Below, one piece after another: positions 1-64,000 of a stretch of DNA of 64,000 bases. A model generated the notes under the pieces. It had not been told where the DNA came from and made no database searches. It was given only the letters and a program-made list of their open reading frames with translations. Every line of letters begins with the position of its first letter. Position 1 is the first letter of the stretch. Source of the stretch: an uncultured bacterium (GTDB lineage Bacteria > Verrucomicrobiota > Kiritimatiellia > CAIVKH01); the NCBI GenBank assembly GCA_903906425.1, contig CAIVKH010000001.1, positions 1 to 64,000 on the forward strand, read 5' to 3'. A program made the position numbers and the translations under genes.

Positions 1-129
1 GACGCGAGCAAGGCCTGGCGGCCCACGCGCGGCGTCACGCAGGACATCATGGTGCCGCGCCTCGAAGGCGGCTACACGATCCTGCATTTCGTCAGCGGCC
101 TGCTGATGAGCACCGAAATCGGCGCGTGA
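1..129 (+). CDS. C-terminal fragment of a protein of unknown function (truncated by window start)
   Basis: Open frame from base 1 (DASKAWRPTRGVTQDIMVPRLEGGYTILHFVSGLLMSTEIGA*) ending in TGA at 127-129. Confidence 0.55.
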   Translation, partial: DASKAWRPTRGVTQDIMVPRLEGGYTILHFVSGLLMSTEIGA

Positions 130-137
130 TCCCATCA

Positions 138-211
138 GAGGACGGAGGACGGAGGGTAGAGGACGGAAGATTTCGGACTCAGGTTTCAGGTTTCCGGTTT
201 CAGGTTTTCCG
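138..211. repeat. Low-complexity simple-repeat tract (gaggacgga units followed by ggtttcag/ggtttccg units)
   Basis: Direct reading: gaggacggaggacggagggtagaggacggaaga then tttcggactcaggtttcaggtttccggtttcaggttttccg. Confidence 0.7.
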
Positions 212-224
212 CTCGCCTCCGCAC

Positions 225-271
225 TTGCAACCATTGGAAACTCCCGCCACGATCTGTTCCAATCATTGGAA
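225..271. repeat. Paired-palindrome array 1 (2 copies, 32-bp phase; first copy degenerate)
   Basis: ttgcaaccattggaa at 225-239 (2 mismatches) and ttccaatcattggaa at 257-271. Confidence 0.8.
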
Positions 272-422
272 GAAGGGCGAAAGACGCAGCGGTGATGGTG
301 GACCGTGTGACCGGACGGAACTTGATATTCCCGTGGAGAGGGCGGATAGCTGGAATCAGATAGCCAGCCAAACCGCGGATATCCTGAAAACAAGACAATC
401 ACTTGGTGGCTAAATCACATTC

Positions 423-902
423 ATGAATATTCTGATGATCATTTTGGCAGTTGCTGCGACAACCGGATACGCCTCATCGGAGGAAGTGACCAACAGTGCG
501 CTTGCAAGGTGGCGGGATAACGCGACGCGACTTCAAACGAAAATCGAAATTGCCCGTACATTTGCAACAAACGGAATGCCGGTCAAACAGGTGATTTCAA
601 TGCTAGGCACCAACTATACGATTCTACGACCGTTCTCGACTCTGATTCTCGACTGGACAAATGGCCTTACCCGCACGTCGCGACCGACTACATGCTCACT
701 CCTTTATCGGTTTGCCGATGGCGACGTGGAGATCAGTACTACCGCTGGAATTGGCGGGAATCCGACTACCGGATTTGTTCACGGTGTTGGAGGCGGACCT
801 ATAACGGAATACTCAAACGGCCAACCCGCCGCCGGCCAAGATTCGCCCGAAGCTCGCGAGGATGGGAACACGACGAATGGCGGGCGAAAGACGAAGCGGT
901 GA
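423..902 (+). CDS. Hypothetical secreted protein
   Basis: 159-aa ORF with signal-peptide-like N-terminus (MNILMIILAVAATTGYASSEE); no family recognised. Confidence 0.5.
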   Translation: MNILMIILAVAATTGYASSEEVTNSALARWRDNATRLQTKIEIARTFATNGMPVKQVISMLGTNYTILRPFSTLILDWTNGLTRTSRPTTCSLLYRFADGDVEISTTAGIGGNPTTGFVHGVGGGPITEYSNGQPAAGQDSPEAREDGNTTNGGRKTKR

Positions 903-904
903 AG

Positions 905-1256
905 AACCCCAACGGGGTTGATAGCCTCCAGCCCAGCGGTTGCGAGTCTTCGAGCTACCCTGGGAAAACGCGCAAATGAAATCATCATCCTATTTCATGG
1001 AACGACCCTGAAAGGGTCGAAGCCCGGGCTGCAACCCCGTCGGGGTTGTGTGATGTTTGTTTTCGTCCTCCCGGGGTAGGCCGCAGACGGCCAACCCCGG
1101 GCTGAAGGCTTTTCACGCCGTTGGCGTGAACCACCGGAACGGTCAAACGAGAAATCATCATCCGCCCCGGCAGGGGCGGCGGAGTCTCCCGCGCCCCTCC
1201 GGGGCGCAATCATCTTTTGTGCGCGCGCACAAATGGAGCGCCGGGCACTGCCCGGC
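905..1256. repeat. Cluster of REP-like perfect hairpins
   Basis: Inverted repeats AACCCCAACGGGGTT (905-919), CGACCCTGAAAGGGTCG (1003-1019), CAACCCCGTCGGGGTTG (1032-1048), TTCACGCCGTTGGCGTGAA (1112-1130), CCGCCCCGGCAGGGGCGG (1162-1179), GCGCCCCTCCGGGGCGC (1191-1207), TTGTGCGCGCGCACAA (1217-1232), GCCGGGCACTGCCCGGC (1240-1256). Confidence 0.8.
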
Positions 1257-1266
1257 TGTTTTCCAG

Positions 1267-1377
1267 CAGAAGCCGGTCGGTGACCGGCGCTCCCGGCAGG
1301 ATCAACAGAAGCCGGTCGGTGACCGGCGCTCCCGGCAGGATCAACAGAAGCCGGTCGGTGACCGGCGCTCCCGGCAG
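1267..1377. repeat. 39-bp tandem repeat, about 2.8 copies
   Basis: Unit cagaagccggtcggtgaccggcgctcccggcaggatcaa at 1267-1305 and 1306-1344, partial at 1345-1377. Confidence 0.95.
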
Positions 1378-1390
1378 ACCTGCCGGGCCG

Positions 1391-2545
1391 TCACGCCGGC
1401 TTCAGGGGGGTGTCGTCTGCCGGGATGACGCGGCCTTCGCGGAGGCCGATTTCCGTCATGGCGATGCCAAGTTCGGAGTGGTAGCGGCGGACGAGGCGGG
1501 TTTCGGGTTCGGTGAAGAGCGAGACGGCGACGCCTTTCGCGCCGGCGCGGGCGGTGCGGCCGACGCGGTGGAGATACGCCTTGCTCTGCGTGGGCGCGTC
1601 GAGGTTGAAGATGTGCGTGACGCCCGCGATGTCGAGGCCGCGCGCGGCGATGTCGGAGGCGATGAGCACCTGTACGCGGCCGGCGCGGAAGGCGTCCATC
1701 GCTTCCTTGCGGTCGTTCTTTTCGTAGGCGCCGTGGAGGTCGGCGACGGGCACTTTGTGATGCGCGAGTTTGGACGCGACGATTTCGGCGGTCTCGTTGC
1801 GATGGACGAAGACAATGGCGCGGTCGGGATTCATCGCGTGGATCAATTTGCGCAACAGTTCGGGTTTGTCGCGCTCTTCGCAGACGAGGAACAGGTGCTC
1901 GATGTTTTCGTTCACCGGCGCGGCCGAGGTCTGGAGCATGACGACGTCCGGCGCGAGCGCGGCGATTTCTTTGGCGCTCTCCGGCTGCTCGGTCGCGGAA
2001 ACGAAGACAAGCTGCCGTTCGCGCGGCGCGGCGAGGATGATCTTGCGGACGGACTCCAGGCTTTCGTCGCATAGCAGGCGGTCGGCTTCGTCAACGACGA
2101 TGCTTTTGAAGGTGTGCGGTTTCAGCCGGCCCATCGCGATGAGTTCGCGGATGCGGCCCGGCGAGCCGACGACGATCTGCGGTTTCTTCTTCAGCTTCTC
2201 GATCTGCCGGTCGAGCGACGTGCCGCCGATCAGCAGCAGCGTGCGGATCGGCATCGCCGCATTTTGCGCAAGGTCGCAGGACTGCCGCTGGATCTGGATG
2301 GCGAGTTCGTGCGTCGGCGCGACGATGACGATTTGCGTCGCCTCCTGCTTCGGGTCGATGCGGCAGAACAGCGGGAGCAGATAGGCGAGCGTCTTGCCGG
2401 TTCCCGTCTCGGAATTGATGTACGCGTTTTTGCCCGCCAGCAGCACCGGCAGCGCCGCGACCTGGCTCGGCATCGGTTCGGTGATTCCCTGTTTCGCCAG
2501 CGCCGCGATCAACGGCTGCGGCATTCCCAATTCGCTGAAAGTCAT
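1391..2545 (-). CDS. DEAD-box ATP-dependent RNA helicase
   Basis: Q motif, SETGTGKT Walker A, VDEAD, SAT and HRVGRTARAG motifs; start assigned to MTFSELGMPQPLI. Confidence 0.9.
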   Translation of the reverse strand: MTFSELGMPQPLIAALAKQGITEPMPSQVAALPVLLAGKNAYINSETGTGKTLAYLLPLFCRIDPKQEATQIVIVAPTHELAIQIQRQSCDLAQNAAMPIRTLLLIGGTSLDRQIEKLKKKPQIVVGSPGRIRELIAMGRLKPHTFKSIVVDEADRLLCDESLESVRKIILAAPRERQLVFVSATEQPESAKEIAALAPDVVMLQTSAAPVNENIEHLFLVCEERDKPELLRKLIHAMNPDRAIVFVHRNETAEIVASKLAHHKVPVADLHGAYEKNDRKEAMDAFRAGRVQVLIASDIAARGLDIAGVTHIFNLDAPTQSKAYLHRVGRTARAGAKGVAVSLFTEPETRLVRRYHSELGIAMTEIGLREGRVIPADDTPLKPA

Positions 2546-2643
2546 TCTTCGTCCTCGCAAGAGCGATGCCGCAGAGCGCGGTCATCGGCGCGACAAAGTA
2601 CCATTCATCGGCGGCGGCCGCGCAACGAATCTGCGACGAAAGT

Positions 2644-2690
2644 TTCCAATGATTGGAAAACACGGGTGCGCAAACTTCCAATCATTGGAA
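2644..2690. repeat. Paired-palindrome array 2 (2 copies, 32-bp phase)
   Basis: ttccaatgattggaa 2644-2658 and ttccaatcattggaa 2676-2690; divergent intergenic region. Confidence 0.98.
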
Positions 2691-2777
2691 AATTCCGGGC
2701 CGGACTTGTTTTCTGATTCGCGGAGGTGTTCAATCCGCGGCCAATAAACCACCGCAAAAGGTGAACAGGAGACGAAC

Positions 2778-4064
2778 ATGAACATATCGGCAAACCTCAC
2801 CCGTCGTGAATTCATCAGTACCACCGGCAAGGCCGCAACCACGCTGGCAGCAGCCTCGGTCTTCGCGCCAAACATTCTCAGCGCGAAGGCGCCGAATGAA
2901 ACGATCAACGTCGGCCAGATCGGACTCGGCACGCGCGGGGGCGATCTGCTCAACGGGCTCGTCAATGTTGACGGCATCAAGATGACGGCGATCTGCGACG
3001 TGTACGGCCCGCACCGGAAGAAGGGCGTCGAGCGCTGCAAGAATCCCGACGTGAAAACCTACGCGGACTATCGCGAGCTGCTCGCCGACAAGAACGTTGA
3101 CGCGGTTGTGATTTCCGCGCCGGACCACTGGCACTGCCAGATGGTTCTCGATGCGGTGAAGGCCGGCAAGGACATCTACTGCGAAAAAGGTTTTGCGCAC
3201 ACGATCGATGAGGCGAAGCTGATGCGTGCCGCGTTGAAGGGTTCGAAGACCGTTTTCCAACTCGGCCACCAGGCGCGGCAGAGCACGTGTTCGTTGCAGG
3301 CGAAGGAAGTCATCGCCAGCGGAATCCTCGGCCCGGTCACGCTCATCCGCACGGGCCGGTTCGGCAACAACGACATGGCGCACCCGATCTGGCGCTGGTA
3401 CGGCTACTATTCGCAGTGGGAGCACCCCGATCCCGCGCAGGTTATCAAGGATTTGAACTGGGACGCGTGGCTCGGCAGCGCGCCGAAGATTCCATTCAAC
3501 GAGCGGCATTTCTGGCACTGGCGCTGTTACTGGCGATACGGCACGGGCCAGGCCGGCGACCTGCTCTCGCACGAGCTCGATCTCGTCCAGTACCTCATGG
3601 GCCACGGCGTTCCCGACACGTGCTCATGCACGGGCGTCAACGCGCTGCTCAAGGACGACCGCGAAGTTCCCGACACATGGACGGCTAATTATCATTTCGA
3701 AAAACTCGGTCGGACCGTCACGTTCACCGGCTGCATGAATAGCGGCGTCGGCCAACCCATCGAAGTCTGCGGAAAGGATGCGTCGCTGAAATTCGACGGC
3801 ATCGCGCACGACGCGACGAGCTTCACGATCACGCCCGAGCGACACAACGACCGGACCGACCTGCCGAAGGGTTACGTGGTCGGCAAGACGCCGAAGCAGC
3901 CGAACCATCTTGAAGATTTCTTCAACTGCGTCCGCAGCCGCGGCACGCCCAAGTGCGGCGTGGACGAGGCGTTCATCGAGACGGCGACCTATCTGATGTC
4001 CATCGAGTCTTTCCGCCAGCAGCGGGTGGTTCGGTGGGACGCGGCGAAAGAAGCGATCGTGTAG
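2778..4064 (+). CDS. Gfo/Idh/MocA family oxidoreductase with Tat-type signal
   Basis: LTRREFISTTGKAATTLAAAS leader; VGQIGLGTRGGDLL Rossmann motif; CEKGFAHT. Confidence 0.9.
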   Translation: MNISANLTRREFISTTGKAATTLAAASVFAPNILSAKAPNETINVGQIGLGTRGGDLLNGLVNVDGIKMTAICDVYGPHRKKGVERCKNPDVKTYADYRELLADKNVDAVVISAPDHWHCQMVLDAVKAGKDIYCEKGFAHTIDEAKLMRAALKGSKTVFQLGHQARQSTCSLQAKEVIASGILGPVTLIRTGRFGNNDMAHPIWRWYGYYSQWEHPDPAQVIKDLNWDAWLGSAPKIPFNERHFWHWRCYWRYGTGQAGDLLSHELDLVQYLMGHGVPDTCSCTGVNALLKDDREVPDTWTANYHFEKLGRTVTFTGCMNSGVGQPIEVCGKDASLKFDGIAHDATSFTITPERHNDRTDLPKGYVVGKTPKQPNHLEDFFNCVRSRGTPKCGVDEAFIETATYLMSIESFRQQRVVRWDAAKEAIV

Positions 4065-4149
4065 CAGGCGCGAAGGCGCTCGTGTTGCCACCTCCATCTC
4101 CGCGATCCGCGCGCTGACAAAGGACGCGCGCCATGCTATGTGGGCGCGC

Positions 4150-5886
4150 ATGAAAACGACCTGTCGAAACCTGATTGTACTCGTTGTCCTGATCACTCTG
4201 CGGGGAGTTGCCGCACCCCACGCGGAATCCTCCGCGCCAGACAAGGTGCAGCGCCTCGCCGATGGATGCTGGTTTGCGGATTTCTCGCGCACGGCCTATG
4301 GCTGGCTTGAAATCCGCGCGCCGGAGAATTCCGTGGCGACAAGCGTCGTCGTTCGCGTCGGCGAGAAGCTGACAAAAGACGGCCGCGTTGATCGTGCGCC
4401 GGGCTGCAGCGTGAACTATCGCCAACTTTCGCTGACGCTGAAGCCCGGCTCATGGGCGCGACTGGAAATCCCAACGAAGAAGCAACACGGAGGGGCGAAT
4501 GTCGTGAAGATGCCGGCAACGATTGGCGAGGTGACACCGTTCCGCGCGGTCGAAATCGAGGGGCTGCCGTTCGAACTGAAAGCTGACGCGATCCGGCGCG
4601 AGGCGGTCTTCGGCGGTGCGCGTGCGACCGCGGAGTTCTCGTCATCAGATCCGGGGCTGGACGATGTCTGGAATCTATGCCGCTGGAGCATGGAGGCGAC
4701 GAGCGCGTTCGGAATTTACATTGATGGCGAGCGCGAGCGGCTCGCCTACGAGGCCGACGCGTTCATCAACCAGATGAGCCATTACGCCGTCGCGCCGGAA
4801 TACGGCTGTGCGCGAAACACGTTCAACCAGCTCGTGAAGTATTCGACCTGGCCGACTGAGTGGGCGTTCCACATGATCTTCATCGCTCACGCCGACTACG
4901 AATGGACCGGCAGCCCGGAACTCGCGGCAAAGAACTATGACGAGCTGAAGAAGAAACTGCTGCTCGATCGCGCGCGGCCTGATGGTCTGCTGAAATCCTA
5001 CGGCATCGTGGACTGGCCGAACGCCGAGCGCGACGGCTATGGCAACGGAGTGAAGGACCCGAAGCGCGGCCAGCAGGTCGGTCCCGAGGTGAACACGGTC
5101 GTCAACGCATTCCACATCGAAAGTTTGAAACGGCTCGCCGTGCTCGCCGAGGCCACCGGTCACGCCGACGATGCGAAAGATTTTCGCGCTCGCGCCGCTC
5201 GTGCGACGGAATCGTTCCAGCGCGCGTTCTTCGACGCGAAGACCGGGATCTATCGCGACGGCGAAGGGTGCGACCACGTTTCGCTCCACGCGAATTTGTT
5301 CCCGCTCGCGTTCGGCCTCGTACCCGCCGCGAATCGTCCGCGCGTCATCGAGTTCATCAAGTCGCGCGGCATGGCGTGCAGCGTTTATGGCGCGCAATAC
5401 CTGCTCGACGGGCTCTTCGAAAATGGCGAGGCGGAATACGCGATCGGCCTGCTGACGGCGACGAACGAACGAAGCTGGCGGCACATGATTGATCTCGGCT
5501 CGACCGTGACGCTCGAAGCGTGGGACCCGAAATTCAAACCGAACCTGACGTGGAATCACGCATGGGGCGCCGCGCCCGCCAACATCATCGCGCGTCGGCT
5601 CATCGGCATTCGTCCGGCATCGCCGGGCTTCAGCGAAATCGTCATCCAGCCGCGCGCAGGCAAACTCGCCCGGGCGAGCCTGACGATGCCGACGCCGCGC
5701 GGCGATGTTTCCGTCGCCATCGAGAATGGAAAATCGTTCAGCATGAAAATCGAAACGCCCGCAGGAACCAGGACGCGGGTGATTCTGCCGCGCACCGGCG
5801 ATGTCAGCGTTGACGGGAAATCCGCCGGCAGTCGAAGCGAAATTGAAAACCTCGCCGCCGGTTCGCATGCGATTGAAGTGAAGTGA
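4150..5886 (+). CDS. Alpha-L-rhamnosidase-like glycoside hydrolase (GH78-type six-hairpin)
   Basis: YIDGERERLAYEADAFINQ, WPTEWAFHMIFIAHADYEWTG, TVTLEAWDPKFKPNLTWNHAWGAAPANII motifs; signal peptide from MKTTCRNLIVLVVL. Confidence 0.85.
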   Translation: MKTTCRNLIVLVVLITLRGVAAPHAESSAPDKVQRLADGCWFADFSRTAYGWLEIRAPENSVATSVVVRVGEKLTKDGRVDRAPGCSVNYRQLSLTLKPGSWARLEIPTKKQHGGANVVKMPATIGEVTPFRAVEIEGLPFELKADAIRREAVFGGARATAEFSSSDPGLDDVWNLCRWSMEATSAFGIYIDGERERLAYEADAFINQMSHYAVAPEYGCARNTFNQLVKYSTWPTEWAFHMIFIAHADYEWTGSPELAAKNYDELKKKLLLDRARPDGLLKSYGIVDWPNAERDGYGNGVKDPKRGQQVGPEVNTVVNAFHIESLKRLAVLAEATGHADDAKDFRARAARATESFQRAFFDAKTGIYRDGEGCDHVSLHANLFPLAFGLVPAANRPRVIEFIKSRGMACSVYGAQYLLDGLFENGEAEYAIGLLTATNERSWRHMIDLGSTVTLEAWDPKFKPNLTWNHAWGAAPANIIARRLIGIRPASPGFSEIVIQPRAGKLARASLTMPTPRGDVSVAIENGKSFSMKIETPAGTRTRVILPRTGDVSVDGKSAGSRSEIENLAAGSHAIEVK

Positions 5887-5890
5887 CGCC

Positions 5891-6526
5891 TTACGGCAGT
5901 TCTTCGATCAGGATTTTGCGGTACTGGACTTTCGTGTACGCGCCGCCGTGGATTTGCAGGCCCAATTTTCCGCGCGTCGGAATATTCTGCTCGGTTTCGG
6001 CGTAGTCCGCGGTCTTTCCGCCGTTGAGCCATTCCTCGATGTGGCCTCCTTGTGCGCGAATCTGGTATTCATTCCAATCGCCGGCCGTCACCAGCTTCTT
6101 CTGAAGCCTCTTCGACGGCATTTGAAGAACCTTCTTTCGCCGCATTTCATCATAGAGGCCGCCGTAGTAGTCCTCGCCAATGTCGGCCTGATAGCCGATC
6201 ATTTCGAAGCTGTTTGTGATGCGCTGCGACCAGAATTGCACTCCGCCGTTGACGAAACCATTCGTGCCCTCGAGTTTGAACTGAAGGCGCAGATGAAAAT
6301 TATGAAACTCCTGCGTCGTCACCAGAAAATCATTGCGCGGCTGTAGGCGATTAATCCACCCGGCCACGATCGCGCCGTTCTCGACCCGCCAGAGGTTCGT
6401 ATTGCCCTCCCAGCCCGCGAGCGTCTCGCCATCGAACAATTTCTTCTCGGCCGCGAAACTTTCCAATGGTTGGAAAAATGCCGCCGCCAGAATTCCAATG
6501 ATTGGAAGCACCGTTCTCATTTTCAT
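5891..6526 (-). CDS. Secreted DUF1080 (3-keto-disaccharide hydrolase family) protein; signal peptide encoded by array 3
   Basis: MKMRTVLPIIGILAAAFFQPLESFAAEKKLFDGETLAGWEGNTNLW...VNGGVQFWSQRI; start at cat 6524-6526. Confidence 0.85.
   Translation of the reverse strand: MKMRTVLPIIGILAAAFFQPLESFAAEKKLFDGETLAGWEGNTNLWRVENGAIVAGWINRLQPRNDFLVTTQEFHNFHLRLQFKLEGTNGFVNGGVQFWSQRITNSFEMIGYQADIGEDYYGGLYDEMRRKKVLQMPSKRLQKKLVTAGDWNEYQIRAQGGHIEEWLNGGKTADYAETEQNIPTRGKLGLQIHGGAYTKVQYRKILIEELP
6461..6507. repeat. Paired-palindrome array 3 (2 copies, 32-bp phase), inside signal-peptide coding sequence
   Basis: ttccaatggttggaa 6461-6475 (1 mismatch) and ttccaatgattggaa 6493-6507. Confidence 0.97.
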
Positions 6527-6543
6527 ATTTCTCCTTTTGTCGC

Positions 6544-7707
6544 TCACTTGATTTCCACGCGCCCGGTCTCTTCCGTCGCGACGACCGCGCCGAGATCCTT
6601 GTCGCCTTCCGAGACGATCCAGACGTGGCCGGGAAACGTGGCCAACAATTCCGAAAGCCTGGGCCGGATGTCTGCATAATGCTTTCGCTTCCCGTCGAAA
6701 TCCAGCCAGTACACGGAAACGACCTTGTCGCGCCGGTTGATGAAATTGATGCCGCTGGCCTTGCCGCTTTCGCGCGGCGATGCCGGCGGAATTTTGTCGG
6801 CCGGCAGCCACGCCAGCGCCTCGCCCTGCTTGTCGAGCCGCGGCGCTTCCTTCGGCCATTGAAAGGGCGCGAACTTTGCGACGTCGAGCCCGGCAAGATG
6901 CGCGCGCTCCGATTCGGGCCGTTTCGCGGGCCGCTGGTAGCGCCATGGCCGTTCGCCATAAACTTCCGTCAGCAACTTCGCGAGGTCGGGATCGTACGGT
7001 TTCAATTTGTCGCGCGTGTCAATCGGCCCGTGGTCGTTGTCGTTCGCGCGGTTCGTGTCGAACCACGACTGCGTGCCCTCGGCCCAATATTCCATGCGGT
7101 TCTGCATCGCATAGGTTCCCTTCCAAAGCCCGTTGGTCTTCGCGTGCTGGTAGGCCGCCTTGAGCCGCCCGTCGAACGTCGGGTCTACGGTGCACATGCC
7201 CATCTCGTGAATCGCGTGGGCGAACTCGTGGATCAAAATATTCTCCTGCCAGTACGGGTCGCCCGGCAGGCACAGCAGATTTTCCTCCGCGCAACTCACG
7301 GCCGGCCGCGCCACCGTCGCGCCGAGGCCGCGCGCGCGGCGGTTCCAGTATTTTGCCGGCGTCAGGTCGCTGTGCTCCGGAATATCCGTCGTCATCTCCG
7401 TCGAAGCCATCACGACGAGGCGTACGTTGTTCTTCGCCATCGCGCGCAGAATTTCCGGCCGGTAATTTCCGATCTCCTGTCGGATCAGATAGGCGGCCTC
7501 CAGCACCGCGAAATCCGAAACCTTCGCCGACGCGACCACCGGGAAGCTCTCGACGAGCACGCACTTCGTGTAATTCGTCGCCAGCTTGAACACCGCGATA
7601 ATTTCCGGGGATGGCCGCGCGATCCGCTCCTGCGCGGAAGTTTCCAATGATTGGAAAACCATCGCGGCGCAACTTCCAATGATTGGAAAAAATCGCTTCA
7701 TGCTCAT
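6544..7707 (-). CDS. Secreted putative zinc metallopeptidase-like protein (HEFAH motif)
   Basis: MSMKRFFPIIGSCAAMVFQSLETSAQ leader; ILIHEFAHAIHEMG (HExxH). ATGA overlap with upstream gene. Confidence 0.7.
   Translation of the reverse strand: MSMKRFFPIIGSCAAMVFQSLETSAQERIARPSPEIIAVFKLATNYTKCVLVESFPVVASAKVSDFAVLEAAYLIRQEIGNYRPEILRAMAKNNVRLVVMASTEMTTDIPEHSDLTPAKYWNRRARGLGATVARPAVSCAEENLLCLPGDPYWQENILIHEFAHAIHEMGMCTVDPTFDGRLKAAYQHAKTNGLWKGTYAMQNRMEYWAEGTQSWFDTNRANDNDHGPIDTRDKLKPYDPDLAKLLTEVYGERPWRYQRPAKRPESERAHLAGLDVAKFAPFQWPKEAPRLDKQGEALAWLPADKIPPASPRESGKASGINFINRRDKVVSVYWLDFDGKRKHYADIRPRLSELLATFPGHVWIVSEGDKDLGAVVATEETGRVEIK
7642..7688. repeat. Paired-palindrome array 4 (2 copies, 32-bp phase), inside signal-peptide coding sequence
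   Basis: ttccaatgattggaa 7642-7656 and 7674-7688. Confidence 0.98.
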
Positions 7708-8165
7708 TCCTCGCGCACAAGTTTCACCGAGCGCAAATCCCAGACGCTGCCGTGGGCGGCGCGCGTCGCCTTCACGCTCAACTCCGTCGCAGCCGGCCTG
7801 CGCAGCAGCACCGGGCCAAGATCAAATTCCTTGAATGTCGTCCAGTTGCCGGTGGATTCCGTGAGGCCGTTGGCGCGCTGCGTGCCGACATTCACCTCGA
7901 TTTCGGAGCCGTCGCCATCGCGGGGGCAGGCATAGGTCAGCAGCACGCGATACGATCCTTTTGCCGGCACATCGAAATTCCAGCGCGCGACGACGTTCGT
8001 GGTTTTCCAGTCGCGGATGCACTTGTAACCATTGGTGTCATCGTAGCGCCCCCCGCCTTCGATCTTCGCGTCCTTTGTTTCCAGCAGGATTATCCGCGAA
8101 TCATCGGCGGCCATGAGCGCAAACACCGACACCAGCCACGCAGCCATAATTGCAACTAATTTCAT
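7704..8165 (-). CDS. Secreted carbohydrate-binding-like (beta-sandwich) protein
   Basis: Signal peptide MKLVAIMAAWLVSVFALMAADD; VARWNFDVPAKGSYRVLLTYACPRDGDGSEIEV pattern. Confidence 0.6.
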   Translation of the reverse strand: MKLVAIMAAWLVSVFALMAADDSRIILLETKDAKIEGGGRYDDTNGYKCIRDWKTTNVVARWNFDVPAKGSYRVLLTYACPRDGDGSEIEVNVGTQRANGLTESTGNWTTFKEFDLGPVLLRRPAATELSVKATRAAHGSVWDLRSVKLVREE

Positions 8166-8171
8166 ATCGCG

Positions 8172-9335
8172 TCATTCACCCAGCAAAGCGACGACTTCGT
8201 CCGCTTCGCCTGCATTCCTTATCTGTTCCGGCCACAGATTGCGAACGTCGGAAATATTTCCGAACTTCATCGCAATGCGCGCGCCCCGTGAGAGACGCTC
8301 GGGCTTTACGCCGGCCGCCAGCGCCAGTCGCATCGCGCCGATGAGCCGGTCGTCCCAGCCGAGCTTGCGCTGCGGATCGCGGATGACGCGGGCGATGGAA
8401 TCGCGCAGGAAAGGATTTGTCATGCGAATGAGCAAATCGTCGGCATAGCTCGTCCAGCCCGCTTCGGAAAAAAGCGGATCGGCATCCGCGTGCTTCTTTC
8501 GCAAACCCGCTCCGCATTCTTCGAGGAATGCACCTCGCGCAATCCCCTGCAACTTCTTGTAGCTTCGCACCTGGTCCATCGTGGCCAGGTTGCGTTCGTG
8601 CGCGAGATAGCCCAGCAGCGCATGCACGGCGTTGTGGCCATAAAGTTTCGCGTCTTCGAACGGGCCGAGATTTTCTTTTTCCTCGAAAACGGAAATTCCG
8701 CGCTGGAAATCCGGCAAATGAATCTTGGAAATTTGGATGCGGTTGAAAGCCTCTACGAGCACGGCGCGGCCGTAATCGGTCGTCATCGGCACGAGGCCGA
8801 GTCGCTTGATCGCTTCCGAACCGGTGACGCCGCCCGACATTTTTCCGATGACCGTGTTGAGAATCTGGAATGACGTCGGGAGCTTTTCTCCGAGATGATT
8901 TGCGAGATGTTCGGCGGCGCGCGTGTCGTTTTCCGCCGTATAAATGACCGCTTGTTTCTTCGCATCGCGGCGGACGAATCCATCCGCGAGACAGGACACG
9001 GCGGAAGCCGCATCGCCGCGGTCATAAAATGCGACGGACGGAAGCGCGGTCGCGATTTCGTCAGCACAGGCAATCGCAGCGATCAGTTCGTCGCGGTCGC
9101 GCGGCTCGCGCGGATTCAGGATTTCGATGCCGGAGATTTCCGCCGACTCGATCCTGTCCGCGTGCGCGATGTTGACCGAGATTATCCCGCCGCCGCTGCG
9201 AACCGCCTCGACAAGCGCAGGATCAATTTCGGCGACAACATACCGGGCGAAGTTCTGCGAACGAAACGCCTCGAACAGAAAAAGCCCGCTTTGAATCGGG
9301 CCGAGACCAAATCCGATAAATGTGCGTGTTTTCAT
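8172..9335 (-). CDS. Mannitol dehydrogenase / mannitol-1-phosphate 5-dehydrogenase-like oxidoreductase
   Basis: MKTRTFIGFGLGPIQSGLFLFEAF N-terminus; NTVIGKMSG; LPDFQRGISVFEEKENLGPFEDAKLYGHNAVHALLGYLAH. Confidence 0.65.
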   Translation of the reverse strand: MKTRTFIGFGLGPIQSGLFLFEAFRSQNFARYVVAEIDPALVEAVRSGGGIISVNIAHADRIESAEISGIEILNPREPRDRDELIAAIACADEIATALPSVAFYDRGDAASAVSCLADGFVRRDAKKQAVIYTAENDTRAAEHLANHLGEKLPTSFQILNTVIGKMSGGVTGSEAIKRLGLVPMTTDYGRAVLVEAFNRIQISKIHLPDFQRGISVFEEKENLGPFEDAKLYGHNAVHALLGYLAHERNLATMDQVRSYKKLQGIARGAFLEECGAGLRKKHADADPLFSEAGWTSYADDLLIRMTNPFLRDSIARVIRDPQRKLGWDDRLIGAMRLALAAGVKPERLSRGARIAMKFGNISDVRNLWPEQIRNAGEADEVVALLGE

Positions 9336-10405
9336 TTCGATGCCTCGATGGCGCTGATTATTTTCTGATCGGCTGAGCCGAATGCAAAACGGCGCAGTTG
9401 GTCGCGCTTCGCCCATTTGATCGCCGCGCAATCAATCGCGCGCGGACGACCGCGGATAATCTTTGCTAGATGTGCGTGCAAATCCATCGTGAAATGGCTG
9501 AAGGCGTGTTTCACGGAGACGAGGTGTTTGCCGACGGAAATTTCGCAGCCGAGTTCCTCGCGGATTTCGCGGGCGATGCATTCTTCGATGGTTTCGCCTG
9601 GCTCCAGCGTGCCGCCGGGAAATTCCCAGAGGCCGCCGAGCATTTCGTCATGGTTTCGCTGCGCGATCAGGAATCGTCCGCGCGAATCCGTGATGACGGC
9701 TGCGCCGACGTGTTTGTGCGGAATCCGTTTCTTTGCGATTTTGGCCGGGAACTTCTCTTGCGCGCCGAGCGCGAACGCGCGGCAGATTTTCCGGAGTGGA
9801 CAAATTTCGCAGCGCGGATTCCGCGGCAGGCAGACGGTTGCGCCGAGTTCCATCATCGCTTCGTTGAATTCGCCGGCGCGTCCGCGCGGCAGAAGTTCGT
9901 CGGCCCATTTCTGAATCTGTTTTTTTCCGGCCGCCGATTTCGTGTCGCGCTTGAACGCGAATGCGCGCGCCAGAACGCGAGCGACATTTCCATCAACAAC
10001 CGCGGCATCAATTCCGAATGCGATGCTGCCGATGGCGGCGGCGGTGTACGGGCCGATGCCGGGCAGCGCGAGCAGGCCGTCGAGTGTGTCCGGAATTTTT
10101 CCGCCGCAATCGCGGATAATAAATTTCGCGGTTTCGTGGGCGCGGCGCGCGCGGGAATAATAGCCGAGGCCTTCCCACATTTTCAGAACGTCATCGAGCG
10201 GCGCGGCGGCGAGTTTTTTGAGCGTTGGAAATTTTTCGGTCCAGCGATGAAAATACGGTTCGACCTGATCAACGCGGGTCTGCTGGAGCATCAGTTCGGA
10301 AATCCAGATGCGGTACGGCGTGCGGTTGTTTCTCCACGGAAGATCGCGCCGGTTGCGGGCGAACCATGCAAGCAGATCACGATGGAACGCGCGGCGCGGG
10401 ATCAT
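9332..10405 (-). CDS. mutY: A/G-specific adenine glycosylase
   Basis: ISELMLQQTRVDQVEPYF, LPGIGPYTAAAIGSIAFG, CxnCpxxxxC-type cluster CLPRNPRCEICPLRKIC, C-terminal NUDIX-like region; ATGA overlaps on both sides. Confidence 0.93.
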   Translation of the reverse strand: MIPRRAFHRDLLAWFARNRRDLPWRNNRTPYRIWISELMLQQTRVDQVEPYFHRWTEKFPTLKKLAAAPLDDVLKMWEGLGYYSRARRAHETAKFIIRDCGGKIPDTLDGLLALPGIGPYTAAAIGSIAFGIDAAVVDGNVARVLARAFAFKRDTKSAAGKKQIQKWADELLPRGRAGEFNEAMMELGATVCLPRNPRCEICPLRKICRAFALGAQEKFPAKIAKKRIPHKHVGAAVITDSRGRFLIAQRNHDEMLGGLWEFPGGTLEPGETIEECIAREIREELGCEISVGKHLVSVKHAFSHFTMDLHAHLAKIIRGRPRAIDCAAIKWAKRDQLRRFAFGSADQKIISAIEASK

Positions 10406-10917
10406 TCGATGCTGGCTTCTTCGTCGCGGATGCGGTGGCGCTGTTTGTTATCAATGGTCGGCGCGATGCTCACGGGCGCTTGTTCGGTGAACTTCATTTC
10501 GCGCGGCAGCGTGACGACCTTGATGATTGCGTCCACGTCCCATGCGTAGCCGCGTTTCACGATGCGGTTCTGTTCGTCAATGACGCTGAAGGCGTATTGG
10601 ACTTCGTATTTCGTTTCGCCGTGGCGCAGGACTTTCCAACGCGGGAAAAGGATTTGTCCCTCGATGGAGCCGATCTGGCGCTTGATCCAGTCGTCGGTGT
10701 TGCCGAGGCTGTCGGGCGCGGCGTTGGAGGAAACCATGTTGATGATGTCGGTGTCCTTGAGCGTGGTCTGGATGAGTTTGTTTTTGAGGCTTTGCTTGGC
10801 CTCGATTTCTTCCTGCTTCTGCTCGAAATAGGCGCGCTCGGCGGCGGTCTGCGGCGCGCACGCCGCCAGCGTGAGCACCGCCGCCGCAATCAAAAACATG
10901 GCAAGAAATCGGGACAT
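10402..10917 (-). CDS. Putative lipoprotein
   Basis: Lipobox MSRFLAMFLIAAAVLTLAAC followed by charged region. Confidence 0.65.
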   Translation of the reverse strand: MSRFLAMFLIAAAVLTLAACAPQTAAERAYFEQKQEEIEAKQSLKNKLIQTTLKDTDIINMVSSNAAPDSLGNTDDWIKRQIGSIEGQILFPRWKVLRHGETKYEVQYAFSVIDEQNRIVKRGYAWDVDAIIKVVTLPREMKFTEQAPVSIAPTIDNKQRHRIRDEEASIE

Positions 10918-10964
10918 TTTCGAACTTCAGCGACTCATAAGAAATCCGGCGCGACCATCGCAAC

Positions 10965-11011
10965 TTCCAATGATTGGAAATTGCCGCGACCGCCTTTTCC
11001 AATCATTGGAA
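10965..11011. repeat. Paired-palindrome array 5 (2 copies, 32-bp phase)
   Basis: ttccaatgattggaa 10965-10979; ttccaatcattggaa 10997-11011; divergent intergenic region. Confidence 0.98.
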
Positions 11012-11114
11012 CATCTGAGGATCGCTTTTCAACAACACTATAACCGGGGGCCGCGGCGCTGTCACTCACGCGGAAATATTCAAACCGCGGGATTTACGCT
11101 ATAATGTACGGCCG

Positions 11115-12986
11115 ATGAAGCGTGTTTTTCATATCGCGGCGGCGCTGTGGGCTGCGCGCGCTGCGGCCGCGGTGTTCGCGCCGACGGAAGGTTATTTCGG
11201 GATTTCGCTGCCGTACATTCCGCCGGCGTCGGCCCTGGATCTGCGCGTGGAGGGCAACGCGCTTTCGCCGCTCGACGGCACGCCGACCAATCGCACGTTT
11301 GCGACGCGGCCCGCGGACCCGCAACTGGGCGCGGCGGCGGACTATTTTCACCAGGGGAACCTGGTGCTTGCAGCGATGGAAATGGAAAATCTGCGGCGCT
11401 CGACGCCGCCGGCCATCTGGTCGCGAATGCCGCTGGGGGATTTGTATTTCGACATCGGCTGGTATCCGCAGGCGATTGATTTTTGCGAGCAGGCGCTGGC
11501 CTTCAGTCCGGATTTGGAGGGCACGCGGCGGGTGTACATCGCGACGCTGATTGCCGCGGGCCGGACGAAGGAGGCCTGCGCCGCGGCGGAAAAATATGCG
11601 GCGCTGCGGCGCGACGAGCCGGTCGCGCATTACCTGCTTGCCTCGGCAAAATACGCCGCGGGGAGAATTGACGCGGCGCTGCTGGCGGTGGATGCATCGC
11701 TGATCCGCAACGATCGCCGGACCGAGACGTGGCGGCTGAAGGCGCAGTTGCTGCTCGAGGAAAAACGTCCGCGCGACGCGGTGGAGGCGGCGCTGCGATG
11801 CCGGAATGTTCAGGGCGGCGGCGCGCCGATCCTGTTGATTTTGGGCCGTGCGTTTGAATTGCTCGATGATCGCAAGCAGGCGGAGAGTTTTTATCGCGAG
11901 GCGGCGCGTGGCGATCCACCACCCCTGGAGGCGCTGATCGCACTGGCGCGTTTCCGCGAGCACACGGATCCGGGCGCGTCAATCGAGGCGATGGAAAAGG
12001 CGGCCGATGTTTATCCGAACGCCGTCGAGGTGCATCAATATCTGGCGAAGCTTTATGGCGAGGCGCTGCGAATGCCGGAGGCCGCGCGTGAAAAAAGTTC
12101 GGCGGCATATCTGGAGGGCCGCGTGGACGAGGCGCTCGAAGCGGCGCTGGACGCGATCGCCGGCGACGCCGCGCAAGCCGTCAACTATGTTAACGCCTCT
12201 GCGTTGCTGCAGCAGCGCGGCGAACTGAAGGCGGCGGAATCCATGGCGGAGCAGGCGCAGGCGAGATTTCCCAATGATGCCGCCATTGCGATTCGTCTTG
12301 CGCAGGTGAAGGCGGCGCGAGGCGACGGCGCTTCGGCTGTTCGTGTGTTGGAAAATGCGAGACCCGCGGTGGTCTCAAACCCGGCTGTCCGGTTCGAGCT
12401 GGCGCGATTGCTTGCGGCTGAAGGGCGCTACGATAAAGCGCTGGAAATCGTGGAGCCGATGATGGCATCGGCATCGTCGCCGGAGGCTTTTCGACTGGCC
12501 GGCAACTGGCGGTTGGCCGCCGGCCAGATGAAAATTGCACAGGATATTTATGCGCGTGGTTTGCAAGTTGCGCCGCTGAATCCAGATCTGCTCAACGGCT
12601 ATGCGTATGCGACAATGTCGCTCGGCGGATCGGCAAATGATGTTCTGCCTCTGGCACGAAAGGCGTCTGAGCTTGTGCCGGGCGACGCGCAGATCGCCGA
12701 CACTCTGGGGTGGGTTCTGGCGGAGAGCAGCCACACGGCCGAAGCGGTTAATGTGCTTGAGCAGGCAATGAAGAAAATGCCGGACAATTTGACCGCGGGC
12801 TTTCATTATGCCTTGGCGTGCGCTCGCGATGGGCAGCCGGAAAAAGCCGCAAAGAAACTGAAGGAAATTATCGCGACGGCAAAGGCCTTTCCAGATTTAC
12901 AAGCTGCGCACCGCCTGCTTGAAAAAGTCAGCGGCGAACAGAAGCCAAGGCGGGCTGCGGGCGAGACTTCATCTGGCGGCGCATAA
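11115..12986 (+). CDS. Tetratricopeptide repeat protein
   Basis: Repeated TPR-like helices (e.g. DLYFDIGWYPQAIDFCEQALAFSPDLEG; DTLGWVLAESSHTAEAVNVLEQAMKKMPDN); signal peptide. Confidence 0.85.
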   Translation: MKRVFHIAAALWAARAAAAVFAPTEGYFGISLPYIPPASALDLRVEGNALSPLDGTPTNRTFATRPADPQLGAAADYFHQGNLVLAAMEMENLRRSTPPAIWSRMPLGDLYFDIGWYPQAIDFCEQALAFSPDLEGTRRVYIATLIAAGRTKEACAAAEKYAALRRDEPVAHYLLASAKYAAGRIDAALLAVDASLIRNDRRTETWRLKAQLLLEEKRPRDAVEAALRCRNVQGGGAPILLILGRAFELLDDRKQAESFYREAARGDPPPLEALIALARFREHTDPGASIEAMEKAADVYPNAVEVHQYLAKLYGEALRMPEAAREKSSAAYLEGRVDEALEAALDAIAGDAAQAVNYVNASALLQQRGELKAAESMAEQAQARFPNDAAIAIRLAQVKAARGDGASAVRVLENARPAVVSNPAVRFELARLLAAEGRYDKALEIVEPMMASASSPEAFRLAGNWRLAAGQMKIAQDIYARGLQVAPLNPDLLNGYAYATMSLGGSANDVLPLARKASELVPGDAQIADTLGWVLAESSHTAEAVNVLEQAMKKMPDNLTAGFHYALACARDGQPEKAAKKLKEIIATAKAFPDLQAAHRLLEKVSGEQKPRRAAGETSSGGA

Positions 12987-13824
12987 AGAGAATTCCACCA
13001 ACACCAATGACGAGCATGCCGAGCGTCCCAGGTTCAGGAACGCTGGTTCCCCCGTCGGTCAAAATCCAATCGAAGGTGGCGAAATTGTTCCCTGATGAAG
13101 CCTGATTAGCCTGGGAAACTCCGTTCATACTGTTGAACGGCACACTCAAGGCCACATTCGCACCAACCAAGTAATTAATGTCGTTGATTGTGATGAACGC
13201 ACCTGAATCGCCCTGCAGCAACTGCGTCTCTGCGCTTCTTGTCCCGGGCGAATTGTAAGCCATTTGTACGTTATCGTCTGGAATCGAACTTCCCAAGAAA
13301 CCGGCAACGCTCTGTCCTTGAGACAGGGTTTTGGCTGCCATCCCGGCCATCCCGTTTCCCGGCATTGATGCATCTGTGCCATTCCCGGCAAACGCGATCA
13401 AATTGCCAACGCTGTAGGCGCCTGAATAAAGATCCACAAAATAGGCGAACTGCGATTCAAGCGGAACCAACGCAATGCTTCGGGCCGGGTTCTGAAGAAA
13501 GATCGTTAGATCACTATCAATGCCTGGACGTCCCTTTGCATCGTTAATTGAATGGCTCGCCGGGATCACCCCATCCGCTGCGGATGCGCAATGCTTGGCA
13601 GAGAGGAGACACCACCCGTTACCGACCACCGTACCGCCGCACAGGCCGCCCGGCACGCTAACAGCCACGTTGGCCGGATAATTGGCCGGCAGAGCCAGTC
13701 CATTTTCCATGCGAATCACCGCGCGCGACGAATTCGCAACGACCGCGAGAATCGTCGCAACGGCCAAATGGACATACCGGAATGGAAACGTTCCCTGATT
13801 CATACAGCAGCACATGATGACCAA
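12928..13824 (-). CDS. PEP-CTERM-sorted trypsin-like serine protease-like protein
   Basis: CGGTVVGNGWCLLSAKHC, LLQGDSGAF, C-terminal VPEPGTLGMLVIGVGGILFMRRQ. Confidence 0.8.
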   Translation of the reverse strand: MVIMCCCMNQGTFPFRYVHLAVATILAVVANSSRAVIRMENGLALPANYPANVAVSVPGGLCGGTVVGNGWCLLSAKHCASAADGVIPASHSINDAKGRPGIDSDLTIFLQNPARSIALVPLESQFAYFVDLYSGAYSVGNLIAFAGNGTDASMPGNGMAGMAAKTLSQGQSVAGFLGSSIPDDNVQMAYNSPGTRSAETQLLQGDSGAFITINDINYLVGANVALSVPFNSMNGVSQANQASSGNNFATFDWILTDGGTSVPEPGTLGMLVIGVGGILFMRRQMKSRPQPALASVRR

Positions 13825-14020
13825 ACATTACCCCAAATTCAAGCCGGAATTTATTATCATCGCAAATGATTGCATTACCGAATTCATCGGAAAACCTGTC
13901 CTCTTTGTTCTTCCCTGCCCCGAAGACCTGATAAGGTTTTTCCCGCTATCGCGGATTGTTGATCTGGGGTTTGGTATGCGCCGCGATGTGATCGTCTCGA
14001 TTGCATGGCGAAAGTAATTT

Positions 14021-15907
14021 ATGGGACTGATACCGATATTGATTTTGATGCCGATGCTGTTTGCGCTGGCACTGCTTTTCATACGAACCGAAAAGGTGCG
14101 GAACGGCATCGTTCTGGCCGGAACGCTGATCTTGTTTGCCTGCAGCGCGGCCATCGCGGGCGCCTTTATCACGCAAGATCCGACGCGTTTTCCCGCGCCT
14201 GCCGAGCTTGTCGGCCATTTGATGCTGGCGGTGGGAATCTTCCTGACGGGCTATCTGGTCTGGCTCGCGTGGCGGCACAAGATGCCGTTGGTTGGCATCC
14301 TCGCGGTGGCGCAATTTGCGGTGCTGCTGCCCGTCGAGTTTCATTCCGGCGAACACGCGGAGACGATGCACAATCTTTTTGTGGACCGGTTTTCAATCAT
14401 CATGGCGCTGATCATCGGATTTATCGGCGGCCTGATCTGTTTGTACGCGCTCGGCTACATGCACGAATTTCACGGCAACCATCATCCGGAAATCCGCGAC
14501 AGGCGTCCGCGATTCTTTGCGATTATGTTTCTGTTCCTCGGCGCGATGAACGGCATCGTGTTTTCGAACAATCTGCTCTGGCTGTCTTTCTTCTGGGAGC
14601 TGACGACGCTCTCCTCGTTCTGGCTGATCGGCTACAAGGAAGATCCCGAATCGAAGAACAACGCCTTTCGCGCGCTGAAAATGAATCTGGTTGGCGGGCT
14701 TTGTTTCGCCATCGCCCTCGCGTGGATTCAGCACACGGGCACGCCGCTTGAATTGAGCGCGCTCCTGGCATCGAAGTCGTCCATCGCGATGCTGCCGGTT
14801 GTCCTGCTCGCAATTGCGGGCATGACGAAATCGGCGCAGTTGCCGTGGTCATCGTGGCTGCTCGGCGCGATGGTTGCGCCTACGCCGGTTTCCGCGCTGC
14901 TGCATTCGAGCACGATGGTGAAAGCTGGCGTTTATCTGCTCGTCCGCCTCGCGCCGCTCCTTCAACACACGCCCGCCGGAACGCTTGTCGCGCTCGTGGG
15001 CGCGATCACATTTCTTGTTACGTCGTTCGCGGCGGTTGGCGCACGCGATGCAAAACGCGTTCTCGCGCTTTCAACCGTGGCGAATCTCGGCCTGATCGTT
15101 TTGTGCGCGGGTATCGGAACTTATGAGGCGGTGTGGGCCGCGGTGTTGCTGATTATTTTCCACGCCGTCGCGAAGTGCCTGCTGTTCCTGTGCGTCGGCG
15201 TGATCGAGCACAAAGTTCACAGCCGCGACATTGAGGCGATGGGCGGTTTGATTGTCTCGATGCCCCGCGTCGCGGTGATGTTGCAAATCGGAATGGCCGG
15301 AATGTTCCTCGCGCCGTTCGGAATGCTGATCAGCAAATGGGCCGTGCTCAAGGCCGTGATTGACGCGCTGCCGCTGTTCGCGGTGTTCATTGTTTTCGGA
15401 AGCTCGGCCACGCTGTTTTTCTGGGTCAAATGGATGGGCAAGCTGCTCGAAGTCTCGCGGCCGATCACGAATGTCGAAAAAGGAATTAGCACGGGCGAAT
15501 GGACCGCGCTGGTTTCGCTCTCCGTGATGACATTCTTCACCTGCCTGTTTTATCCGTTCGTCAGTTCGCACCTCATCGAGCCGTATGTCATCTCGATTTA
15601 TGGCCGCTCCGCGACGATGGCCACGGGCAATCTCATCATCATGTCCATCATGCTTGGACTCGTTGCGTTGTTCCCGTTCACCTTCCTCAACTACGGCCAG
15701 CGCGTGAAAGTTGTTGATCCGTATCTAGGCGGGCGAAACACGGAAGATTCATCCGTGCGCTTCGACGGCTCGGCCGGCACGACACGCGACATGGCGATGA
15801 GCAATTATTATCTCGGCAGTTTCATGTCGGATCGGAAGCTGATGTCGTCCGGCGTTTTCGTGTGCGGCGCAATTCTGATGTTCCTGGTTGGAGGTGCGCT
15901 CGTATGA
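14021..15907 (+). CDS. echA: Ech-type hydrogenase subunit A-like (NuoL/Mrp antiporter-like membrane subunit)
   Basis: NuoL-type motifs (PWSSWLLGAMVAPTPVSALLHSSTMVKAGVYLLVRL); first gene of echABCDEF-like order. Confidence 0.85.
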   Translation: MGLIPILILMPMLFALALLFIRTEKVRNGIVLAGTLILFACSAAIAGAFITQDPTRFPAPAELVGHLMLAVGIFLTGYLVWLAWRHKMPLVGILAVAQFAVLLPVEFHSGEHAETMHNLFVDRFSIIMALIIGFIGGLICLYALGYMHEFHGNHHPEIRDRRPRFFAIMFLFLGAMNGIVFSNNLLWLSFFWELTTLSSFWLIGYKEDPESKNNAFRALKMNLVGGLCFAIALAWIQHTGTPLELSALLASKSSIAMLPVVLLAIAGMTKSAQLPWSSWLLGAMVAPTPVSALLHSSTMVKAGVYLLVRLAPLLQHTPAGTLVALVGAITFLVTSFAAVGARDAKRVLALSTVANLGLIVLCAGIGTYEAVWAAVLLIIFHAVAKCLLFLCVGVIEHKVHSRDIEAMGGLIVSMPRVAVMLQIGMAGMFLAPFGMLISKWAVLKAVIDALPLFAVFIVFGSSATLFFWVKWMGKLLEVSRPITNVEKGISTGEWTALVSLSVMTFFTCLFYPFVSSHLIEPYVISIYGRSATMATGNLIIMSIMLGLVALFPFTFLNYGQRVKVVDPYLGGRNTEDSSVRFDGSAGTTRDMAMSNYYLGSFMSDRKLMSSGVFVCGAILMFLVGGALV

Positions 15908-16755
15908 ACACATGGCTCCGTTTAGCGATTTACATCATTGGCGCGCCGTTCATCGGCGGACTCCTCGCCGGCATTGACCGCCGGATTTCCGCGCGCATGC
16001 AGTCGCGCGTCGGCCCGCCGCTCTTGCAGCCGTTTTACGACGTGTGGAAACTTTTCCAGAAGGAAAACATCGTCGTCCGCCGCTCGCAGAATTTGTACAT
16101 CTGGTTTTTCTTCCTGTTCACGATTTTCACCGGCGCGCTTTTTTTCAGCGGCTTTGATCTGTTGCTCGTGATCTTCGCGCTCACGCTCGCCGGAATCTTT
16201 TTTGTGCTCGCCGCGTACAAGGCCAGCTCGCCCTACAGCTTCATCGGCGCGGAACGCGAGCTGATCCAGATGATGGCCTACGAGCCGATGGTGCTGCTGA
16301 CCGCCGTCGGAATCTACATGGTCACCGGCAGCTTTTATGTTGATGACGCCGCCGCCTATCACATTCCGCTGGCCCTGAAAATTCCCGGCGTGTTCCTCGG
16401 CCTGATGTACGTCATGGAAATCAAATTCCGCAAATCGCCGTTTGATCTTTCGTATTCGCACCACGCGCACCAGGAACTCGTGCGCGGCATCACCACCGAA
16501 TTTTCCGGCAGCACGCTCGGCCTAATCGAAGTCGCGCACTGGTACGAAAACGTCATGCTGCTGGGCTGGATATATCTTTTCTTCGCAAGTTACTGGGCTC
16601 TCGGTCTGGTGATGACAGCGCTGGCATTCTTTCTTCTGATCCTCGTGGACAATGTTTTCGCCCGCGTCAAATGGCCGTTCGCGCTGCGCAGCGCGTGGCT
16701 CGTGACCGCCGTGCTGGGCGCAGGAAACCTGAGCATTCTCGTATTGCTGAAATAG
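15904..16755 (+). CDS. echB: Ech-type hydrogenase subunit B-like (NuoH/HycD family)
   Basis: GPPLLQPFYDVWKLFQKENIV; ERELIQMMAYEPM; FDLSYSHHAHQELVRGITTEFSG; ATGA overlap with previous gene. Confidence 0.88.
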   Translation: MNTWLRLAIYIIGAPFIGGLLAGIDRRISARMQSRVGPPLLQPFYDVWKLFQKENIVVRRSQNLYIWFFFLFTIFTGALFFSGFDLLLVIFALTLAGIFFVLAAYKASSPYSFIGAERELIQMMAYEPMVLLTAVGIYMVTGSFYVDDAAAYHIPLALKIPGVFLGLMYVMEIKFRKSPFDLSYSHHAHQELVRGITTEFSGSTLGLIEVAHWYENVMLLGWIYLFFASYWALGLVMTALAFFLLILVDNVFARVKWPFALRSAWLVTAVLGAGNLSILVLLK

Positions 16756-16777
16756 GGTATGATGAATGCTTCGCAGC

Positions 16778-16824
16778 CTCCAATGATTGGAAAATAACTG
16801 ATGCGCAGTTTCCAATGATTGGAA
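16778..16824. repeat. Paired-palindrome array 6 (2 copies, 32-bp phase) inside the ech operon
   Basis: ctccaatgattggaa 16778-16792 (1 mismatch), ttccaatgattggaa 16810-16824. Confidence 0.97.
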
Positions 16825-16854
16825 AAAAGAAATTGAATACGAAACAAATCTAAT

Positions 16855-17754
16855 ATGTCAGGACTAAAAAGATCACCGTGGGTCATCCACTACGACGCTT
16901 CGAGTTGCAACGGTTGCGACATCGAGGTGCTCGCGTGCCTGACGCCCGGCTTCGATGTCGAGCGGTTCGGCATCATCAATACCGGCAATCCCAAACACGC
17001 CGACATCCTGCTCATCACCGGCTCCGTCAACGAACAAAACCGCAGCGTGATTCGCAATCTTTACGAGCAGATGCCGGAACCGAAAGTCGTCGTCGCGCTC
17101 GGAATCTGCGCCACCAGCGGCGGAATTTTTCGCGAGTGCTACAATGTGGCGGGCGGCGTTGACACCGTCATTCCCGTTGATGTCTATGCTCCCGGTTGCG
17201 CGATCCGTCCGGAGGCGATCATTGACGGCGTCGTGAAGGCGCTCGGAATTCTTGAGGAAAAACACAAATATCTCGCCAGCCGCGGACGCGCCGACCAGCT
17301 CGAAATCACGCGCGCCGAGAAAAAGGACGTGCCGGAAATTCTCGCGCTCCAGAAAGTCGTGTACCAGAGCGAGGCCGAAATCTATACCGACGACAGCCGT
17401 CCCGCGCTGCGGCAGACGCTCGCGGAAATCAACGCCGACTTCGACCGGATGCTTTTCTTGAAGGGCGTCATCAACGGAAAAATCATGGCCTCCGTGCGCG
17501 GCGTGCAGGACGGCGACAGCGTGCATATCAGCCGGTTGCTCGTGCATCCTTATTTTCAAGGCCGCGGCACGCGCCGCCGCCTCGTCACCGAACTCGAAGC
17601 AGCGTTTCCCACCGCGAAGCGGTTCGAGACCTTCATCGGCGACCGCAGCGAAATGAAACTCAGCATCTACGGCCGCGTCGGCTACAAGCAATTCAAGACC
17701 GAGCGCTTCAACGAAAAGATCAACTGGATTTGTCTGGAGAAATTCCGCAAATGA
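16855..17754 (+). CDS. echC: Ech-type hydrogenase small subunit (NuoB family) fused to C-terminal GNAT acetyltransferase domain
   Basis: N-term CNGCDIEVLAC...GICATSGGIF...PGCAIRPEAI; C-term ITRAEKKDVPEILALQKVVYQSEAEI...ISRLLVHPYFQGRGTRRRLVTELEA. Confidence 0.88.
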   Translation: MSGLKRSPWVIHYDASSCNGCDIEVLACLTPGFDVERFGIINTGNPKHADILLITGSVNEQNRSVIRNLYEQMPEPKVVVALGICATSGGIFRECYNVAGGVDTVIPVDVYAPGCAIRPEAIIDGVVKALGILEEKHKYLASRGRADQLEITRAEKKDVPEILALQKVVYQSEAEIYTDDSRPALRQTLAEINADFDRMLFLKGVINGKIMASVRGVQDGDSVHISRLLVHPYFQGRGTRRRLVTELEAAFPTAKRFETFIGDRSEMKLSIYGRVGYKQFKTERFNEKINWICLEKFRK

Positions 17755-18164
17755 TCGAGGAACAGCCCACATTCATCGTTGACGCCCCAACGCTCGTCAC
17801 GAAAGTCCTCGAACTTCGCCACGCTGGGTGGCGGCTCGTCCAGATCGGCGTCACGAAAATCGGCGAGACGATCGAGCTGAATTACAGCTTCGACCGCGCG
17901 CTGAAGTTTCAGAATTACCGCCTCACCGCGCCCGCCGCGGATCTCCGCATTCCCAGCATCAGCGCCGTCTATTGGTGCGCGTTCCTGTACGAAAACGAAA
18001 TCCACGATCTCTACGGCATCGGCTTCGACGGACTCGCCCTTGACTACAAAGGCAACTTCTACCGCACCGCCGAAAAATTTGCCTTCGCGAAATCGCCCGC
18101 GCCCGCCGTCGTGCCGGCCAAACCTCCGCCACCCGCGCCCGCGCAACCCGCCGCAACAACCTGA
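17751..18164 (+). CDS. echD: Ech-type hydrogenase subunit D-like (NuoC family) with Pro/Ala-rich C-terminal tail
   Basis: ISAVYWCAFLYENEIHDLYGIGFDGLALDYKGNFYRT; ATGA overlap with echC. Confidence 0.85.
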   Translation: MIEEQPTFIVDAPTLVTKVLELRHAGWRLVQIGVTKIGETIELNYSFDRALKFQNYRLTAPAADLRIPSISAVYWCAFLYENEIHDLYGIGFDGLALDYKGNFYRTAEKFAFAKSPAPAVVPAKPPPPAPAQPAATT

Positions 18165-18170
18165 ACCGCC

Positions 18171-19250
18171 ATGTCCAAACGCACCATCATTCCATTCGGA
18201 CCGCAGCATCCCGTGCTGCCCGAGCCCATTCACATTGACCTCGTCCTCGAAGACGAAAAAGTCGTCGAGGCGATCCCGTCCATCGGCTACATCCACCGCG
18301 GCCTCGAAAAGCTCGTCGAGAAAAAAGACTTCAACGAGTTCGTCCACGTCGCCGACCGCGTCTGCGGAATTTGCAGTTGCATCCACGGCCAGACCTACTG
18401 CCAGGCCATCGAAGAAATCATGAACGTCACCGTTCCGCCGCGCGCCCGCTACCTGCGCACGATCTACGGCGAACTCTCGCGCATTCACAGCCATCTTTTG
18501 TGGCTCGGCCTGATGGCCGACGGCTTCGGCTTCGAGAGTTTGTTCATGCACAGTTGGCGCATTCGCGAGAGCGTCCTCGACGTCATCGAAGCCACCACCG
18601 GCGGCCGCGTAATTTTTTCATCGAGCAAAGTCGGCGGCGTCCGCCGCGACATTGACGCCGACGGGATGAAAAAACTTCTCGCGATGCTCGACACCATCGA
18701 ATCCGACACGCGCGACGTCACCAACGTTTTCCTCAAGGACGACTCCGTCAAACACCGCCTCTGCGGCGTCGGCACGCTCTCGAAGGAAGATGCCTACGCC
18801 CTCGGCTGCGTCGGCCCCACGCTGCGCGCCAGCGGCTGGGCCAGCGACACCCGCGCCCTCGGCTACGCCGCCTTCAACGAAATCAAAGTCGAACCCATCG
18901 TCCGCACCGATGGCGACAGCTACGGCCGCTGCGCCGTCCGCTGCCACGAGATTTTCCAGTCCATCGGCATCATCCGCGAAGCCGCCGCGCGCATTCCCGC
19001 CGGCGAAGTTTCCGTCAAAGTCACCGGCAATCCCAACGGCGAATTTTTCGCCCGCACCGAACAGCCGCGCGGCGAAGTCATTTATTACATCAAGGCCGAC
19101 GGCACCCGGTTTCTCCAACGCTTCCGCGTCCGCACACCGACCTTCGCCAACATTCCCGGCCTCGTGAAAACGCTGGCCGGCTGCGACCTCGCCGATGTTC
19201 CCATCCTCGTCCTCACCATCGACCCCTGCATAAGCTGTACGGAGCGCTGA
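18171..19250 (+). CDS. echE: Ech-type [NiFe]-hydrogenase large subunit
   Basis: Both Ni-binding motifs present: L1 RVCGICSCIHGQTYC and L2 DPCISCTER at C-terminus. Confidence 0.93.
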   Translation: MSKRTIIPFGPQHPVLPEPIHIDLVLEDEKVVEAIPSIGYIHRGLEKLVEKKDFNEFVHVADRVCGICSCIHGQTYCQAIEEIMNVTVPPRARYLRTIYGELSRIHSHLLWLGLMADGFGFESLFMHSWRIRESVLDVIEATTGGRVIFSSSKVGGVRRDIDADGMKKLLAMLDTIESDTRDVTNVFLKDDSVKHRLCGVGTLSKEDAYALGCVGPTLRASGWASDTRALGYAAFNEIKVEPIVRTDGDSYGRCAVRCHEIFQSIGIIREAAARIPAGEVSVKVTGNPNGEFFARTEQPRGEVIYYIKADGTRFLQRFRVRTPTFANIPGLVKTLAGCDLADVPILVLTIDPCISCTER

Positions 19251-19252
19251 CC

Positions 19253-19660
19253 ATGTCTGTCTTCTCCATGACCAAAATAGTTATGAAGGCGATGGTGAGA
19301 CCGCCCGTCACGCACCGCTATCCCTTCGAACCCCGCGTGCACGTACCGCTCACGCGCGGCGAACTCGCCATCGAGATCGAAAAGTGCATCTTCTGCATGC
19401 TCTGCGAAAAGAAATGCCCCACCGGCGCCCTGAAAGTTGACCGCCCCGGCAAAGTCTGGACGATCGACCGCCTCGCCTGCATCACCTGCAACTACTGCGT
19501 CGAAGCCTGCCCGAAAAAATGCCTCGCCCTGACCACCAACCACGCGACGCCAACGGTCACCAAAGAAAAAGAATCCCATCGCCCCGCGCCCAAGCCCGCC
19601 GCCCCGCCGCCCGCAGCCGTAAACGTGGTGTCTGGCGCGCCGCCCGCAGCCACAACGTAA
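19253..19660 (+). CDS. echF: Ech-type 2x[4Fe-4S] ferredoxin subunit with Pro/Ala-rich C-terminal tail
   Basis: CIFCMLCEKKCP and CITCNYCVEACP clusters. Confidence 0.9.
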   Translation: MSVFSMTKIVMKAMVRPPVTHRYPFEPRVHVPLTRGELAIEIEKCIFCMLCEKKCPTGALKVDRPGKVWTIDRLACITCNYCVEACPKKCLALTTNHATPTVTKEKESHRPAPKPAAPPPAAVNVVSGAPPAATT

Positions 19661-19661
19661 T

Positions 19662-19708
19662 TTCCAATCATTGGAAAATCCCGCGGCGCAAACTTCCAAT
19701 GATTGGAA
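19662..19708. repeat. Paired-palindrome array 7 (2 copies, 32-bp phase) filling the 49-bp convergent gap
   Basis: ttccaatcattggaa 19662-19676; ttccaatgattggaa 19694-19708; flanking stops at 19660 (+) and 19710 (-). Confidence 0.98.
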
Positions 19709-19709
19709 G

Positions 19710-22253
19710 TCACGCCCCCTTGGAGGATCGCCGCCGGAGTTTCCAAAATTCAAATCCGAGGACGCTGATGATACCGCCGGCAAGACAGATGGCGACGTCC
19801 GTCAAGTGCAGCGGTGCGAAGCGGAACAGTTCTCGCGGAAAAGGCAGCGCGAGGATGAGGGCAAGAAAAACGGCCGCCGTGCCGACGACCCACCAAACCG
19901 CGGTGTTGGGCGTGCGCAAGGAGGCGATGATTGACTGGGTTTGTGAACGATTCGAGAGAATCAGCGCGAGGTTGGCGATGATGAGCGTGGTGAAACACAT
20001 GGCACGCGCCTCTGTCTCGCCCTGGCCGCGATACAGCACGACACCGAAGACCGTGAAAACGACGGCCAAAACGCTCATGCCTTGCAGCACGCTGGAGATG
20101 ATCCGCCGGCGGCTGAAAAGCGGTTCCGCCGGATCGCGCGGGCGGCGGCGCATGATGTTCGCTTCTTCGGGTTCGGCTTCGAAAACGGTCGAACAGGCCG
20201 GATCAATGATGAGTTCCAAAAACAGAATGTGAACCGGCATGAGAACCAGCGGCCACTTCAGCATGACGGGGATCAACGACATGCCGGCAATCGGAACATG
20301 AATCGCAAAAATGTAGGCGATGGCTTTCTGGATGTTGTCGTAAATGCGGCGGCCAAGCTTGATGGCAGCGACGAGGGAGGAAAAATCGTCGTCGAGCAAA
20401 ACGAGCGCGGCGGATTCGCGCGCGACATCCGTGCCGCGCGCGCCCATCGCGATGCCGATGTGCGCGGCTTTCAACGCAGGCGCGTCGTTCACGCCGTCAC
20501 CCGTCATCGCGACGATCTCGCCGTTTGCTTTCAACGCTTGGACAATCCTAAGTTTTTGCTCCGGGACAACGCGGGCAAAAATATTCACCTTGCCGATGCG
20601 CTGTCGCAGTTGCGCGTCGTCCAGGTCGGATAATTCGGGACCGGTCATCAATTCGCCGTGCGGCAGACCTGCCTGGCTGGCGATTTGCTGCGCGGTTATC
20701 GGATAGTCACCGGTGATCATCACCACGCGAACGCCGGCGGACTGACATTCGGCGATGGCTGCGGGCACGGTCGGTCGCAGCGGATCGGCCAGCGCGATCA
20801 GGCCGAGAAATTCAAAAACGAAATCGTGCTGGCCGGGCGGCAATTCGCCCTGCTGACGAAAACAGGCGCGGGCGACGCCAAGCAAGCGCAGTCCGTCTTT
20901 CGCCATCGCGTCAACTTGACCGGCCAGCGTTTTTGTTTGCGCCGGGGTGAAATGGCAGAGATCGGCGATGGCCTCCGGCGCGCCTTTGGCCGCGATGATG
21001 TAGTCGTTTCCCGCGCGCGATTTCCAGACATGCGAGAGCGCCAGCAACTGGCGGGAAAGCGGATACTCGCGAATCAATTCCCAATCGGCGTGCAAGTGTT
21101 CGGTTCGCGCGAGGCACTTGTTGCCGACTTCGTGAATCGCTTTTTCCATCGGATCGAACGGGTCGCGCTGGCTCGCGAGAATGGCGAACTCGACGAGTTC
21201 ATGCACGGCCTCCGGCAATGCGTCGCTTCCAATTTTTCCGAGATCGCAGACAACATCATTTGCTTGCAGACGCGCCACGGCCATCCGGTTCATCGTCAGC
21301 GTTCCGGTCTTGTCCGTGCAAAGTACCGTCGCTGAACCGAGCGTTTCGATGGCGGGAATTCGGCGCGTGAGCACGTGCTTGCGCGAAATCCGCCACGCGC
21401 CAAGCGCGAGAAATATTGTCAGCACAACCGGAAATTCTTCCGGCAGCGTCGCCATCGCAAGCGTGATGCCGGCCAGCAATCCTTGCAGCCAGTCTCCGCG
21501 CGTCAGGCCATACACAACGACGACTAGCACGCAGAGCGACAGCCCGATAATCGCCAGCTTCTTCACGAGACGGCCTGTGGAGCGCTGTAGCGACGTTTCT
21601 TCCCGCTTGACCGTCTGGAGCGACTTTCCGATTTTGCCGATCTCGGTATTTGCGCCGGTCGTCTGAATCTCGGCGATGCCTTGTCCCTGCACGACGAGCG
21701 TTCCGGAAAAAACTGCCGGCGAATCGTCACCTCCGGGACGCTGCATTGTTTCGCCGGCCTGTTTGCGGACCGGAACGGATTCGCCTGTCAATAGCGACTC
21801 GTCCACCGAAAGGTTGAGCGCGTCGCGCAGAAGCGCGTCAGCGGGGACGCGGTCGCCCTCGCGAACAATCACGATGTCGCCGCGCACAACTTCGCGCCCG
21901 GGAATCCGTTTCTCCTGTCCGTCGCGAATGACAAAGGCGCGCGGGCTGGACAAATCGCGCAGCGCCTCCAGCGCCCGTTCCGTCTTGCGTTCCTGATATA
22001 GCGTGATGCCCATGACCACGAAGACGAAGCCGAGCAACATCAGCGCTTCCTCTTTGTCGCCGAGCACCAGATAGATTACGCCGCACGCCACGAGCAGGAG
22101 GAACATCGGCTCGCGCACAACTTCCCAGGCGATGGCAAAAATGCTGCGCGGTTTCGCCGAGGGCAGTTCGTTGAAACCTTCTGTCTGTAGCCGCTCCTCA
22201 GCCGCAGTCTGCGAAAGACCCTGCAATTTACGGATGTTCAAATGACTGTTCAT
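19710..22253 (-). CDS. P-type cation-transporting ATPase (Ca2+-ATPase-like)
   Basis: CTDKTGTLT phosphorylation motif, SLLTGES, MITGDYPITA, MTGDGVNDAPALK. Confidence 0.9.
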   Translation of the reverse strand: MNSHLNIRKLQGLSQTAAEERLQTEGFNELPSAKPRSIFAIAWEVVREPMFLLLVACGVIYLVLGDKEEALMLLGFVFVVMGITLYQERKTERALEALRDLSSPRAFVIRDGQEKRIPGREVVRGDIVIVREGDRVPADALLRDALNLSVDESLLTGESVPVRKQAGETMQRPGGDDSPAVFSGTLVVQGQGIAEIQTTGANTEIGKIGKSLQTVKREETSLQRSTGRLVKKLAIIGLSLCVLVVVVYGLTRGDWLQGLLAGITLAMATLPEEFPVVLTIFLALGAWRISRKHVLTRRIPAIETLGSATVLCTDKTGTLTMNRMAVARLQANDVVCDLGKIGSDALPEAVHELVEFAILASQRDPFDPMEKAIHEVGNKCLARTEHLHADWELIREYPLSRQLLALSHVWKSRAGNDYIIAAKGAPEAIADLCHFTPAQTKTLAGQVDAMAKDGLRLLGVARACFRQQGELPPGQHDFVFEFLGLIALADPLRPTVPAAIAECQSAGVRVVMITGDYPITAQQIASQAGLPHGELMTGPELSDLDDAQLRQRIGKVNIFARVVPEQKLRIVQALKANGEIVAMTGDGVNDAPALKAAHIGIAMGARGTDVARESAALVLLDDDFSSLVAAIKLGRRIYDNIQKAIAYIFAIHVPIAGMSLIPVMLKWPLVLMPVHILFLELIIDPACSTVFEAEPEEANIMRRRPRDPAEPLFSRRRIISSVLQGMSVLAVVFTVFGVVLYRGQGETEARAMCFTTLIIANLALILSNRSQTQSIIASLRTPNTAVWWVVGTAAVFLALILALPFPRELFRFAPLHLTDVAICLAGGIISVLGFEFWKLRRRSSKGA

Positions 22254-22334
22254 AAGTGATCGAATGGCGGCCGTTTCACGTCATCGTATTCATCTCTCAC
22301 CAAAGAAAGCCAGTCATGAATACTCCGTGCAAAC

Positions 22335-22414
22335 TTCCAATCATTGGAAAAATCCGATTCGTGAACTTCCAATGATTGGTAGATTCCGTTCGCGTTTTCT
22401 TCCAATCATTGGAA
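22335..22414. repeat. Palindrome array 8 (3 copies, 32/33-bp phase)
   Basis: ttccaatcattggaa 22335-22349; ttccaatgattggta 22367-22381; ttccaatcattggaa 22400-22414. Confidence 0.97.
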
Positions 22415-22424
22415 ACTTGGGGTC

Positions 22425-23003
22425 ATGCCAACCGATGGCGGCGAACTCGAATTGATCCGGCGCGCGCGCGAGGGCGATGAAACGGCCTTCGCGGCGCTCG
22501 TTGATCGCTACGCGAAACCGGTGCTGAATTTCATCTGGCGGATCATTGGCGACCGGACCGACGCCGAGGACCTCGCGCAGGATTCGTTCGTCCGCGCGTG
22601 GCAACGATTGAATTCCTTCCGCGAAAACCGCGCCGCGTTTTCGACGTGGCTTTTTCAAATCGCGAGAAACGCCGCGATTGACCGGCTTCGCGCGCGCGCG
22701 CGGCGGCCGCAAACTCCGCTCGACGAAATCGCCGTCGAGCCGGCGTCGTCGCGACCCGGGCCGGATGCCGAGGCGCGTCACAACGAACTCGGCGCGGCCA
22801 TCGCTGCAGCGGTTGCGGAATTGCCGGAAGACCAGCGCACGGCGTTCGTGCTGGCCGAATATCACGGCATGGCGATGCGCGAGATTTCAGTCGTGATGGA
22901 CTGCTCGGAAAAATCCGTCGAGAACCGGCTGTACCGGGCGCGGCAGTTTCTTCGAGAGAAACTGGAGCCGTGGGGAAATTCTTTTTCGAAACCTGAAACC
23001 TGA
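22425..23003 (+). CDS. ECF-type RNA polymerase sigma factor
   Basis: ELIRRAREGDETAFAALVDRY, DAEDLAQDSFVRAWQRL, ENRLYRARQFLREKL. Confidence 0.92.
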   Translation: MPTDGGELELIRRAREGDETAFAALVDRYAKPVLNFIWRIIGDRTDAEDLAQDSFVRAWQRLNSFRENRAAFSTWLFQIARNAAIDRLRARARRPQTPLDEIAVEPASSRPGPDAEARHNELGAAIAAAVAELPEDQRTAFVLAEYHGMAMREISVVMDCSEKSVENRLYRARQFLREKLEPWGNSFSKPET

Positions 23004-23027
23004 ATTTGCGATTTGAAATCTGAAATC
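22986..23027. repeat. gaaacct/gaaatct simple repeat tract overlapping sigma-factor stop
   Basis: cgaaacctgaaacctgaatttgcgatttgaaatctgaaatc; encodes C-terminal KPET*. Confidence 0.6.
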
Positions 23028-23046
23028 AACGAAGGAAGGAAAAATC

Positions 23047-24270
23047 ATGAACATCAGCCGCCGCGACTTCATCGCCACAACCTCAACCGCCGCCGCGCTC
23101 GCGTCGCTGCGCGCGACCGCGCAAACCGCCGCGCCCGCGATCCCGCCCGCCGGCCCGAAAATCAAGCTCGGCCTCATCGGCTGCGGCGGCCGCGGTGTCT
23201 GGATTGCGAATTTTTTCAAGGAACACGGCGGCTACGAAATCCACGCGGTCGGCGATTATTTCGAGGACAAGGTGAAGGCGGCCGGCGCGAAACTTGGCGT
23301 TGATGCGTCGCGCTGTTTTTCGACGCTCTCGAATTACAAGAAAGTGATCGAGTCCGGCGTTGATGCCGTCGCGATCATCACACCGCCGTATTTCCGGCCG
23401 GAGCAGGCGGGAGCTGCGGTCGAAGCGGGCAAGCATGTTTATTGCGCGAAGCCTATCGCGGTGGACGTGCCCGGCTGCCTCACGATCGAGCAGCTCGGCA
23501 AAAAGGCGACGGAGAAAAAACAGGTTTTCCTGATCGATTTTCAGACGCGCGCGACGCCGTTCTTCATCGAAGCGCTCGAAAAAGTTCACGCGGGCGACAT
23601 GGGCGGGGTCGTTTTTGGCGAGGCGATTTATCACGGCGGCTGGCCGTTTGGCGGACACGCCGACGCGGTCCGGAAAAATCCGAACGATCCCGAAGTGAAG
23701 TTGCGCGCCTGGGGCATGTGCAAGATTCTCTCCGGCGACATCATCACCGAGCAGTTCATCCATTCGCTCGACGTGATGAACTGGGTGATGCAGAAGCCGC
23801 CGCAAAGCGCCACGGGCGATTGCGGGCTGAAAACGCACGACCTCGGAACCTGCTCCGACAATTTCACCGGTTTGTTTCGCTACGACGACAAGGTCAGCTT
23901 CACGTTCAACGGAATGCAATTTAACGACGAGGGATCGCAGCCCGGCGGTATCCGCGTTCGCGCGTTCGGACAGAGCGGCGTGTTCGAGGGCGAATACGGT
24001 GGAAACGTCATGATTCGCGGTCCGAAGATGTATCGCGGCGGAAAGTGTCCCGGGATTTACGCCGAGGGCGCGAAGACGAACATCGCGGATTTCCACAAGC
24101 GCGTCACCGAATCGCGATTCGACAATCCGACGGTCGCGCCCAGCGTGCAAAGCAACCTGATCACGATCCTCGGCCGCACTGCCGCGTATTCCGGCGACAT
24201 TGTCACGTGGGGAAAACTTCTCGCCTCGAAAGAAAAACTGGAAGCCGATCTGCGCGGGCTGAAAACCTGA
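23047..24270 (+). CDS. Gfo/Idh/MocA family oxidoreductase with Tat-type signal
   Basis: MNISRRDFIATTSTAAALASL; LGLIGCGGRGVWIANFF; CAKPIAVDV. Confidence 0.9.
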   Translation: MNISRRDFIATTSTAAALASLRATAQTAAPAIPPAGPKIKLGLIGCGGRGVWIANFFKEHGGYEIHAVGDYFEDKVKAAGAKLGVDASRCFSTLSNYKKVIESGVDAVAIITPPYFRPEQAGAAVEAGKHVYCAKPIAVDVPGCLTIEQLGKKATEKKQVFLIDFQTRATPFFIEALEKVHAGDMGGVVFGEAIYHGGWPFGGHADAVRKNPNDPEVKLRAWGMCKILSGDIITEQFIHSLDVMNWVMQKPPQSATGDCGLKTHDLGTCSDNFTGLFRYDDKVSFTFNGMQFNDEGSQPGGIRVRAFGQSGVFEGEYGGNVMIRGPKMYRGGKCPGIYAEGAKTNIADFHKRVTESRFDNPTVAPSVQSNLITILGRTAAYSGDIVTWGKLLASKEKLEADLRGLKT

Positions 24271-24280
24271 CGCATCCAGT

Positions 24281-24643
24281 TCAAGAAACGAAGGAGCGCC
24301 AGCGCTGGAGCATGTCGTGCCATGCCTGCAGTTCGCGGCGCGGGCGCTCGCCGAGCACGATGCCGATGCGGAATTTTCCGTCGGCTTCCGGCGCGCAACT
24401 CCGGACAACACCTTCCGCGCTGCAAAATCGGCCGTTTTCCGTCTCGAAGTTGAAATAGACCGTGACCTGAACCTTCGTTTCGTTGTCGAAAGGCGCATCG
24501 GCCACGAGGCCGATGCCGTTGAGCGACACGTCGCGCGCCACGGCGTCAACGGTCCGGCGCAGTTCCGGTTCGTCGGCGACGCGCTGAATGGTCACACAGA
24601 TCGCCCTGTCGATCCGCACGGTCTTGCGTTTATCGTCTTGCAT
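24281..24643 (-). CDS. PilZ domain protein
   Basis: MQDDKRKTVRIDRAICV ... ARDVSLNGIGLVADAPFDNETKV. Confidence 0.75.
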   Translation of the reverse strand: MQDDKRKTVRIDRAICVTIQRVADEPELRRTVDAVARDVSLNGIGLVADAPFDNETKVQVTVYFNFETENGRFCSAEGVVRSCAPEADGKFRIGIVLGERPRRELQAWHDMLQRWRSFVS

Positions 24644-24824
24644 GACGGAGAAACACTACCGCACTCGCGCCGTTCAACGAAACAGGAATATTGCGGCGAA
24701 GTTCTTCGATGACCGCGAAGCTCCCGCCGCGATGGCGAAAGGGCGCGGTGAAATCCGTAACGATTCGGGAGAAATAGAAAAACAAGTTTTGAAGCCGGCG
24801 TGCGTTGTAGCCTAGACTGTCAAC

Positions 24825-26366
24825 ATGGTGGTGAAGTTCCATTGTCCGCATTGCGAGGGTGCTCTTGAGTCGGAAGCGAATGTCTCCGGCTACGAAACCG
24901 ACTGCCCGCATTGCGGCAAGACCATCCGTACGCCGGGCACGGGAATTTATCCGGGGCTCGTGATTGATGACATGCGCGTCGAAAAGGCGATCGGGCACGG
25001 CTCGATGGGCGAAGTCTTCCTCGCCACGCAGACGCTGCTGGACCGCAAGGTTGCGTTGAAGGTTTTGAACTCGTCGCTCACGACCAGCGAGGCGGCGGTC
25101 GAACGGTTCATGAAGGAAGTGCGGCTGCTGGCGCGGCTGCATCACCCGAACATTGTCGCCGCATATTCCGCCGGCGAAACGATGGGCGTCTATTACCTGG
25201 CCATGTCGTATGTCAAAGGCGAAACGATGGCCGCGCGGTTGCAGCGGAAGGGCCGGCTGCCGGAGGAAGACGCGCTGGCCGTCGCGATCTGCGTGGCGCG
25301 CGCGCTCAACTACGCGTGGGAGCGCCACCACCTGCTGCACCGCGACATCAAGCCCGGCAACATCATGGTTGACCAGGACGGCGACATCAAACTCATGGAC
25401 ATGGGCCTGTCGAAAAGTCTGCTCGACGAGGGCGACGGAACGCAGGCCGGCATGGTGCTGGGCACGCCGCACTACATGAGCCCCGAACAAGCCGACTGCC
25501 GCCAGGACATCGACTGCCGCGCCGACATCTACGGCCTCGGCGCGACGCTTTACCACATGGTCACCGGCTCGCCGCCGTACCCCGGCTCGAACGTGCCGGA
25601 GATTCTCCAGTCGCAGCTCAACGCGCCGCTCACGCCCGTGCGCGAACGCAACCCGCAGGTGACGAAATCCACCGCCGCGCTCATCGAAAAAATGATGGAG
25701 AAGGACCGCACGAAACGCCACGTCGACTGGAACGATCTCATCGCCGACATCTCGCGGATCCTCATCAATGATTTCCCGTCTTCCGAGAGCGTGGATGTCG
25801 AAGGCGCGCGCGCGCAAGCCACCCCGCCCCAACGGCGGCGCGCTCTGTTGACCATCCTGCTGCTGGTCCTGCTTGGCCTTGGCGGCCTCGACTACTGGCT
25901 GATGAAGAACCCCGGCGAGACCGAACGCCTGAAGCAGATCATCGCGCGCGAATGGAAGCATTACAGCTCCGGCGCGGTCCGCGAACACAAACCGCCGCAC
26001 GTTCCCGCGACCAACGCGCACCCGGCCGACGCGTCCGCGCCTGCGCCGGCCGCGCCCGCCGCCGCGCCCCGCGGCCCGCTGCTCGAACTTGTCGCGAAGC
26101 GGCTTGAACACGCACGCAAAAACGGGGAGCTGGCGCCGCCGCTCCAGCGCATGCCCGCGGCCAAGGTCCAGGCGATCATTGATGCGATGCGGGAGCTCGA
26201 CAAGAAAACCGAGCCGCTGATCCACGACAGAAAACTCGTCGAGGCTGCAAAGCTGTACGAAGACTACAGCGGTGACTATGCGCAGGATACGCTCGTGGCC
26301 CGCCGCGCCGCCGCGCACATGCTGCTCGACGAAGCCATCCACGTCACCAACGCCCCGCCCCGCTAA
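24825..26366 (+). CDS. Serine/threonine protein kinase with N-terminal zinc ribbon and TM segment
   Basis: CPHCEGAL/CPHCGKT ribbon; IGHGSMGEVFLA, VALKVL, HRDIKPGNIM, DMGLSK, GTPHYMSPEQ; hydrophobic TILLLVLLGLGGLDYWL. Confidence 0.92.
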   Translation: MVVKFHCPHCEGALESEANVSGYETDCPHCGKTIRTPGTGIYPGLVIDDMRVEKAIGHGSMGEVFLATQTLLDRKVALKVLNSSLTTSEAAVERFMKEVRLLARLHHPNIVAAYSAGETMGVYYLAMSYVKGETMAARLQRKGRLPEEDALAVAICVARALNYAWERHHLLHRDIKPGNIMVDQDGDIKLMDMGLSKSLLDEGDGTQAGMVLGTPHYMSPEQADCRQDIDCRADIYGLGATLYHMVTGSPPYPGSNVPEILQSQLNAPLTPVRERNPQVTKSTAALIEKMMEKDRTKRHVDWNDLIADISRILINDFPSSESVDVEGARAQATPPQRRRALLTILLLVLLGLGGLDYWLMKNPGETERLKQIIAREWKHYSSGAVREHKPPHVPATNAHPADASAPAPAAPAAAPRGPLLELVAKRLEHARKNGELAPPLQRMPAAKVQAIIDAMRELDKKTEPLIHDRKLVEAAKLYEDYSGDYAQDTLVARRAAAHMLLDEAIHVTNAPPR

Positions 26367-26411
26367 CGCCGCCGCCCGTAATTTCAAAGCCCGGGCGGCC
26401 ACGAAGGAAAT

Positions 26412-26458
26412 TTCCAATCATTGGAAGTTTTCGCGGCCGGAACTTCCAATCATTGGAA
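26412..26458. repeat. Paired-palindrome array 9 (2 copies, 32-bp phase)
   Basis: ttccaatcattggaa 26412-26426 and 26444-26458; convergent gap. Confidence 0.98.
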
Positions 26459-26475
26459 CTTGCGAAACGGAACTT

Positions 26476-28518
26476 CTACTGCGCCTGCAGCCACTGCTTC
26501 ACGCCGGGGGCGGAGCGGCTGGCCGGGGCCAGCTCGAGGAATTTTTTGTAGGCCGCCTTCGCCTGCGGAAGTGTCGCGGCGCTGCGGGCGTAAATCTGGC
26601 CGAGCGCGAGATAGGCGTTGGCGTAGCCGGGATTTCGCTGCGTCAGATCGGTCAGCAGTTTTTCAGCGGCACGAAAATCATGCGATTCGAGATAGAGCAC
26701 GGCGAGGTTGTAGCGCGCCTCGGTGTAGTCGGGCTTGAGCTGGAGCGCGCGCAGGTAGGCGTCCTTCGCCTTCGCGGTGTCGCCGCGGAGGCTGTAGCCG
26801 GCGCCGAGATTGAACCAGGCGGTGTCGAGCGTCGGATCGTTGCGCACGGCCTGCTCGAAATAATACAGCGCGTTGTTCCAGTCGCCGCGCTGCTGGTAAT
26901 CGGCGGCCCGGCTGAACGCCTGCCGGCCGGCCGAGGGATTGCTCTCGCCGGTCGTGGGCCGCGATGCGGCGGCGACGTCGGGGTTGACTTCGTCGGGCGT
27001 GAGTTTCGATGGCAGCGTCTGCGGCGGCGCGCGATCGGGTTGTTGCGATGGCGCCGCGGGCGCCGCGTGCTGCACGGCTGCGGCAATTGCGGCTGCCGTA
27101 ACACCGCCTTCGCGCGACGGCGCGGCTGCCGCTGCGGAATTTGCCGCCGGCGAATGGCGGGCCGCGGTGATGAGGCGCATGCGCTCGCGGGCGAGCGACG
27201 CGCGGGAATCTGCGGGAAAAAGTTTCACGAAATCGGAATAGGTCTTCACCGCGTTGGCGGGCATCTCAATGCTTTTGTCGTAGAGCTGCGCGAGCAGCCA
27301 CAGCGCGTCGGCGCTCGACGGATCGGTCTGGACGGCCTGTTTGAAGCCGACCAGCGCGGTGTCGAATTCGCGCGTCGCGCAGGCTGCGCGGCCGAGGCCG
27401 AGGAAGGCGGGGCCGTAGGAATCGTTGAGCGTGAGCGCGGCCTTGAACGCGCGCAGCGCGGCGTCGTTCTGGCCCTGCGCGAGCTGAAAATTCCCAAGCT
27501 CGGTGTGGGCGCGGGCGGAATCCACGCACAGCTGCACGCCCAGCCGCAGCGATTTTTCCTGCGCGGTCTTGTCGCCGCGCGCGGCGGCCTGCTGCGCGGC
27601 CTGCAGGCAGAAGTTCAGCGCGTCTTCATTGCGCCCGTGGTCGGCGGCGTCGCGCGCCCTGGCCAGCAGGTCGGTGCCGCCGGAAAAAGTTGGAGGCTGG
27701 TCCGGCAGCGAAACGGGCGGAATTTTCACGGGCGGCAATTGCGCTGCGGCCGGCTCGCGATTTGTTTGCGCCGCGGCGGCGGCTCCGCCGAAGGCGGCGA
27801 GCCAGCGCCGCGCATAGCCGGCCTGCGGGCCGGAATTCGTGACGGCCAGAAATTTTCCAAAACACGCGCGGGCCTGCGCGGGATCGTTGAGGCGCGTCTG
27901 GTAGATCACGGCAAGATCGAAAAGCGCGGGCGCATATTTCTCATCGTGCCGCAGCGCGGACTGGATCGTCGCGACGGCGGTCTCGGGCTTGTCGGTGTCC
28001 AGTTCGATGAGGCCGATGGCGGTGAGGATGCGCGGCGAGGCGGGTGCGCGGCTGCGTGCGGCATAGAGGCAGCGGCGCGCCTCGGGCCACTGCTGCTTCT
28101 TCGCGTAGATCGCGCCCATGTATTCGAGCGGCCGCGGATCTTTTTCGTCCATCAGCGCGGTGTCCTTGAGGAGTTGGAGCGCGCGTGGCATGTCGCCGGA
28201 CTCGGCGCAGAGTACGCCGAGGTTGTAGGTTGGCTCCGGCGCGATGGGGCTGAGGCGGCGCGCGCTTTCGAAGGCTTCCATCGCCTCCTGCGTGCGGCCG
28301 AGCCTCCAGTTGGCGATGCCGAGATAGTTGTAGCCTTCGAGGTTCTGCTCGCTGCCGGGCCGCGCGGCGATGGATTTTTCGATCTGCGTGCAGGCGGCGT
28401 TGAAATTGCCGCGCTCGATTTCGCGCAGTCCGCGCTGCAGTTCGCGCTGGCCCGGCGGCTCGTCGCAGCCTGCGGCCAGCAGCAACGCGAGCGCCGTGAT
28501 GAAAAGTTTCTGTCGCAT
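26476..28518 (-). CDS. TPR-repeat lipoprotein
   Basis: Lipobox MRQKLFITALALLLAAGC; many TPR units (e.g. DTAWFNLGAGYSLRGDTAKAKDAYLRALQLKPDYTEARYNLAVLYLE). Confidence 0.88.
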   Translation of the reverse strand: MRQKLFITALALLLAAGCDEPPGQRELQRGLREIERGNFNAACTQIEKSIAARPGSEQNLEGYNYLGIANWRLGRTQEAMEAFESARRLSPIAPEPTYNLGVLCAESGDMPRALQLLKDTALMDEKDPRPLEYMGAIYAKKQQWPEARRCLYAARSRAPASPRILTAIGLIELDTDKPETAVATIQSALRHDEKYAPALFDLAVIYQTRLNDPAQARACFGKFLAVTNSGPQAGYARRWLAAFGGAAAAAQTNREPAAAQLPPVKIPPVSLPDQPPTFSGGTDLLARARDAADHGRNEDALNFCLQAAQQAAARGDKTAQEKSLRLGVQLCVDSARAHTELGNFQLAQGQNDAALRAFKAALTLNDSYGPAFLGLGRAACATREFDTALVGFKQAVQTDPSSADALWLLAQLYDKSIEMPANAVKTYSDFVKLFPADSRASLARERMRLITAARHSPAANSAAAAAPSREGGVTAAAIAAAVQHAAPAAPSQQPDRAPPQTLPSKLTPDEVNPDVAAASRPTTGESNPSAGRQAFSRAADYQQRGDWNNALYYFEQAVRNDPTLDTAWFNLGAGYSLRGDTAKAKDAYLRALQLKPDYTEARYNLAVLYLESHDFRAAEKLLTDLTQRNPGYANAYLALGQIYARSAATLPQAKAAYKKFLELAPASRSAPGVKQWLQAQ

Positions 28519-28685
28519 TGGTTGAATTCCAAAAATCAAATTCGCGTGACTCTACCGGCGCTTCACCGCCGCCGCAAGCACCGGACGTGCGGAGTGAACG
28601 TGCCGGCGGATGCGGCGTCAGCCGGCTTGACGGGAATGCCGGGGCGGGCTTTATTCCCCGCGAGCACGCGGAAGGGAAGCGTTTC

Positions 28686-29057
28686 ATGATCCAGGCAGAC
28701 AAAAGGGATTCGCAGCGAGTTTATGAGCGGGTGGCCGTCACGATCAGCGTGATTCCCGATGAGCGTTTCAAGATGAACCGCGGCCCCGTGCGCGAGGTGA
28801 CCAGCGAGATTTCCGAAAAGGGGCTGCGATTTTATGACGAGCAGGGCCTGCCGGAGGGCGCGATGGTGGAAATCTTCATCGAGCCGCCCGACGCGGTCTC
28901 GCCGATCACCCACTATGGCCGCGTGCGCTGGGTGACGCCGGCGGCCGACCGGCCCGGCTTCGACATGGGCGTGGAGCTTCTGGATGCCTCGCCGGAGGAC
29001 CGCGGCGCATGGCTCGCCTACGTCCGCAGGCGGATAAACAGCGCCGCCGCGCCGTGA
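28686..29057 (+). CDS. PilZ domain protein
   Basis: DKRDSQRVYERVAVTISV ... TSEISEKGLRFYDEQGLPEGAMVEIFIEPP ... GVELLD. Confidence 0.75.
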   Translation: MIQADKRDSQRVYERVAVTISVIPDERFKMNRGPVREVTSEISEKGLRFYDEQGLPEGAMVEIFIEPPDAVSPITHYGRVRWVTPAADRPGFDMGVELLDASPEDRGAWLAYVRRRINSAAAP

Positions 29058-29124
29058 CGCAAATTTGGTGACAGCACCCGCGTCTCGCGTAAGCTGGCGC
29101 GCAATTTTTTTGGAGAACAATCAG

Positions 29125-29448
29125 ATGAGCAAATCCGCACAATTCGACAATGTCAGCGTGGTGGCCAAGGCGAACGTGTATTTCGACGGCAAGGTCGTCA
29201 GCCACACGGTTCTTCTCGCCGGCGGCGTGAAGAAGACCCTCGGCCTGATTTATCCCGGCACGTTCACGTTCAACACGGGCGCGCCGGAAAAGATGGAGAT
29301 CATCGCCGGCGCGTGCCGCGTGAAGCAGGCGGGCGAAGCCGCGTGGAAGGATTACGCCGCCGGCACCGCGTTCGACGTGCCCGGAAATTCGAAGTTCGAC
29401 ATCGCAGTGGATTCGGGCATCGCCGAGTACATCTGCTCGTTCGGCTGA
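29125..29448 (+). CDS. ppnP: Pyrimidine/purine nucleoside phosphorylase (DUF1255/YaiE family)
   Basis: FDNVSVVAKANVYFDGKVVSHTVLLAGGVKKTLGLIYPGTFTFNTGAPEKMEIIAG. Confidence 0.9.
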   Translation: MSKSAQFDNVSVVAKANVYFDGKVVSHTVLLAGGVKKTLGLIYPGTFTFNTGAPEKMEIIAGACRVKQAGEAAWKDYAAGTAFDVPGNSKFDIAVDSGIAEYICSFG

Positions 29449-29479
29449 GCCGCTCGACGGCGGCCGGTGCTCCAAATCG

Positions 29480-29508
29480 AAAAGGCCTCCGTGTTGCGGA
29501 GGCCTTTT
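29480..29508 (+). terminator. Rho-independent-like terminator after ppnP
   Basis: aaaaggcctccgtgttgcggaggcctttt hairpin with 3' T-run. Confidence 0.85.
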
Positions 29509-29526
29509 AGATCTGGAGTCGCTCTT

Positions 29527-29573
29527 TTCCAATCATTGGAAATCACGGCGGCGCAATTTTCCAATGATTGGAA
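29527..29573. repeat. Paired-palindrome array 10 (2 copies, 32-bp phase)
   Basis: ttccaatcattggaa 29527-29541; ttccaatgattggaa 29559-29573. Confidence 0.98.
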
Positions 29574-29596
29574 GTTCCGGTTCCGGCCGGCATCGG

Positions 29597-32500
29597 TCAG
29601 AACAGGGGCAGGCCGCCGGGGGCGTTGAGGGGGTTTCCGCCCTGGGCCGGCGGGACGAGCCGCTGGAATTCGGCGTTTCCGGCGAGCGGGCTGAAGGCGG
29701 AGGCGTCGCGGCGGATGATTTCGCGGACGGGTTCGCCGCCCTGCTGGATGGCGATGCGGAGTTCGCCAAGCGCGGGGCCGGGCTGCTGCATGGCGATGAG
29801 GCATTTTGCCAGGTCGACGCGGCGGGCGGAATCTGTGGGGGAGCGGAGGAGATATTTTTGGAGCATGGCGGCGACGCGGTCGGCGCGCTTCATTTCGCCA
29901 TACATCTGGGCGATCTGGAGGATGACCTGCGGGGGCAGGCCCTGCTGGCCGACGATGCTGTCGGCGAGGCCGTCCATGCGGGGGGCCATGTTCATGCTGC
30001 GATAAATGCCGAGCAGTTCCAGCGCGAGGTTGAGGTCGCCGCCCTTGGAGAGGGTGACTTCGAGGACGTCGCGGCGCGCGTTGGCCTTTTCCAGGTTTTT
30101 GATCTGGTCGAGGAAGGAGGAGACCTTGGTGTTCTCCGTGTCCTGGGAGAGGAAGTTCTCGATGATCTTGCGCGCGTCGGTGAAGCGGAGCTGCTGCATG
30201 TAGGCGTCGGCGAGGCGGAAGTTGGCCTCGGGGCTGAGGGGATAGAGTTCGATGGATTGCTTGAAGGCGTATTCGGCCTCGCTGAACATGTGGCGGGCGA
30301 TGTAGATGCCGGCGATGGCGCTGCGCAGCTTGCTGAAGGTTTTGCGCGCGACGACGTCGGTGAAAAATTCGGGCCGGCCGCCGATGCGCCACGTTATCAT
30401 TTTCCCGGCTGCGGTCTTCGCCGGGGCGTTGGTCGCCTCGACATTTTGCCCGGCCGTTTCGGCCACATCGAGCGGCTCGACTTCGATCTGGTCGGAAAGT
30501 TTGAGCGCCTTGCGGACATCCGTGGCGGTCTTGATCGTGTCGGGCATGTTGGTCTTCGTGCCGATGAGATATTGGGTGTACCAGTCCCAGAAGGCGCGGT
30601 CGTTTTTGACGGTTTCCGGCGAGAGCTGCGGAACCTGCTCGGTGTTGAGCTTCATGATCAGGCCGTGCGGCTCGAGGTAGGGATACATCCATGGGATGAC
30701 GTAGCTTTCCTCGACGTAGAAGGCGTTGGTGCGCTTGTTGTGCTTGAAGATCATGTCGCACAGGATGCCGTTGATCATCATGACGCCGCCGACGCCCTGC
30801 ACCTGCACGCGGCCGCCTTCGAAGCTGACATCGGCGCCGGCCTGCACCTTGCCGGACTGCACGTCCTGCACGTATTGCTGGAAGGCCAGATTGCTGTCCT
30901 GCTGCGACGGGATGTAGATGAGGTCGCCGTAAAGGTCGCGCATGACGTTCATGTAGGTGTTGTCGGCCAGCGCGTTTTGAGTGATCAGATACACGTCGGA
31001 GCGGAAGTGGCCGCAGTAGATCATCCAGGTCGGCACGAAACGGCCCGGATCGGTTCCACCGAAGAAGATCGCATTTTGTTCCATCGGCGGCGGGTAGTTC
31101 GGATTCGGGAAAAGTTTTACCTGCTCTTCGGGAATGTCCTTGAGGATTTCCGGCGCGCCGCCCATCTCCCATGCGCCGAACTGCCAGCCGAAGTCGTGCT
31201 TGTTCATCTGCGCGCCACCGTCAATGCGGATCTGTTCGGGATCGCAATAGTTCTGATAGATGAGCACGCCCGGCATCCCGAGGCTGGCCAGCGTGAAGGC
31301 GTAGGTGACGAATTTGCGCCCGCCGAGGATGACGTCCAGATGGGTGAGAAGGAAGATCACGCCGAAGCCGAGCCACAGCGAATAGATCGCGTGCGACTGG
31401 ATGAATTGCACGCGGCCGATGAACAGCGTCTGGATGTCCATTTCAAGATTCTGGAACGTGATGAAAATCACGCTCAGCGACAGGAACGCCGCGACAGTCA
31501 TCAGCAAAACGCGCTGCAGGTTCGACTCGATTTCACAGCGCAGTTCAACGGCGGATTTACTCAACGAAAAAATTGCGGCGACGGCCGCCGGCGGGCCGAA
31601 GATGAAAAAAAGAATGATGAGCCGGTATTTCCACTCCATGCTTTCCTTGCCCAGATGCAGCATCCATTGCAGGTCCGCATAGAGCAGGCCAAGGCCGGTA
31701 AGCCCGATGATGGCCCAGGCGATGAGCATCGTCCAGAAGCCGGATTCCTCTTTTTCTTCCCACAGCCGCCTGAAATAGTTCACGGCTGTGATCATCAGGC
31801 CGAAGAACGCCAGCGGGAAAATCATCATGCCGAGCAGGCGATAAAGTTCGCCGATTTTGCCCAGGTTGACGCCCTTGATTTCGGCCACGCTGTCAATCAC
31901 GCCCAGCACGACCGTCAGTGCGGCGAGCGCCACGGCGACATAGATGGCCTTGATGCGGCGGCCGCCCCAGTTGAAGCTCCACGTGCAGAACGGCAGCGCG
32001 CCGAGCACGGCAATCGGCATCGTGAACTGGCCGCGAAGGTCGCGCAGATAGGCCTCGACCTGCTGGAGAAAGTGCGAGCCGAAAATGTCGGCCACGTTGA
32101 TCGCCTCGTACTGGCCGCGTGTGATCGCGTGCATGAAACCTTCCCACGTGCGCGGATAGCCCCAGTTGATCGGTGGGTTTTGTTCTGAAGCGAAGCTCAT
32201 GAAAAAGTTGAACGACAGCCCCGCCATCGCCGCCCAAAGAGCAAATGTAACCTCGCGGCCACGCTTCAAACCGGCTCGCCACGCGATCGCTGGCACGGCC
32301 AGAAGGGTGAATGTTTCGACCCAGAATCCGATGTGCTGTGAAACAGGAAACGGCCCGGCGACCCACTTCCACGAATCCGCGTGCGCCGCCCCGGCGAGGA
32401 CGTTCATGATCACCACCGCGATGATGCCGAGACCCGCCACCGCGTAGGTGGCGAACAATTCCAGATCGCGCACGAGAAGGCCGACGGCCAGCGCTGGGCC

Positions 32501-33262
32501 GAGGAACAGCAGCGTCTGATGGTTCGTGAGGCCGAGGCCGAAGACGTACCACATCAGGATCATCGTCCCCATTTCCTTCGGCCGGCTCATCCAGCGGTAC
32601 AAAAGCACGAGGCACGCGATCTGGAACGCCGCGTTCAGCGCGTACACTTCCACGATGGTGGACTGCGACCAGAGCACCGGGCTGAACGCCAGCAGCAACC
32701 CGCTGACCACGCCGCCGGTCAGGCAGATGAGCGATTCCTGTTTCTCGCCGAGCACCTCGGTCGCTTTTTTCAGCCCGCGCAGCATGTCCAGACCCGAGCG
32801 GCTCACCAGCATCGCCTGCATTCCGCACGCCAGCGCGCCGAAGAAATTCGAGCACAGGCCGACGGACCACGCCGGGTTCGGATGCCAGTCGCCCTTGTAC
32901 TGCCCGAACAGAAGCTTGATCGACTTCCACACGATCAGCTCGTTCGAATCTGGCGTGCCGAAATATTTCACCCAATGGAAAATCCAGTTGAAGAACCAGG
33001 TGAACAGCGTCCAGATCGGATAGCCCGGCGGATGCGGCACGCCCAGATAATCCGAACCGGTGCAAAGCTCGCCCGAATCCTCCAGCGTCACCGTCGGCGC
33101 ATTGGTGTGGAAATACACCGCGAACGTCGCGAGGAACGCGATCCAGAACGCCCACTTGTCCACGCGCCGGAAAAACGCCCCCGTCTCCTGATCGGAAACG
33201 GGCTCGGGAATGGGCGGGGCGACCGCCTCAAGCGATCGCGAAACAGACTCAGGTTTTGCCAT
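29597..33262 (-). CDS. DUF2723 multi-pass membrane protein with C-terminal TPR-like region
   Basis: TVTLEDSGELCTGSDYLGVPHPPGYPIWTLF N-terminal motif; many TM segments. Confidence 0.85.
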   Translation of the reverse strand: MAKPESVSRSLEAVAPPIPEPVSDQETGAFFRRVDKWAFWIAFLATFAVYFHTNAPTVTLEDSGELCTGSDYLGVPHPPGYPIWTLFTWFFNWIFHWVKYFGTPDSNELIVWKSIKLLFGQYKGDWHPNPAWSVGLCSNFFGALACGMQAMLVSRSGLDMLRGLKKATEVLGEKQESLICLTGGVVSGLLLAFSPVLWSQSTIVEVYALNAAFQIACLVLLYRWMSRPKEMGTMILMWYVFGLGLTNHQTLLFLGPALAVGLLVRDLELFATYAVAGLGIIAVVIMNVLAGAAHADSWKWVAGPFPVSQHIGFWVETFTLLAVPAIAWRAGLKRGREVTFALWAAMAGLSFNFFMSFASEQNPPINWGYPRTWEGFMHAITRGQYEAINVADIFGSHFLQQVEAYLRDLRGQFTMPIAVLGALPFCTWSFNWGGRRIKAIYVAVALAALTVVLGVIDSVAEIKGVNLGKIGELYRLLGMMIFPLAFFGLMITAVNYFRRLWEEKEESGFWTMLIAWAIIGLTGLGLLYADLQWMLHLGKESMEWKYRLIILFFIFGPPAAVAAIFSLSKSAVELRCEIESNLQRVLLMTVAAFLSLSVIFITFQNLEMDIQTLFIGRVQFIQSHAIYSLWLGFGVIFLLTHLDVILGGRKFVTYAFTLASLGMPGVLIYQNYCDPEQIRIDGGAQMNKHDFGWQFGAWEMGGAPEILKDIPEEQVKLFPNPNYPPPMEQNAIFFGGTDPGRFVPTWMIYCGHFRSDVYLITQNALADNTYMNVMRDLYGDLIYIPSQQDSNLAFQQYVQDVQSGKVQAGADVSFEGGRVQVQGVGGVMMINGILCDMIFKHNKRTNAFYVEESYVIPWMYPYLEPHGLIMKLNTEQVPQLSPETVKNDRAFWDWYTQYLIGTKTNMPDTIKTATDVRKALKLSDQIEVEPLDVAETAGQNVEATNAPAKTAAGKMITWRIGGRPEFFTDVVARKTFSKLRSAIAGIYIARHMFSEAEYAFKQSIELYPLSPEANFRLADAYMQQLRFTDARKIIENFLSQDTENTKVSSFLDQIKNLEKANARRDVLEVTLSKGGDLNLALELLGIYRSMNMAPRMDGLADSIVGQQGLPPQVILQIAQMYGEMKRADRVAAMLQKYLLRSPTDSARRVDLAKCLIAMQQPGPALGELRIAIQQGGEPVREIIRRDASAFSPLAGNAEFQRLVPPAQGGNPLNAPGGLPLF

Positions 33263-33389
33263 AAACGGATTTGCTCCAAGCCGCGCCACGTCGCGGCACA
33301 AAGGGCGGAAAGCTACGTTTTCGCCGCCCGCCGCGTCAAGCGCCGCCTGCCTATGACATCCGCCGCCCCCGTTCTGCTCAAAATCACAT

Positions 33390-33437
33390 TTTCAATCATT
33401 GGAAACTTTCGCCATCGAACTTCTCCAATGATTGGAA
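33390..33437. repeat. Paired-palindrome array 11 (2 copies, 33-bp phase, both with 1 mismatch)
   Basis: tttcaatcattggaa 33390-33404; ctccaatgattggaa 33423-33437. Confidence 0.93.
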
Positions 33438-33468
33438 CTCGCGCAGGCGGCCCGCGCGGACCGCTACG

Positions 33469-35232
33469 TCAGCGCGAAAAACGTTCCCAGAACGGACGCT
33501 GTTTCGGCTTCGTTGATTTCGGATGCGGCGGCGCGCCGGTCATCGTCGGCTCCTGGTCGCGCGAGGCTTTCCGGTGTGCCGTCGGTTTGACGGTTGGATC
33601 GAAGGGCTTCTTCCGGCGAAACTCGCCATGAAACGCCTTCTTCTCAAACGGGCGGCGCGGCTGATCCTGATGTGAAGCCGGGGCCGCAGGTTTCTGTCCC
33701 TCGCGCGGCGCCTCATCGCTTCGGCGCGGCGGACGATCTTCGTGGCGAATTTCGCGATGGAATTCGCGGCGCGGTTGCTCGCGGTGCTGTTCGCGCGGTT
33801 GATCGCCGTGATGCCCGGCCAGCGGAGCCCGCGGCGCTGCTTCGGGCGCCGGACGTTCGCGCGGCGGTTCGGCCCGCGGCGCTTCGTCGCGAGGCGGATG
33901 CGCGGCCGGGCCGCGTTGTTCATCCCGATGCGGGCGGTGGAAAGGCTTCTTGAAATGAGAACGATCCTGTCCGCCGAATCGCGGACGTTCATCCCGGCGT
34001 GGACGTTCATCGCGGGGCGGCCTTTCCTGCCGCTGCTCCTGCGCCGGTCCGCCCTGTTCCCGCGGATGCTCTGCGCGATGGCTTCGCGCCGGAAACTGCG
34101 CGGATCGCGAATCGAAACCTTCGAGGTATCGGCGTTCGATCGGCGCGCGCAGAACCCGCTCGATCTGCCGGACCATGTCCGCATCCTCGCGCGTCACCAG
34201 CGTGAACGCGTCGCCGGATTTCGCGGCGCGGCCGGTGCGGCCGATGCGGTGCGTGTAGTGATCAATCGTATCGGGCATGTCGAAGTTGATGACGTGGGAA
34301 ATTCCCGAAACGTCGATGCCGCGCGCGGCCACGTCGGTCGCGACAAGAATCTGAAACTGCCCGCTGCGGAATCCGTCCATCGCGCGCTTGCGCTGGCTTT
34401 GCGAAAGGTCGCCCTGGATGGAGGAGGCGCGGAAGCCCGCGTTCACGAGCGTATCGCCGAGTTTTTTCGCGCGGTGGCGCGTGCGGGTGAAAATTAGCAC
34501 GGGGCCGGCGTCGGTGCGGCGCAGCAGCTCGACGAGCACCGCCGCCTTGTCTTCCTGTTTGACGGGAAAAATAGAGTGGCTGACGGTTTCGACGGGCGCG
34601 GCGTGGCCGATCTTGATTTCCTTCGGGTCGCGCAAAATTTGCTGTGCGAGCTTGCGGATTTCGGGCGGCATCGTCGCGGAGAAAAGCAGCGTCTGCCGGT
34701 TCGCCGAAACGCGTTTGATGATATTCTTGATGTCGGGCAGGAAGCCCATGTCGAACATTTGGTCGGCTTCGTCGAGCACGAGAATTTCGACGCGGTCGAG
34801 GCGGATCGAGCCCTGCTGCAGATGATCGAGCAAACGGCCCGGACAGGCGACGACGATTTCCGCGCCGCGGCGGATCGCGTCGAATTGCGGCCGGTAGCTC
34901 ACGCCGCCGAAAATCATCGCGGTGTGCAGATGCGTGCCGCGACCGAGTTCGTGAACGACTCCGGTGATCTGTTCGGCGAGTTCGCGCGTCGGCCCGATGA
35001 TGAGCGCGCGGACGTGGCGGCTCGGGCCGGACATGAATTTCTGCAAAATTGGCAGCACGAACGCGGCGGTCTTGCCGGTGCCGGTCTGCGCCACGCCGAC
35101 GACATCGCGGCCTTCGAGCACCGCGGGGATCGCCTCGGCCTGGATGGGCGTCGGCGTTTCGAAGCCGTGCCTCTTCAGGTTCTCGGCGATGGGCTCTGCA
35201 AAATTAAATGATTCAAATGTCGTCACAAGCAC
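33469..35232 (-). CDS. DEAD-box RNA helicase (RhlE-like) with long R/E/P/H-rich C-terminal tail
   Basis: TPTPIQAEAIPAVL, AQTGTGKT, VLDEADQMFDMGF, SATMP, HRIGRTGRA. Confidence 0.92.
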   Translation of the reverse strand: MLVTTFESFNFAEPIAENLKRHGFETPTPIQAEAIPAVLEGRDVVGVAQTGTGKTAAFVLPILQKFMSGPSRHVRALIIGPTRELAEQITGVVHELGRGTHLHTAMIFGGVSYRPQFDAIRRGAEIVVACPGRLLDHLQQGSIRLDRVEILVLDEADQMFDMGFLPDIKNIIKRVSANRQTLLFSATMPPEIRKLAQQILRDPKEIKIGHAAPVETVSHSIFPVKQEDKAAVLVELLRRTDAGPVLIFTRTRHRAKKLGDTLVNAGFRASSIQGDLSQSQRKRAMDGFRSGQFQILVATDVAARGIDVSGISHVINFDMPDTIDHYTHRIGRTGRAAKSGDAFTLVTREDADMVRQIERVLRAPIERRYLEGFDSRSAQFPARSHRAEHPREQGGPAQEQRQERPPRDERPRRDERPRFGGQDRSHFKKPFHRPHRDEQRGPAAHPPRDEAPRAEPPRERPAPEAAPRAPLAGHHGDQPREQHREQPRREFHREIRHEDRPPRRSDEAPREGQKPAAPASHQDQPRRPFEKKAFHGEFRRKKPFDPTVKPTAHRKASRDQEPTMTGAPPHPKSTKPKQRPFWERFSR

Positions 35233-35311
35233 TCCGATCTATTAGTTCCACCGAACCCTACCACGGCCCGCGCGGGAAAGCAGGCAAATCGCAAACACCC
35301 GAAATCATGGT

Positions 35312-35358
35312 TTCCAATCATTGGAAAATGCGGCAGGCTGTTTTTCCAATCATTGGAA
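35312..35358. repeat. Paired-palindrome array 12 (2 copies, 32-bp phase)
   Basis: ttccaatcattggaa 35312-35326 and 35344-35358; divergent gap. Confidence 0.98.
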
Positions 35359-35374
35359 CTTTGGGAGATTCGCG

Positions 35375-36862
35375 ATGCGGAAATTTTTCTTCTCGATTTG
35401 TTTTGCAGCAGCCGCGGCGGTCGCGGCGGACAAACCCAACGTGATTTTCATCCTGGCCGATGACATCGGCTATGGGGATGTGGGCTGCTACGGCGCAACC
35501 GCGGTGAAGACGCCGAGCGTGGACCGGTTGGCGAAAAGCGGGCTGCGGTTCACCGACGGGCACGCGCCGTCGGCGACATGTACGCCGACGCGGTATTCGC
35601 TGATGACGGGGGAATATCCGTGGCGCAAAAAGGGGACCGGAATCCTGCCCGGCGATGCGAAGCTGATCATCGATCCGGCGCGCACGACGCTGCCGAAAGT
35701 TTTCAAGCAGGCGGGTTACACGACGGGATGCGTCGGCAAATGGCATCTCGGGCTGGGCGACGGCAACCTCGATTGGAACAAGTTGATCGCACCGGGGCCG
35801 AATCAGGTCGGCTTCGATCATTCGTTTCACATGGCGGCGACGGGCGACCGCGTGCCGTGCGTTTTCATCGAGAACGGGCACGTGGTCGGGCTGTCGCCGG
35901 ACGATCCGATCGAGGTGGATTATCTGAAGAAAGTCGGCGACGACCCGACGGGCAAGGAACATCCGGAGCTGCTGAAGATGGGGCTGACGCACGGGCACGA
36001 TTGCACGATCATCAATGGCATCAGCCGGATTGGCTACATGAAGGGCGGCAAGTCGGCGCGGTGGACGGATGAGAATATCTGCGATGTGTTCACCGGCGAG
36101 GCGCTGAAGTTCATCGAGGCAAACAAAGCCAAACCATTCTTTCTCTATTTCGCCACGCACGACATCCACGTGCCGCGCGTGCCGAATCCGCGCTTCGTCG
36201 GCAAGACGGCGATGGGCCCGCGCGGCGATGCGATCGTTTCGTTCGATGACTCGGTGCGGCGCGTGATGGAGACGCTGGAGAACTGCGGCATCGCATCGAA
36301 CACGATCGTGATTGTTTCGAGCGACAACGGGCCGGTGATCGACGACGGCTATGCGGATGGAGCCAAGGAAAAGCTTGGCGACCACAAACCGGCGGGGCCG
36401 TTCAAGGGCGGGAAATATTCGCTCTACGAAGGCGGCACGCGCGAGCCGTTCATCGTGAGCTGGCCCGGTCACATCAAGCCGGGCGAGTCCGATGCGCTCG
36501 TCTGCCAGATGGATTTCCTCGCGAGCTTCGCGGCGATGCTCGGAGTGAAACTTCCCGAGAACGAAAAGTTCGACAGCCAGAACGTCATGCCCGCGCTGCT
36601 TGGCGAATCGAAGAAGGGCCGCGATGTCCTGATCGAACACACGACGCCGATCGCCATCCGGATGGGGAACTGGAAATACATTCCGTTCCCGAAGGGAGCG
36701 GAACTTTACGACCTCTCGAAGGACCCTGGCGAAACGAACAACATCATCGCCGATCATCCCGACATCGTCGCGAAGTGCGTCGCCGAAATGGCGAAGATCC
36801 GCGACGGCCGCGATGAGGGACTTCCGGTCGGCGCAAAGGGCGCGAAGAAGAAACAAAACTGA
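35375..36862 (+). CDS. Secreted sulfatase (arylsulfatase family)
   Basis: KPNVIFILADDIGYGDVGCYGA; SATCTPTRYSLMTGEY (C-x-P/T-x-R formylglycine site); signal peptide MRKFFFSICFAAAAAVAA. Confidence 0.92.
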   Translation: MRKFFFSICFAAAAAVAADKPNVIFILADDIGYGDVGCYGATAVKTPSVDRLAKSGLRFTDGHAPSATCTPTRYSLMTGEYPWRKKGTGILPGDAKLIIDPARTTLPKVFKQAGYTTGCVGKWHLGLGDGNLDWNKLIAPGPNQVGFDHSFHMAATGDRVPCVFIENGHVVGLSPDDPIEVDYLKKVGDDPTGKEHPELLKMGLTHGHDCTIINGISRIGYMKGGKSARWTDENICDVFTGEALKFIEANKAKPFFLYFATHDIHVPRVPNPRFVGKTAMGPRGDAIVSFDDSVRRVMETLENCGIASNTIVIVSSDNGPVIDDGYADGAKEKLGDHKPAGPFKGGKYSLYEGGTREPFIVSWPGHIKPGESDALVCQMDFLASFAAMLGVKLPENEKFDSQNVMPALLGESKKGRDVLIEHTTPIAIRMGNWKYIPFPKGAELYDLSKDPGETNNIIADHPDIVAKCVAEMAKIRDGRDEGLPVGAKGAKKKQN

Positions 36863-36876
36863 GCGGCTGCGAAATT

Positions 36877-36924
36877 TTCCAATCATTGGAAATTTGCGGC
36901 CCCGGTCTTTTCCAACGATTGGAA
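36877..36924. repeat. Paired-palindrome array 13 (2 copies, 33-bp phase)
   Basis: ttccaatcattggaa 36877-36891; ttccaacgattggaa 36910-36924 (1 mismatch). Confidence 0.96.
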
Positions 36925-37007
36925 GTTTGCGGCATCGGCGCCGGAGGCGGGGCCCGCGCAACTCGGTCTTCCATCTGGACGGCGTTTGAACTAAAAACCC
37001 GCGCGAC

Positions 37008-38567
37008 ATGTACCGGCTGATTTTCTTGAACGGAAAAATGAAGGGCCGCCGCCTGGCGGTGCGCGAAGGATCCATTGTGATCGGTCGCGACCCGGCGTGT
37101 CACGTGGCGCTGGAGGACGACGAGTCGGTCGCGCCGCGGCATGCGTCCATCGAGGAGCGGGGCGGGTCGCATTTTCTTTGCGCCTTCGATGCGGCCCATG
37201 CGCTGCAGGTGAACGGCCGGCCGGTGGTCGAGGCGGTGCTGAAGAATGGCGACAAGATTGATGTCGGCCGCACGCAGCTTGAGTTTCATCTCATTTACGA
37301 CCAGTCGCCGGTGGGCGAGAAACGCAGCATCAGCGGGCTGCAGGTTCTGACGCTGCTGGTGATCGCGGGCATCGTGGCGGCGGAGATTTATTTCGTCGTG
37401 GTCGCGCCGATGCGGCAGAAGACGCCGAAGCTCGATGCCGCCTCGCTGGCGGCGGTGCGGAAGGCGGCGCTGGCGAAGAAACAGCAGTCGAACGCCGTGC
37501 CGGTGGTGGTGACCGCGACCAACAACCCGGAGATGGCCCAGGCGCGCGCGATGATCGATGCGATGATTGCGGCGAGCAACTCGGTTCCGACGGCCGTTTT
37601 CACGTCGCCGATTCCTGCGACCGCGATCTCTCCGCCGCCGCCGTCGCCGGTCGCGCCGCCTTCGCCGACAGTGCCGGTCATCGTCCCGCCGAGCAACGAT
37701 GTGGCGCGCCAGAACGCGCTGGTGGAAACTTCCGCGCCGCCGCGCGCCGTGACGCCGACGCCGGTCGAGCCGGCCGAGGATCCGGTGGTCGCCGAGGCAA
37801 AGCAGATGCTGCAGGCCGCGCTTGCGCGCGCCGCGGCGGGCGACCTGCCGCAGGCCGATACGGCGCTAGATCGCATCCAATTCATGGCGCCCGATTTTCT
37901 TCCCGCCTACACCGAGCGCGCGAAAATTCTTGAAAAGCTCGGGCGGTATCGCGACGCGGCGGCGCAGTGGAAGGAAGTCGAGAAGCGCGCCGCGGGCACG
38001 CCGCAGGCCTCCGCGGCAAAGAGCGAACAGGAGCGGATGGCGGCGCTCGAAACGGCGGCGAAGAACTCCGCGGTCGCCGCGGCAAAAGCCGCCGCGGTTG
38101 CGGCCGCCAGCAGGCCGCTGCGGATTCTTTCGATCGAGCGGGAGCGGTTCCAGTCCACGCGCGATTACGACGAAATGCGGGTGCTGCGGATCAACCTGCT
38201 GCAGAATTCCGGCGAGGCCATCAACCCCGCGGACGTCGGCGTCATGGTTTATTTCTTCGACCGCAACATCGACAACGACAAGATTGCGCTGACCCGCGCG
38301 GTCGTTCCCGAAAAAGTGCTGCGTCTGGACGGCCGCTGGCCGCCGGGCGAGTCCAAGTCGGTCACCGCGACCTACGTCGTGCCGCAAAATTTCCGCAACG
38401 AGGAGCTTCGCCTGCAGGGCCAGCACTGCGTTTATGCCGGCCACCGCGTCCAGCTTTTCTACAAGGGCAAGCTCGTTGACGAGGACGCCAGCCCCGCCGA
38501 ACTGCTCAACGCGCCGCTGGTCAAACCCGTGACGAAGACGGATGCGGATGCGCCGGTGGGCCGCTGA
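37008..38567 (+). CDS. FHA-domain membrane protein
   Basis: FLNGKMKGRRLAVREGSIVIGRDPACHVALEDDESVAPRHASIEERGG FHA motifs; TM QVLTLLVIAGIVAAEIYFVV. Confidence 0.88.
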   Translation: MYRLIFLNGKMKGRRLAVREGSIVIGRDPACHVALEDDESVAPRHASIEERGGSHFLCAFDAAHALQVNGRPVVEAVLKNGDKIDVGRTQLEFHLIYDQSPVGEKRSISGLQVLTLLVIAGIVAAEIYFVVVAPMRQKTPKLDAASLAAVRKAALAKKQQSNAVPVVVTATNNPEMAQARAMIDAMIAASNSVPTAVFTSPIPATAISPPPPSPVAPPSPTVPVIVPPSNDVARQNALVETSAPPRAVTPTPVEPAEDPVVAEAKQMLQAALARAAAGDLPQADTALDRIQFMAPDFLPAYTERAKILEKLGRYRDAAAQWKEVEKRAAGTPQASAAKSEQERMAALETAAKNSAVAAAKAAAVAAASRPLRILSIERERFQSTRDYDEMRVLRINLLQNSGEAINPADVGVMVYFFDRNIDNDKIALTRAVVPEKVLRLDGRWPPGESKSVTATYVVPQNFRNEELRLQGQHCVYAGHRVQLFYKGKLVDEDASPAELLNAPLVKPVTKTDADAPVGR

Positions 38568-38607
38568 TCCGGCGCGACGCCGCAGCCAGCGCGGCGACCG
38601 CGAAGTC

Positions 38608-38654
38608 TTCCAATGATTGGAAATTTGCGCGGCCGGTTTTTCCAATCATTGGAA
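38608..38654. repeat. Paired-palindrome array 14 (2 copies, 32-bp phase)
   Basis: ttccaatgattggaa 38608-38622; ttccaatcattggaa 38640-38654; convergent gap. Confidence 0.98.
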
Positions 38655-38666
38655 ATGACCGGAGCG

Positions 38667-41600
38667 TCATTCCAGGTCGGTGCGCTTTTTGAAGAAGCGA
38701 TCCTGGATTTTTTCCATGTAGAGATAAATGCCGGGCGTGACGAACAGCGTGATGAGCTGGGCGAAAACCATGCCGCCGACGACGACGAGGCCGAGGGGTT
38801 TGCGGCTGGAGGCGTCGGCACCGTAGCCGAGGGCGATGGGCATGGTGCCGAGGATCGCGCACATGCCGGTCATCAGAATCGGGCGGAAGCGGACGCAGCA
38901 GGCGTCGTGAATCGCGTCGTAGCTGCTCATGCCCTCGGCCTTTCGTTGCAGGGCGAAGTCCACCATCAGAATTCCGTTTTTCGTGATGAGGCCGATGAGC
39001 ACGAAGATGCCGATATAGGCGTAGAGCGAAAGCTGGCTCTGGAAGGCGAAGAGCGTCAGGAAGCCGCCGAAGACCGCGACGGGCAGTGTGGTCAGAATCG
39101 TGAAGGGGTGAATGTAGCTTTCGTAGAGGATGCCGAGGACGATGTATTTCAGGAAGATCGCGATGAGCAGTAGCACGCCGAGGCTCGCGATGGATTTTTG
39201 GAATTCGAGCGCGTCGCCGACGAATTTTCCCTCGACGCCGGGCGGCAGAATCTTCGCGGCCTTTTCCTCGATGGCCTTGGTCATGTAGCCGAGCGGAACG
39301 CCGGGGAACATGCTGAAGGAGATCGTCGCGGATTCGTGCTGCTGCGCGTGCGGGACGTTTTGCGGGCTGGCTTCCTCGGTCCATTTCACGAGCGATTTGA
39401 GCGGCACGAGGCCTCCGGTGGCGGCCGAACGAAGATAAAGCAGGCCGAGATTTTCCGGGTTGCGCTGGCTCGGCTTTTCGATTTCCGGGATGACCTGGTA
39501 TTGATCCTGGTCGGTCGTGAATTGCGCGACGTAGCCGCCGGCAAAGGCGAGCGCCATCGACTGCTCGATGGACGCGGCGGTGATGCCGAGCGATGACGCA
39601 CGCTCGCGGTCAATCGCGACGTTGAGCCGCGGCATGTTCAGCTTGACGCTGTTCTGGACCGCGTACGGAATGATGCCGCCGATCGTCCGCATTTCCTGTT
39701 CGAGCTTGAGCGCCGAGGAATAGACGGCCTCGCGATCCAGGCCCGTCAGCAGGTAGGCGTAGTCGCTGCCGATGGCGGTGGACTCCGCGCCGGAACTGAT
39801 TTTGAGGACCGGCATCGCGCGCAAGGCACAGAGGCCCTCCGGCAGCGAGGACAGCTGCCCCATGAATTTCTGCGCCAGCAGGTCAATCGGCGGACGCTCC
39901 TTCGGCGACTTCAGCCGGATGAAGACAAATCCGAGGCTCTGATCCGCGCCAGGCTGGAAGCCGGTGACATTGCCAACTTCGACCACGTTCGGATCCTGCC
40001 GCACGATGGCGGCAACCTTCGACTGGAAGTTGCGCATCTGTTCCGTGGACGCGCCCTGCGGCATGATCATCGCGCCCATGATGAAGCTGCTGTCGCCCGG
40101 CGGAAGGAATGTTTTCGGGAGGACAAAATAGAGCACGCCGGTGCCGAGGATGCAGACGATCCAGAGCAGCACCGCCATCCATTTGTGGTGGAGCTGCCAG
40201 TGCAGCGCCTTGCTGTAGGAGCGCACCATCGCCGCGATGGAATTCGTGATCCACCGCTGCACGCGGTTGGGCGCTTTTTCGTGGCGCAGAATCTGCGCGC
40301 ACATCATCGGTGAGAGCGTCAGCGCCAGGAAAGTCGAGACGATGACCGCGTAGATGACGGTCATCGCGAACTCGCTCAGGTTGCGGCCGACGGCGCCGGA
40401 CATGAACACCAGCGGCATGAACACGATGATCAGCGCGGCGCTGGTGGAAATGACGGTGAAGGAAATTTCCTTCATGCTTTGCAGCGCCGCCGGGATCGGC
40501 TTCTTGCCTTCCTCCAGATGCCGGACGGTGTTTTCCAAAACGACGATCGCGTCATCCACGAGGAAGCCGACGGCGAGGATGATGCCCATGAGCGAAAGCG
40601 TATCGAGGTTGAACTTCGACGGCAGCATGATGACCAGCGTGCCGAGCAGCGAAATCGGCAGCACGATGCTCGGCACGACGGTTTCGCGGACCCGGCCGAG
40701 GAAAAGGAAGATCACCAGTATGACGAGCACCAGCGCGATGCAGACGGTCACCTGGACATCGTGCAGCGATTCGCGAATTGGCACGCCGCCGTTGAACAAT
40801 TTCTCCAGCGTGATCGAGCCGGGCAGTTCCCGCTTGGCCATTTCCAGCGTGTCTGCGATCCGGTCCGCCACCTGCACCGTGTTCGCGCCGCTGACGCGCG
40901 AAACCGCCATGACCACGCACTTGTTTCGCTCGGGCTTTCCCGGCTCGTTGAAGCGGATGTCCACCAGATCATTCGCGACGCTGTCCACGCACTTCGCCAC
41001 GTCCTTGAGCCGCACCGGCGCGTTGTTCCGGTAGGCGATGATCAGCTCGCCGTATTCGCGTGCCGTGCGCAACTGCCCCTGCGGCTCGATCGAATACGTG
41101 CGCATCGCGCCGTTCAAGCTGCCGCCGGGAATATTCGCCGTCCCGGTCTGCAGCGCCACCGCGAGCTCGTCCACGCCGATTTGATATGAAGTCAGCTCCT
41201 CCGGCGTGAACTGCACGCGCACCGCGCGCTTCGCGCCGAACACCTGCACCTGCGAGACGCCCTCGACCATGCTCAGCTTCCGCGCGATCACGTGGCTGGT
41301 GTAGTCGTAAAGATCGCCGTGCGTCAGCGTGTCCGAATAGACCATCACGTAAAAAATCGGCGAGTCCGACGGATTGAATTTCTTGTACACCGGCGGCGCG
41401 GGCAGGTCCTTCGGCAGGTTGTTTTGCGCCCGCGTGATCGCCGCCTGCACGTCCGGCGCGGCCAAGTCCACGCTCTTGTTCAGGCTGAACGTCAGGTTGA
41501 TCGTCGAGATGCCCTCCTTGTTGTCGGAGAGCATGGATTGCAGGCCGGGAATCTGCGTGAACTCGTTTTCCAGCGGCAGCGCCACCGCGCTGGCCATCGT

Positions 41601-41771
41601 GCCGGGGCTCGCGCCCGGATAAGCGACCGTCACCTGGATGACCGGATAATCCACGGTCGGCAGGCTGTTGACCGGCAGCCGCAAATATGACCACACGCCG
41701 GCCACGACCATCAGGATCGTGATCAGCGTCGTCATGATCGGGCGTCGGATGAATGTTTCTGAAAATATCAC
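38667..41771 (-). CDS. RND efflux transporter permease (AcrB/HAE1 family)
   Basis: MIFSETFIRRPIMTTLITILMVVAGVWSYLRLPVNSLPTVDYPVIQVTVAYPGASP; GFLVDDAIVVLENTVRHLEEG. Confidence 0.95.
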   Translation of the reverse strand: MIFSETFIRRPIMTTLITILMVVAGVWSYLRLPVNSLPTVDYPVIQVTVAYPGASPGTMASAVALPLENEFTQIPGLQSMLSDNKEGISTINLTFSLNKSVDLAAPDVQAAITRAQNNLPKDLPAPPVYKKFNPSDSPIFYVMVYSDTLTHGDLYDYTSHVIARKLSMVEGVSQVQVFGAKRAVRVQFTPEELTSYQIGVDELAVALQTGTANIPGGSLNGAMRTYSIEPQGQLRTAREYGELIIAYRNNAPVRLKDVAKCVDSVANDLVDIRFNEPGKPERNKCVVMAVSRVSGANTVQVADRIADTLEMAKRELPGSITLEKLFNGGVPIRESLHDVQVTVCIALVLVILVIFLFLGRVRETVVPSIVLPISLLGTLVIMLPSKFNLDTLSLMGIILAVGFLVDDAIVVLENTVRHLEEGKKPIPAALQSMKEISFTVISTSAALIIVFMPLVFMSGAVGRNLSEFAMTVIYAVIVSTFLALTLSPMMCAQILRHEKAPNRVQRWITNSIAAMVRSYSKALHWQLHHKWMAVLLWIVCILGTGVLYFVLPKTFLPPGDSSFIMGAMIMPQGASTEQMRNFQSKVAAIVRQDPNVVEVGNVTGFQPGADQSLGFVFIRLKSPKERPPIDLLAQKFMGQLSSLPEGLCALRAMPVLKISSGAESTAIGSDYAYLLTGLDREAVYSSALKLEQEMRTIGGIIPYAVQNSVKLNMPRLNVAIDRERASSLGITAASIEQSMALAFAGGYVAQFTTDQDQYQVIPEIEKPSQRNPENLGLLYLRSAATGGLVPLKSLVKWTEEASPQNVPHAQQHESATISFSMFPGVPLGYMTKAIEEKAAKILPPGVEGKFVGDALEFQKSIASLGVLLLIAIFLKYIVLGILYESYIHPFTILTTLPVAVFGGFLTLFAFQSQLSLYAYIGIFVLIGLITKNGILMVDFALQRKAEGMSSYDAIHDACCVRFRPILMTGMCAILGTMPIALGYGADASSRKPLGLVVVGGMVFAQLITLFVTPGIYLYMEKIQDRFFKKRTDLE

Positions 41772-41834
41772 GGCAAATTGTCCTTGGTCATGGGCTCTCG
41801 GCTATCGGCTTTTCCTGTTGGCGATTTCCAAAAC

Positions 41835-41881
41835 TTCCAATGATTGGAAATTTCCGTGGCCGGATTTTCCAATCATTGGAA
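41835..41881. repeat. Paired-palindrome array 15 (2 copies, 32-bp phase) inside the RND operon
   Basis: ttccaatgattggaa 41835-41849; ttccaatcattggaa 41867-41881. Confidence 0.98.
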
Positions 41882-41888
41882 CTCACGA

Positions 41889-43118
41889 TCATTTTCCTTC
41901 GGGCTTTCCGCCGGTTCCCGCCGCGGCGGATTTTTTCCCCTCGGGCTTCGCCTTCGCGCCAGGCGCGGCGGCAGATTTTTCCGCGGGGGCTGCGGCGGCT
42001 CCCGGCGCGGCGGGCGGCGGCGCTTTCGACAGGTCGGCGACGGCGGCACCCGGATACAACATGAGCTGGCCGAGCACAACGACATCCTCGCCGGCCGCGA
42101 CGCCGGAGACGATCTGCAAGAGGTCGTTGTAGCGCACGCCGGTTTTCACGATGCGCATGTCCGCCTTGCCGTCCTTGATGACGAAAAGATACGCGCCCAT
42201 CTTGCCGAACTGCACCGCGCCCTCCGGCACCATCACCGCGTCGTGAACGACACCGGCGATCACGCGCACATCGAGAAATTGCTGCGCCCAGAGTTTCAAA
42301 TCCTTGTTCGGAACCTCGCCGCGCAGCGCGATCGTTCCGGTCATCCCGTTCACCGCGTTGTCAATGAACGTCACCTTGCCGGTGAAAATGTTCGACGTGC
42401 CGCGCGGCTTGATTTCGATCTGGACCGCGCCCGCCTTGAATGCGTCGCGGACCTGGTCGAGGTACGCCTCCGAGATGGCGAAATCAACATACAGCGGATC
42501 GTAGCTGCGGATGTTCGTCAGCCGCGACGCCCCCGCGCCGACGAGATTGCCGACATCAACGAAACGCTTCGAGCAGATACCGTCCAGCGGCGAGGTGATC
42601 AGGCAGCGGTTCAGATTCAGCTCCGCCGCTTCGAGCGCCGCCTGGTCCGCAGAAAGTTGCGCCGCGGCGGCGGCAACCTTGGTTTTCAGCGTGTCGAAAT
42701 CCTGCTGCGCGATGAGTTTCTTCTCCAGCATCGGCGCGTTGCGCTCCATCGTGATCTTGCTGAGATCGAGATTCGCGTGGTCCGCCTCCACCGCGCTCTG
42801 GATTTGTTTCGCGCGCGCCGCGTAGTCGCTCGGATCAATCAGGAATAGCGGCTGGCCGTTCGTGACGATCGAGCCGTCATCAATAAACGTCCGCAGCAGA
42901 AGGCCGGACACCTGCGGCACGATGTCAATGTTGAGCCGCTCCTTCGTGTTGCCGAACGAATCAATGACCACCGGCGTGTCCATCTTCACCGCCGGCGCGC
43001 CCTGGACCGGTGTCGGCGGGCGCTGCTGCGGCCCGGCCTGTTTTTGCGAGCACGCGCCCAGCATCAACGCGATGCCGGCCGCGACCGCGATCGGAAAAAG
43101 TTCTGTTTTGGTTTTCAT
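41889..43118 (-). CDS. RND efflux periplasmic adaptor (membrane fusion protein)
   Basis: Lipobox ALMLGAC; VSGLLLRTFIDDGSIVTNGQPLFLIDPSDY. Confidence 0.92.
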   Translation of the reverse strand: MKTKTELFPIAVAAGIALMLGACSQKQAGPQQRPPTPVQGAPAVKMDTPVVIDSFGNTKERLNIDIVPQVSGLLLRTFIDDGSIVTNGQPLFLIDPSDYAARAKQIQSAVEADHANLDLSKITMERNAPMLEKKLIAQQDFDTLKTKVAAAAAQLSADQAALEAAELNLNRCLITSPLDGICSKRFVDVGNLVGAGASRLTNIRSYDPLYVDFAISEAYLDQVRDAFKAGAVQIEIKPRGTSNIFTGKVTFIDNAVNGMTGTIALRGEVPNKDLKLWAQQFLDVRVIAGVVHDAVMVPEGAVQFGKMGAYLFVIKDGKADMRIVKTGVRYNDLLQIVSGVAAGEDVVVLGQLMLYPGAAVADLSKAPPPAAPGAAAAPAEKSAAAPGAKAKPEGKKSAAAGTGGKPEGK

Positions 43119-43126
43119 GGGTCTGA

Positions 43127-44581
43127 TTATTTCGAACGGTTGATTTCGATTTTCTGTCCGGTTTTTTCCAGCAGTCCGGTGGAATAGGCGAGGTTCGCCA
43201 GCGCGGTGAAGACCTCCTGCCGCGTCGCGATCTGCTGGCTGCGCGCCTGTGCGAGCTGCGTCTCCGCGTTCAGCAAATCGAGGATGCTCTTCAGGCCGGC
43301 CTTGTAGCTGTCCAGCGCGAGATCGTAGGCGGCTGATGAGCTTTTCAGATACGCCTGGCTGGCGGTGAATTTTTCCAGCGCCGTTTTGTAGGCGTAAAAT
43401 CTCGCCCACACGTCCGCGCTTGCGGCGAGTTCGGCCTGTTTCAAATTCTCCAGCGCCGATTCCGCCTGCGCCTCCGCGATCCGTTTCGCGCTGCGCGTCT
43501 GGAGCCCGTTGAAAATCGTCCATTGCAAATTCACTCCCGCGCTGGCGGCCCAGTCGCTGTCCTGAAGCGGATTGCTTCCCAGATTGTCGTAGATGTCCCG
43601 GCTGAGGCCGCCGTTCAAATATAGATTCGGCCAGTTCTCCGCGTTCGCAACTTTCACCGCCGCCTGTTTCGCGTCCGCCTGCGCGCGCAGCGCGGCGACA
43701 TCCGGCCGGCGGTTCAGCGCGTCGTCAATCAACTGCCGCAAATCCTGTTCTTTCAGCGCTGCGGGCACGTCCTCCACCGGCGCGATGATCCGCACGAGCG
43801 TGTCCGCCGGCAAATTCAGCGCTTGTGACAACATCCCGCGCGCGATCATGAATTGTCCGTTCGCGCTGGCGAGCTGGTAGCGCGCCTGGTCGTAGCCGGT
43901 CTGCGCCTGCAAAACCTCCAGCTGCGTTCCCATGCCGGAATTATTGCGCTCCTGCGCGGCCTCCAGCGCCGTCTGCGCATCCTTCACGCCGGACTCCGCC
44001 GCATCCACCGCGGCGTTCGCGCTGATCAGCCCGTAGTACGCGGATTCGACGTTGAGCAAAATCGTCTGGAGTGTCCGGTTGAAAGCGAAGTCGGCGGCAT
44101 AGACCGTTTGCAGCGCCTGTTCCACGGCCGCCTGATATCCGCCGCCGAAATTCAGAACCAGATAGTTCACCTGAAGTCCGGGACCGTATTTCAAGTAATC
44201 CGACCCCATTGGCATCTGTCCCACCTGCTTCGGTTCGGCGGTCATGTACTGGCGGTTCGCGCCCATCGTCGCCGTCACCGTCGGCATGAAATATCCGCGT
44301 GCGTTCACGACCTGCTCCGCCGCCGCGCGCGCATCGAGCCACGCCATCCGGCTCGCAGGATTATTTTTCAGCGCCAGGTCCGCCAGCTCCGCGAGCGTCA
44401 TCGGCTTCGCGGCTTCAACGCTGTTCGAACGGACCTCCGGCCAGACACGATCCTGTTTCTCCGCTCCTGACGGCGGCGTCCACGGTTTGCTTGCATTGCT
44501 TGGCGTCGAAACCGCGGCGCATCCGCCGAGAGACAACGCCGTGCCGGCAACCGCACAGGAAATAAGAAATCGCCAGTTCAT
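43127..44581 (-). CDS. Outer-membrane efflux protein (TolC/OprM family)
   Basis: Lipobox LSLGGC; TLAELADLALKNNPASRMAWLDARAAAEQVVNARGYFMPTVTATMG. Confidence 0.9.
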   Translation of the reverse strand: MNWRFLISCAVAGTALSLGGCAAVSTPSNASKPWTPPSGAEKQDRVWPEVRSNSVEAAKPMTLAELADLALKNNPASRMAWLDARAAAEQVVNARGYFMPTVTATMGANRQYMTAEPKQVGQMPMGSDYLKYGPGLQVNYLVLNFGGGYQAAVEQALQTVYAADFAFNRTLQTILLNVESAYYGLISANAAVDAAESGVKDAQTALEAAQERNNSGMGTQLEVLQAQTGYDQARYQLASANGQFMIARGMLSQALNLPADTLVRIIAPVEDVPAALKEQDLRQLIDDALNRRPDVAALRAQADAKQAAVKVANAENWPNLYLNGGLSRDIYDNLGSNPLQDSDWAASAGVNLQWTIFNGLQTRSAKRIAEAQAESALENLKQAELAASADVWARFYAYKTALEKFTASQAYLKSSSAAYDLALDSYKAGLKSILDLLNAETQLAQARSQQIATRQEVFTALANLAYSTGLLEKTGQKIEINRSK

Positions 44582-45231
44582 TTCTTCGGGCCTTTCGTGC
44601 GGCGCGGCGCGATTTTCGCGCGCGGTTGTTTTGCATTTTGCTGACGCTCCGGCCGCGTTGCGCGCAGCAACGTCGCCACGACTCCGCGAACATATTCGCG
44701 GGCCGGCACCGGACGATAGCGATGGAAGAAATCGCATATTACATAATGATACAACGAGCCGATGAAAGCGTGGGCCTGAAGTTCCGGCGACGCACAGGCG
44801 AGGCGTCCGCGCTTCATTTCCGCCCGGAAATATCGCGTGAGAAGTTCCAGATGCTGGAGCACCGGCGGCTTGTTCGGCAGGTAATAATCCATCGCCACGG
44901 TCACGCCGCTGGAGTGGATCATCATGACGCGGGGCAAAATGATTTGAACCTGCTGGATCATGCTGACGGCCGCGGCCTCCAGCGCTTCCTTCATGTCGCC
45001 GGTCCCGACCGAACGCATCAGCTGCTCCTGCCAGACCTGGTCGTTCGTTTCCACGTTCATTGCCGCCATGAACAGCTCCGGCTTCGTCGGGAACCGCTTG
45101 AAGAGCGTGCCCTCCGAAACGCCGGCCTTCCGCGCGATCTCGACGGTGGGCGCACGGAATCCGCGCTTCAGGAAAACCTTTCGCGCGGCCTCCAGAATCA
45201 CGTCATCCTGTATGGAAACGGGTCTCGACAC
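44578..45231 (-). CDS. TetR/AcrR family transcriptional regulator
   Basis: ILEAARKVFLKRGFRAPTVEIARKAGVSEGTLFKRFPTKPELF HTH; ATGA overlap with tolC-like gene. Confidence 0.9.
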   Translation of the reverse strand: MSRPVSIQDDVILEAARKVFLKRGFRAPTVEIARKAGVSEGTLFKRFPTKPELFMAAMNVETNDQVWQEQLMRSVGTGDMKEALEAAAVSMIQQVQIILPRVMMIHSSGVTVAMDYYLPNKPPVLQHLELLTRYFRAEMKRGRLACASPELQAHAFIGSLYHYVICDFFHRYRPVPAREYVRGVVATLLRATRPERQQNAKQPRAKIAPRRTKGPKK

Positions 45232-45328
45232 GGTGCATCACTTTTTAAATAAGTGCGCACTCATTAATTCACCCGGGGCGAAAAGTCAAGGGACCGGGAA
45301 AAAATCGTGCAAAACACGATGCCGCGCA

Positions 45329-45907
45329 TCACGCCGGCGACAGGCCGCGCCGGATCATGTGGACGGCGATGGCCGCCAGCAGCAGCGCGATGATTTTCGA
45401 AACCGCCTTGAGGCCGGTCAGCCCGACGAGCCGCTTGAGCTGCTCGCCGAAGTTCAGCGCGAGGTGGACGAGCACGAGGTTCACCGCCAGCGCCGCAAGC
45501 GAATAGCCCGGCCCGACCGTGTCCACCAGCAGCAGCAGCGCCGCGAGCGTGGCCGGCCCGGTGATCAGCGGCAGCCCCAGCGGAACGACGCCGAAATCCG
45601 GCGGCGGCTTCGGCGGCTCGCCGGCGGCGACCAGCTCGCGGCCGGCCAGGATCAGCAGGATCAGCCCACCGGCGATCTGAAAATCCGCGACGGTGATGCC
45701 GAGCGCGCGAAAAACAAATTGCCCGAGAAACATGAAGCCGACGGCGACCAGCCCGGCGGTGAGCACGGCCTGCCTGACGGTGCGGCGGACTTCATCGCGC
45801 GGCAGCCCGGAGGTCATGCCGAGGAACAGCGGCACCAGCCCGACCGGATCCATCGCCACGAAAAGCGGAATCCACGCGAGCATAAATTGCGCGGCGGCGT
45901 GTTTCAT
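45329..45907 (-). CDS. MarC family integral membrane protein
   Basis: LFVAMDPVGLVPLFLGMTSG; GGLILLILAGREL; PLGLPLITGPATLAALLLL. Confidence 0.88.
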   Translation of the reverse strand: MKHAAAQFMLAWIPLFVAMDPVGLVPLFLGMTSGLPRDEVRRTVRQAVLTAGLVAVGFMFLGQFVFRALGITVADFQIAGGLILLILAGRELVAAGEPPKPPPDFGVVPLGLPLITGPATLAALLLLVDTVGPGYSLAALAVNLVLVHLALNFGEQLKRLVGLTGLKAVSKIIALLLAAIAVHMIRRGLSPA

Positions 45908-45957
45908 TTCGCCAGACTAGCCGCCGCAAAACGCCGCGCGAAGAAGATTTTTGAAAC

Positions 45958-46068
45958 GTCCAATCATTGGAAGAAATTGCCGCGGCAGTTTCCAATGATT
46001 GGAAAAAGCCATCGTGAAATTTGCCAATGATTGGAAATTGCGAAGCCGCATTCTTCCAATGATTGGAA
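45958..46068. repeat. Palindrome array 16 (4 copies, exact 32-bp phase)
   Basis: gtccaatcattggaa 45958-45972; ttccaatgattggaa 45990-46004; tgccaatgattggaa 46022-46036; ttccaatgattggaa 46054-46068. Confidence 0.98.
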
Positions 46069-46069
46069 G

Positions 46070-46411
46070 TTACGGTTCGTCGCGCCAGCGGTTGACGATG
46101 GCGGTGATCCGCGATTTACCGGCGGCATCAATGACGATGTTCGGGAGAATTTCGCCGCTGTCGCCGACGGCCTCGGTCTCCCAGGTGCCGCGCGTAATTT
46201 TGAATTCGAGCGGGGCGTCGGGTTTGACGATGGCGGTGGCGACCCAGGTGTTGTCGTCCATCCGCGTGAGCGGAAGTCCGTCGGGCTGCCAGCGGCCGAG
46301 CATCGGCTGGTTGCCGGCGATGAATACCTGCTGACCGACGGGCAGGGGCCGGGCCGTCGTGATCTCGAAGATGACCGGTTTCGCGTTCGCGCGGGATTTT
46401 TTCGCAGCCAT
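46070..46411 (-). CDS. Small CBM20-like starch-binding domain protein
   Basis: VFIAGNQPMLGRWQPDGLPLTRMDDNTWVATAIVKPDAPLEFKITRGTWETE. Confidence 0.75.
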   Translation of the reverse strand: MAAKKSRANAKPVIFEITTARPLPVGQQVFIAGNQPMLGRWQPDGLPLTRMDDNTWVATAIVKPDAPLEFKITRGTWETEAVGDSGEILPNIVIDAAGKSRITAIVNRWRDEP

Positions 46412-46461
46412 GTTTTGCCTCGCCTGTGGCCGGGCCGTCCGCTCGCGCCGTCGCGGCGCGG

Positions 46462-47484
46462 TCAGCGCCCGTGCCTGTGTTTTGCATCTTTCTTCAAATG
46501 GCGCGGCCGTGGCAACCGGATTCTTTTTGCGACGAGCGCGCCGGCGTCGTCGCGCTCGACCACCAGCAGGCCGCCGCGCACGTGGTGGCCGGTGCCGAAG
46601 GTGGACGGGCATACGACGGGGTTGAACTGCGCCCAGGCCTGCACGCCTTCGAGGCCGCGCGCGATGATCCGGGCGACGGGATATTTCGGTTTCCAGTTTT
46701 TCGTCGCGGGCGCGAGCTTCGCGAGCTTCAGCAGCGTTGGCGAGTGGAGGTGGCCGATGACGGTCATTTCAATCTGTGCGAGGCGGCGCTTCACGACGGG
46801 AATTTGCGCAAGCATCGTGAGCGCGCTGGGGTCGTGGCAGAACAGGACTACGCGGGCCTGACGCGACAGCCCGTCGAAGGCGTGGCTGACGTGTTCGATG
46901 TGTTCCGCGCGCCGCTGCCGCCATTCGGGCACCTCGTGTTCGAGCGCCTCCGGCAGGAACAGGTCGAGCGTGAAGAGCGACGAGTTCACGCCGATGAGGT
47001 GGAAATCCTCGTCGGTGACATGCCAGAACGATGGAATGCCGAGTGCCCGCTCGCCGCGCTCGATGCTAGCGATGCGGATTCCGCCGTGCCGCAGCACCGT
47101 GCTGTATTTTCCAAGATCATGGTCGCCGAAGACGAACCGGCAGCGGTCAGAAAACAGATCGCGCATGAGCTGCACGGCGCCGCGCACGCTTTCGAAGGTC
47201 GCGTCGTTGCTCAGGCCGGTGCCGCCGTAGTCGCCGCCGAAATCGCCGTTGCAGATGATCCAGTCCGGATCGTAATCGAGCAGGCGCGAAAGCGCGTGGC
47301 GGAAGGCCGGCTCGCGCAGTTCGAGATGGCCGTTCCACAGCCGGCGGCGCACGCGATGAAGTCCGCGACGCCAGCGCTTGCGCAATGGCGAAAGATCCGC
47401 GCCGAGTTCCGCGTGTGCCCTGTGCGCAGCTTCCATTTCGGTCGGGCCGAGGACGTGAATGTCCGAGATGATGGCAATCTTCAT
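46462..47484 (-). CDS. Metallophosphoesterase family protein
   Basis: MKIAIISDIHVLG; WIICNGDFGGD; FVFGDHDLG; FCHDPSALTM; IGHLHSP. Confidence 0.88.
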   Translation of the reverse strand: MKIAIISDIHVLGPTEMEAAHRAHAELGADLSPLRKRWRRGLHRVRRRLWNGHLELREPAFRHALSRLLDYDPDWIICNGDFGGDYGGTGLSNDATFESVRGAVQLMRDLFSDRCRFVFGDHDLGKYSTVLRHGGIRIASIERGERALGIPSFWHVTDEDFHLIGVNSSLFTLDLFLPEALEHEVPEWRQRRAEHIEHVSHAFDGLSRQARVVLFCHDPSALTMLAQIPVVKRRLAQIEMTVIGHLHSPTLLKLAKLAPATKNWKPKYPVARIIARGLEGVQAWAQFNPVVCPSTFGTGHHVRGGLLVVERDDAGALVAKRIRLPRPRHLKKDAKHRHGR

Positions 47485-48344
47485 GGCCGCCCCGCTGGAA
47501 TCTGATTTTGCTGCAGGGAATAAATGCGCGGCGTCATGGTGATCGTCAGATTTCGCGTTCCGCCGCTGCGCGTCGCGCCGATCAGAAAGCGTGAATAGAA
47601 ATCCGAATTCTTTCCGTCGGTTCCGATCGTGACGGTCTGGCCGTCGTTGACCACGACTTCGGTGGAGACGGACGCAAAGCGCGTTTCATACGGCGAACCG
47701 TTGACCATGCCGCTCAGTTCCGGCGTGACGCGGACGCGAATTTGCGGGCCATCGCCGATGACCGTCGGCTTCACGACGAGAAACGAGCCGACCTCGCGCC
47801 ACGCAATCTGATTTGGAATGAAGCCGCGGGCCATGCCGTAATCCGTCAGCCATGTTTGATACGGGACGCTTTCCCCGACGCGCAACTTCGCCTCGTGTCC
47901 GCTCGACACGAGCAACTGCTGCCGCGATTCGCTGCTGGTTTCGATGCTGCGATCAATCACCTGCGGTTTCATCTTCCACATCACATGTGTGATGCCTTCA
48001 TCACGCTGAACGCCGGCCTGTCCGTTCACGCTCGCGCCTTTTTCGCTTTGCACTTCGCCGCCGTTGAACGCCACATCTATGCGGACATTCTTCGGAGTCA
48101 CCGCGGTTTTCGAAACCATGTCGGAAATTTTTTTGTGCTGTTCCGGCGTCGCCAGCACGAGCAGCCGGTGATTGTTCGCATCGAGCGTGACCGTGCCCTC
48201 CGGCCCGACAATCGCTTTCGCCATCTGTTCCATCGCCGGTCCGTCCGACAGTCCGATTGGATAAACCTCGAACGTGTTCACCGGCGGCTTCTGTGCGAAC
48301 ACAGATGTTACCCCAAAGAAAACGATGACGAGCCAGCGTTTCAT
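47481..48344 (-). CDS. Short secretin-like domain protein
   Basis: Signal peptide; N0/N1-like LDANNHRLLVLATPEQHKKISDMV and C-terminal STEVVVNDGQTVTIG ... NLTITMTPRI. Confidence 0.6.
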   Translation of the reverse strand: MKRWLVIVFFGVTSVFAQKPPVNTFEVYPIGLSDGPAMEQMAKAIVGPEGTVTLDANNHRLLVLATPEQHKKISDMVSKTAVTPKNVRIDVAFNGGEVQSEKGASVNGQAGVQRDEGITHVMWKMKPQVIDRSIETSSESRQQLLVSSGHEAKLRVGESVPYQTWLTDYGMARGFIPNQIAWREVGSFLVVKPTVIGDGPQIRVRVTPELSGMVNGSPYETRFASVSTEVVVNDGQTVTIGTDGKNSDFYSRFLIGATRSGGTRNLTITMTPRIYSLQQNQIPAGRP

Positions 48345-48422
48345 TCCGGTGTGATTATAGCCCCGCTTCTTCTGACAACAAACTTTGAAGGCGGCCGGAG
48401 TTCACAGTCCAGTGCGCCTTTT

Positions 48423-50846
<2,424 letters not shown>

Positions 50847-50933
50847 TTTGGAAATCGCGGCATCATAGATTCGCCGCCGCGTTTGTCACTTGCCGTGTTC
50901 GTTCAAGCTCGCCGCAGATTCCGTCGCGCAGAG

Positions 50934-50980
50934 TTCCAATGATTGGAAAAAAGGTTGTCTGTTTATTCCAATGATTGGAA
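50934..50980. repeat. Paired-palindrome array 17 (2 copies, 32-bp phase)
   Basis: ttccaatgattggaa 50934-50948 and 50966-50980; divergent gap. Confidence 0.98.
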
Positions 50981-50996
50981 ACTGCGGTCACAAATC

Positions 50997-52040
50997 ATGA
51001 ACACACGCATTCTTCTTTTCATTTCATTCATCATGGCCGCGTCCGCCGCCCGTGCCGCAGACGGCGAATTCCGCCCGGGCGAAGTCTGGAGCGACACGGA
51101 CGGCACGCCGATCCAGGCGCACAGCGCGGGCATCCTCGTGAGCGGCGGAAAATATTTCTGGTTCGGCGAGGACAAAACTCTCGGCGACCGGAACCGGCGC
51201 GGCATCTCGTGCTACAGCTCGACGGACCTCTACAACTGGAAGAACGAGGGGCTCGCGCTGCCGAAGGAGGCGATGCCGGAAAAGTTCCGCGACTGGGGCA
51301 TCGTCGAGCGGCCGAAGGTCATTTTCAATCCGCACTCGCACCGCTTCGTCATGTGGATGCACCTGGACGATTCCGGCTATCATGCGGCCAGCGCCGGCAT
51401 CGCCACCAGCGACAAGCCGACCGGTCCGTTCACGTTCGCAAAACAGTTGCGCCCGATCGGCGATGACTTCGGTTACAAAGACGACGATCCGAACAAGCAA
51501 AAGCAACTCGGCGGAACTTACCGCGACATGAATCTGTTTGTTGATGACGACGGCAAGGCCTACGCGTTTTATTCGTCGGAAGGAAATGCCACGATGTATG
51601 TCGTCTGCCTCGACGACAATTTCACCGGCCCGGAAACTCCCGCAGTGCCGGGCAAGAATTGGGCGCGGCTGTTTGTCGGAAAATTTCGCGAAGCTCCGGC
51701 GCCATTCAAATTCGGGAAGCGGTACTACCTGATCACCTCCGGCTGCACCGGTTGGTCGCCGAACGCGGCCAACTACGCCGTCGCCGACAACATCCTCGGC
51801 CCGTGGGAAACCAAAACGAATCCATGTGTCGGCCCCGATGCTGAAAAAACTTTTCATGCGCAAAGCACCTTCGTGCTTCCCGTTGCCGGCAAACCCGGCA
51901 GTTTCATTTTCATGGCGGACCGCTGGAACAAGGACAAACTCGAAGACTCCCGCTATGTCTGGCTCCCGCTCATAATCAAGCCGGACCGCTCGTTTACGCT
52001 CGAATGGCGCGACAAATGGGACCTTTCGGTTTTCCAATGA
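50997..52040 (+). CDS. Secreted GH43-like glycoside hydrolase
   Basis: Signal peptide; IQAHSAGILVSGGKYFWFGEDK; YRDMNLFVDDDGKAYAFYSSEGN; APFKFGKRYYLITSGCTGW. Confidence 0.82.
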   Translation: MNTRILLFISFIMAASAARAADGEFRPGEVWSDTDGTPIQAHSAGILVSGGKYFWFGEDKTLGDRNRRGISCYSSTDLYNWKNEGLALPKEAMPEKFRDWGIVERPKVIFNPHSHRFVMWMHLDDSGYHAASAGIATSDKPTGPFTFAKQLRPIGDDFGYKDDDPNKQKQLGGTYRDMNLFVDDDGKAYAFYSSEGNATMYVVCLDDNFTGPETPAVPGKNWARLFVGKFREAPAPFKFGKRYYLITSGCTGWSPNAANYAVADNILGPWETKTNPCVGPDAEKTFHAQSTFVLPVAGKPGSFIFMADRWNKDKLEDSRYVWLPLIIKPDRSFTLEWRDKWDLSVFQ

Positions 52041-52079
52041 TTGGAAAAGTCCGCGCGCGAAAAGCTCCAATGATTGGAA
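52032..52079. repeat. Paired-palindrome array 18 (2 copies, 33-bp phase) overlapping the GH43 stop codon
   Basis: ttccaatgattggaa 52032-52046; ctccaatgattggaa 52065-52079. Confidence 0.97.
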
Positions 52080-52116
52080 AATGTCTTGAAGGAAAATCGT
52101 CGGAGGAAGTCTCGTC

Positions 52117-55056
52117 ATGAAAATGCAATCGTTGCTCTGTCTGTTCTTTGTCACCGCCGCGCTCGCCGTGCGCGGCGATGGATTCGCGCTCACAAAAAAT
52201 TCGCCGGTCTATGAAGCCGCGCCGCAAAAGGCGCTCGACCTCACCGACGAGGTGACGCTCGAAGCGTGGATCTGCCCTGATGCGCAAGCCGGAGGCTGCC
52301 GCATCCTCGACAAGTCAACGCCGGGCGGGCAGGACGGCTACAACCTCGATACGTTTCCCGGAAATGGATTGCGGCTGATTACGGATCGCGGCGGATTCAC
52401 AGCAAAATGCTCGCTGCCCGTCGGCAAGTGGTGCCACGTCGCAGCCGTGTACAGCGCGTCGAAGAAGATTCTCAAGCTGTATCTCGACGGCAAGGAGGTC
52501 GGCAGCGTGAACGGCGGGAATTTTCCGCCGATGAAAATCTCCGCGCATCCGCTCTGCGTCGGTTGCGATCCCGATGGCGGCAATCGCTTCACCGGCAAAA
52601 TCCGCGAGGCTGCAATTTATTCGGTCGCGCTTCCGGAAAATGTCATCGCGCGGCACGCGATCGGGACGGACGCGAAAGATGAAACAGCTCTGATCGCGCG
52701 ATGGAAATTTGACGAGAAGCCCGGCGACACGATTGATCCGGTCGCCGGGAAAATTGCGCTGTCGCGCGCGAAGACGATGCACCGCGCGGGCGGCGCGCAG
52801 CCGGACAACAGCCCTGATCGCGAACTTGTTTATTCCGGCGAAGCGCAGGCACCCGCGGAACCGTTGAGTTTGTGGTATCGCAAATCCGCCGGCGCATGGA
52901 CCGAGGCGCTTCCGATTGGAAACGGCCGTCTCGGCGCGATGGTTTTTGGCCGCGTGAATCAGGAGCGGCTGCAACTGAACGAGGACACGCTCTGGGCGGG
53001 CGGGCCGTACGATCAGAACAACACGAACGCGATTGCGGCGCTGCCGGAAGCGCGTCGGCTCATCAACGAAGGAAAATTCAAGGAGGCAAACAAGCTCGTC
53101 AGCGAAAAGATGATTGCGAATCCGCGCGGGCAGATGCCGTACGAGCCGGTCGGTGATTTGCTGCTCGATTTTGCCGAGACGAAAACCGTCGCGGATTATC
53201 GCCGCGATTTGAATCTCGACACCGCGATCAGCAGCGTGAGCTACACGATTGATGGCGTGAAATATTTGCGCGAAGTTTTTTCGAGCCCGGTTGATCAGGT
53301 CGTCGTCGTCAAGCTGTCCGCAGACAAGCCTGGAAAAATTTCCTTCACCGCCGGAATGAAGACGCCGCAAAAAGCGACGGTCACGGCGGACAAAAATACG
53401 CTCGTGATGGACGGCGTGAACGGCGATGCGATGGGAATTGCGGGCGCGCTGAAATTTCAGTGCCGCACGCTCGTGAAAAATTCCGGCGGAAAAATCGAAA
53501 CCCAAGCCGACAAGGTTTCCGTGACCGGCGCGGACGAAGCGGTGCTGTTGATCGCGGCCGCGACGAGCTACAAGAATTACAAGGATGTCAGCGGCGATCC
53601 CGATGCGCTCTCGAAAAACTACATCGCGAAGGCGGAGAAGAAATCGTTCGACGAACTTCGCGCGGCGCACATCAAGGAACATCAGCGGCTGTTTCGCGCG
53701 TGCTCGCTCGATCTCGGAACCACCGACGCGATGAAGCTGCCGACGGACGAGCGCATCAAGAATTTCGCGACCGGCAACGATCCGAATTTTGCGGTGCTGT
53801 ATTTTCAGTTCGGCCGATATTTGCTCATCAGCTCATCGCGTCCCGGTGGACAGACGGCAAATTTGCAGGGCCTGTGGAACGAGAGCATGGGGCCGCCCTG
53901 GGGCAGCAAATACACGATCAACATCAACACGGAAATGAACTACTGGCCGGTGGACACCGCGAACATCGGCGAGTGCGTCGAGCCACTGGTTTCGATGGTG
54001 CTCGATCTTTCGGAAAGCGGAAAAGAGGCCGCGCGCGTTCACTGGGGCGCGGGCGGTTGGGTCGCGCATCACAACACGGATCTCTGGCGCGCGGCTTCGC
54101 CGATTGACGGGCCGTGGGGACACTGGCCGACGGGCGGCGCGTGGCTGCTGCAGAATTTGTGGGAGCACTATCTTTTCACCGGGGACAAGGAATTCCTGAA
54201 ACGGATTTATCCGGCGATGAAAGGCTCCGCGCAGTTCTTCCTCGATTCGCTCGTTGAAGAGCCGAAACACAAATGGCTCGTCACATCGCCATCGGCCTCG
54301 CCGGAACACTCGAATCCATTCGGCGGCTCCGTGAGCGCTGGACCGACAATGGACCAGCAGATCATCCGTGATCTCTTCGGCAACTGCATCCAGGCGGCGG
54401 CCGATCTTGGCACCGACAAGGAGTTCGCCGACAAAGTTGCCGCGGCCCGCGCGCGACTCGCCCCGAACCAGATCGGCAAGGCCGGGCAGTTGCAGGAATG
54501 GCTCGACGATTGGGACATGGAGGCGCCCGATCAGCATCATCGGCACGTTTCGCATCTCTATGGACTTTTCCCGAGCGCGCAAATTTCGCTGCGCACGACG
54601 CCGGAACTCGCGGCCGCCGTAAAGAAGTCGCTCGAAATCCGCGGCGACATGGCGACGGGTTGGGCCATCGGCTGGCGCATCAACCTCTGGGCGCGGCTCG
54701 GCGACGGCAATCACACCTACGACGTGATCAAGCTGCTCTTCACGCCGGCGCGGACCTATCCGAACATGTTCGACGCGCATCCGCCGTTCCAGATTGACGG
54801 CAACTTTGGCGGTACGTCCGGCATCTGCGAAATGCTCCTGCAATCGCACACGGGCGAAATCGAACTGCTGCCCGCACTGCCATCCGCGTGGCCGAACGGC
54901 AGCGTGAAAGGCCTCCGCGCGCGCGGCGGCTTTACCGTGGACATCGCGTGGAAAGACGGAAAAGTTTCGTCGTACCGCATCGCATCGGAAAAGCCGCGCG
55001 AGGTCAAAATCCGCGTGAACGGCGAAATGAAGACAATCAAGTCCGAAAAGATTTGA
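52117..55056 (+). CDS. Secreted LamG-GH95 protein (alpha-L-fucosidase-like)
   Basis: N-term LamG/concanavalin-like ([22 protein letters not shown]...); GH95 [68 protein letters not shown]. Confidence 0.92.
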
Positions 55057-55106
55057 GCCGCGTCTTGCCGGCCCCGGCGAAACGCGGTTGCGTTGCGCAC
55101 GCGGCG

Positions 55107-56054
55107 TCAGACGTTGGCGTAGGTGTTGCGGCGGACGATCTGATAGGCCTTGATGAGCTCGGCGACGCCCTTCTGGATGTCCACCTGGGCGGCAAAGCCG
55201 GTCTTCTCGATCTTCTCGTTGCTGACGATGTAATTTCGCTGGTCCGGATCCTTGCCGACGGGGGCTTCCATGATCGTGAAGGGGGGAATCTGCTTCTTGA
55301 TTTCGAGGCAGAGTTCCATCTTGGAGAGGTTGGCCGAGCTGAGGCCGATGTTGTAGGCTTGGCCCTGCATCCGCTCAAAATTGTTGATCACATGCACGAA
55401 GGCCCGCGCGACATCGCGGACGTGAACATAGTTGCGCTTGAAGTGCGCCTCGAAGAGCACGACGAAGCGGTCCATCACCGCGCGGTAGGTGAAATCATTC
55501 ACGAGCAGGTCAATCCGCATCCGTGGGCTGACGCCGAACACCGTCGCGAGCCGGAAGGCTGCGCCGCGGCCGCTGGCCAGCACATATTTTTCCGCCTCGA
55601 CCTTCGTCTTGCCGTAGATCGAGATCGGATTGAGCGGCGACTCTTCCGTGCAGAAAATTCCGGACTGTCCGACGCCGTAGCCGCTGTTCGTGTTCGGATA
55701 AATGATTTTCTGATCCGGCCGGCTCAAATCCACGATCATCTTCACCGCGTCGCAATTGATCGACTGCGCCTCCAGCGGGCGCTGCTCGCACAGGGGCATC
55801 CCGACCAGGCACGCCAGCGGGATCGCGATGTCCGCGCCGTCGAGCAGCTTCTTCACCAGCGTCCTGTCGCGGCAGTCGCCGCGCACGACGGTCAGCTTCT
55901 CGTCGTGGCACACATCCAGCAACGAGGACGGGTTGAACATGAAGCTGTCCAGCACCGTCACGCGATAGCCTTCGCGCAGCAGCAGCGGAACGAGGATGGA
56001 CCCGATATAACCGGCGCCGCCGGTCACCAACACGGACTGATTTATTTTGCTCAT
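55107..56054 (-). CDS. NAD-dependent epimerase/dehydratase (extended SDR)
   Basis: VLVTGGAGYIGSILVPLLL; SIYGKTKVEAEKYV. Confidence 0.9.
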   Translation of the reverse strand: MSKINQSVLVTGGAGYIGSILVPLLLREGYRVTVLDSFMFNPSSLLDVCHDEKLTVVRGDCRDRTLVKKLLDGADIAIPLACLVGMPLCEQRPLEAQSINCDAVKMIVDLSRPDQKIIYPNTNSGYGVGQSGIFCTEESPLNPISIYGKTKVEAEKYVLASGRGAAFRLATVFGVSPRMRIDLLVNDFTYRAVMDRFVVLFEAHFKRNYVHVRDVARAFVHVINNFERMQGQAYNIGLSSANLSKMELCLEIKKQIPPFTIMEAPVGKDPDQRNYIVSNEKIEKTGFAAQVDIQKGVAELIKAYQIVRRNTYANV

Positions 56055-56126
56055 GAGGCCGCGGAAAGTAGCGGCCGTGCCGCGGCCCGTCAATACCGGG
56101 AACGCCGCGACCGGCGGCCCGCAAGC

Positions 56127-56173
56127 TTCCAATCATTGGAAAAATCCGCGGCGCAAGGCTCCAATGATTGGAA
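56127..56173. repeat. Paired-palindrome array 19 (2 copies, 32-bp phase)
   Basis: ttccaatcattggaa 56127-56141; ctccaatgattggaa 56159-56173; divergent gap upstream of lexA. Confidence 0.97.
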
Positions 56174-56177
56174 AACT

Positions 56178-56189
56178 GAACCATGGTTC
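56178..56189. promoter_or_regulatory. LexA-type operator box 1
   Basis: gaaccatggttc = GAAC-N4-GTTC palindrome. Confidence 0.8.
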
Positions 56190-56197
56190 TTTTCCGC

Positions 56198-56226
56198 TTG
56201 AAACTGAACCATGGTTCCATTATATT
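56198..56226 (+). promoter_or_regulatory. Predicted sigma70 promoter of lexA-like gene
   Basis: -35 TTGAAA 56198-56203, 17-bp spacer, -10 TATATT 56221-56226. Confidence 0.75.
56206..56217. promoter_or_regulatory. LexA-type operator box 2 (between -35 and -10)
   Basis: gaaccatggttc identical to box 1, 28 bp downstream. Confidence 0.85.
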
Positions 56227-56253
56227 GCCGCTGAAAAAAGATGGAGAACTGAC

Positions 56254-56841
56254 ATGCCACGAACACTGGAACTCGGCGAAAAGGTTACGAAGCTGCGGGC
56301 GTTTTTCCGGAACGAGCAGCGGATGCCCGGCTACCAGGAGATGCTCGAACTCTTCGGTTACAATTCCAAGAACGCCGTCCACGGCCTGCTGCTCAAGCTT
56401 GCCGACGCCGGCTATATCGCCAAGGACGACGCCGGAAAAATTTCCCCCACCCACAAACTCACCGGCGCGATCCGCGTCCTCGGCACCGTCAAGGCCGGGT
56501 TCCCGTCGCCTGCCGAGGAAGAACTCGCCGAGGTTCTGAACCTCGACGAATTTCTCGTCCGGCGACCCGACGACACCTTCATGCTCACCGTCAGCGGCGA
56601 CTCGATGATCGACGCCGGCATCCAGCCCGGCGACCTCGTCCTTGTCGAACGCGGGCGCAATCCGAAATCCGGCGACATCGTCATCGCGCAGGTTGACGGC
56701 GAGTGGACGATGAAATTTTATGTCAAAGACCGGACAGGGCTTCACCTCGATCCCGCGAACAAAAAATACCGCCCGATCCGCCCGACAAATAATCTCAACA
56801 TCGGCGGCATCGTCCACGGCGTTGTTCGGAAATACGCCTGA
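56254..56841 (+). CDS. lexA: LexA-like repressor (S24 autopeptidase)
   Basis: N-terminal winged-HTH-like region; KAGFPSPAEEE cleavage-site-like AG; VSGDSMIDAGIQPGDLVLVE; Lys in GEWTMKFY. Confidence 0.85.
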   Translation: MPRTLELGEKVTKLRAFFRNEQRMPGYQEMLELFGYNSKNAVHGLLLKLADAGYIAKDDAGKISPTHKLTGAIRVLGTVKAGFPSPAEEELAEVLNLDEFLVRRPDDTFMLTVSGDSMIDAGIQPGDLVLVERGRNPKSGDIVIAQVDGEWTMKFYVKDRTGLHLDPANKKYRPIRPTNNLNIGGIVHGVVRKYA

Positions 56842-56863
56842 TCTTTACCGCAGAGGAGACGCG

Positions 56864-57571
56864 ATGCCGGCCCAAATCGAGATCACCGTCATCCCCGCGT
56901 TTGATGACAATTACGCCTATTTGATCTGCTGGCCAGACGGCGCTGCGGTCGTCGATGCGCCGGATGCCGGGCCGATCCGACGAGAGCTCGAAGCACGCAA
57001 AACGAAACTGACGCACATTTTCATCACGCACGATCACCACGATCACATCGGCGGACTTTCCGAACTGAAGAAATTCTCCGGCGCGGAAATTGTCGCGCCT
57101 GCCGGCTCGCGCGTGCCGGCCGCGGATCGCGCTGTGAGCGGCGGTGAAAAACTCGATCTGGCGGGGCTGCGCGTCGAGGTAATCTGGACGCCGGGCCACT
57201 GCGCGGCGCACGCCTCGTTCTACCTGCCCGACGCAAAAGCCGTTTTCACGGGCGACTGTCTTTTCGGCGCGGGCTGCGGACGGCTTTTCGGGAACCCGCC
57301 GGAAATCATGTTCCAATCGCTGCAACGCCTCGCCGCGCTGCCGGACGAAACGAAAATCTATTTCGGCCACGAGTACACGGTTTCAAACCTGGAATTCGCG
57401 CTCACCGTCGAGCCGGAAAACGCCGCGGTGAAAAAGCGCCTCGCCGAGACCGGAAACAATCCGCGAACCGTGCCGAGCACGATCGCGCTCGAAAAAGAAA
57501 CGAATCCGTTTCTCCGCGCGCGCAGCGTGACGGAATTCGCGGACCGCCGCCGCCGCAAGGATTCGTTCTGA
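56864..57571 (+). CDS. gloB: Hydroxyacylglutathione hydrolase-like metallo-beta-lactamase-fold protein
   Basis: IPAFDDNYAYLI; THDHHDHIGG; TPGHCAAHASFYL; FTGDCLFGAGCGRLF; YFGHEYTVSNLEFAL. Confidence 0.9.
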   Translation: MPAQIEITVIPAFDDNYAYLICWPDGAAVVDAPDAGPIRRELEARKTKLTHIFITHDHHDHIGGLSELKKFSGAEIVAPAGSRVPAADRAVSGGEKLDLAGLRVEVIWTPGHCAAHASFYLPDAKAVFTGDCLFGAGCGRLFGNPPEIMFQSLQRLAALPDETKIYFGHEYTVSNLEFALTVEPENAAVKKRLAETGNNPRTVPSTIALEKETNPFLRARSVTEFADRRRRKDSF

Positions 57572-57575
57572 TTTT

Positions 57576-57623
57576 TTCCAATCATTGGAAGAGACCGGCG
57601 GCGATGTTTTCCAATGATTGGAA
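57576..57623. repeat. Paired-palindrome array 20 (2 copies, 33-bp phase)
   Basis: ttccaatcattggaa 57576-57590; ttccaatgattggaa 57609-57623; convergent gap. Confidence 0.98.
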
Positions 57624-57648
57624 GTTTGCGTTTCGCGTCGGGCGGATT

Positions 57649-58386
57649 TCACGAAAGGGCGGCGAAGAGTTCGCGGAGTTCGTCCTCGGTGTCGCCGGGC
57701 GTGGCGGTGGTGGCGGCGACTTCTTCGCGGATGACTTCGCGGTAGCGCTGGCGGAGGCGGTGGACGGCGACCTTGATGGAGCCCTCGGTCATTCCGAGTT
57801 TTTCGCCGAGCGCGGCGTAGCCGCCGGCGATTTTGTCGCCGGCGATGGTTTCCTGGAGCGCGTCGAAGTGGGCGGTTTTGCCATCGGCGGCGAATTCGGC
57901 GCGGAGGCGGGCGAGAGCGCGATCGAGGAGCGCGAGCGCCCACTGGCGGTCGAATATTTTTTCAGGCGTGTCGGCGGGATCGGCGGGTTCAAGCGCGAAT
58001 TTTTCCTCGGCGGCGGCGGCATCGAGCGAGATGAGTTCGCGTCCGCCGCCGCGCTTCTGCGCTTTGTTGTGTTCGCGGACGTTGTTGATGTGGTTGCGAA
58101 GCGATGCGAGGAGAAATGAGCGAAAGCGGCCTTTCGCGCGGTCGAGGCCGCGGAATCCGTTTCGTTCGAGCAGGCCGATGAAGAAGCTTTGCGTGATGTC
58201 CTCGGCGTCGGCGGCGTTGAAGCCCTGGCGGCGGACGAAGCCGTAGAGCGGATACCAGTAGGCGCTGCAAAGCTGCTGCAGGGCGGGCCGCGCGACGACG
58301 CTGTCGGTGCTGCCGGCGGCGAGCACGACGCTCCACATCGTGCCCGGCGCGTAACCGGCGGATGTTTTTTCGATTCCTTCGCTCAC
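57649..58386 (-). CDS. ECF-like RNA polymerase sigma factor (probable GTG start)
   Basis: LCSAYWYPLYGFVRRQGFNAADAEDITQSFFIGLLER; MTEGSIKVAVHRLRQRYRE; GTG at 58384-58386 (ORF is open to 58482). Confidence 0.82.
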   Translation of the reverse strand: MSEGIEKTSAGYAPGTMWSVVLAAGSTDSVVARPALQQLCSAYWYPLYGFVRRQGFNAADAEDITQSFFIGLLERNGFRGLDRAKGRFRSFLLASLRNHINNVREHNKAQKRGGGRELISLDAAAAEEKFALEPADPADTPEKIFDRQWALALLDRALARLRAEFAADGKTAHFDALQETIAGDKIAGGYAALGEKLGMTEGSIKVAVHRLRQRYREVIREEVAATTATPGDTEDELRELFAALS

Positions 58387-58496
58387 GTTTGCTCCTGAGC
58401 CATGAGAATAACGGTTCGGCCCGGGCTGGCAATCTGTTCGTAACTTTTTTAGGCGGCTCCGTTTTCTTCCGGCGAGACTCAAAACGGAGATGCAAC

Positions 58497-58667
58497 ATGA
58501 AACTGATTAAACTGATGATCGTCTGGCAACTGGTGGTCCTGTCATGCGCGGTTTATGCGAATCTCAAGCGGGACAAAATTTCCGCAGACGCAGACAATCC
58601 AGCCGCAATCGCCGCCGAGTCCTATCTTCCATCAGCCGAACGGGTGTTCGATCAGTTGTGGCGCTGA
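58497..58667 (+). CDS. Small putative membrane/secreted protein (56 aa)
   Basis: MKLIKLMIVWQLVVLSCAVYANLKRDK... divergent from sigma factor gene. Confidence 0.4.
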   Translation: MKLIKLMIVWQLVVLSCAVYANLKRDKISADADNPAAIAAESYLPSAERVFDQLWR

Positions 58668-58692
58668 AACATGTTGCCGGTCCGAAAAATTC

Positions 58693-61014
58693 TCACGGGC
58701 GAACGCCAACGGGCGGCGCGCCGGACCAGCCAAAGCTGGTAATGTTGGTCGTATTGTTGAGGCTCGACAGAATGTTCCAGGTGCCGGTACTGAGCCGGTA
58801 GGTCGCAAAGTCGGCTTTGCCATCGCCGTCGTAGTCGCCAGAAATCGGAATGGTGGCGTTGCCTCCGAAGACGCGGTCAATGAACACGCCCGTGCTGCCG
58901 GAAACATACCAGTGACCGGCGATGGTGTCGCAGACGGCGATGTCGGCCTTGTGATCGCCGTCGTAGTCGGCGGGAACGGGAGTGAAGCCGAGGCCGCCGA
59001 ATTGCGACTGGGTGAATCCCGCGGAACTGCGGAGGATGTACCACATGCTGTTCGCCGGATCGAACACGGCAACGTCAGCCTTGCCGTCGCCGTCGTAGTC
59101 GGCGGGAACGGGGATCGAAGCCGAGTAACCGAACTGATAATTCGTGTAGCCAAGTGAACTGCGGAAGATGTGCCACAGGCCGGAGGCGGGCTCGAAAACG
59201 CCCAGGTCGGTTTTCCCGTCGCCGTCGTAATCGGCGGGAACGGGAATCGTGCCGCTGTGGCCAAACTGCGTGAAGTGATATCCCGTCTTGGTGCCGAACC
59301 AGTACCACAGGCCGGAGGGAGGATCGTAATAGGCCGCGTCGGTTTTGCCGTCGCCATCGAAATCGGCGACGACGGGAATGACGCCGGAATATCCGAAATG
59401 AAATGTCTGAAAGCCCGCCGTGCTCTTGAAGAGGAACCAGGTGGAGTCCGAGGATTGGTAGGTATTCAGATCGGCTTTGCCGTCGCCGTCATAATCGCGC
59501 TTGGTGGGGAAATTCAGTAGGGTGAGCGGAGCGCCTGGAGTCAGCCACTGCTTCACGATCGGCCATGATTTGTCGAAGCGGCCGAAGTCGTCGAGGCCGC
59601 TTTGATTCCAGCAATAGGATGTTCCGCCATAGAGCTGGCCGAGGAATTGATGAGCGGGATTGAACAGCGGACTGCCGCTGCTGCCTTTTTCCGTCACGCC
59701 GCTATACCATTGCACGCCCCAGAAATTCGGGTCCTGCGCGCCGGACAGGTTTCCAAAGCTGATGCGCGTCCACGATCCGTTCGGATGATGGACGACGGTG
59801 AGCGTATCGCTGTTGGCGGGCGTGGCCGTGGACCAGCCGGCCAGAAAGGTTCCCGCCGGCGGCTGTTGGACGAGGCGCATGAAACTGAAATCATTTGCCT
59901 GCTGATATGTCGCGCCTGCCAGATACGTTCCGCCGCCGGTGGTGGTCGGCACGGTGCTGAGACTCGGCGGCGTTCCATTGCACGCGGACGTTTGATCGAG
60001 CCAGTAGAACTCGACCGTGCTGGCGATGGTCTGGTCGCCGACGCAGTGATTCGCCGTCATGAAATATGTGTTGGCATCCGACGGATCGCTGTCCGCCAGC
60101 AGGCAGCCCGTGCAAAGATATTGGGCGCCCTGATCAACAAGCGTGATTAACGCAACTGCCGCGGCTTCGTTCGACCACGCGGGGTAACAATTCACATCGT
60201 TCTCGCAGAACTGCGCGCCAGCCTGGCTGGACGAAGCGCGCACATAGGTGTGCCCGATCTGCCGCACCGCGAAAGAAACCTCACGCGGCGAAACGCTCGG
60301 CGGCAGCGAGCACTCCAGCGTCAAGTCCGACGCCCAGATGGACTCGGCCCAGAACCGCGGCGCCGCCGCAAGTTCCGCCTTCGAATATGGCCCGCGCCGT
60401 TGCGCCGGATTCCCAGTTTGAAAAACGATGAACTGCGCCCCAGCCGGCACGCTGGCATTTTCGATGGCCACGCGGACAGCCTCCGCTCCACTCGAACTCA
60501 ATCGCAGCGTATAAACCCATCCTCCGTCGCTCGTCGGCATCCACAGCGACGAGCCGTTCACCACAACCGGCGATGGCAGGTCGCGAACAATTCCAATACG
60601 GCGCGCGCGCGGCTGCTTTGCCACGGAGTTCAGGGCGTCTTCGCGCAAGATCGCCGTCAGGTCCGGCGCCGCCAGCACCACGGCCTCGCTCGGTTGAACG
60701 ATCCGCTCGCGCACCGAAACCGGTTCCGGAACCGTGCGCTGCTGCGTTATCGCCGCCGGCCGACCGGCCATGGGCCGCGCCACATTCTGCCAACGCTTCT
60801 GGTGTGCCGTCTCGAACGCGGCCGGCAGCCGCGTCCCATTTGCGAAGGTGTACTCCGTGGATTCGACCCCGTCCGCGCCGGCAACCTGCCGCCCGTTCAC
60901 CACGCAGTTGCTCCCGTTCACAAAAACCGATTCCTGCCACTGGTGAAGCACGCCCGCGGAAGCCGCGGTGGAAAGAGCGATGGCAATGAATGCGGCGAAC
61001 GACACAGTTTTCAT
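58693..61014 (-). CDS. Secreted trypsin-like protease with C-terminal FG-GAP/VCBS-like DYDGDGKAD repeats
   Basis: FMTANHCVGD, NDFSFMRL, GSSGSPLFN triad-like motifs; six or more DYDGDGKAD-type repeats at roughly 47-50 aa intervals. Confidence 0.88.
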   Translation of the reverse strand: MKTVSFAAFIAIALSTAASAGVLHQWQESVFVNGSNCVVNGRQVAGADGVESTEYTFANGTRLPAAFETAHQKRWQNVARPMAGRPAAITQQRTVPEPVSVRERIVQPSEAVVLAAPDLTAILREDALNSVAKQPRARRIGIVRDLPSPVVVNGSSLWMPTSDGGWVYTLRLSSSGAEAVRVAIENASVPAGAQFIVFQTGNPAQRRGPYSKAELAAAPRFWAESIWASDLTLECSLPPSVSPREVSFAVRQIGHTYVRASSSQAGAQFCENDVNCYPAWSNEAAAVALITLVDQGAQYLCTGCLLADSDPSDANTYFMTANHCVGDQTIASTVEFYWLDQTSACNGTPPSLSTVPTTTGGGTYLAGATYQQANDFSFMRLVQQPPAGTFLAGWSTATPANSDTLTVVHHPNGSWTRISFGNLSGAQDPNFWGVQWYSGVTEKGSSGSPLFNPAHQFLGQLYGGTSYCWNQSGLDDFGRFDKSWPIVKQWLTPGAPLTLLNFPTKRDYDGDGKADLNTYQSSDSTWFLFKSTAGFQTFHFGYSGVIPVVADFDGDGKTDAAYYDPPSGLWYWFGTKTGYHFTQFGHSGTIPVPADYDGDGKTDLGVFEPASGLWHIFRSSLGYTNYQFGYSASIPVPADYDGDGKADVAVFDPANSMWYILRSSAGFTQSQFGGLGFTPVPADYDGDHKADIAVCDTIAGHWYVSGSTGVFIDRVFGGNATIPISGDYDGDGKADFATYRLSTGTWNILSSLNNTTNITSFGWSGAPPVGVRP

Positions 61015-61071
61015 ATCAATTCCTTCAAGGGTTCTTCTGACGCAACTCACGGACGAATCTCAATACACAAC

Positions 61072-61150
61072 TTCCAATCACTGGAAAAATCAAATCCTGC
61101 AGCTTCCAATGATTGGAAATTTGCGCGCTCGTCTTTTCCAATGATTGGAA
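61072..61150. repeat. Palindrome array 21 (3 copies, exact 32-bp phase)
   Basis: ttccaatcactggaa 61072-61086 (1 mismatch); ttccaatgattggaa 61104-61118 and 61136-61150. Confidence 0.98.
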
Positions 61151-61153
61151 AAT

Positions 61154-61648
61154 TCAGTCTTTGCCCCGGCTCGCGATCGCGCGGCGCGCCTCGCGATCGC
61201 TCGTTTTTTTTCGCAGAGTGTCGCGCTTGTCCGCCACGTTCTTGCCCTTGGCCAGCGACAGTTCGACCTTCACCTTGCCGCGCGTCAGATAAACGCGCAC
61301 GGGAATGAGCGAATGGCCCTTCACCGTCACCTTTGCGAACAGCCGCGCGATTTGTTCCTTGTGCAGCAACAGGCGCCGCGGGCGCGCCGGCTGATACGTG
61401 TCGTTCCGGCTGTGAGCATAGGGCTGGATGTGCAGGCTGTGCAGCCAGACCTCGCCGTTTGAAACATCCGCATACGCCTCGTTCAGACTCACGAGCCCCG
61501 CGCGCACCGACTTCACCTCGCAGCCCATCAGCGCGATGCCCGCCTCGATTTTTTCGAGCAGAAAATAATCGTGCGAAGCCTTGCGGTTCGTCGCGACGGT
61601 CTTGAAATCCGTATCCTTGCCGGTCGGCTGTTCGTTCTTCTCGCTCAC
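61154..61648 (-). CDS. smpB: SsrA-binding protein
   Basis: NRKASHDYFLLEKIEAGIALMGCEVKSVRAG; KVELSLAKGKNVADKRDTLRKK. Confidence 0.95.
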   Translation of the reverse strand: MSEKNEQPTGKDTDFKTVATNRKASHDYFLLEKIEAGIALMGCEVKSVRAGLVSLNEAYADVSNGEVWLHSLHIQPYAHSRNDTYQPARPRRLLLHKEQIARLFAKVTVKGHSLIPVRVYLTRGKVKVELSLAKGKNVADKRDTLRKKTSDREARRAIASRGKD

Positions 61649-62847
61649 TTAAATTCCTTCCGTATCTTCCGCCGGTGCGGACGGCTGATCACGACCGGCG
61701 ATTCGTCGGAAGCGAGAAGTGTGTCAACAACGACGCGCGCCGCATCCGGCCGGCCAAGCGAACGCGCCGCCTCGCTCATCCGCCGCAAGCGCGTCGGGGT
61801 TTGCAGCAATTGATCAACCTTGTACGCCAGCGTCGAGACCTGATTGCATCGAACCGCCGCGCCGCGCTCCAGCAGGTGATCGCTATTGCGTTCTTCCTGG
61901 CCGGGAATCGGCTGAAACACCACCATCGGCAAACCGCACGCCATCGCCTCGGAGGTCGTCAACCCGCCCGGTTTTCCGATGAACAAGTCGGACAGCTTCA
62001 TCCACTCGTCCATCTCCGTCGTGTAACCCATCACATGAAACTTCAGGTGCGACGCGTCCAGTTTGTCCGCGACGCTTCGAACTTCGTTTTGCAATTCCTC
62101 GCTCTTCCCGCAAATCACTGCGATCTGCGCCGGCGACTGCAAATGTCCGAGAACGCGAACCATCGTCTCCGCCGAACTGACACCGAGCGCGCCACCGGAA
62201 ACCAGAATCACCGGGAGATCTTTTCGCAGCCCGTGCTTCTCGCGAAGGGCCGCCGAATTTTTCCGCTCCGAAAAAACCGGATCAACCGGAATTCCGGAAA
62301 CCGTGATCCGGCCCGGCGGAAAGCCCAGCATCGCCAAATGCGCCTTCGCCTCGTCCAGCGCGACGAAATAGTGGTGAAACAATTTCGAAAGCCACATCGC
62401 GTGGATGTCGTAATCCGTCACAACGATCGCCAGTTTCGTTTCGAGCCGGTTTCGCCGCACGAGGCTGCCGATGATTTGCGCGGGCAGGAAATGCGTGCAA
62501 ATACAGATGTCCGGTTCGAACTCGCGGATTCTCTTCACCAGCGGCGCGGTGTTCAACCGGTCCAGCACCAGCCGCCATTTGTCTGTCTTCCACGGCTCGT
62601 CAGTCTGATTGAAAACCCATCCAACCATCGTGGGCGTGGCCTTCACCATTTTGATGTACAAATCCGAATACGCCCGCCGGAACACCGGATTCGAATGCTG
62701 GAGCGAATCCAGATTTTCCACCGCAGCAACGCCCGCATGCTCGCGGCAAATCTTCTCGATCGCCTGAGCCGCCCGCACGTGCCCCGTGCCGGCGCTCGCC
62801 GACAAAAGCAAAATCCGTTTTTGTGCCCCGTTCATTCCGTGTCTCAT
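61645..62847 (-). CDS. MGDG-synthase/UgtP-like glycosyltransferase
   Basis: ILLLSASAGTGHVRAAQAIEK; TDYDIHAMW; IGKPGGLTTSEAMACGLPMVVFQPIPGQEERNSDHLL. Confidence 0.88.
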   Translation of the reverse strand: MRHGMNGAQKRILLLSASAGTGHVRAAQAIEKICREHAGVAAVENLDSLQHSNPVFRRAYSDLYIKMVKATPTMVGWVFNQTDEPWKTDKWRLVLDRLNTAPLVKRIREFEPDICICTHFLPAQIIGSLVRRNRLETKLAIVVTDYDIHAMWLSKLFHHYFVALDEAKAHLAMLGFPPGRITVSGIPVDPVFSERKNSAALREKHGLRKDLPVILVSGGALGVSSAETMVRVLGHLQSPAQIAVICGKSEELQNEVRSVADKLDASHLKFHVMGYTTEMDEWMKLSDLFIGKPGGLTTSEAMACGLPMVVFQPIPGQEERNSDHLLERGAAVRCNQVSTLAYKVDQLLQTPTRLRRMSEAARSLGRPDAARVVVDTLLASDESPVVISRPHRRKIRKEFK

Positions 62848-62934
62848 ACACGATCATGCCGCCGCGCTGAAATCTTTCTTCTGCCGCGATCCCGTAAATC
62901 CTGTTAATTCTGTTTCAAAGTTTCAGGAACAATT

Positions 62935-64000
62935 GTGGATCCGCTTCACGAAAAATTACAAAAGCATTTCGGCTTCGCCGGATTTCTGGCCGGCCAGGAA
63001 CTGGCCATCCGCGCGATTCTCGCCGGACAGGATTCGCTCATCGTCATGCCGACCGGCGGAGGCAAATCGCTCTGTTACCAGCTTCCCGCGCTGATACTCG
63101 ACGGCATCACCGTCGTCGTCTCGCCGCTCATCGCGCTGATGAAAGACCAGGTCGACGCGCTCATCGCGCGCGGAATTCCCGCGACGGCGATCAACTCGAC
63201 GCTCAGCGAATCCGCGATGGACGAACGGATTTCAGGCATGGCACGCGGCGATTACCGGCTCGTTTACATCGCGCCGGAACGTTTCCGCAGCGAACGTTTC
63301 GTCCGCGCGCTTTCGCCGCTTTCCATCGCGCTGTTCGCGCTCGACGAGGCTCATTGCATTTCGCAATGGGGCCATGATTTTCGACCCGACTATTTACGGA
63401 TGAAACACGCGCTCGCTGAACTCGGCCAGCCGCCCGTCGCCGCGCTTACCGCCACGGCAACACCAGACGTCCGCGATGACATCGTCGCACAGCTTGAGCT
63501 CGGAAAGAATGGCCGGACAACGCCGCAAGTTCTCGTCAGCGGTTTTGCACGGCACAACCTGACGTTCAGCGTCACGCGCGTGAGCGGTCGCGAAGACAAA
63601 CTCGGCCGGATCGAAAAGGCCGCTCGCGAGCAAAAAAATGGAATCGTCTATTGCTCGACCCGAAAGAATGTCGAACGCGTCACGAGCGAGCTGGCGAAGC
63701 TGAATTTGAACCCGATCATGTACCACGCCGGGATGCCCGATTCCGACCGCCACACAGCGCAGGATCGTTTCATTTCCTCGCCGCATCCGCTCATCGTTGC
63801 GACGAACGCGTTCGGCATGGGCATTGACCGGCCCGACATCCGGTTTGTGATTCACTACGACATTCCCGGCAGCGTCGAGGCGTATTATCAGGAAGCCGGC
63901 CGCGCTGGCCGCGATGGCGAAGCTGCCTTTTGCGATCTGCTTTTCAACTACGCTGATTTGCGGACACAGGAATTCTTCCTCGAAGGATCGAATCCGCCGC
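62935..64000 (+). CDS. recQ: RecQ-family ATP-dependent DNA helicase (truncated by window end; GTG start)
   Basis: VDPLHEKLQKHFGFAGFLAGQELAIRAILAGQDSLIVMPTGGGKSLCYQLPAL; LDEAHCISQWGHDFRPDY; NAFGMGIDRPDIRFVIH. Confidence 0.93.
   Translation, partial: MDPLHEKLQKHFGFAGFLAGQELAIRAILAGQDSLIVMPTGGGKSLCYQLPALILDGITVVVSPLIALMKDQVDALIARGIPATAINSTLSESAMDERISGMARGDYRLVYIAPERFRSERFVRALSPLSIALFALDEAHCISQWGHDFRPDYLRMKHALAELGQPPVAALTATATPDVRDDIVAQLELGKNGRTTPQVLVSGFARHNLTFSVTRVSGREDKLGRIEKAAREQKNGIVYCSTRKNVERVTSELAKLNLNPIMYHAGMPDSDRHTAQDRFISSPHPLIVATNAFGMGIDRPDIRFVIHYDIPGSVEAYYQEAGRAGRDGEAAFCDLLFNYADLRTQEFFLEGSNPP

Follow-up and report, generated by a model that had tools for sequence, protein, structure and literature searches.

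The locus described here raises the question of how two copies of a palindrome that normally lies between genes come to be translated as part of the secretion signal of a conserved enzyme. It is found in a 64,000-nucleotide stretch of DNA from an uncultured bacterium of the class Kiritimatiellia (hereafter, the window), in which the gene and its leader show the following features:

5891 to 6526, minus strand: PF06439 (formerly DUF1080) gene, encoding a predicted exported protein of the 3-keto-disaccharide hydrolase family, 211 aa (profile match and sequence).
6461 to 6475, minus strand: palindrome copy TTCCAATGGTTGGAA, with one mismatch, read as FQPLE (pattern scan and translation).
6476 to 6492, minus strand: 17-bp spacer coding for most of ILAAAF (hydropathy comparison).
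6493 to 6507, minus strand: palindrome copy TTCCAATGATTGGAA, exact, read as PIIG (pattern scan and translation).
6452 to 6526, minus strand: predicted Sec signal peptide MKMRTVLPIIGILAAAFFQPLESFA, with the cleavage site placed by rule (rule-based score).
6531 to 6536, minus strand: Shine-Dalgarno-like AAGGAG, 4 nt before the ATG (sequence).

The two near-identical copies of the palindrome TTCCAATSATTGGAA (6461-6475 and 6493-6507), 32 bp apart, lie in the N-terminus of the DUF1080 protein, as the original prediction held. Translated on the minus strand from the ATG at 6526, the leader reads MKMRTVL-PIIG-ILAAAF-FQPLE-SFA-AEKKLFDG, within MKMRTVLPIIGILAAAFFQPLESFAAEKK. Since a spacing of 32 leaves a remainder of 2 when divided by 3, both copies are indeed read in different frames, and the mismatch in the copy at 6461 does cause the proposed Ser-to-Pro change, by converting TCA into CCA. 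A G-centred copy of the palindrome in this same frame would give TGA, a stop codon.

A translation start downstream of the array, which would have contradicted the original prediction, is ruled out. Inspection of the reading frame revealed no ATG between the leader array and the PF06439 domain, whose match (E=2.9e-36) starts at residue 27 of the 210-aa query, equivalent to residue 28 of the complete protein, and therefore translation must start upstream and run through the array. The only potential starts between the first copy of the array and the domain are TTG codons lacking a Shine-Dalgarno sequence, while AAAGGAGAAAT, directly 5' of the ATG at 6526 on the minus strand, is a good one. The leader exhibits the basic n-region, the core of at least eight hydrophobic residues and the small residues at -3 and -1 that define Sec-type signals; its rule-based score is 2.79, S-F-A precedes AEKK, and the hydropathy of its spacer is 2.75, compared to an average of -1.15 when other arrays are read in that frame. 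The leader is presumably cleaved and the protein exported.

The same arrangement is found in the next gene upstream, and other arrays of the window occupy a variety of positions:

About 6544 to 7701/7707, minus strand: VHL beta domain gene (domain C-terminal, E=4.6e-9); the second array lies in its leader, MKRFFPIIGSCAAMVFQSLETSA (profile match).
7642 to 7688, minus strand: second array, both copies exact, read as PIIG-SCAAMV-FQSLE in that leader (pattern scan and translation).
10965 to 11011, no strand: typical intergenic array, between divergent genes (pattern scan and gene context).
19662 to 19708, no strand: array between convergent genes (pattern scan and gene context).
45958 to 46068, no strand: four-copy array with 32-bp steps (pattern scan).

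The bacterial VHL beta domain protein (6544-~7707, minus strand) is likewise predicted to be exported. The window also includes tandem repeats, namely imperfect 132-bp (44-aa) units at 58797-59498, inside a called gene on the minus strand (58693-61014), and three 39-bp copies, 90-97% identical, at 1264-1380, just past the 3' end of the minus-strand gene 1391-2545.

The palindrome belongs to an abundant family. In the window, TTCCAATSATTGGAA occurs in 34 exact copies and 11 with one mismatch, almost all of them in groups of two to four spaced by 32-33 bp, and the draft genome (6.66 Mb) contains 2,777 exact palindromes. Shuffled windows yielded none to set against these 45 copies with at most one mismatch, and the reversed-pattern control of the genome also gave zero, which excludes chance. 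Relaxed pairs of the form TTCCA-N5-TGGAA-N16/17-TTCCA-N5-TGGAA number 1,225 in the genome. The statistics on array placement, leaders and genes refer to 1.31 of the 6.66 Mb, a fifth of the genome, where 358 arrays were found (274 of them pairs), with spacings of 32 (n=326), 33 (n=59) and 31 bp (n=7). Arrays hold two to five copies and occur about once per 3 kb; their 17-bp spacers and flanks share AT edges and a CG core in the consensus, with no fixed sequence. A CRISPR was considered and rejected from the layout, as CRISPRs are clusters in which many identical repeats alternate with spacers of ~25-40 bp, and not short arrays dispersed every 3 kb or so with 17-bp spacers. No match to the array was found in Rfam, and text searches of the open-access literature (subscription papers falling outside their scope) yielded no paper naming the motif.

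Most arrays are not translated. Among 293 classifiable multi-copy arrays in the 1.31 Mb, 259 are intergenic and 34 genic; in an earlier subset, 180 of 203 were intergenic, against ~26 expected under random placement. Arrays occupy 62% of the divergent, 63% of the convergent and 46% of the codirectional gaps of at least 60 bp, and occupation of all three kinds indicates that they are specific neither for promoters nor for terminators. These gaps depend on genes called by a simple codon-usage script, with approximate starts, which missed the leader at 7642. Arrays in codirectional gaps lie close to the upstream stop codon (median 31 nt) and each palindrome copy can fold as an RNA hairpin, both of which would be expected if the copies acted in mRNA, as hairpins governing termination or decay at the borders of genes. 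We consider this explanation improbable, because divergent gaps, which contain no transcript end, are as occupied as convergent ones, the flank consensus shows no U-tract, Rfam offers no counterpart, and a fixed spacing of 31-33 bp is not expected of independent hairpins. Along the chromosome, arrays are spaced more evenly than by random choice of gaps (CV 0.47 vs 0.67, sd 0.04), although this null ignores operon structure, which may explain part of the difference.

The use of arrays as export signals is nevertheless recurrent. Twelve of the 329 multi-copy arrays in the 1.31 Mb are translated in N-terminal leaders. Seven of them form or border the hydrophobic core (window 6461, window 7642, L048 17778, L059 5776, L079 3099, L140 15301 and L142 6451), while the remaining five are located in an extended n-region before an ordinary core (L050 13164, L058 5087, L058 7449, L079 8927 and L087 6281). 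Their products include sulfatase, GH53, GH95 and GH38-like enzymes, an esterase, a TPR protein, SCO1/SenC, a cytochrome c lipoprotein, and PF06439 and VHL-domain proteins; two have no Pfam match, and most of those with a match are members of families whose proteins are typically exported.

Several of the tests applied to these leaders were designed after examples had been seen, and the leader set itself was drawn up with the data in view; the frame contingency test depends least on how the set was chosen. In this test, every multi-copy array was read on both strands and in three frames, and a frame was counted if an ATG lay no more than 45 nt away and the peptide running through the array resembled a signal peptide, as scored by a simple hydropathy rule. 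This was the case for 9 of the 192 frames that extend into a gene, compared to 3 of 1,782 other frames (Fisher p=1e-7). In the eight leaders that use the PIIG frame, picked by eye according to position and with three hydrophilic spacers retained, the six spacer residues have a mean hydropathy of 1.44, versus -1.15 for 357 further arrays that can be read in this frame without a stop (p=5e-5).

The DNA of these leaders is not explained by the peptide alone. The palindromes contain CCA, GGA, CAA, TCA and TTG, all of them codons that this genome uses sparingly. Given the peptide and the codon usage of the genome, the exact codons of the palindrome would be expected with a probability of 1.7e-6. 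The rare codons kept in the palindromes point to a constraint at the DNA level, and common descent of the arrays could contribute to the pattern. These data also bear on whether the export signal is the function of the array, selected because it makes good leaders. The hydrophobic spacers are what such selection would produce, but leaders hold only 12 of the 329 multi-copy arrays, 5 of these 12 lie before an ordinary core, and the rare codons are kept exactly; together with the intergenic majority, this makes it very improbable that the arrays exist for export. Thus, the proposal that the element serves as the hydrophobic core of a secretion signal stands as regards the twelve leaders and their fitting spacers, and is not supported as an account of the element itself: with ~90% of arrays intergenic, next to genes in all orientations, service as a signal peptide is a secondary role confined to a minority of them.

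The position of the leader arrays suggests how this use arises. Ten of the 11 same-strand leader arrays are at junctions of at most 33 nt, as opposed to 42% of signal-peptide genes (p=0.0015), and such junctions cannot hold a 47-bp pair. Genic arrays other than those in leaders are also more frequent at gene ends (0.063 per kb, five arrays at each end) than in the interior (0.014 per kb). This fits a boundary element displaced into the nearest permissive codons.

Whether the pair was inserted into the DUF1080 gene or arose in place can be addressed with its orthologues. Those of G032 and G031, with 57% identity, hold array-free leaders (MNIRALLAVLVLPELFAMSVVCAAEQ-PLFDG and MKLWGWLLLGTATAQAAQ-PLFDG), as do those from Chthoniobacter and Pedobacter; in G031, a four-copy array begins right after the stop codon of the orthologue. 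Comparison with array-free orthologues, called for in the original prediction, thus reveals a leader of the same kind, but with a different sequence. The number of residues before LFDG is 29 here, ~19 in G031, ~27 in G032 and ~24-28 in the clear named cases, so that the leader is longer by 2 to 10 residues and not clearly by ~16. Insertion of the array within this leader, as had been suggested, is therefore not borne out; a full 16-residue insertion is not visible, a point that the range of lengths leaves soft. As the orthologues have ordinary leaders of similar length, the array occupies a signal peptide that already existed and did not create one.

Other genic arrays provide examples of both kinds. 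Exact arrays in two conserved cytosolic proteins, Ffh (L049:11618-11664) and UDP-glucose dehydrogenase (L067:9583-9629), leave the local length unchanged with respect to solved homologues, and the pair can therefore arise in coding sequence by substitution. A NuoF-like protein (L132:219-264) carries a ~21-residue insertion at the array, between the conserved GRGGAGFPTGFKW and NGDEGDPGAFMDR, and TrpF has about 13 extra residues at its array; a purely in-place origin does not explain these two. Exact pairs might arise in place through selection of point mutations or through short-patch conversion.

In an alternative reading, the array is a miniature mobile element (MITE, REP or RPE-like), a selfish pair that inserts copies, sometimes in frame, with signal peptides as a permissive target. 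Support for this comes from the insertion in the NuoF-like protein, from the palindromic elements known in frame in Rickettsia genes (PMC3767692), and from copy numbers that are much larger in one lineage, with 2,777 exact copies in this genome versus 0-23 in relatives of the same family, the nearest genomes compared belonging to other genera. A moving unit, however, would carry its spacer, with conserved length and interior, and the spacers here are unconserved beyond their AT edges and GC core. Ffh and UDP-glucose dehydrogenase, unlike the NuoF-like protein, show replaced residues without an insertion, the DUF1080 leader lacks a clear 16-residue excess, and the centres of the palindromes differ between lineages while half-sites and spacing remain constant. 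Moreover, RAYT-type Y1_Tnp genes do not track the arrays, with 4 of them in this genome and 21 in a relative that has no arrays, and the best Y1_Tnp gene of this genome has no array in its 3.3-kb locus. A mobile origin is, on balance, unlikely.

Known repeats share some of these features. Repeat-derived signal peptides have a precedent in Yersinia, where the YPAL/RU-2 element, a mobile element of ~168 bp, is fused so as to form part of the predicted signal peptide of YPO1552 and is believed to have given rise to a new exported protein (Delihas review, PMC2229807). In both cases a mainly intergenic repeat supplies part of a predicted signal peptide; the 47-bp pair described here, in contrast, repeatedly occupies existing signal peptides of conserved enzymes. 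Rickettsia palindromic elements (RPE), insertions of 100-150 bp (PMC3767692), are likewise found in frame inside conserved genes, unlike the intragenic copies without length change and the free spacer observed here. REP elements and BIMEs are also short, clustered, mainly extragenic palindromes of high copy number, but REPs are defined by a GTAG/CGTC tetranucleotide at one end (PMC3733652). This tag is absent from the flank consensus of the arrays, which in addition have a fixed spacing of 31-33 bp and no observed association with transposases.

The distribution of the array among relatives is restricted to one class. The exact motif is present in 72 of 347 genomes of the class, and the relaxed TTCCA-N5-TGGAA pair in 48 of 390 genomes of the phylum, all 48 from this class, with zero control matches. 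Half-sites and the 31-32-bp spacing are common to the class, and the centre varies by lineage, being AATSATT here, AAGSCTT-like in family f9 and ACACCGT-like in f12. Two f9 genomes (G031 and G030) have hundreds of pairs with the AAGSCTT-like centre. Rarer spacings of 22, 52, 62-66, 83 and 96 bp fit multiples of the helical repeat (10.5-bp phasing), and those of 64 bp may be arrays missing the middle copy. In ten other genomes, none of 23 arrays was genic, a number too small for a conclusion, and a search for the putative binder among genes beside arrays in low-copy genomes found no family twice, only unrelated genes.

Judged from DNA patterns, this distribution of half-sites, centres and spacing suggests paired protein-binding dyads; conserved dyad, helical phasing and gene-independent placement are all present. 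We therefore favour, as the probable explanation, that the pair is a putative binding site for a dimeric protein, normally intergenic and tolerated in signal peptides where genes are packed. Two dyads about three helical turns apart lie on the same face of the DNA, and would be bound by a dimeric protein whose recognition has perhaps co-changed with the array centre in each lineage. Pairs would be set along the whole chromosome, normally between genes and about one per 3 kb, and would presumably serve in chromosome organisation or general regulation. Where packed operons offer no intergenic room, some pairs would fall within the opening codons of the gene that follows. A signal peptide would tolerate them because one of the possible readings of the pair, PIIG-x6-FQSLE, carries no charge other than a single Glu, and because the unconstrained 17-bp spacer could evolve to complete a hydrophobic core. 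Two constraints would thereby act on the stretch, one on the DNA, which keeps the palindromes with their rare codons, and one on the protein, which keeps the spacer hydrophobic.

Chromosome-wide protein-binding palindromes include matS and the ParB/Noc sites. Like them, the arrays consist of short, exact dyads that are scattered over the chromosome largely irrespective of individual genes; they differ in sequence, in pairing at three helical turns, in their thousands of copies and in that binding is here putative. More tentatively, and as something possible rather than probable, the paired TTCCA-N5-TGGAA dyads could be a class-specific, previously undescribed chromosome-organising site, whose centres and putative binder co-evolve by lineage, and which is needed so often that selection writes it into coding sequence, preferentially signal peptides, where intergenic DNA is missing.

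An apparently unnamed site, with thousands of copies in one genome and presence in many genomes of one class, would thus offer many natural examples of bacterial DNA in which two legible constraints, a dyad and a hydrophobic core, fall on a single stretch, and its leaders would show how much of another code a signal peptide is able to absorb.

Follow-up and report, generated by a model that had tools for sequence, protein, structure and literature searches.

Helically phased palindrome arrays between the genes of an uncultured Kiritimatiellia bacterium

Introduction

Recurrent palindromic sites are known from several bacterial systems. Lrp/AsnC (feast/famine) sites are 15-bp palindromes that are bound by phased multiple dimers and wrapped, parS and Noc sites are dispersed palindromes of HTH dimers, the Noc half-site TTTCCC resembling the one described here, and NrdR boxes consist of two 15- to 16-bp palindromes about three helical turns apart. 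REP, BIME and REPIN elements are likewise extragenic palindromes, present in hundreds to thousands of copies and often as doublets. REP/BIME elements of E. coli bind gyrase and IHF (PMC2817692), and the REPIN doublets of SBW25 fitted a random placement model (PMC3116915).

Here, we describe palindrome arrays in the genome of an uncultured member of the Kiritimatiellia, starting from a window of 64,000 nucleotides, the whole stretch of DNA that was analyzed. In contrast to REP/BIME/REPIN elements, the arrays are fully symmetric, with no GTAG/GTGG head in the oriented logo, have a fixed spacing of two or three helical turns, occur in divergent gaps, are accompanied by no framed RAYT gene and are under-dispersed. 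Their centre is not A/T-rich, unlike that of Lrp/AsnC sites, and they differ from parS/Noc sites in that they number thousands, have a 3-bp centre and are paired. NrdR boxes, in turn, have an ACACWATATNT-type sequence and are promoter-bound, with a handful of sites per genome. Literature searches for Kiritimatiell* in combination with palindromes, intergenic repeats, repetitive elements and the motif letters returned no description of such arrays.

Results

The array that was flagged first lies between a GH43 gene and a co-directional GH95 family gene that starts 38 bp past it (Table 1). Its first palindrome, TTCCAATGATTGGAA at 52032-52046, is followed 33 bp farther on by a second copy with one mismatch, CTCCAATGATTGGAA, at 52065-52079. 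The TGA stop of the GH43 ORF (52038-52040; plus-strand frame ...GTT TTC CAA TGA) falls inside the first palindrome, which thereby encodes the C-terminus ...SVFQ*. The initial annotation had concluded that the array supplies the GH43 stop codon. This holds in the literal sense, but gene ends are not generally supplied or truncated by arrays: the GH43 stop is the only one among the 333 gene ends called in 440 kb that lies wholly inside a palindrome, and GH43 homologues in other genomes, where the array is absent, end at most a few residues from the same point (...WNMDIFGG*, ...WNLDAFAK*), so that the GH43 protein is not truncated by the array. The array overlaps the stop at 52038 by accident, as it sits tight against a gene end, and is one coincidental case of a genome-wide system.

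We found 46 palindrome matches (at most 2 mismatches) in the window, where 0.16 are expected by chance; they form 21 arrays (Table 1). The genome, a single draft of 6.66 Mb (93% complete, 5.4% contamination), contains 3,019 exact TCCAATSATTGGA cores and no match to the reversed control pattern, and there is roughly one palindrome pair per second intergenic gap. The window also holds a perfect tandem repeat of a 39-bp unit (1267-1377, 2.8 copies) and a 132-bp tandem repeat (58934-59245, 2.4 copies, 75%) within a minus-strand gene (58693-61014).

Table 1 Palindrome arrays of the window and the two genes adjoining the flagged array.
Feature	Coordinates	Strand	Details
Array	225..271	.	2 palindromes
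Array	2644..2690	.	2 palindromes, divergent gap
Array	6461..6507	.	2 palindromes, co-directional
Array	7642..7688	.	2 palindromes, co-directional
Array	10965..11011	.	2 palindromes, divergent gap
Array	16778..16824	.	2 palindromes, co-directional
Array	19662..19708	.	2 palindromes, convergent gap, 1 bp from either stop
Array	22335..22414	.	3 palindromes, divergent gap
Array	26412..26458	.	2 palindromes, convergent gap
Array	29527..29573	.	2 palindromes, convergent gap
Array	33390..33437	.	2 palindromes, co-directional
Array	35312..35358	.	2 palindromes, divergent gap
Array	36877..36924	.	2 palindromes, co-directional
Array	38608..38654	.	2 palindromes, convergent gap
Array	41835..41881	.	2 palindromes, co-directional, 8 bp from stop 41889
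Array	45958..46068	.	4 palindromes, co-directional, adjoins stop 46070
Array	50934..50980	.	2 palindromes, divergent gap between cstA-like gene and GH43
GH43 gene	50997..52040	+	PF04616, E 2.3e-18; stop in first palindrome of flagged array
Flagged array	52032..52079	.	palindromes 52032-52046 and 52065-52079, spacing 33
GH95 family gene	52117..55056	+	PF22124, E 4.7e-175; co-directional, downstream
Array	56127..56173	.	2 palindromes, divergent gap
Array	57576..57623	.	2 palindromes, convergent gap, 5 bp from stop 57571
Array	61072..61150	.	3 palindromes, co-directional, adjoins smpB stop 61154

The unit is a 15-bp palindrome composed of two half-sites (TTCCAAT in the window genome). Neighbouring palindromes of the window genome are spaced almost only by 31-33 bp and usually form pairs at 32-33 bp. 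Relatives show spacings of 21-22 bp (16 cases) or 30-33 bp (217 cases) with almost nothing between, equivalent to two or three helical turns; in one of them (G113), seven palindromes follow each other at steps of 22, 30, 31, 31, 31 and 22 bp. The spacing is thus quantised by the helical repeat, with peaks at 21-22 and 30-33 bp, as expected of a site to which protein binds cooperatively on double-stranded DNA. The extended logo, CGCAAAY-TTCCAATSATTGGAA-RTTTGCG, is symmetric and has an AT/GC phasing of about 10 bp, the flanks being AT-rich beside the palindrome and GC-rich half a turn farther. A two-orientation EM model barely exceeded the null (IC 73.1 versus 72.0-72.3), and on the little asymmetry of its logo we rejected a directional mobile unit.

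The two half-sites of a palindrome vary separately. In lineages with TTCCAY half-sites, whose sequences were transcribed from the listing of TTCC-N7-GGAA arrays, each half picks C or T independently, and positions 6 and 10 are complementary in 18 of 55 cases compared to 29 expected. Complementary centres between partner palindromes were not enriched in seven of eight genome groups. The order TGA...TCA is commoner in the window genome than TCA...TGA (33 versus 12), which fits an overall dyad. Spacers of this genome are more alike than column-shuffled spacers; we attribute this likeness to half-site dependencies, although it could reflect copying.

In order to describe where arrays lie relative to genes, we used 440 kb of the genome, window included, and called genes with our own codon-usage ORF caller, which is reliable for stops and less so for starts. 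Arrays were present in 14 of 21 convergent, 22 of 36 divergent and 57 of 103 co-directional gaps of at least 80 bp. Overall, about 60% of these gaps carry an array irrespective of gene orientation, almost never two, and about 40% carry none. Among the 179 gaps of at least 60 bp, 98 were occupied with 2 doubles, compared to 55-77 occupied gaps and about 20 doubles under the null. The result was the same for gaps of at least 200 bp, chosen as having room for several arrays: 42 arrays occupied 40 gaps with 2 doubles, whereas the null gave 26-32 occupied gaps and 8.6-9.5 doubles (P<=0.0001). Arrays of other sampled genomes likewise occur in all three gap classes, in numbers too small for separate statistics.

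Arrays in co-directional gaps lie close to the upstream stop (median 31 bp, versus 95 bp to the start and 58 bp under uniform placement), and 40 of 52 are nearer the stop than the start. Stop-to-palindrome distances peak at 0-20 bp and have tailed off near 50 bp, whereas the distances from palindrome to start are broadly distributed. The initial annotation had correctly pointed to arrays next to other stops (stops at 19660, 46070, 61154, 57571 and 41889; array edges at 19662, 46068, 61150, 57576 and 41881), from which it suggested insertion or selection at gene 3' ends, or a role in termination, 3' processing or insulation. Stop-to-array distances, which it proposed to compare with background, are shorter than under uniform placement in co-directional gaps, yet divergent gaps, which have no stop, are equally occupied. 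Because such stop-free gaps also carry arrays, we read the proximity to stops, most simply, as avoidance of the promoter region of the downstream gene. What persists of these proposals is selection at gene boundaries and insulation, with which the single array per gap and the strong under-dispersion agree; insertion of a mobile unit on the REP/RAYT model was not supported, and termination or 3'-end processing fails as a general explanation in view of the occupied divergent gaps, the dyad symmetry, the absence of a one-sided U tract, the helical phasing and the independent half-sites.

Of the phylum's 388 genomes, 38 contain TTCCAA-type pairs, and all of these but one belong to the window's class. 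The more general TTCC-N7-GGAA type was found in 73 genomes, and no genome outside that class reached a high count. Named records with the motif, among the matches listed, are mostly Kiritimatiellae, Lentisphaerae or Verrucomicrobia assemblies, and 2.9 million viral contigs contained only 4 stretches, so viral spread found no support there. The motif is confined mainly to the class Kiritimatiellia. The inner dinucleotide differs between lineages while the architecture is the same: most lineages have AA, G001 from the window genome's family has AT, three genera of f25 have AY (their sister genus has AA) and a single f18 array has GA. Within genera, copy numbers differ strongly, for example between 1 and 62 exact pairs in g3, and hence the function cannot be essential everywhere. 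We saw no replacement palindrome in samples of 43-60 kb from array-poor relatives; G001 has sparse TTCCAT sites.

Three further observations concern individual lineages. Array-poor f24 and f16 genomes (L184-L186, L188, L190) have palindrome pairs inside core genes, such as those for an RNA methyltransferase and a Mur ligase. In the genus of G113 and G127, unlike in the window genome, spacers are common to arrays at many loci (L169 7057-7285), which suggests local copying there. Outside the window's class, G078 alone has a clear array (L193 8081-8272 and 9636-9745; seven copies of TTCCCAnnnTGGGAA and four of TTCCAAnnnTTGGAA at steps of 23-34 bp), within an integrase-bearing, highly repetitive island.

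Discussion

The above results make it probable that the arrays are double-stranded DNA binding sites of a putative sequence-specific dimeric protein, which would bind cooperatively and have a boundary or architectural role between transcription units. That they are sites for such a putative dimeric protein is strongly supported, and the phasing together with the independent half-sites favours a protein on double-stranded DNA over RNA hairpins. Repeats at two or three helical turns would place the dimers on one face of the helix, where cooperative binding of two or more of them may bend or wrap the DNA, as the phasing and the flanks suggest. The resulting complex might act, independently of orientation, as a boundary or as an element of chromosome architecture between transcription units, a role that we propose because there is one array per gap regardless of gene direction. 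Against a pure boundary role stand the sites inside genes of some relatives (e.g. L188 and L190) and the about 40% of gaps of at least 80 bp that are array-free. The boundary model explains neither the genic sites of array-poor relatives nor the copied spacers of one genus.

A different reading, to which we give little credit, is that the arrays are bidirectional terminators or 3'-processing hairpins, in which the palindromes pair in RNA to a stem of roughly 15 bp at gene 3' ends. Folding energies are indeed -19 to -31 kcal/mol, with z scores as low as -5.6 for paired arrays, but any tandem palindrome folds in this way, and the fold thus adds no evidence of its own. In co-directional gaps, arrays adjoin stops, and canonical terminators are rarer at ends with an array (5/73) than at ends without (14/88), which is a weak tendency only; the similar occupancy of divergent gaps shows that arrays are not confined to 3' ends. 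Furthermore, the flank logo has no one-sided T run as a U tract after the stem, partner centres are not selected for complementarity, positions 6 and 10 are less complementary than independence predicts, and a hairpin needs no phasing at 21-22 and 31-32 bp. Rfam families had no match in the window. Intrinsic-terminator-like sites were found at only 19 of 161 gene ends in the 440 kb, and most termination must therefore use another route.

We consider it similarly improbable that a Y1 (RAYT-type) transposase spread the arrays as a mobile family of the REP/REPIN kind, tolerated only in intergenic space. Such a family would fit the thousands of extragenic palindromes, the preference for doublets, the patchy copy number within genera and the spacers shared across loci in G113 and G127, and Y1_Tnp genes are present in 35 of 37 array-rich compared to 26 of 37 array-free genomes. 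However, none of 20 Y1 genes examined in array-bearing genomes is framed by the palindrome (TTCC-N7-GGAA), many having their own unrelated flanking repeats, and both Y1 genes that lie within the sampled part of the window genome lack the palindrome on at least one side. Two array-rich genomes (G021 and G168, 88-91% complete) have no Y1_Tnp match at all, and the richest genomes have only 2-3. The symmetric, headless unit also speaks against this origin, as does the under-dispersion of array copies in comparison with the random-placement fit of REPIN doublets in SBW25 (PMC3116915). Y1 genes with flanking repeats of their own, of AGCCC...GGGCT or GGGGTCAG types, occur in G174, G200, G330, G023 and others (L255-L264); these are apparently REP-like systems separate from the arrays.

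Cooperative repressors typically bind palindromic half-sites that lie integral helical turns apart, and the arrays might accordingly be thought of as regulatory operators, promoter-proximal sites of a global transcription factor. Divergent-gap arrays lie near promoters and some arrays end 10-17 bp ahead of a start codon; convergent gaps, which are promoter-free, nevertheless carry arrays as often, the neighbouring genes have no common function, and well over a thousand arrays go far beyond a regulon. We thus regard operators as unlikely. When the genes adjoining 245 arrays were clustered, the clusters were either large families (sulfatases, response regulators) or translated arrays. In array-poor genomes, the genes next to the few arrays belong to no common family that would hint at autoregulation. 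A DNA-uptake recognition sequence or another genome-wide tag (DUS/USS-like) is very hard to credit: uptake sequences reach copy numbers of the same order, but the arrays are paired, phased and nearly excluded from genes, which to our knowledge are not features of uptake sequences.

Known families were considered as candidates for the putative binding protein. An Lrp/AsnC gene is present in 37 of 37 array genomes but also in 30 of 37 array-free ones and is thus not discriminating, and an alignment of the Lrp/AsnC HTH gave no clear covariation with AA and AY sites. ParB/Noc-type binding was rejected, since array-bearing genomes have at most one HTH_ParB match each and hence no extra ParB-family paralogue. 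NrdR was likewise set aside, as the array half-site TTCCAAT does not match its consensus.

Returning to protein-bound boundaries, we tentatively suggest as a possible extension that the Kiritimatiellia have a class-specific chromosome-partition system, in which a putative protein, sitting on phased pairs in most inter-operon gaps, bounds each transcription unit and the specificities of protein and site co-evolve (TTCCAA, TTCCAT, TTCCAY, TTCCGA). If the boundary reading is true, the bacterium would mark most borders of its transcription units with a single kind of protein site that has no orientation, in effect a genome-scale counterpart of insulators in bacteria, and the natural variants in site specificity could be used to find the protein by co-variation. 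Even with another role, a 15-bp site that recurs about 3,000 times in quantised pairs and is shared by many uncultured genomes has apparently not been described before. The arrays are also of practical use as a signature in binning and in the recognition of false ORFs; when translated, they give FSNDWKK/FQSLEK-like runs.
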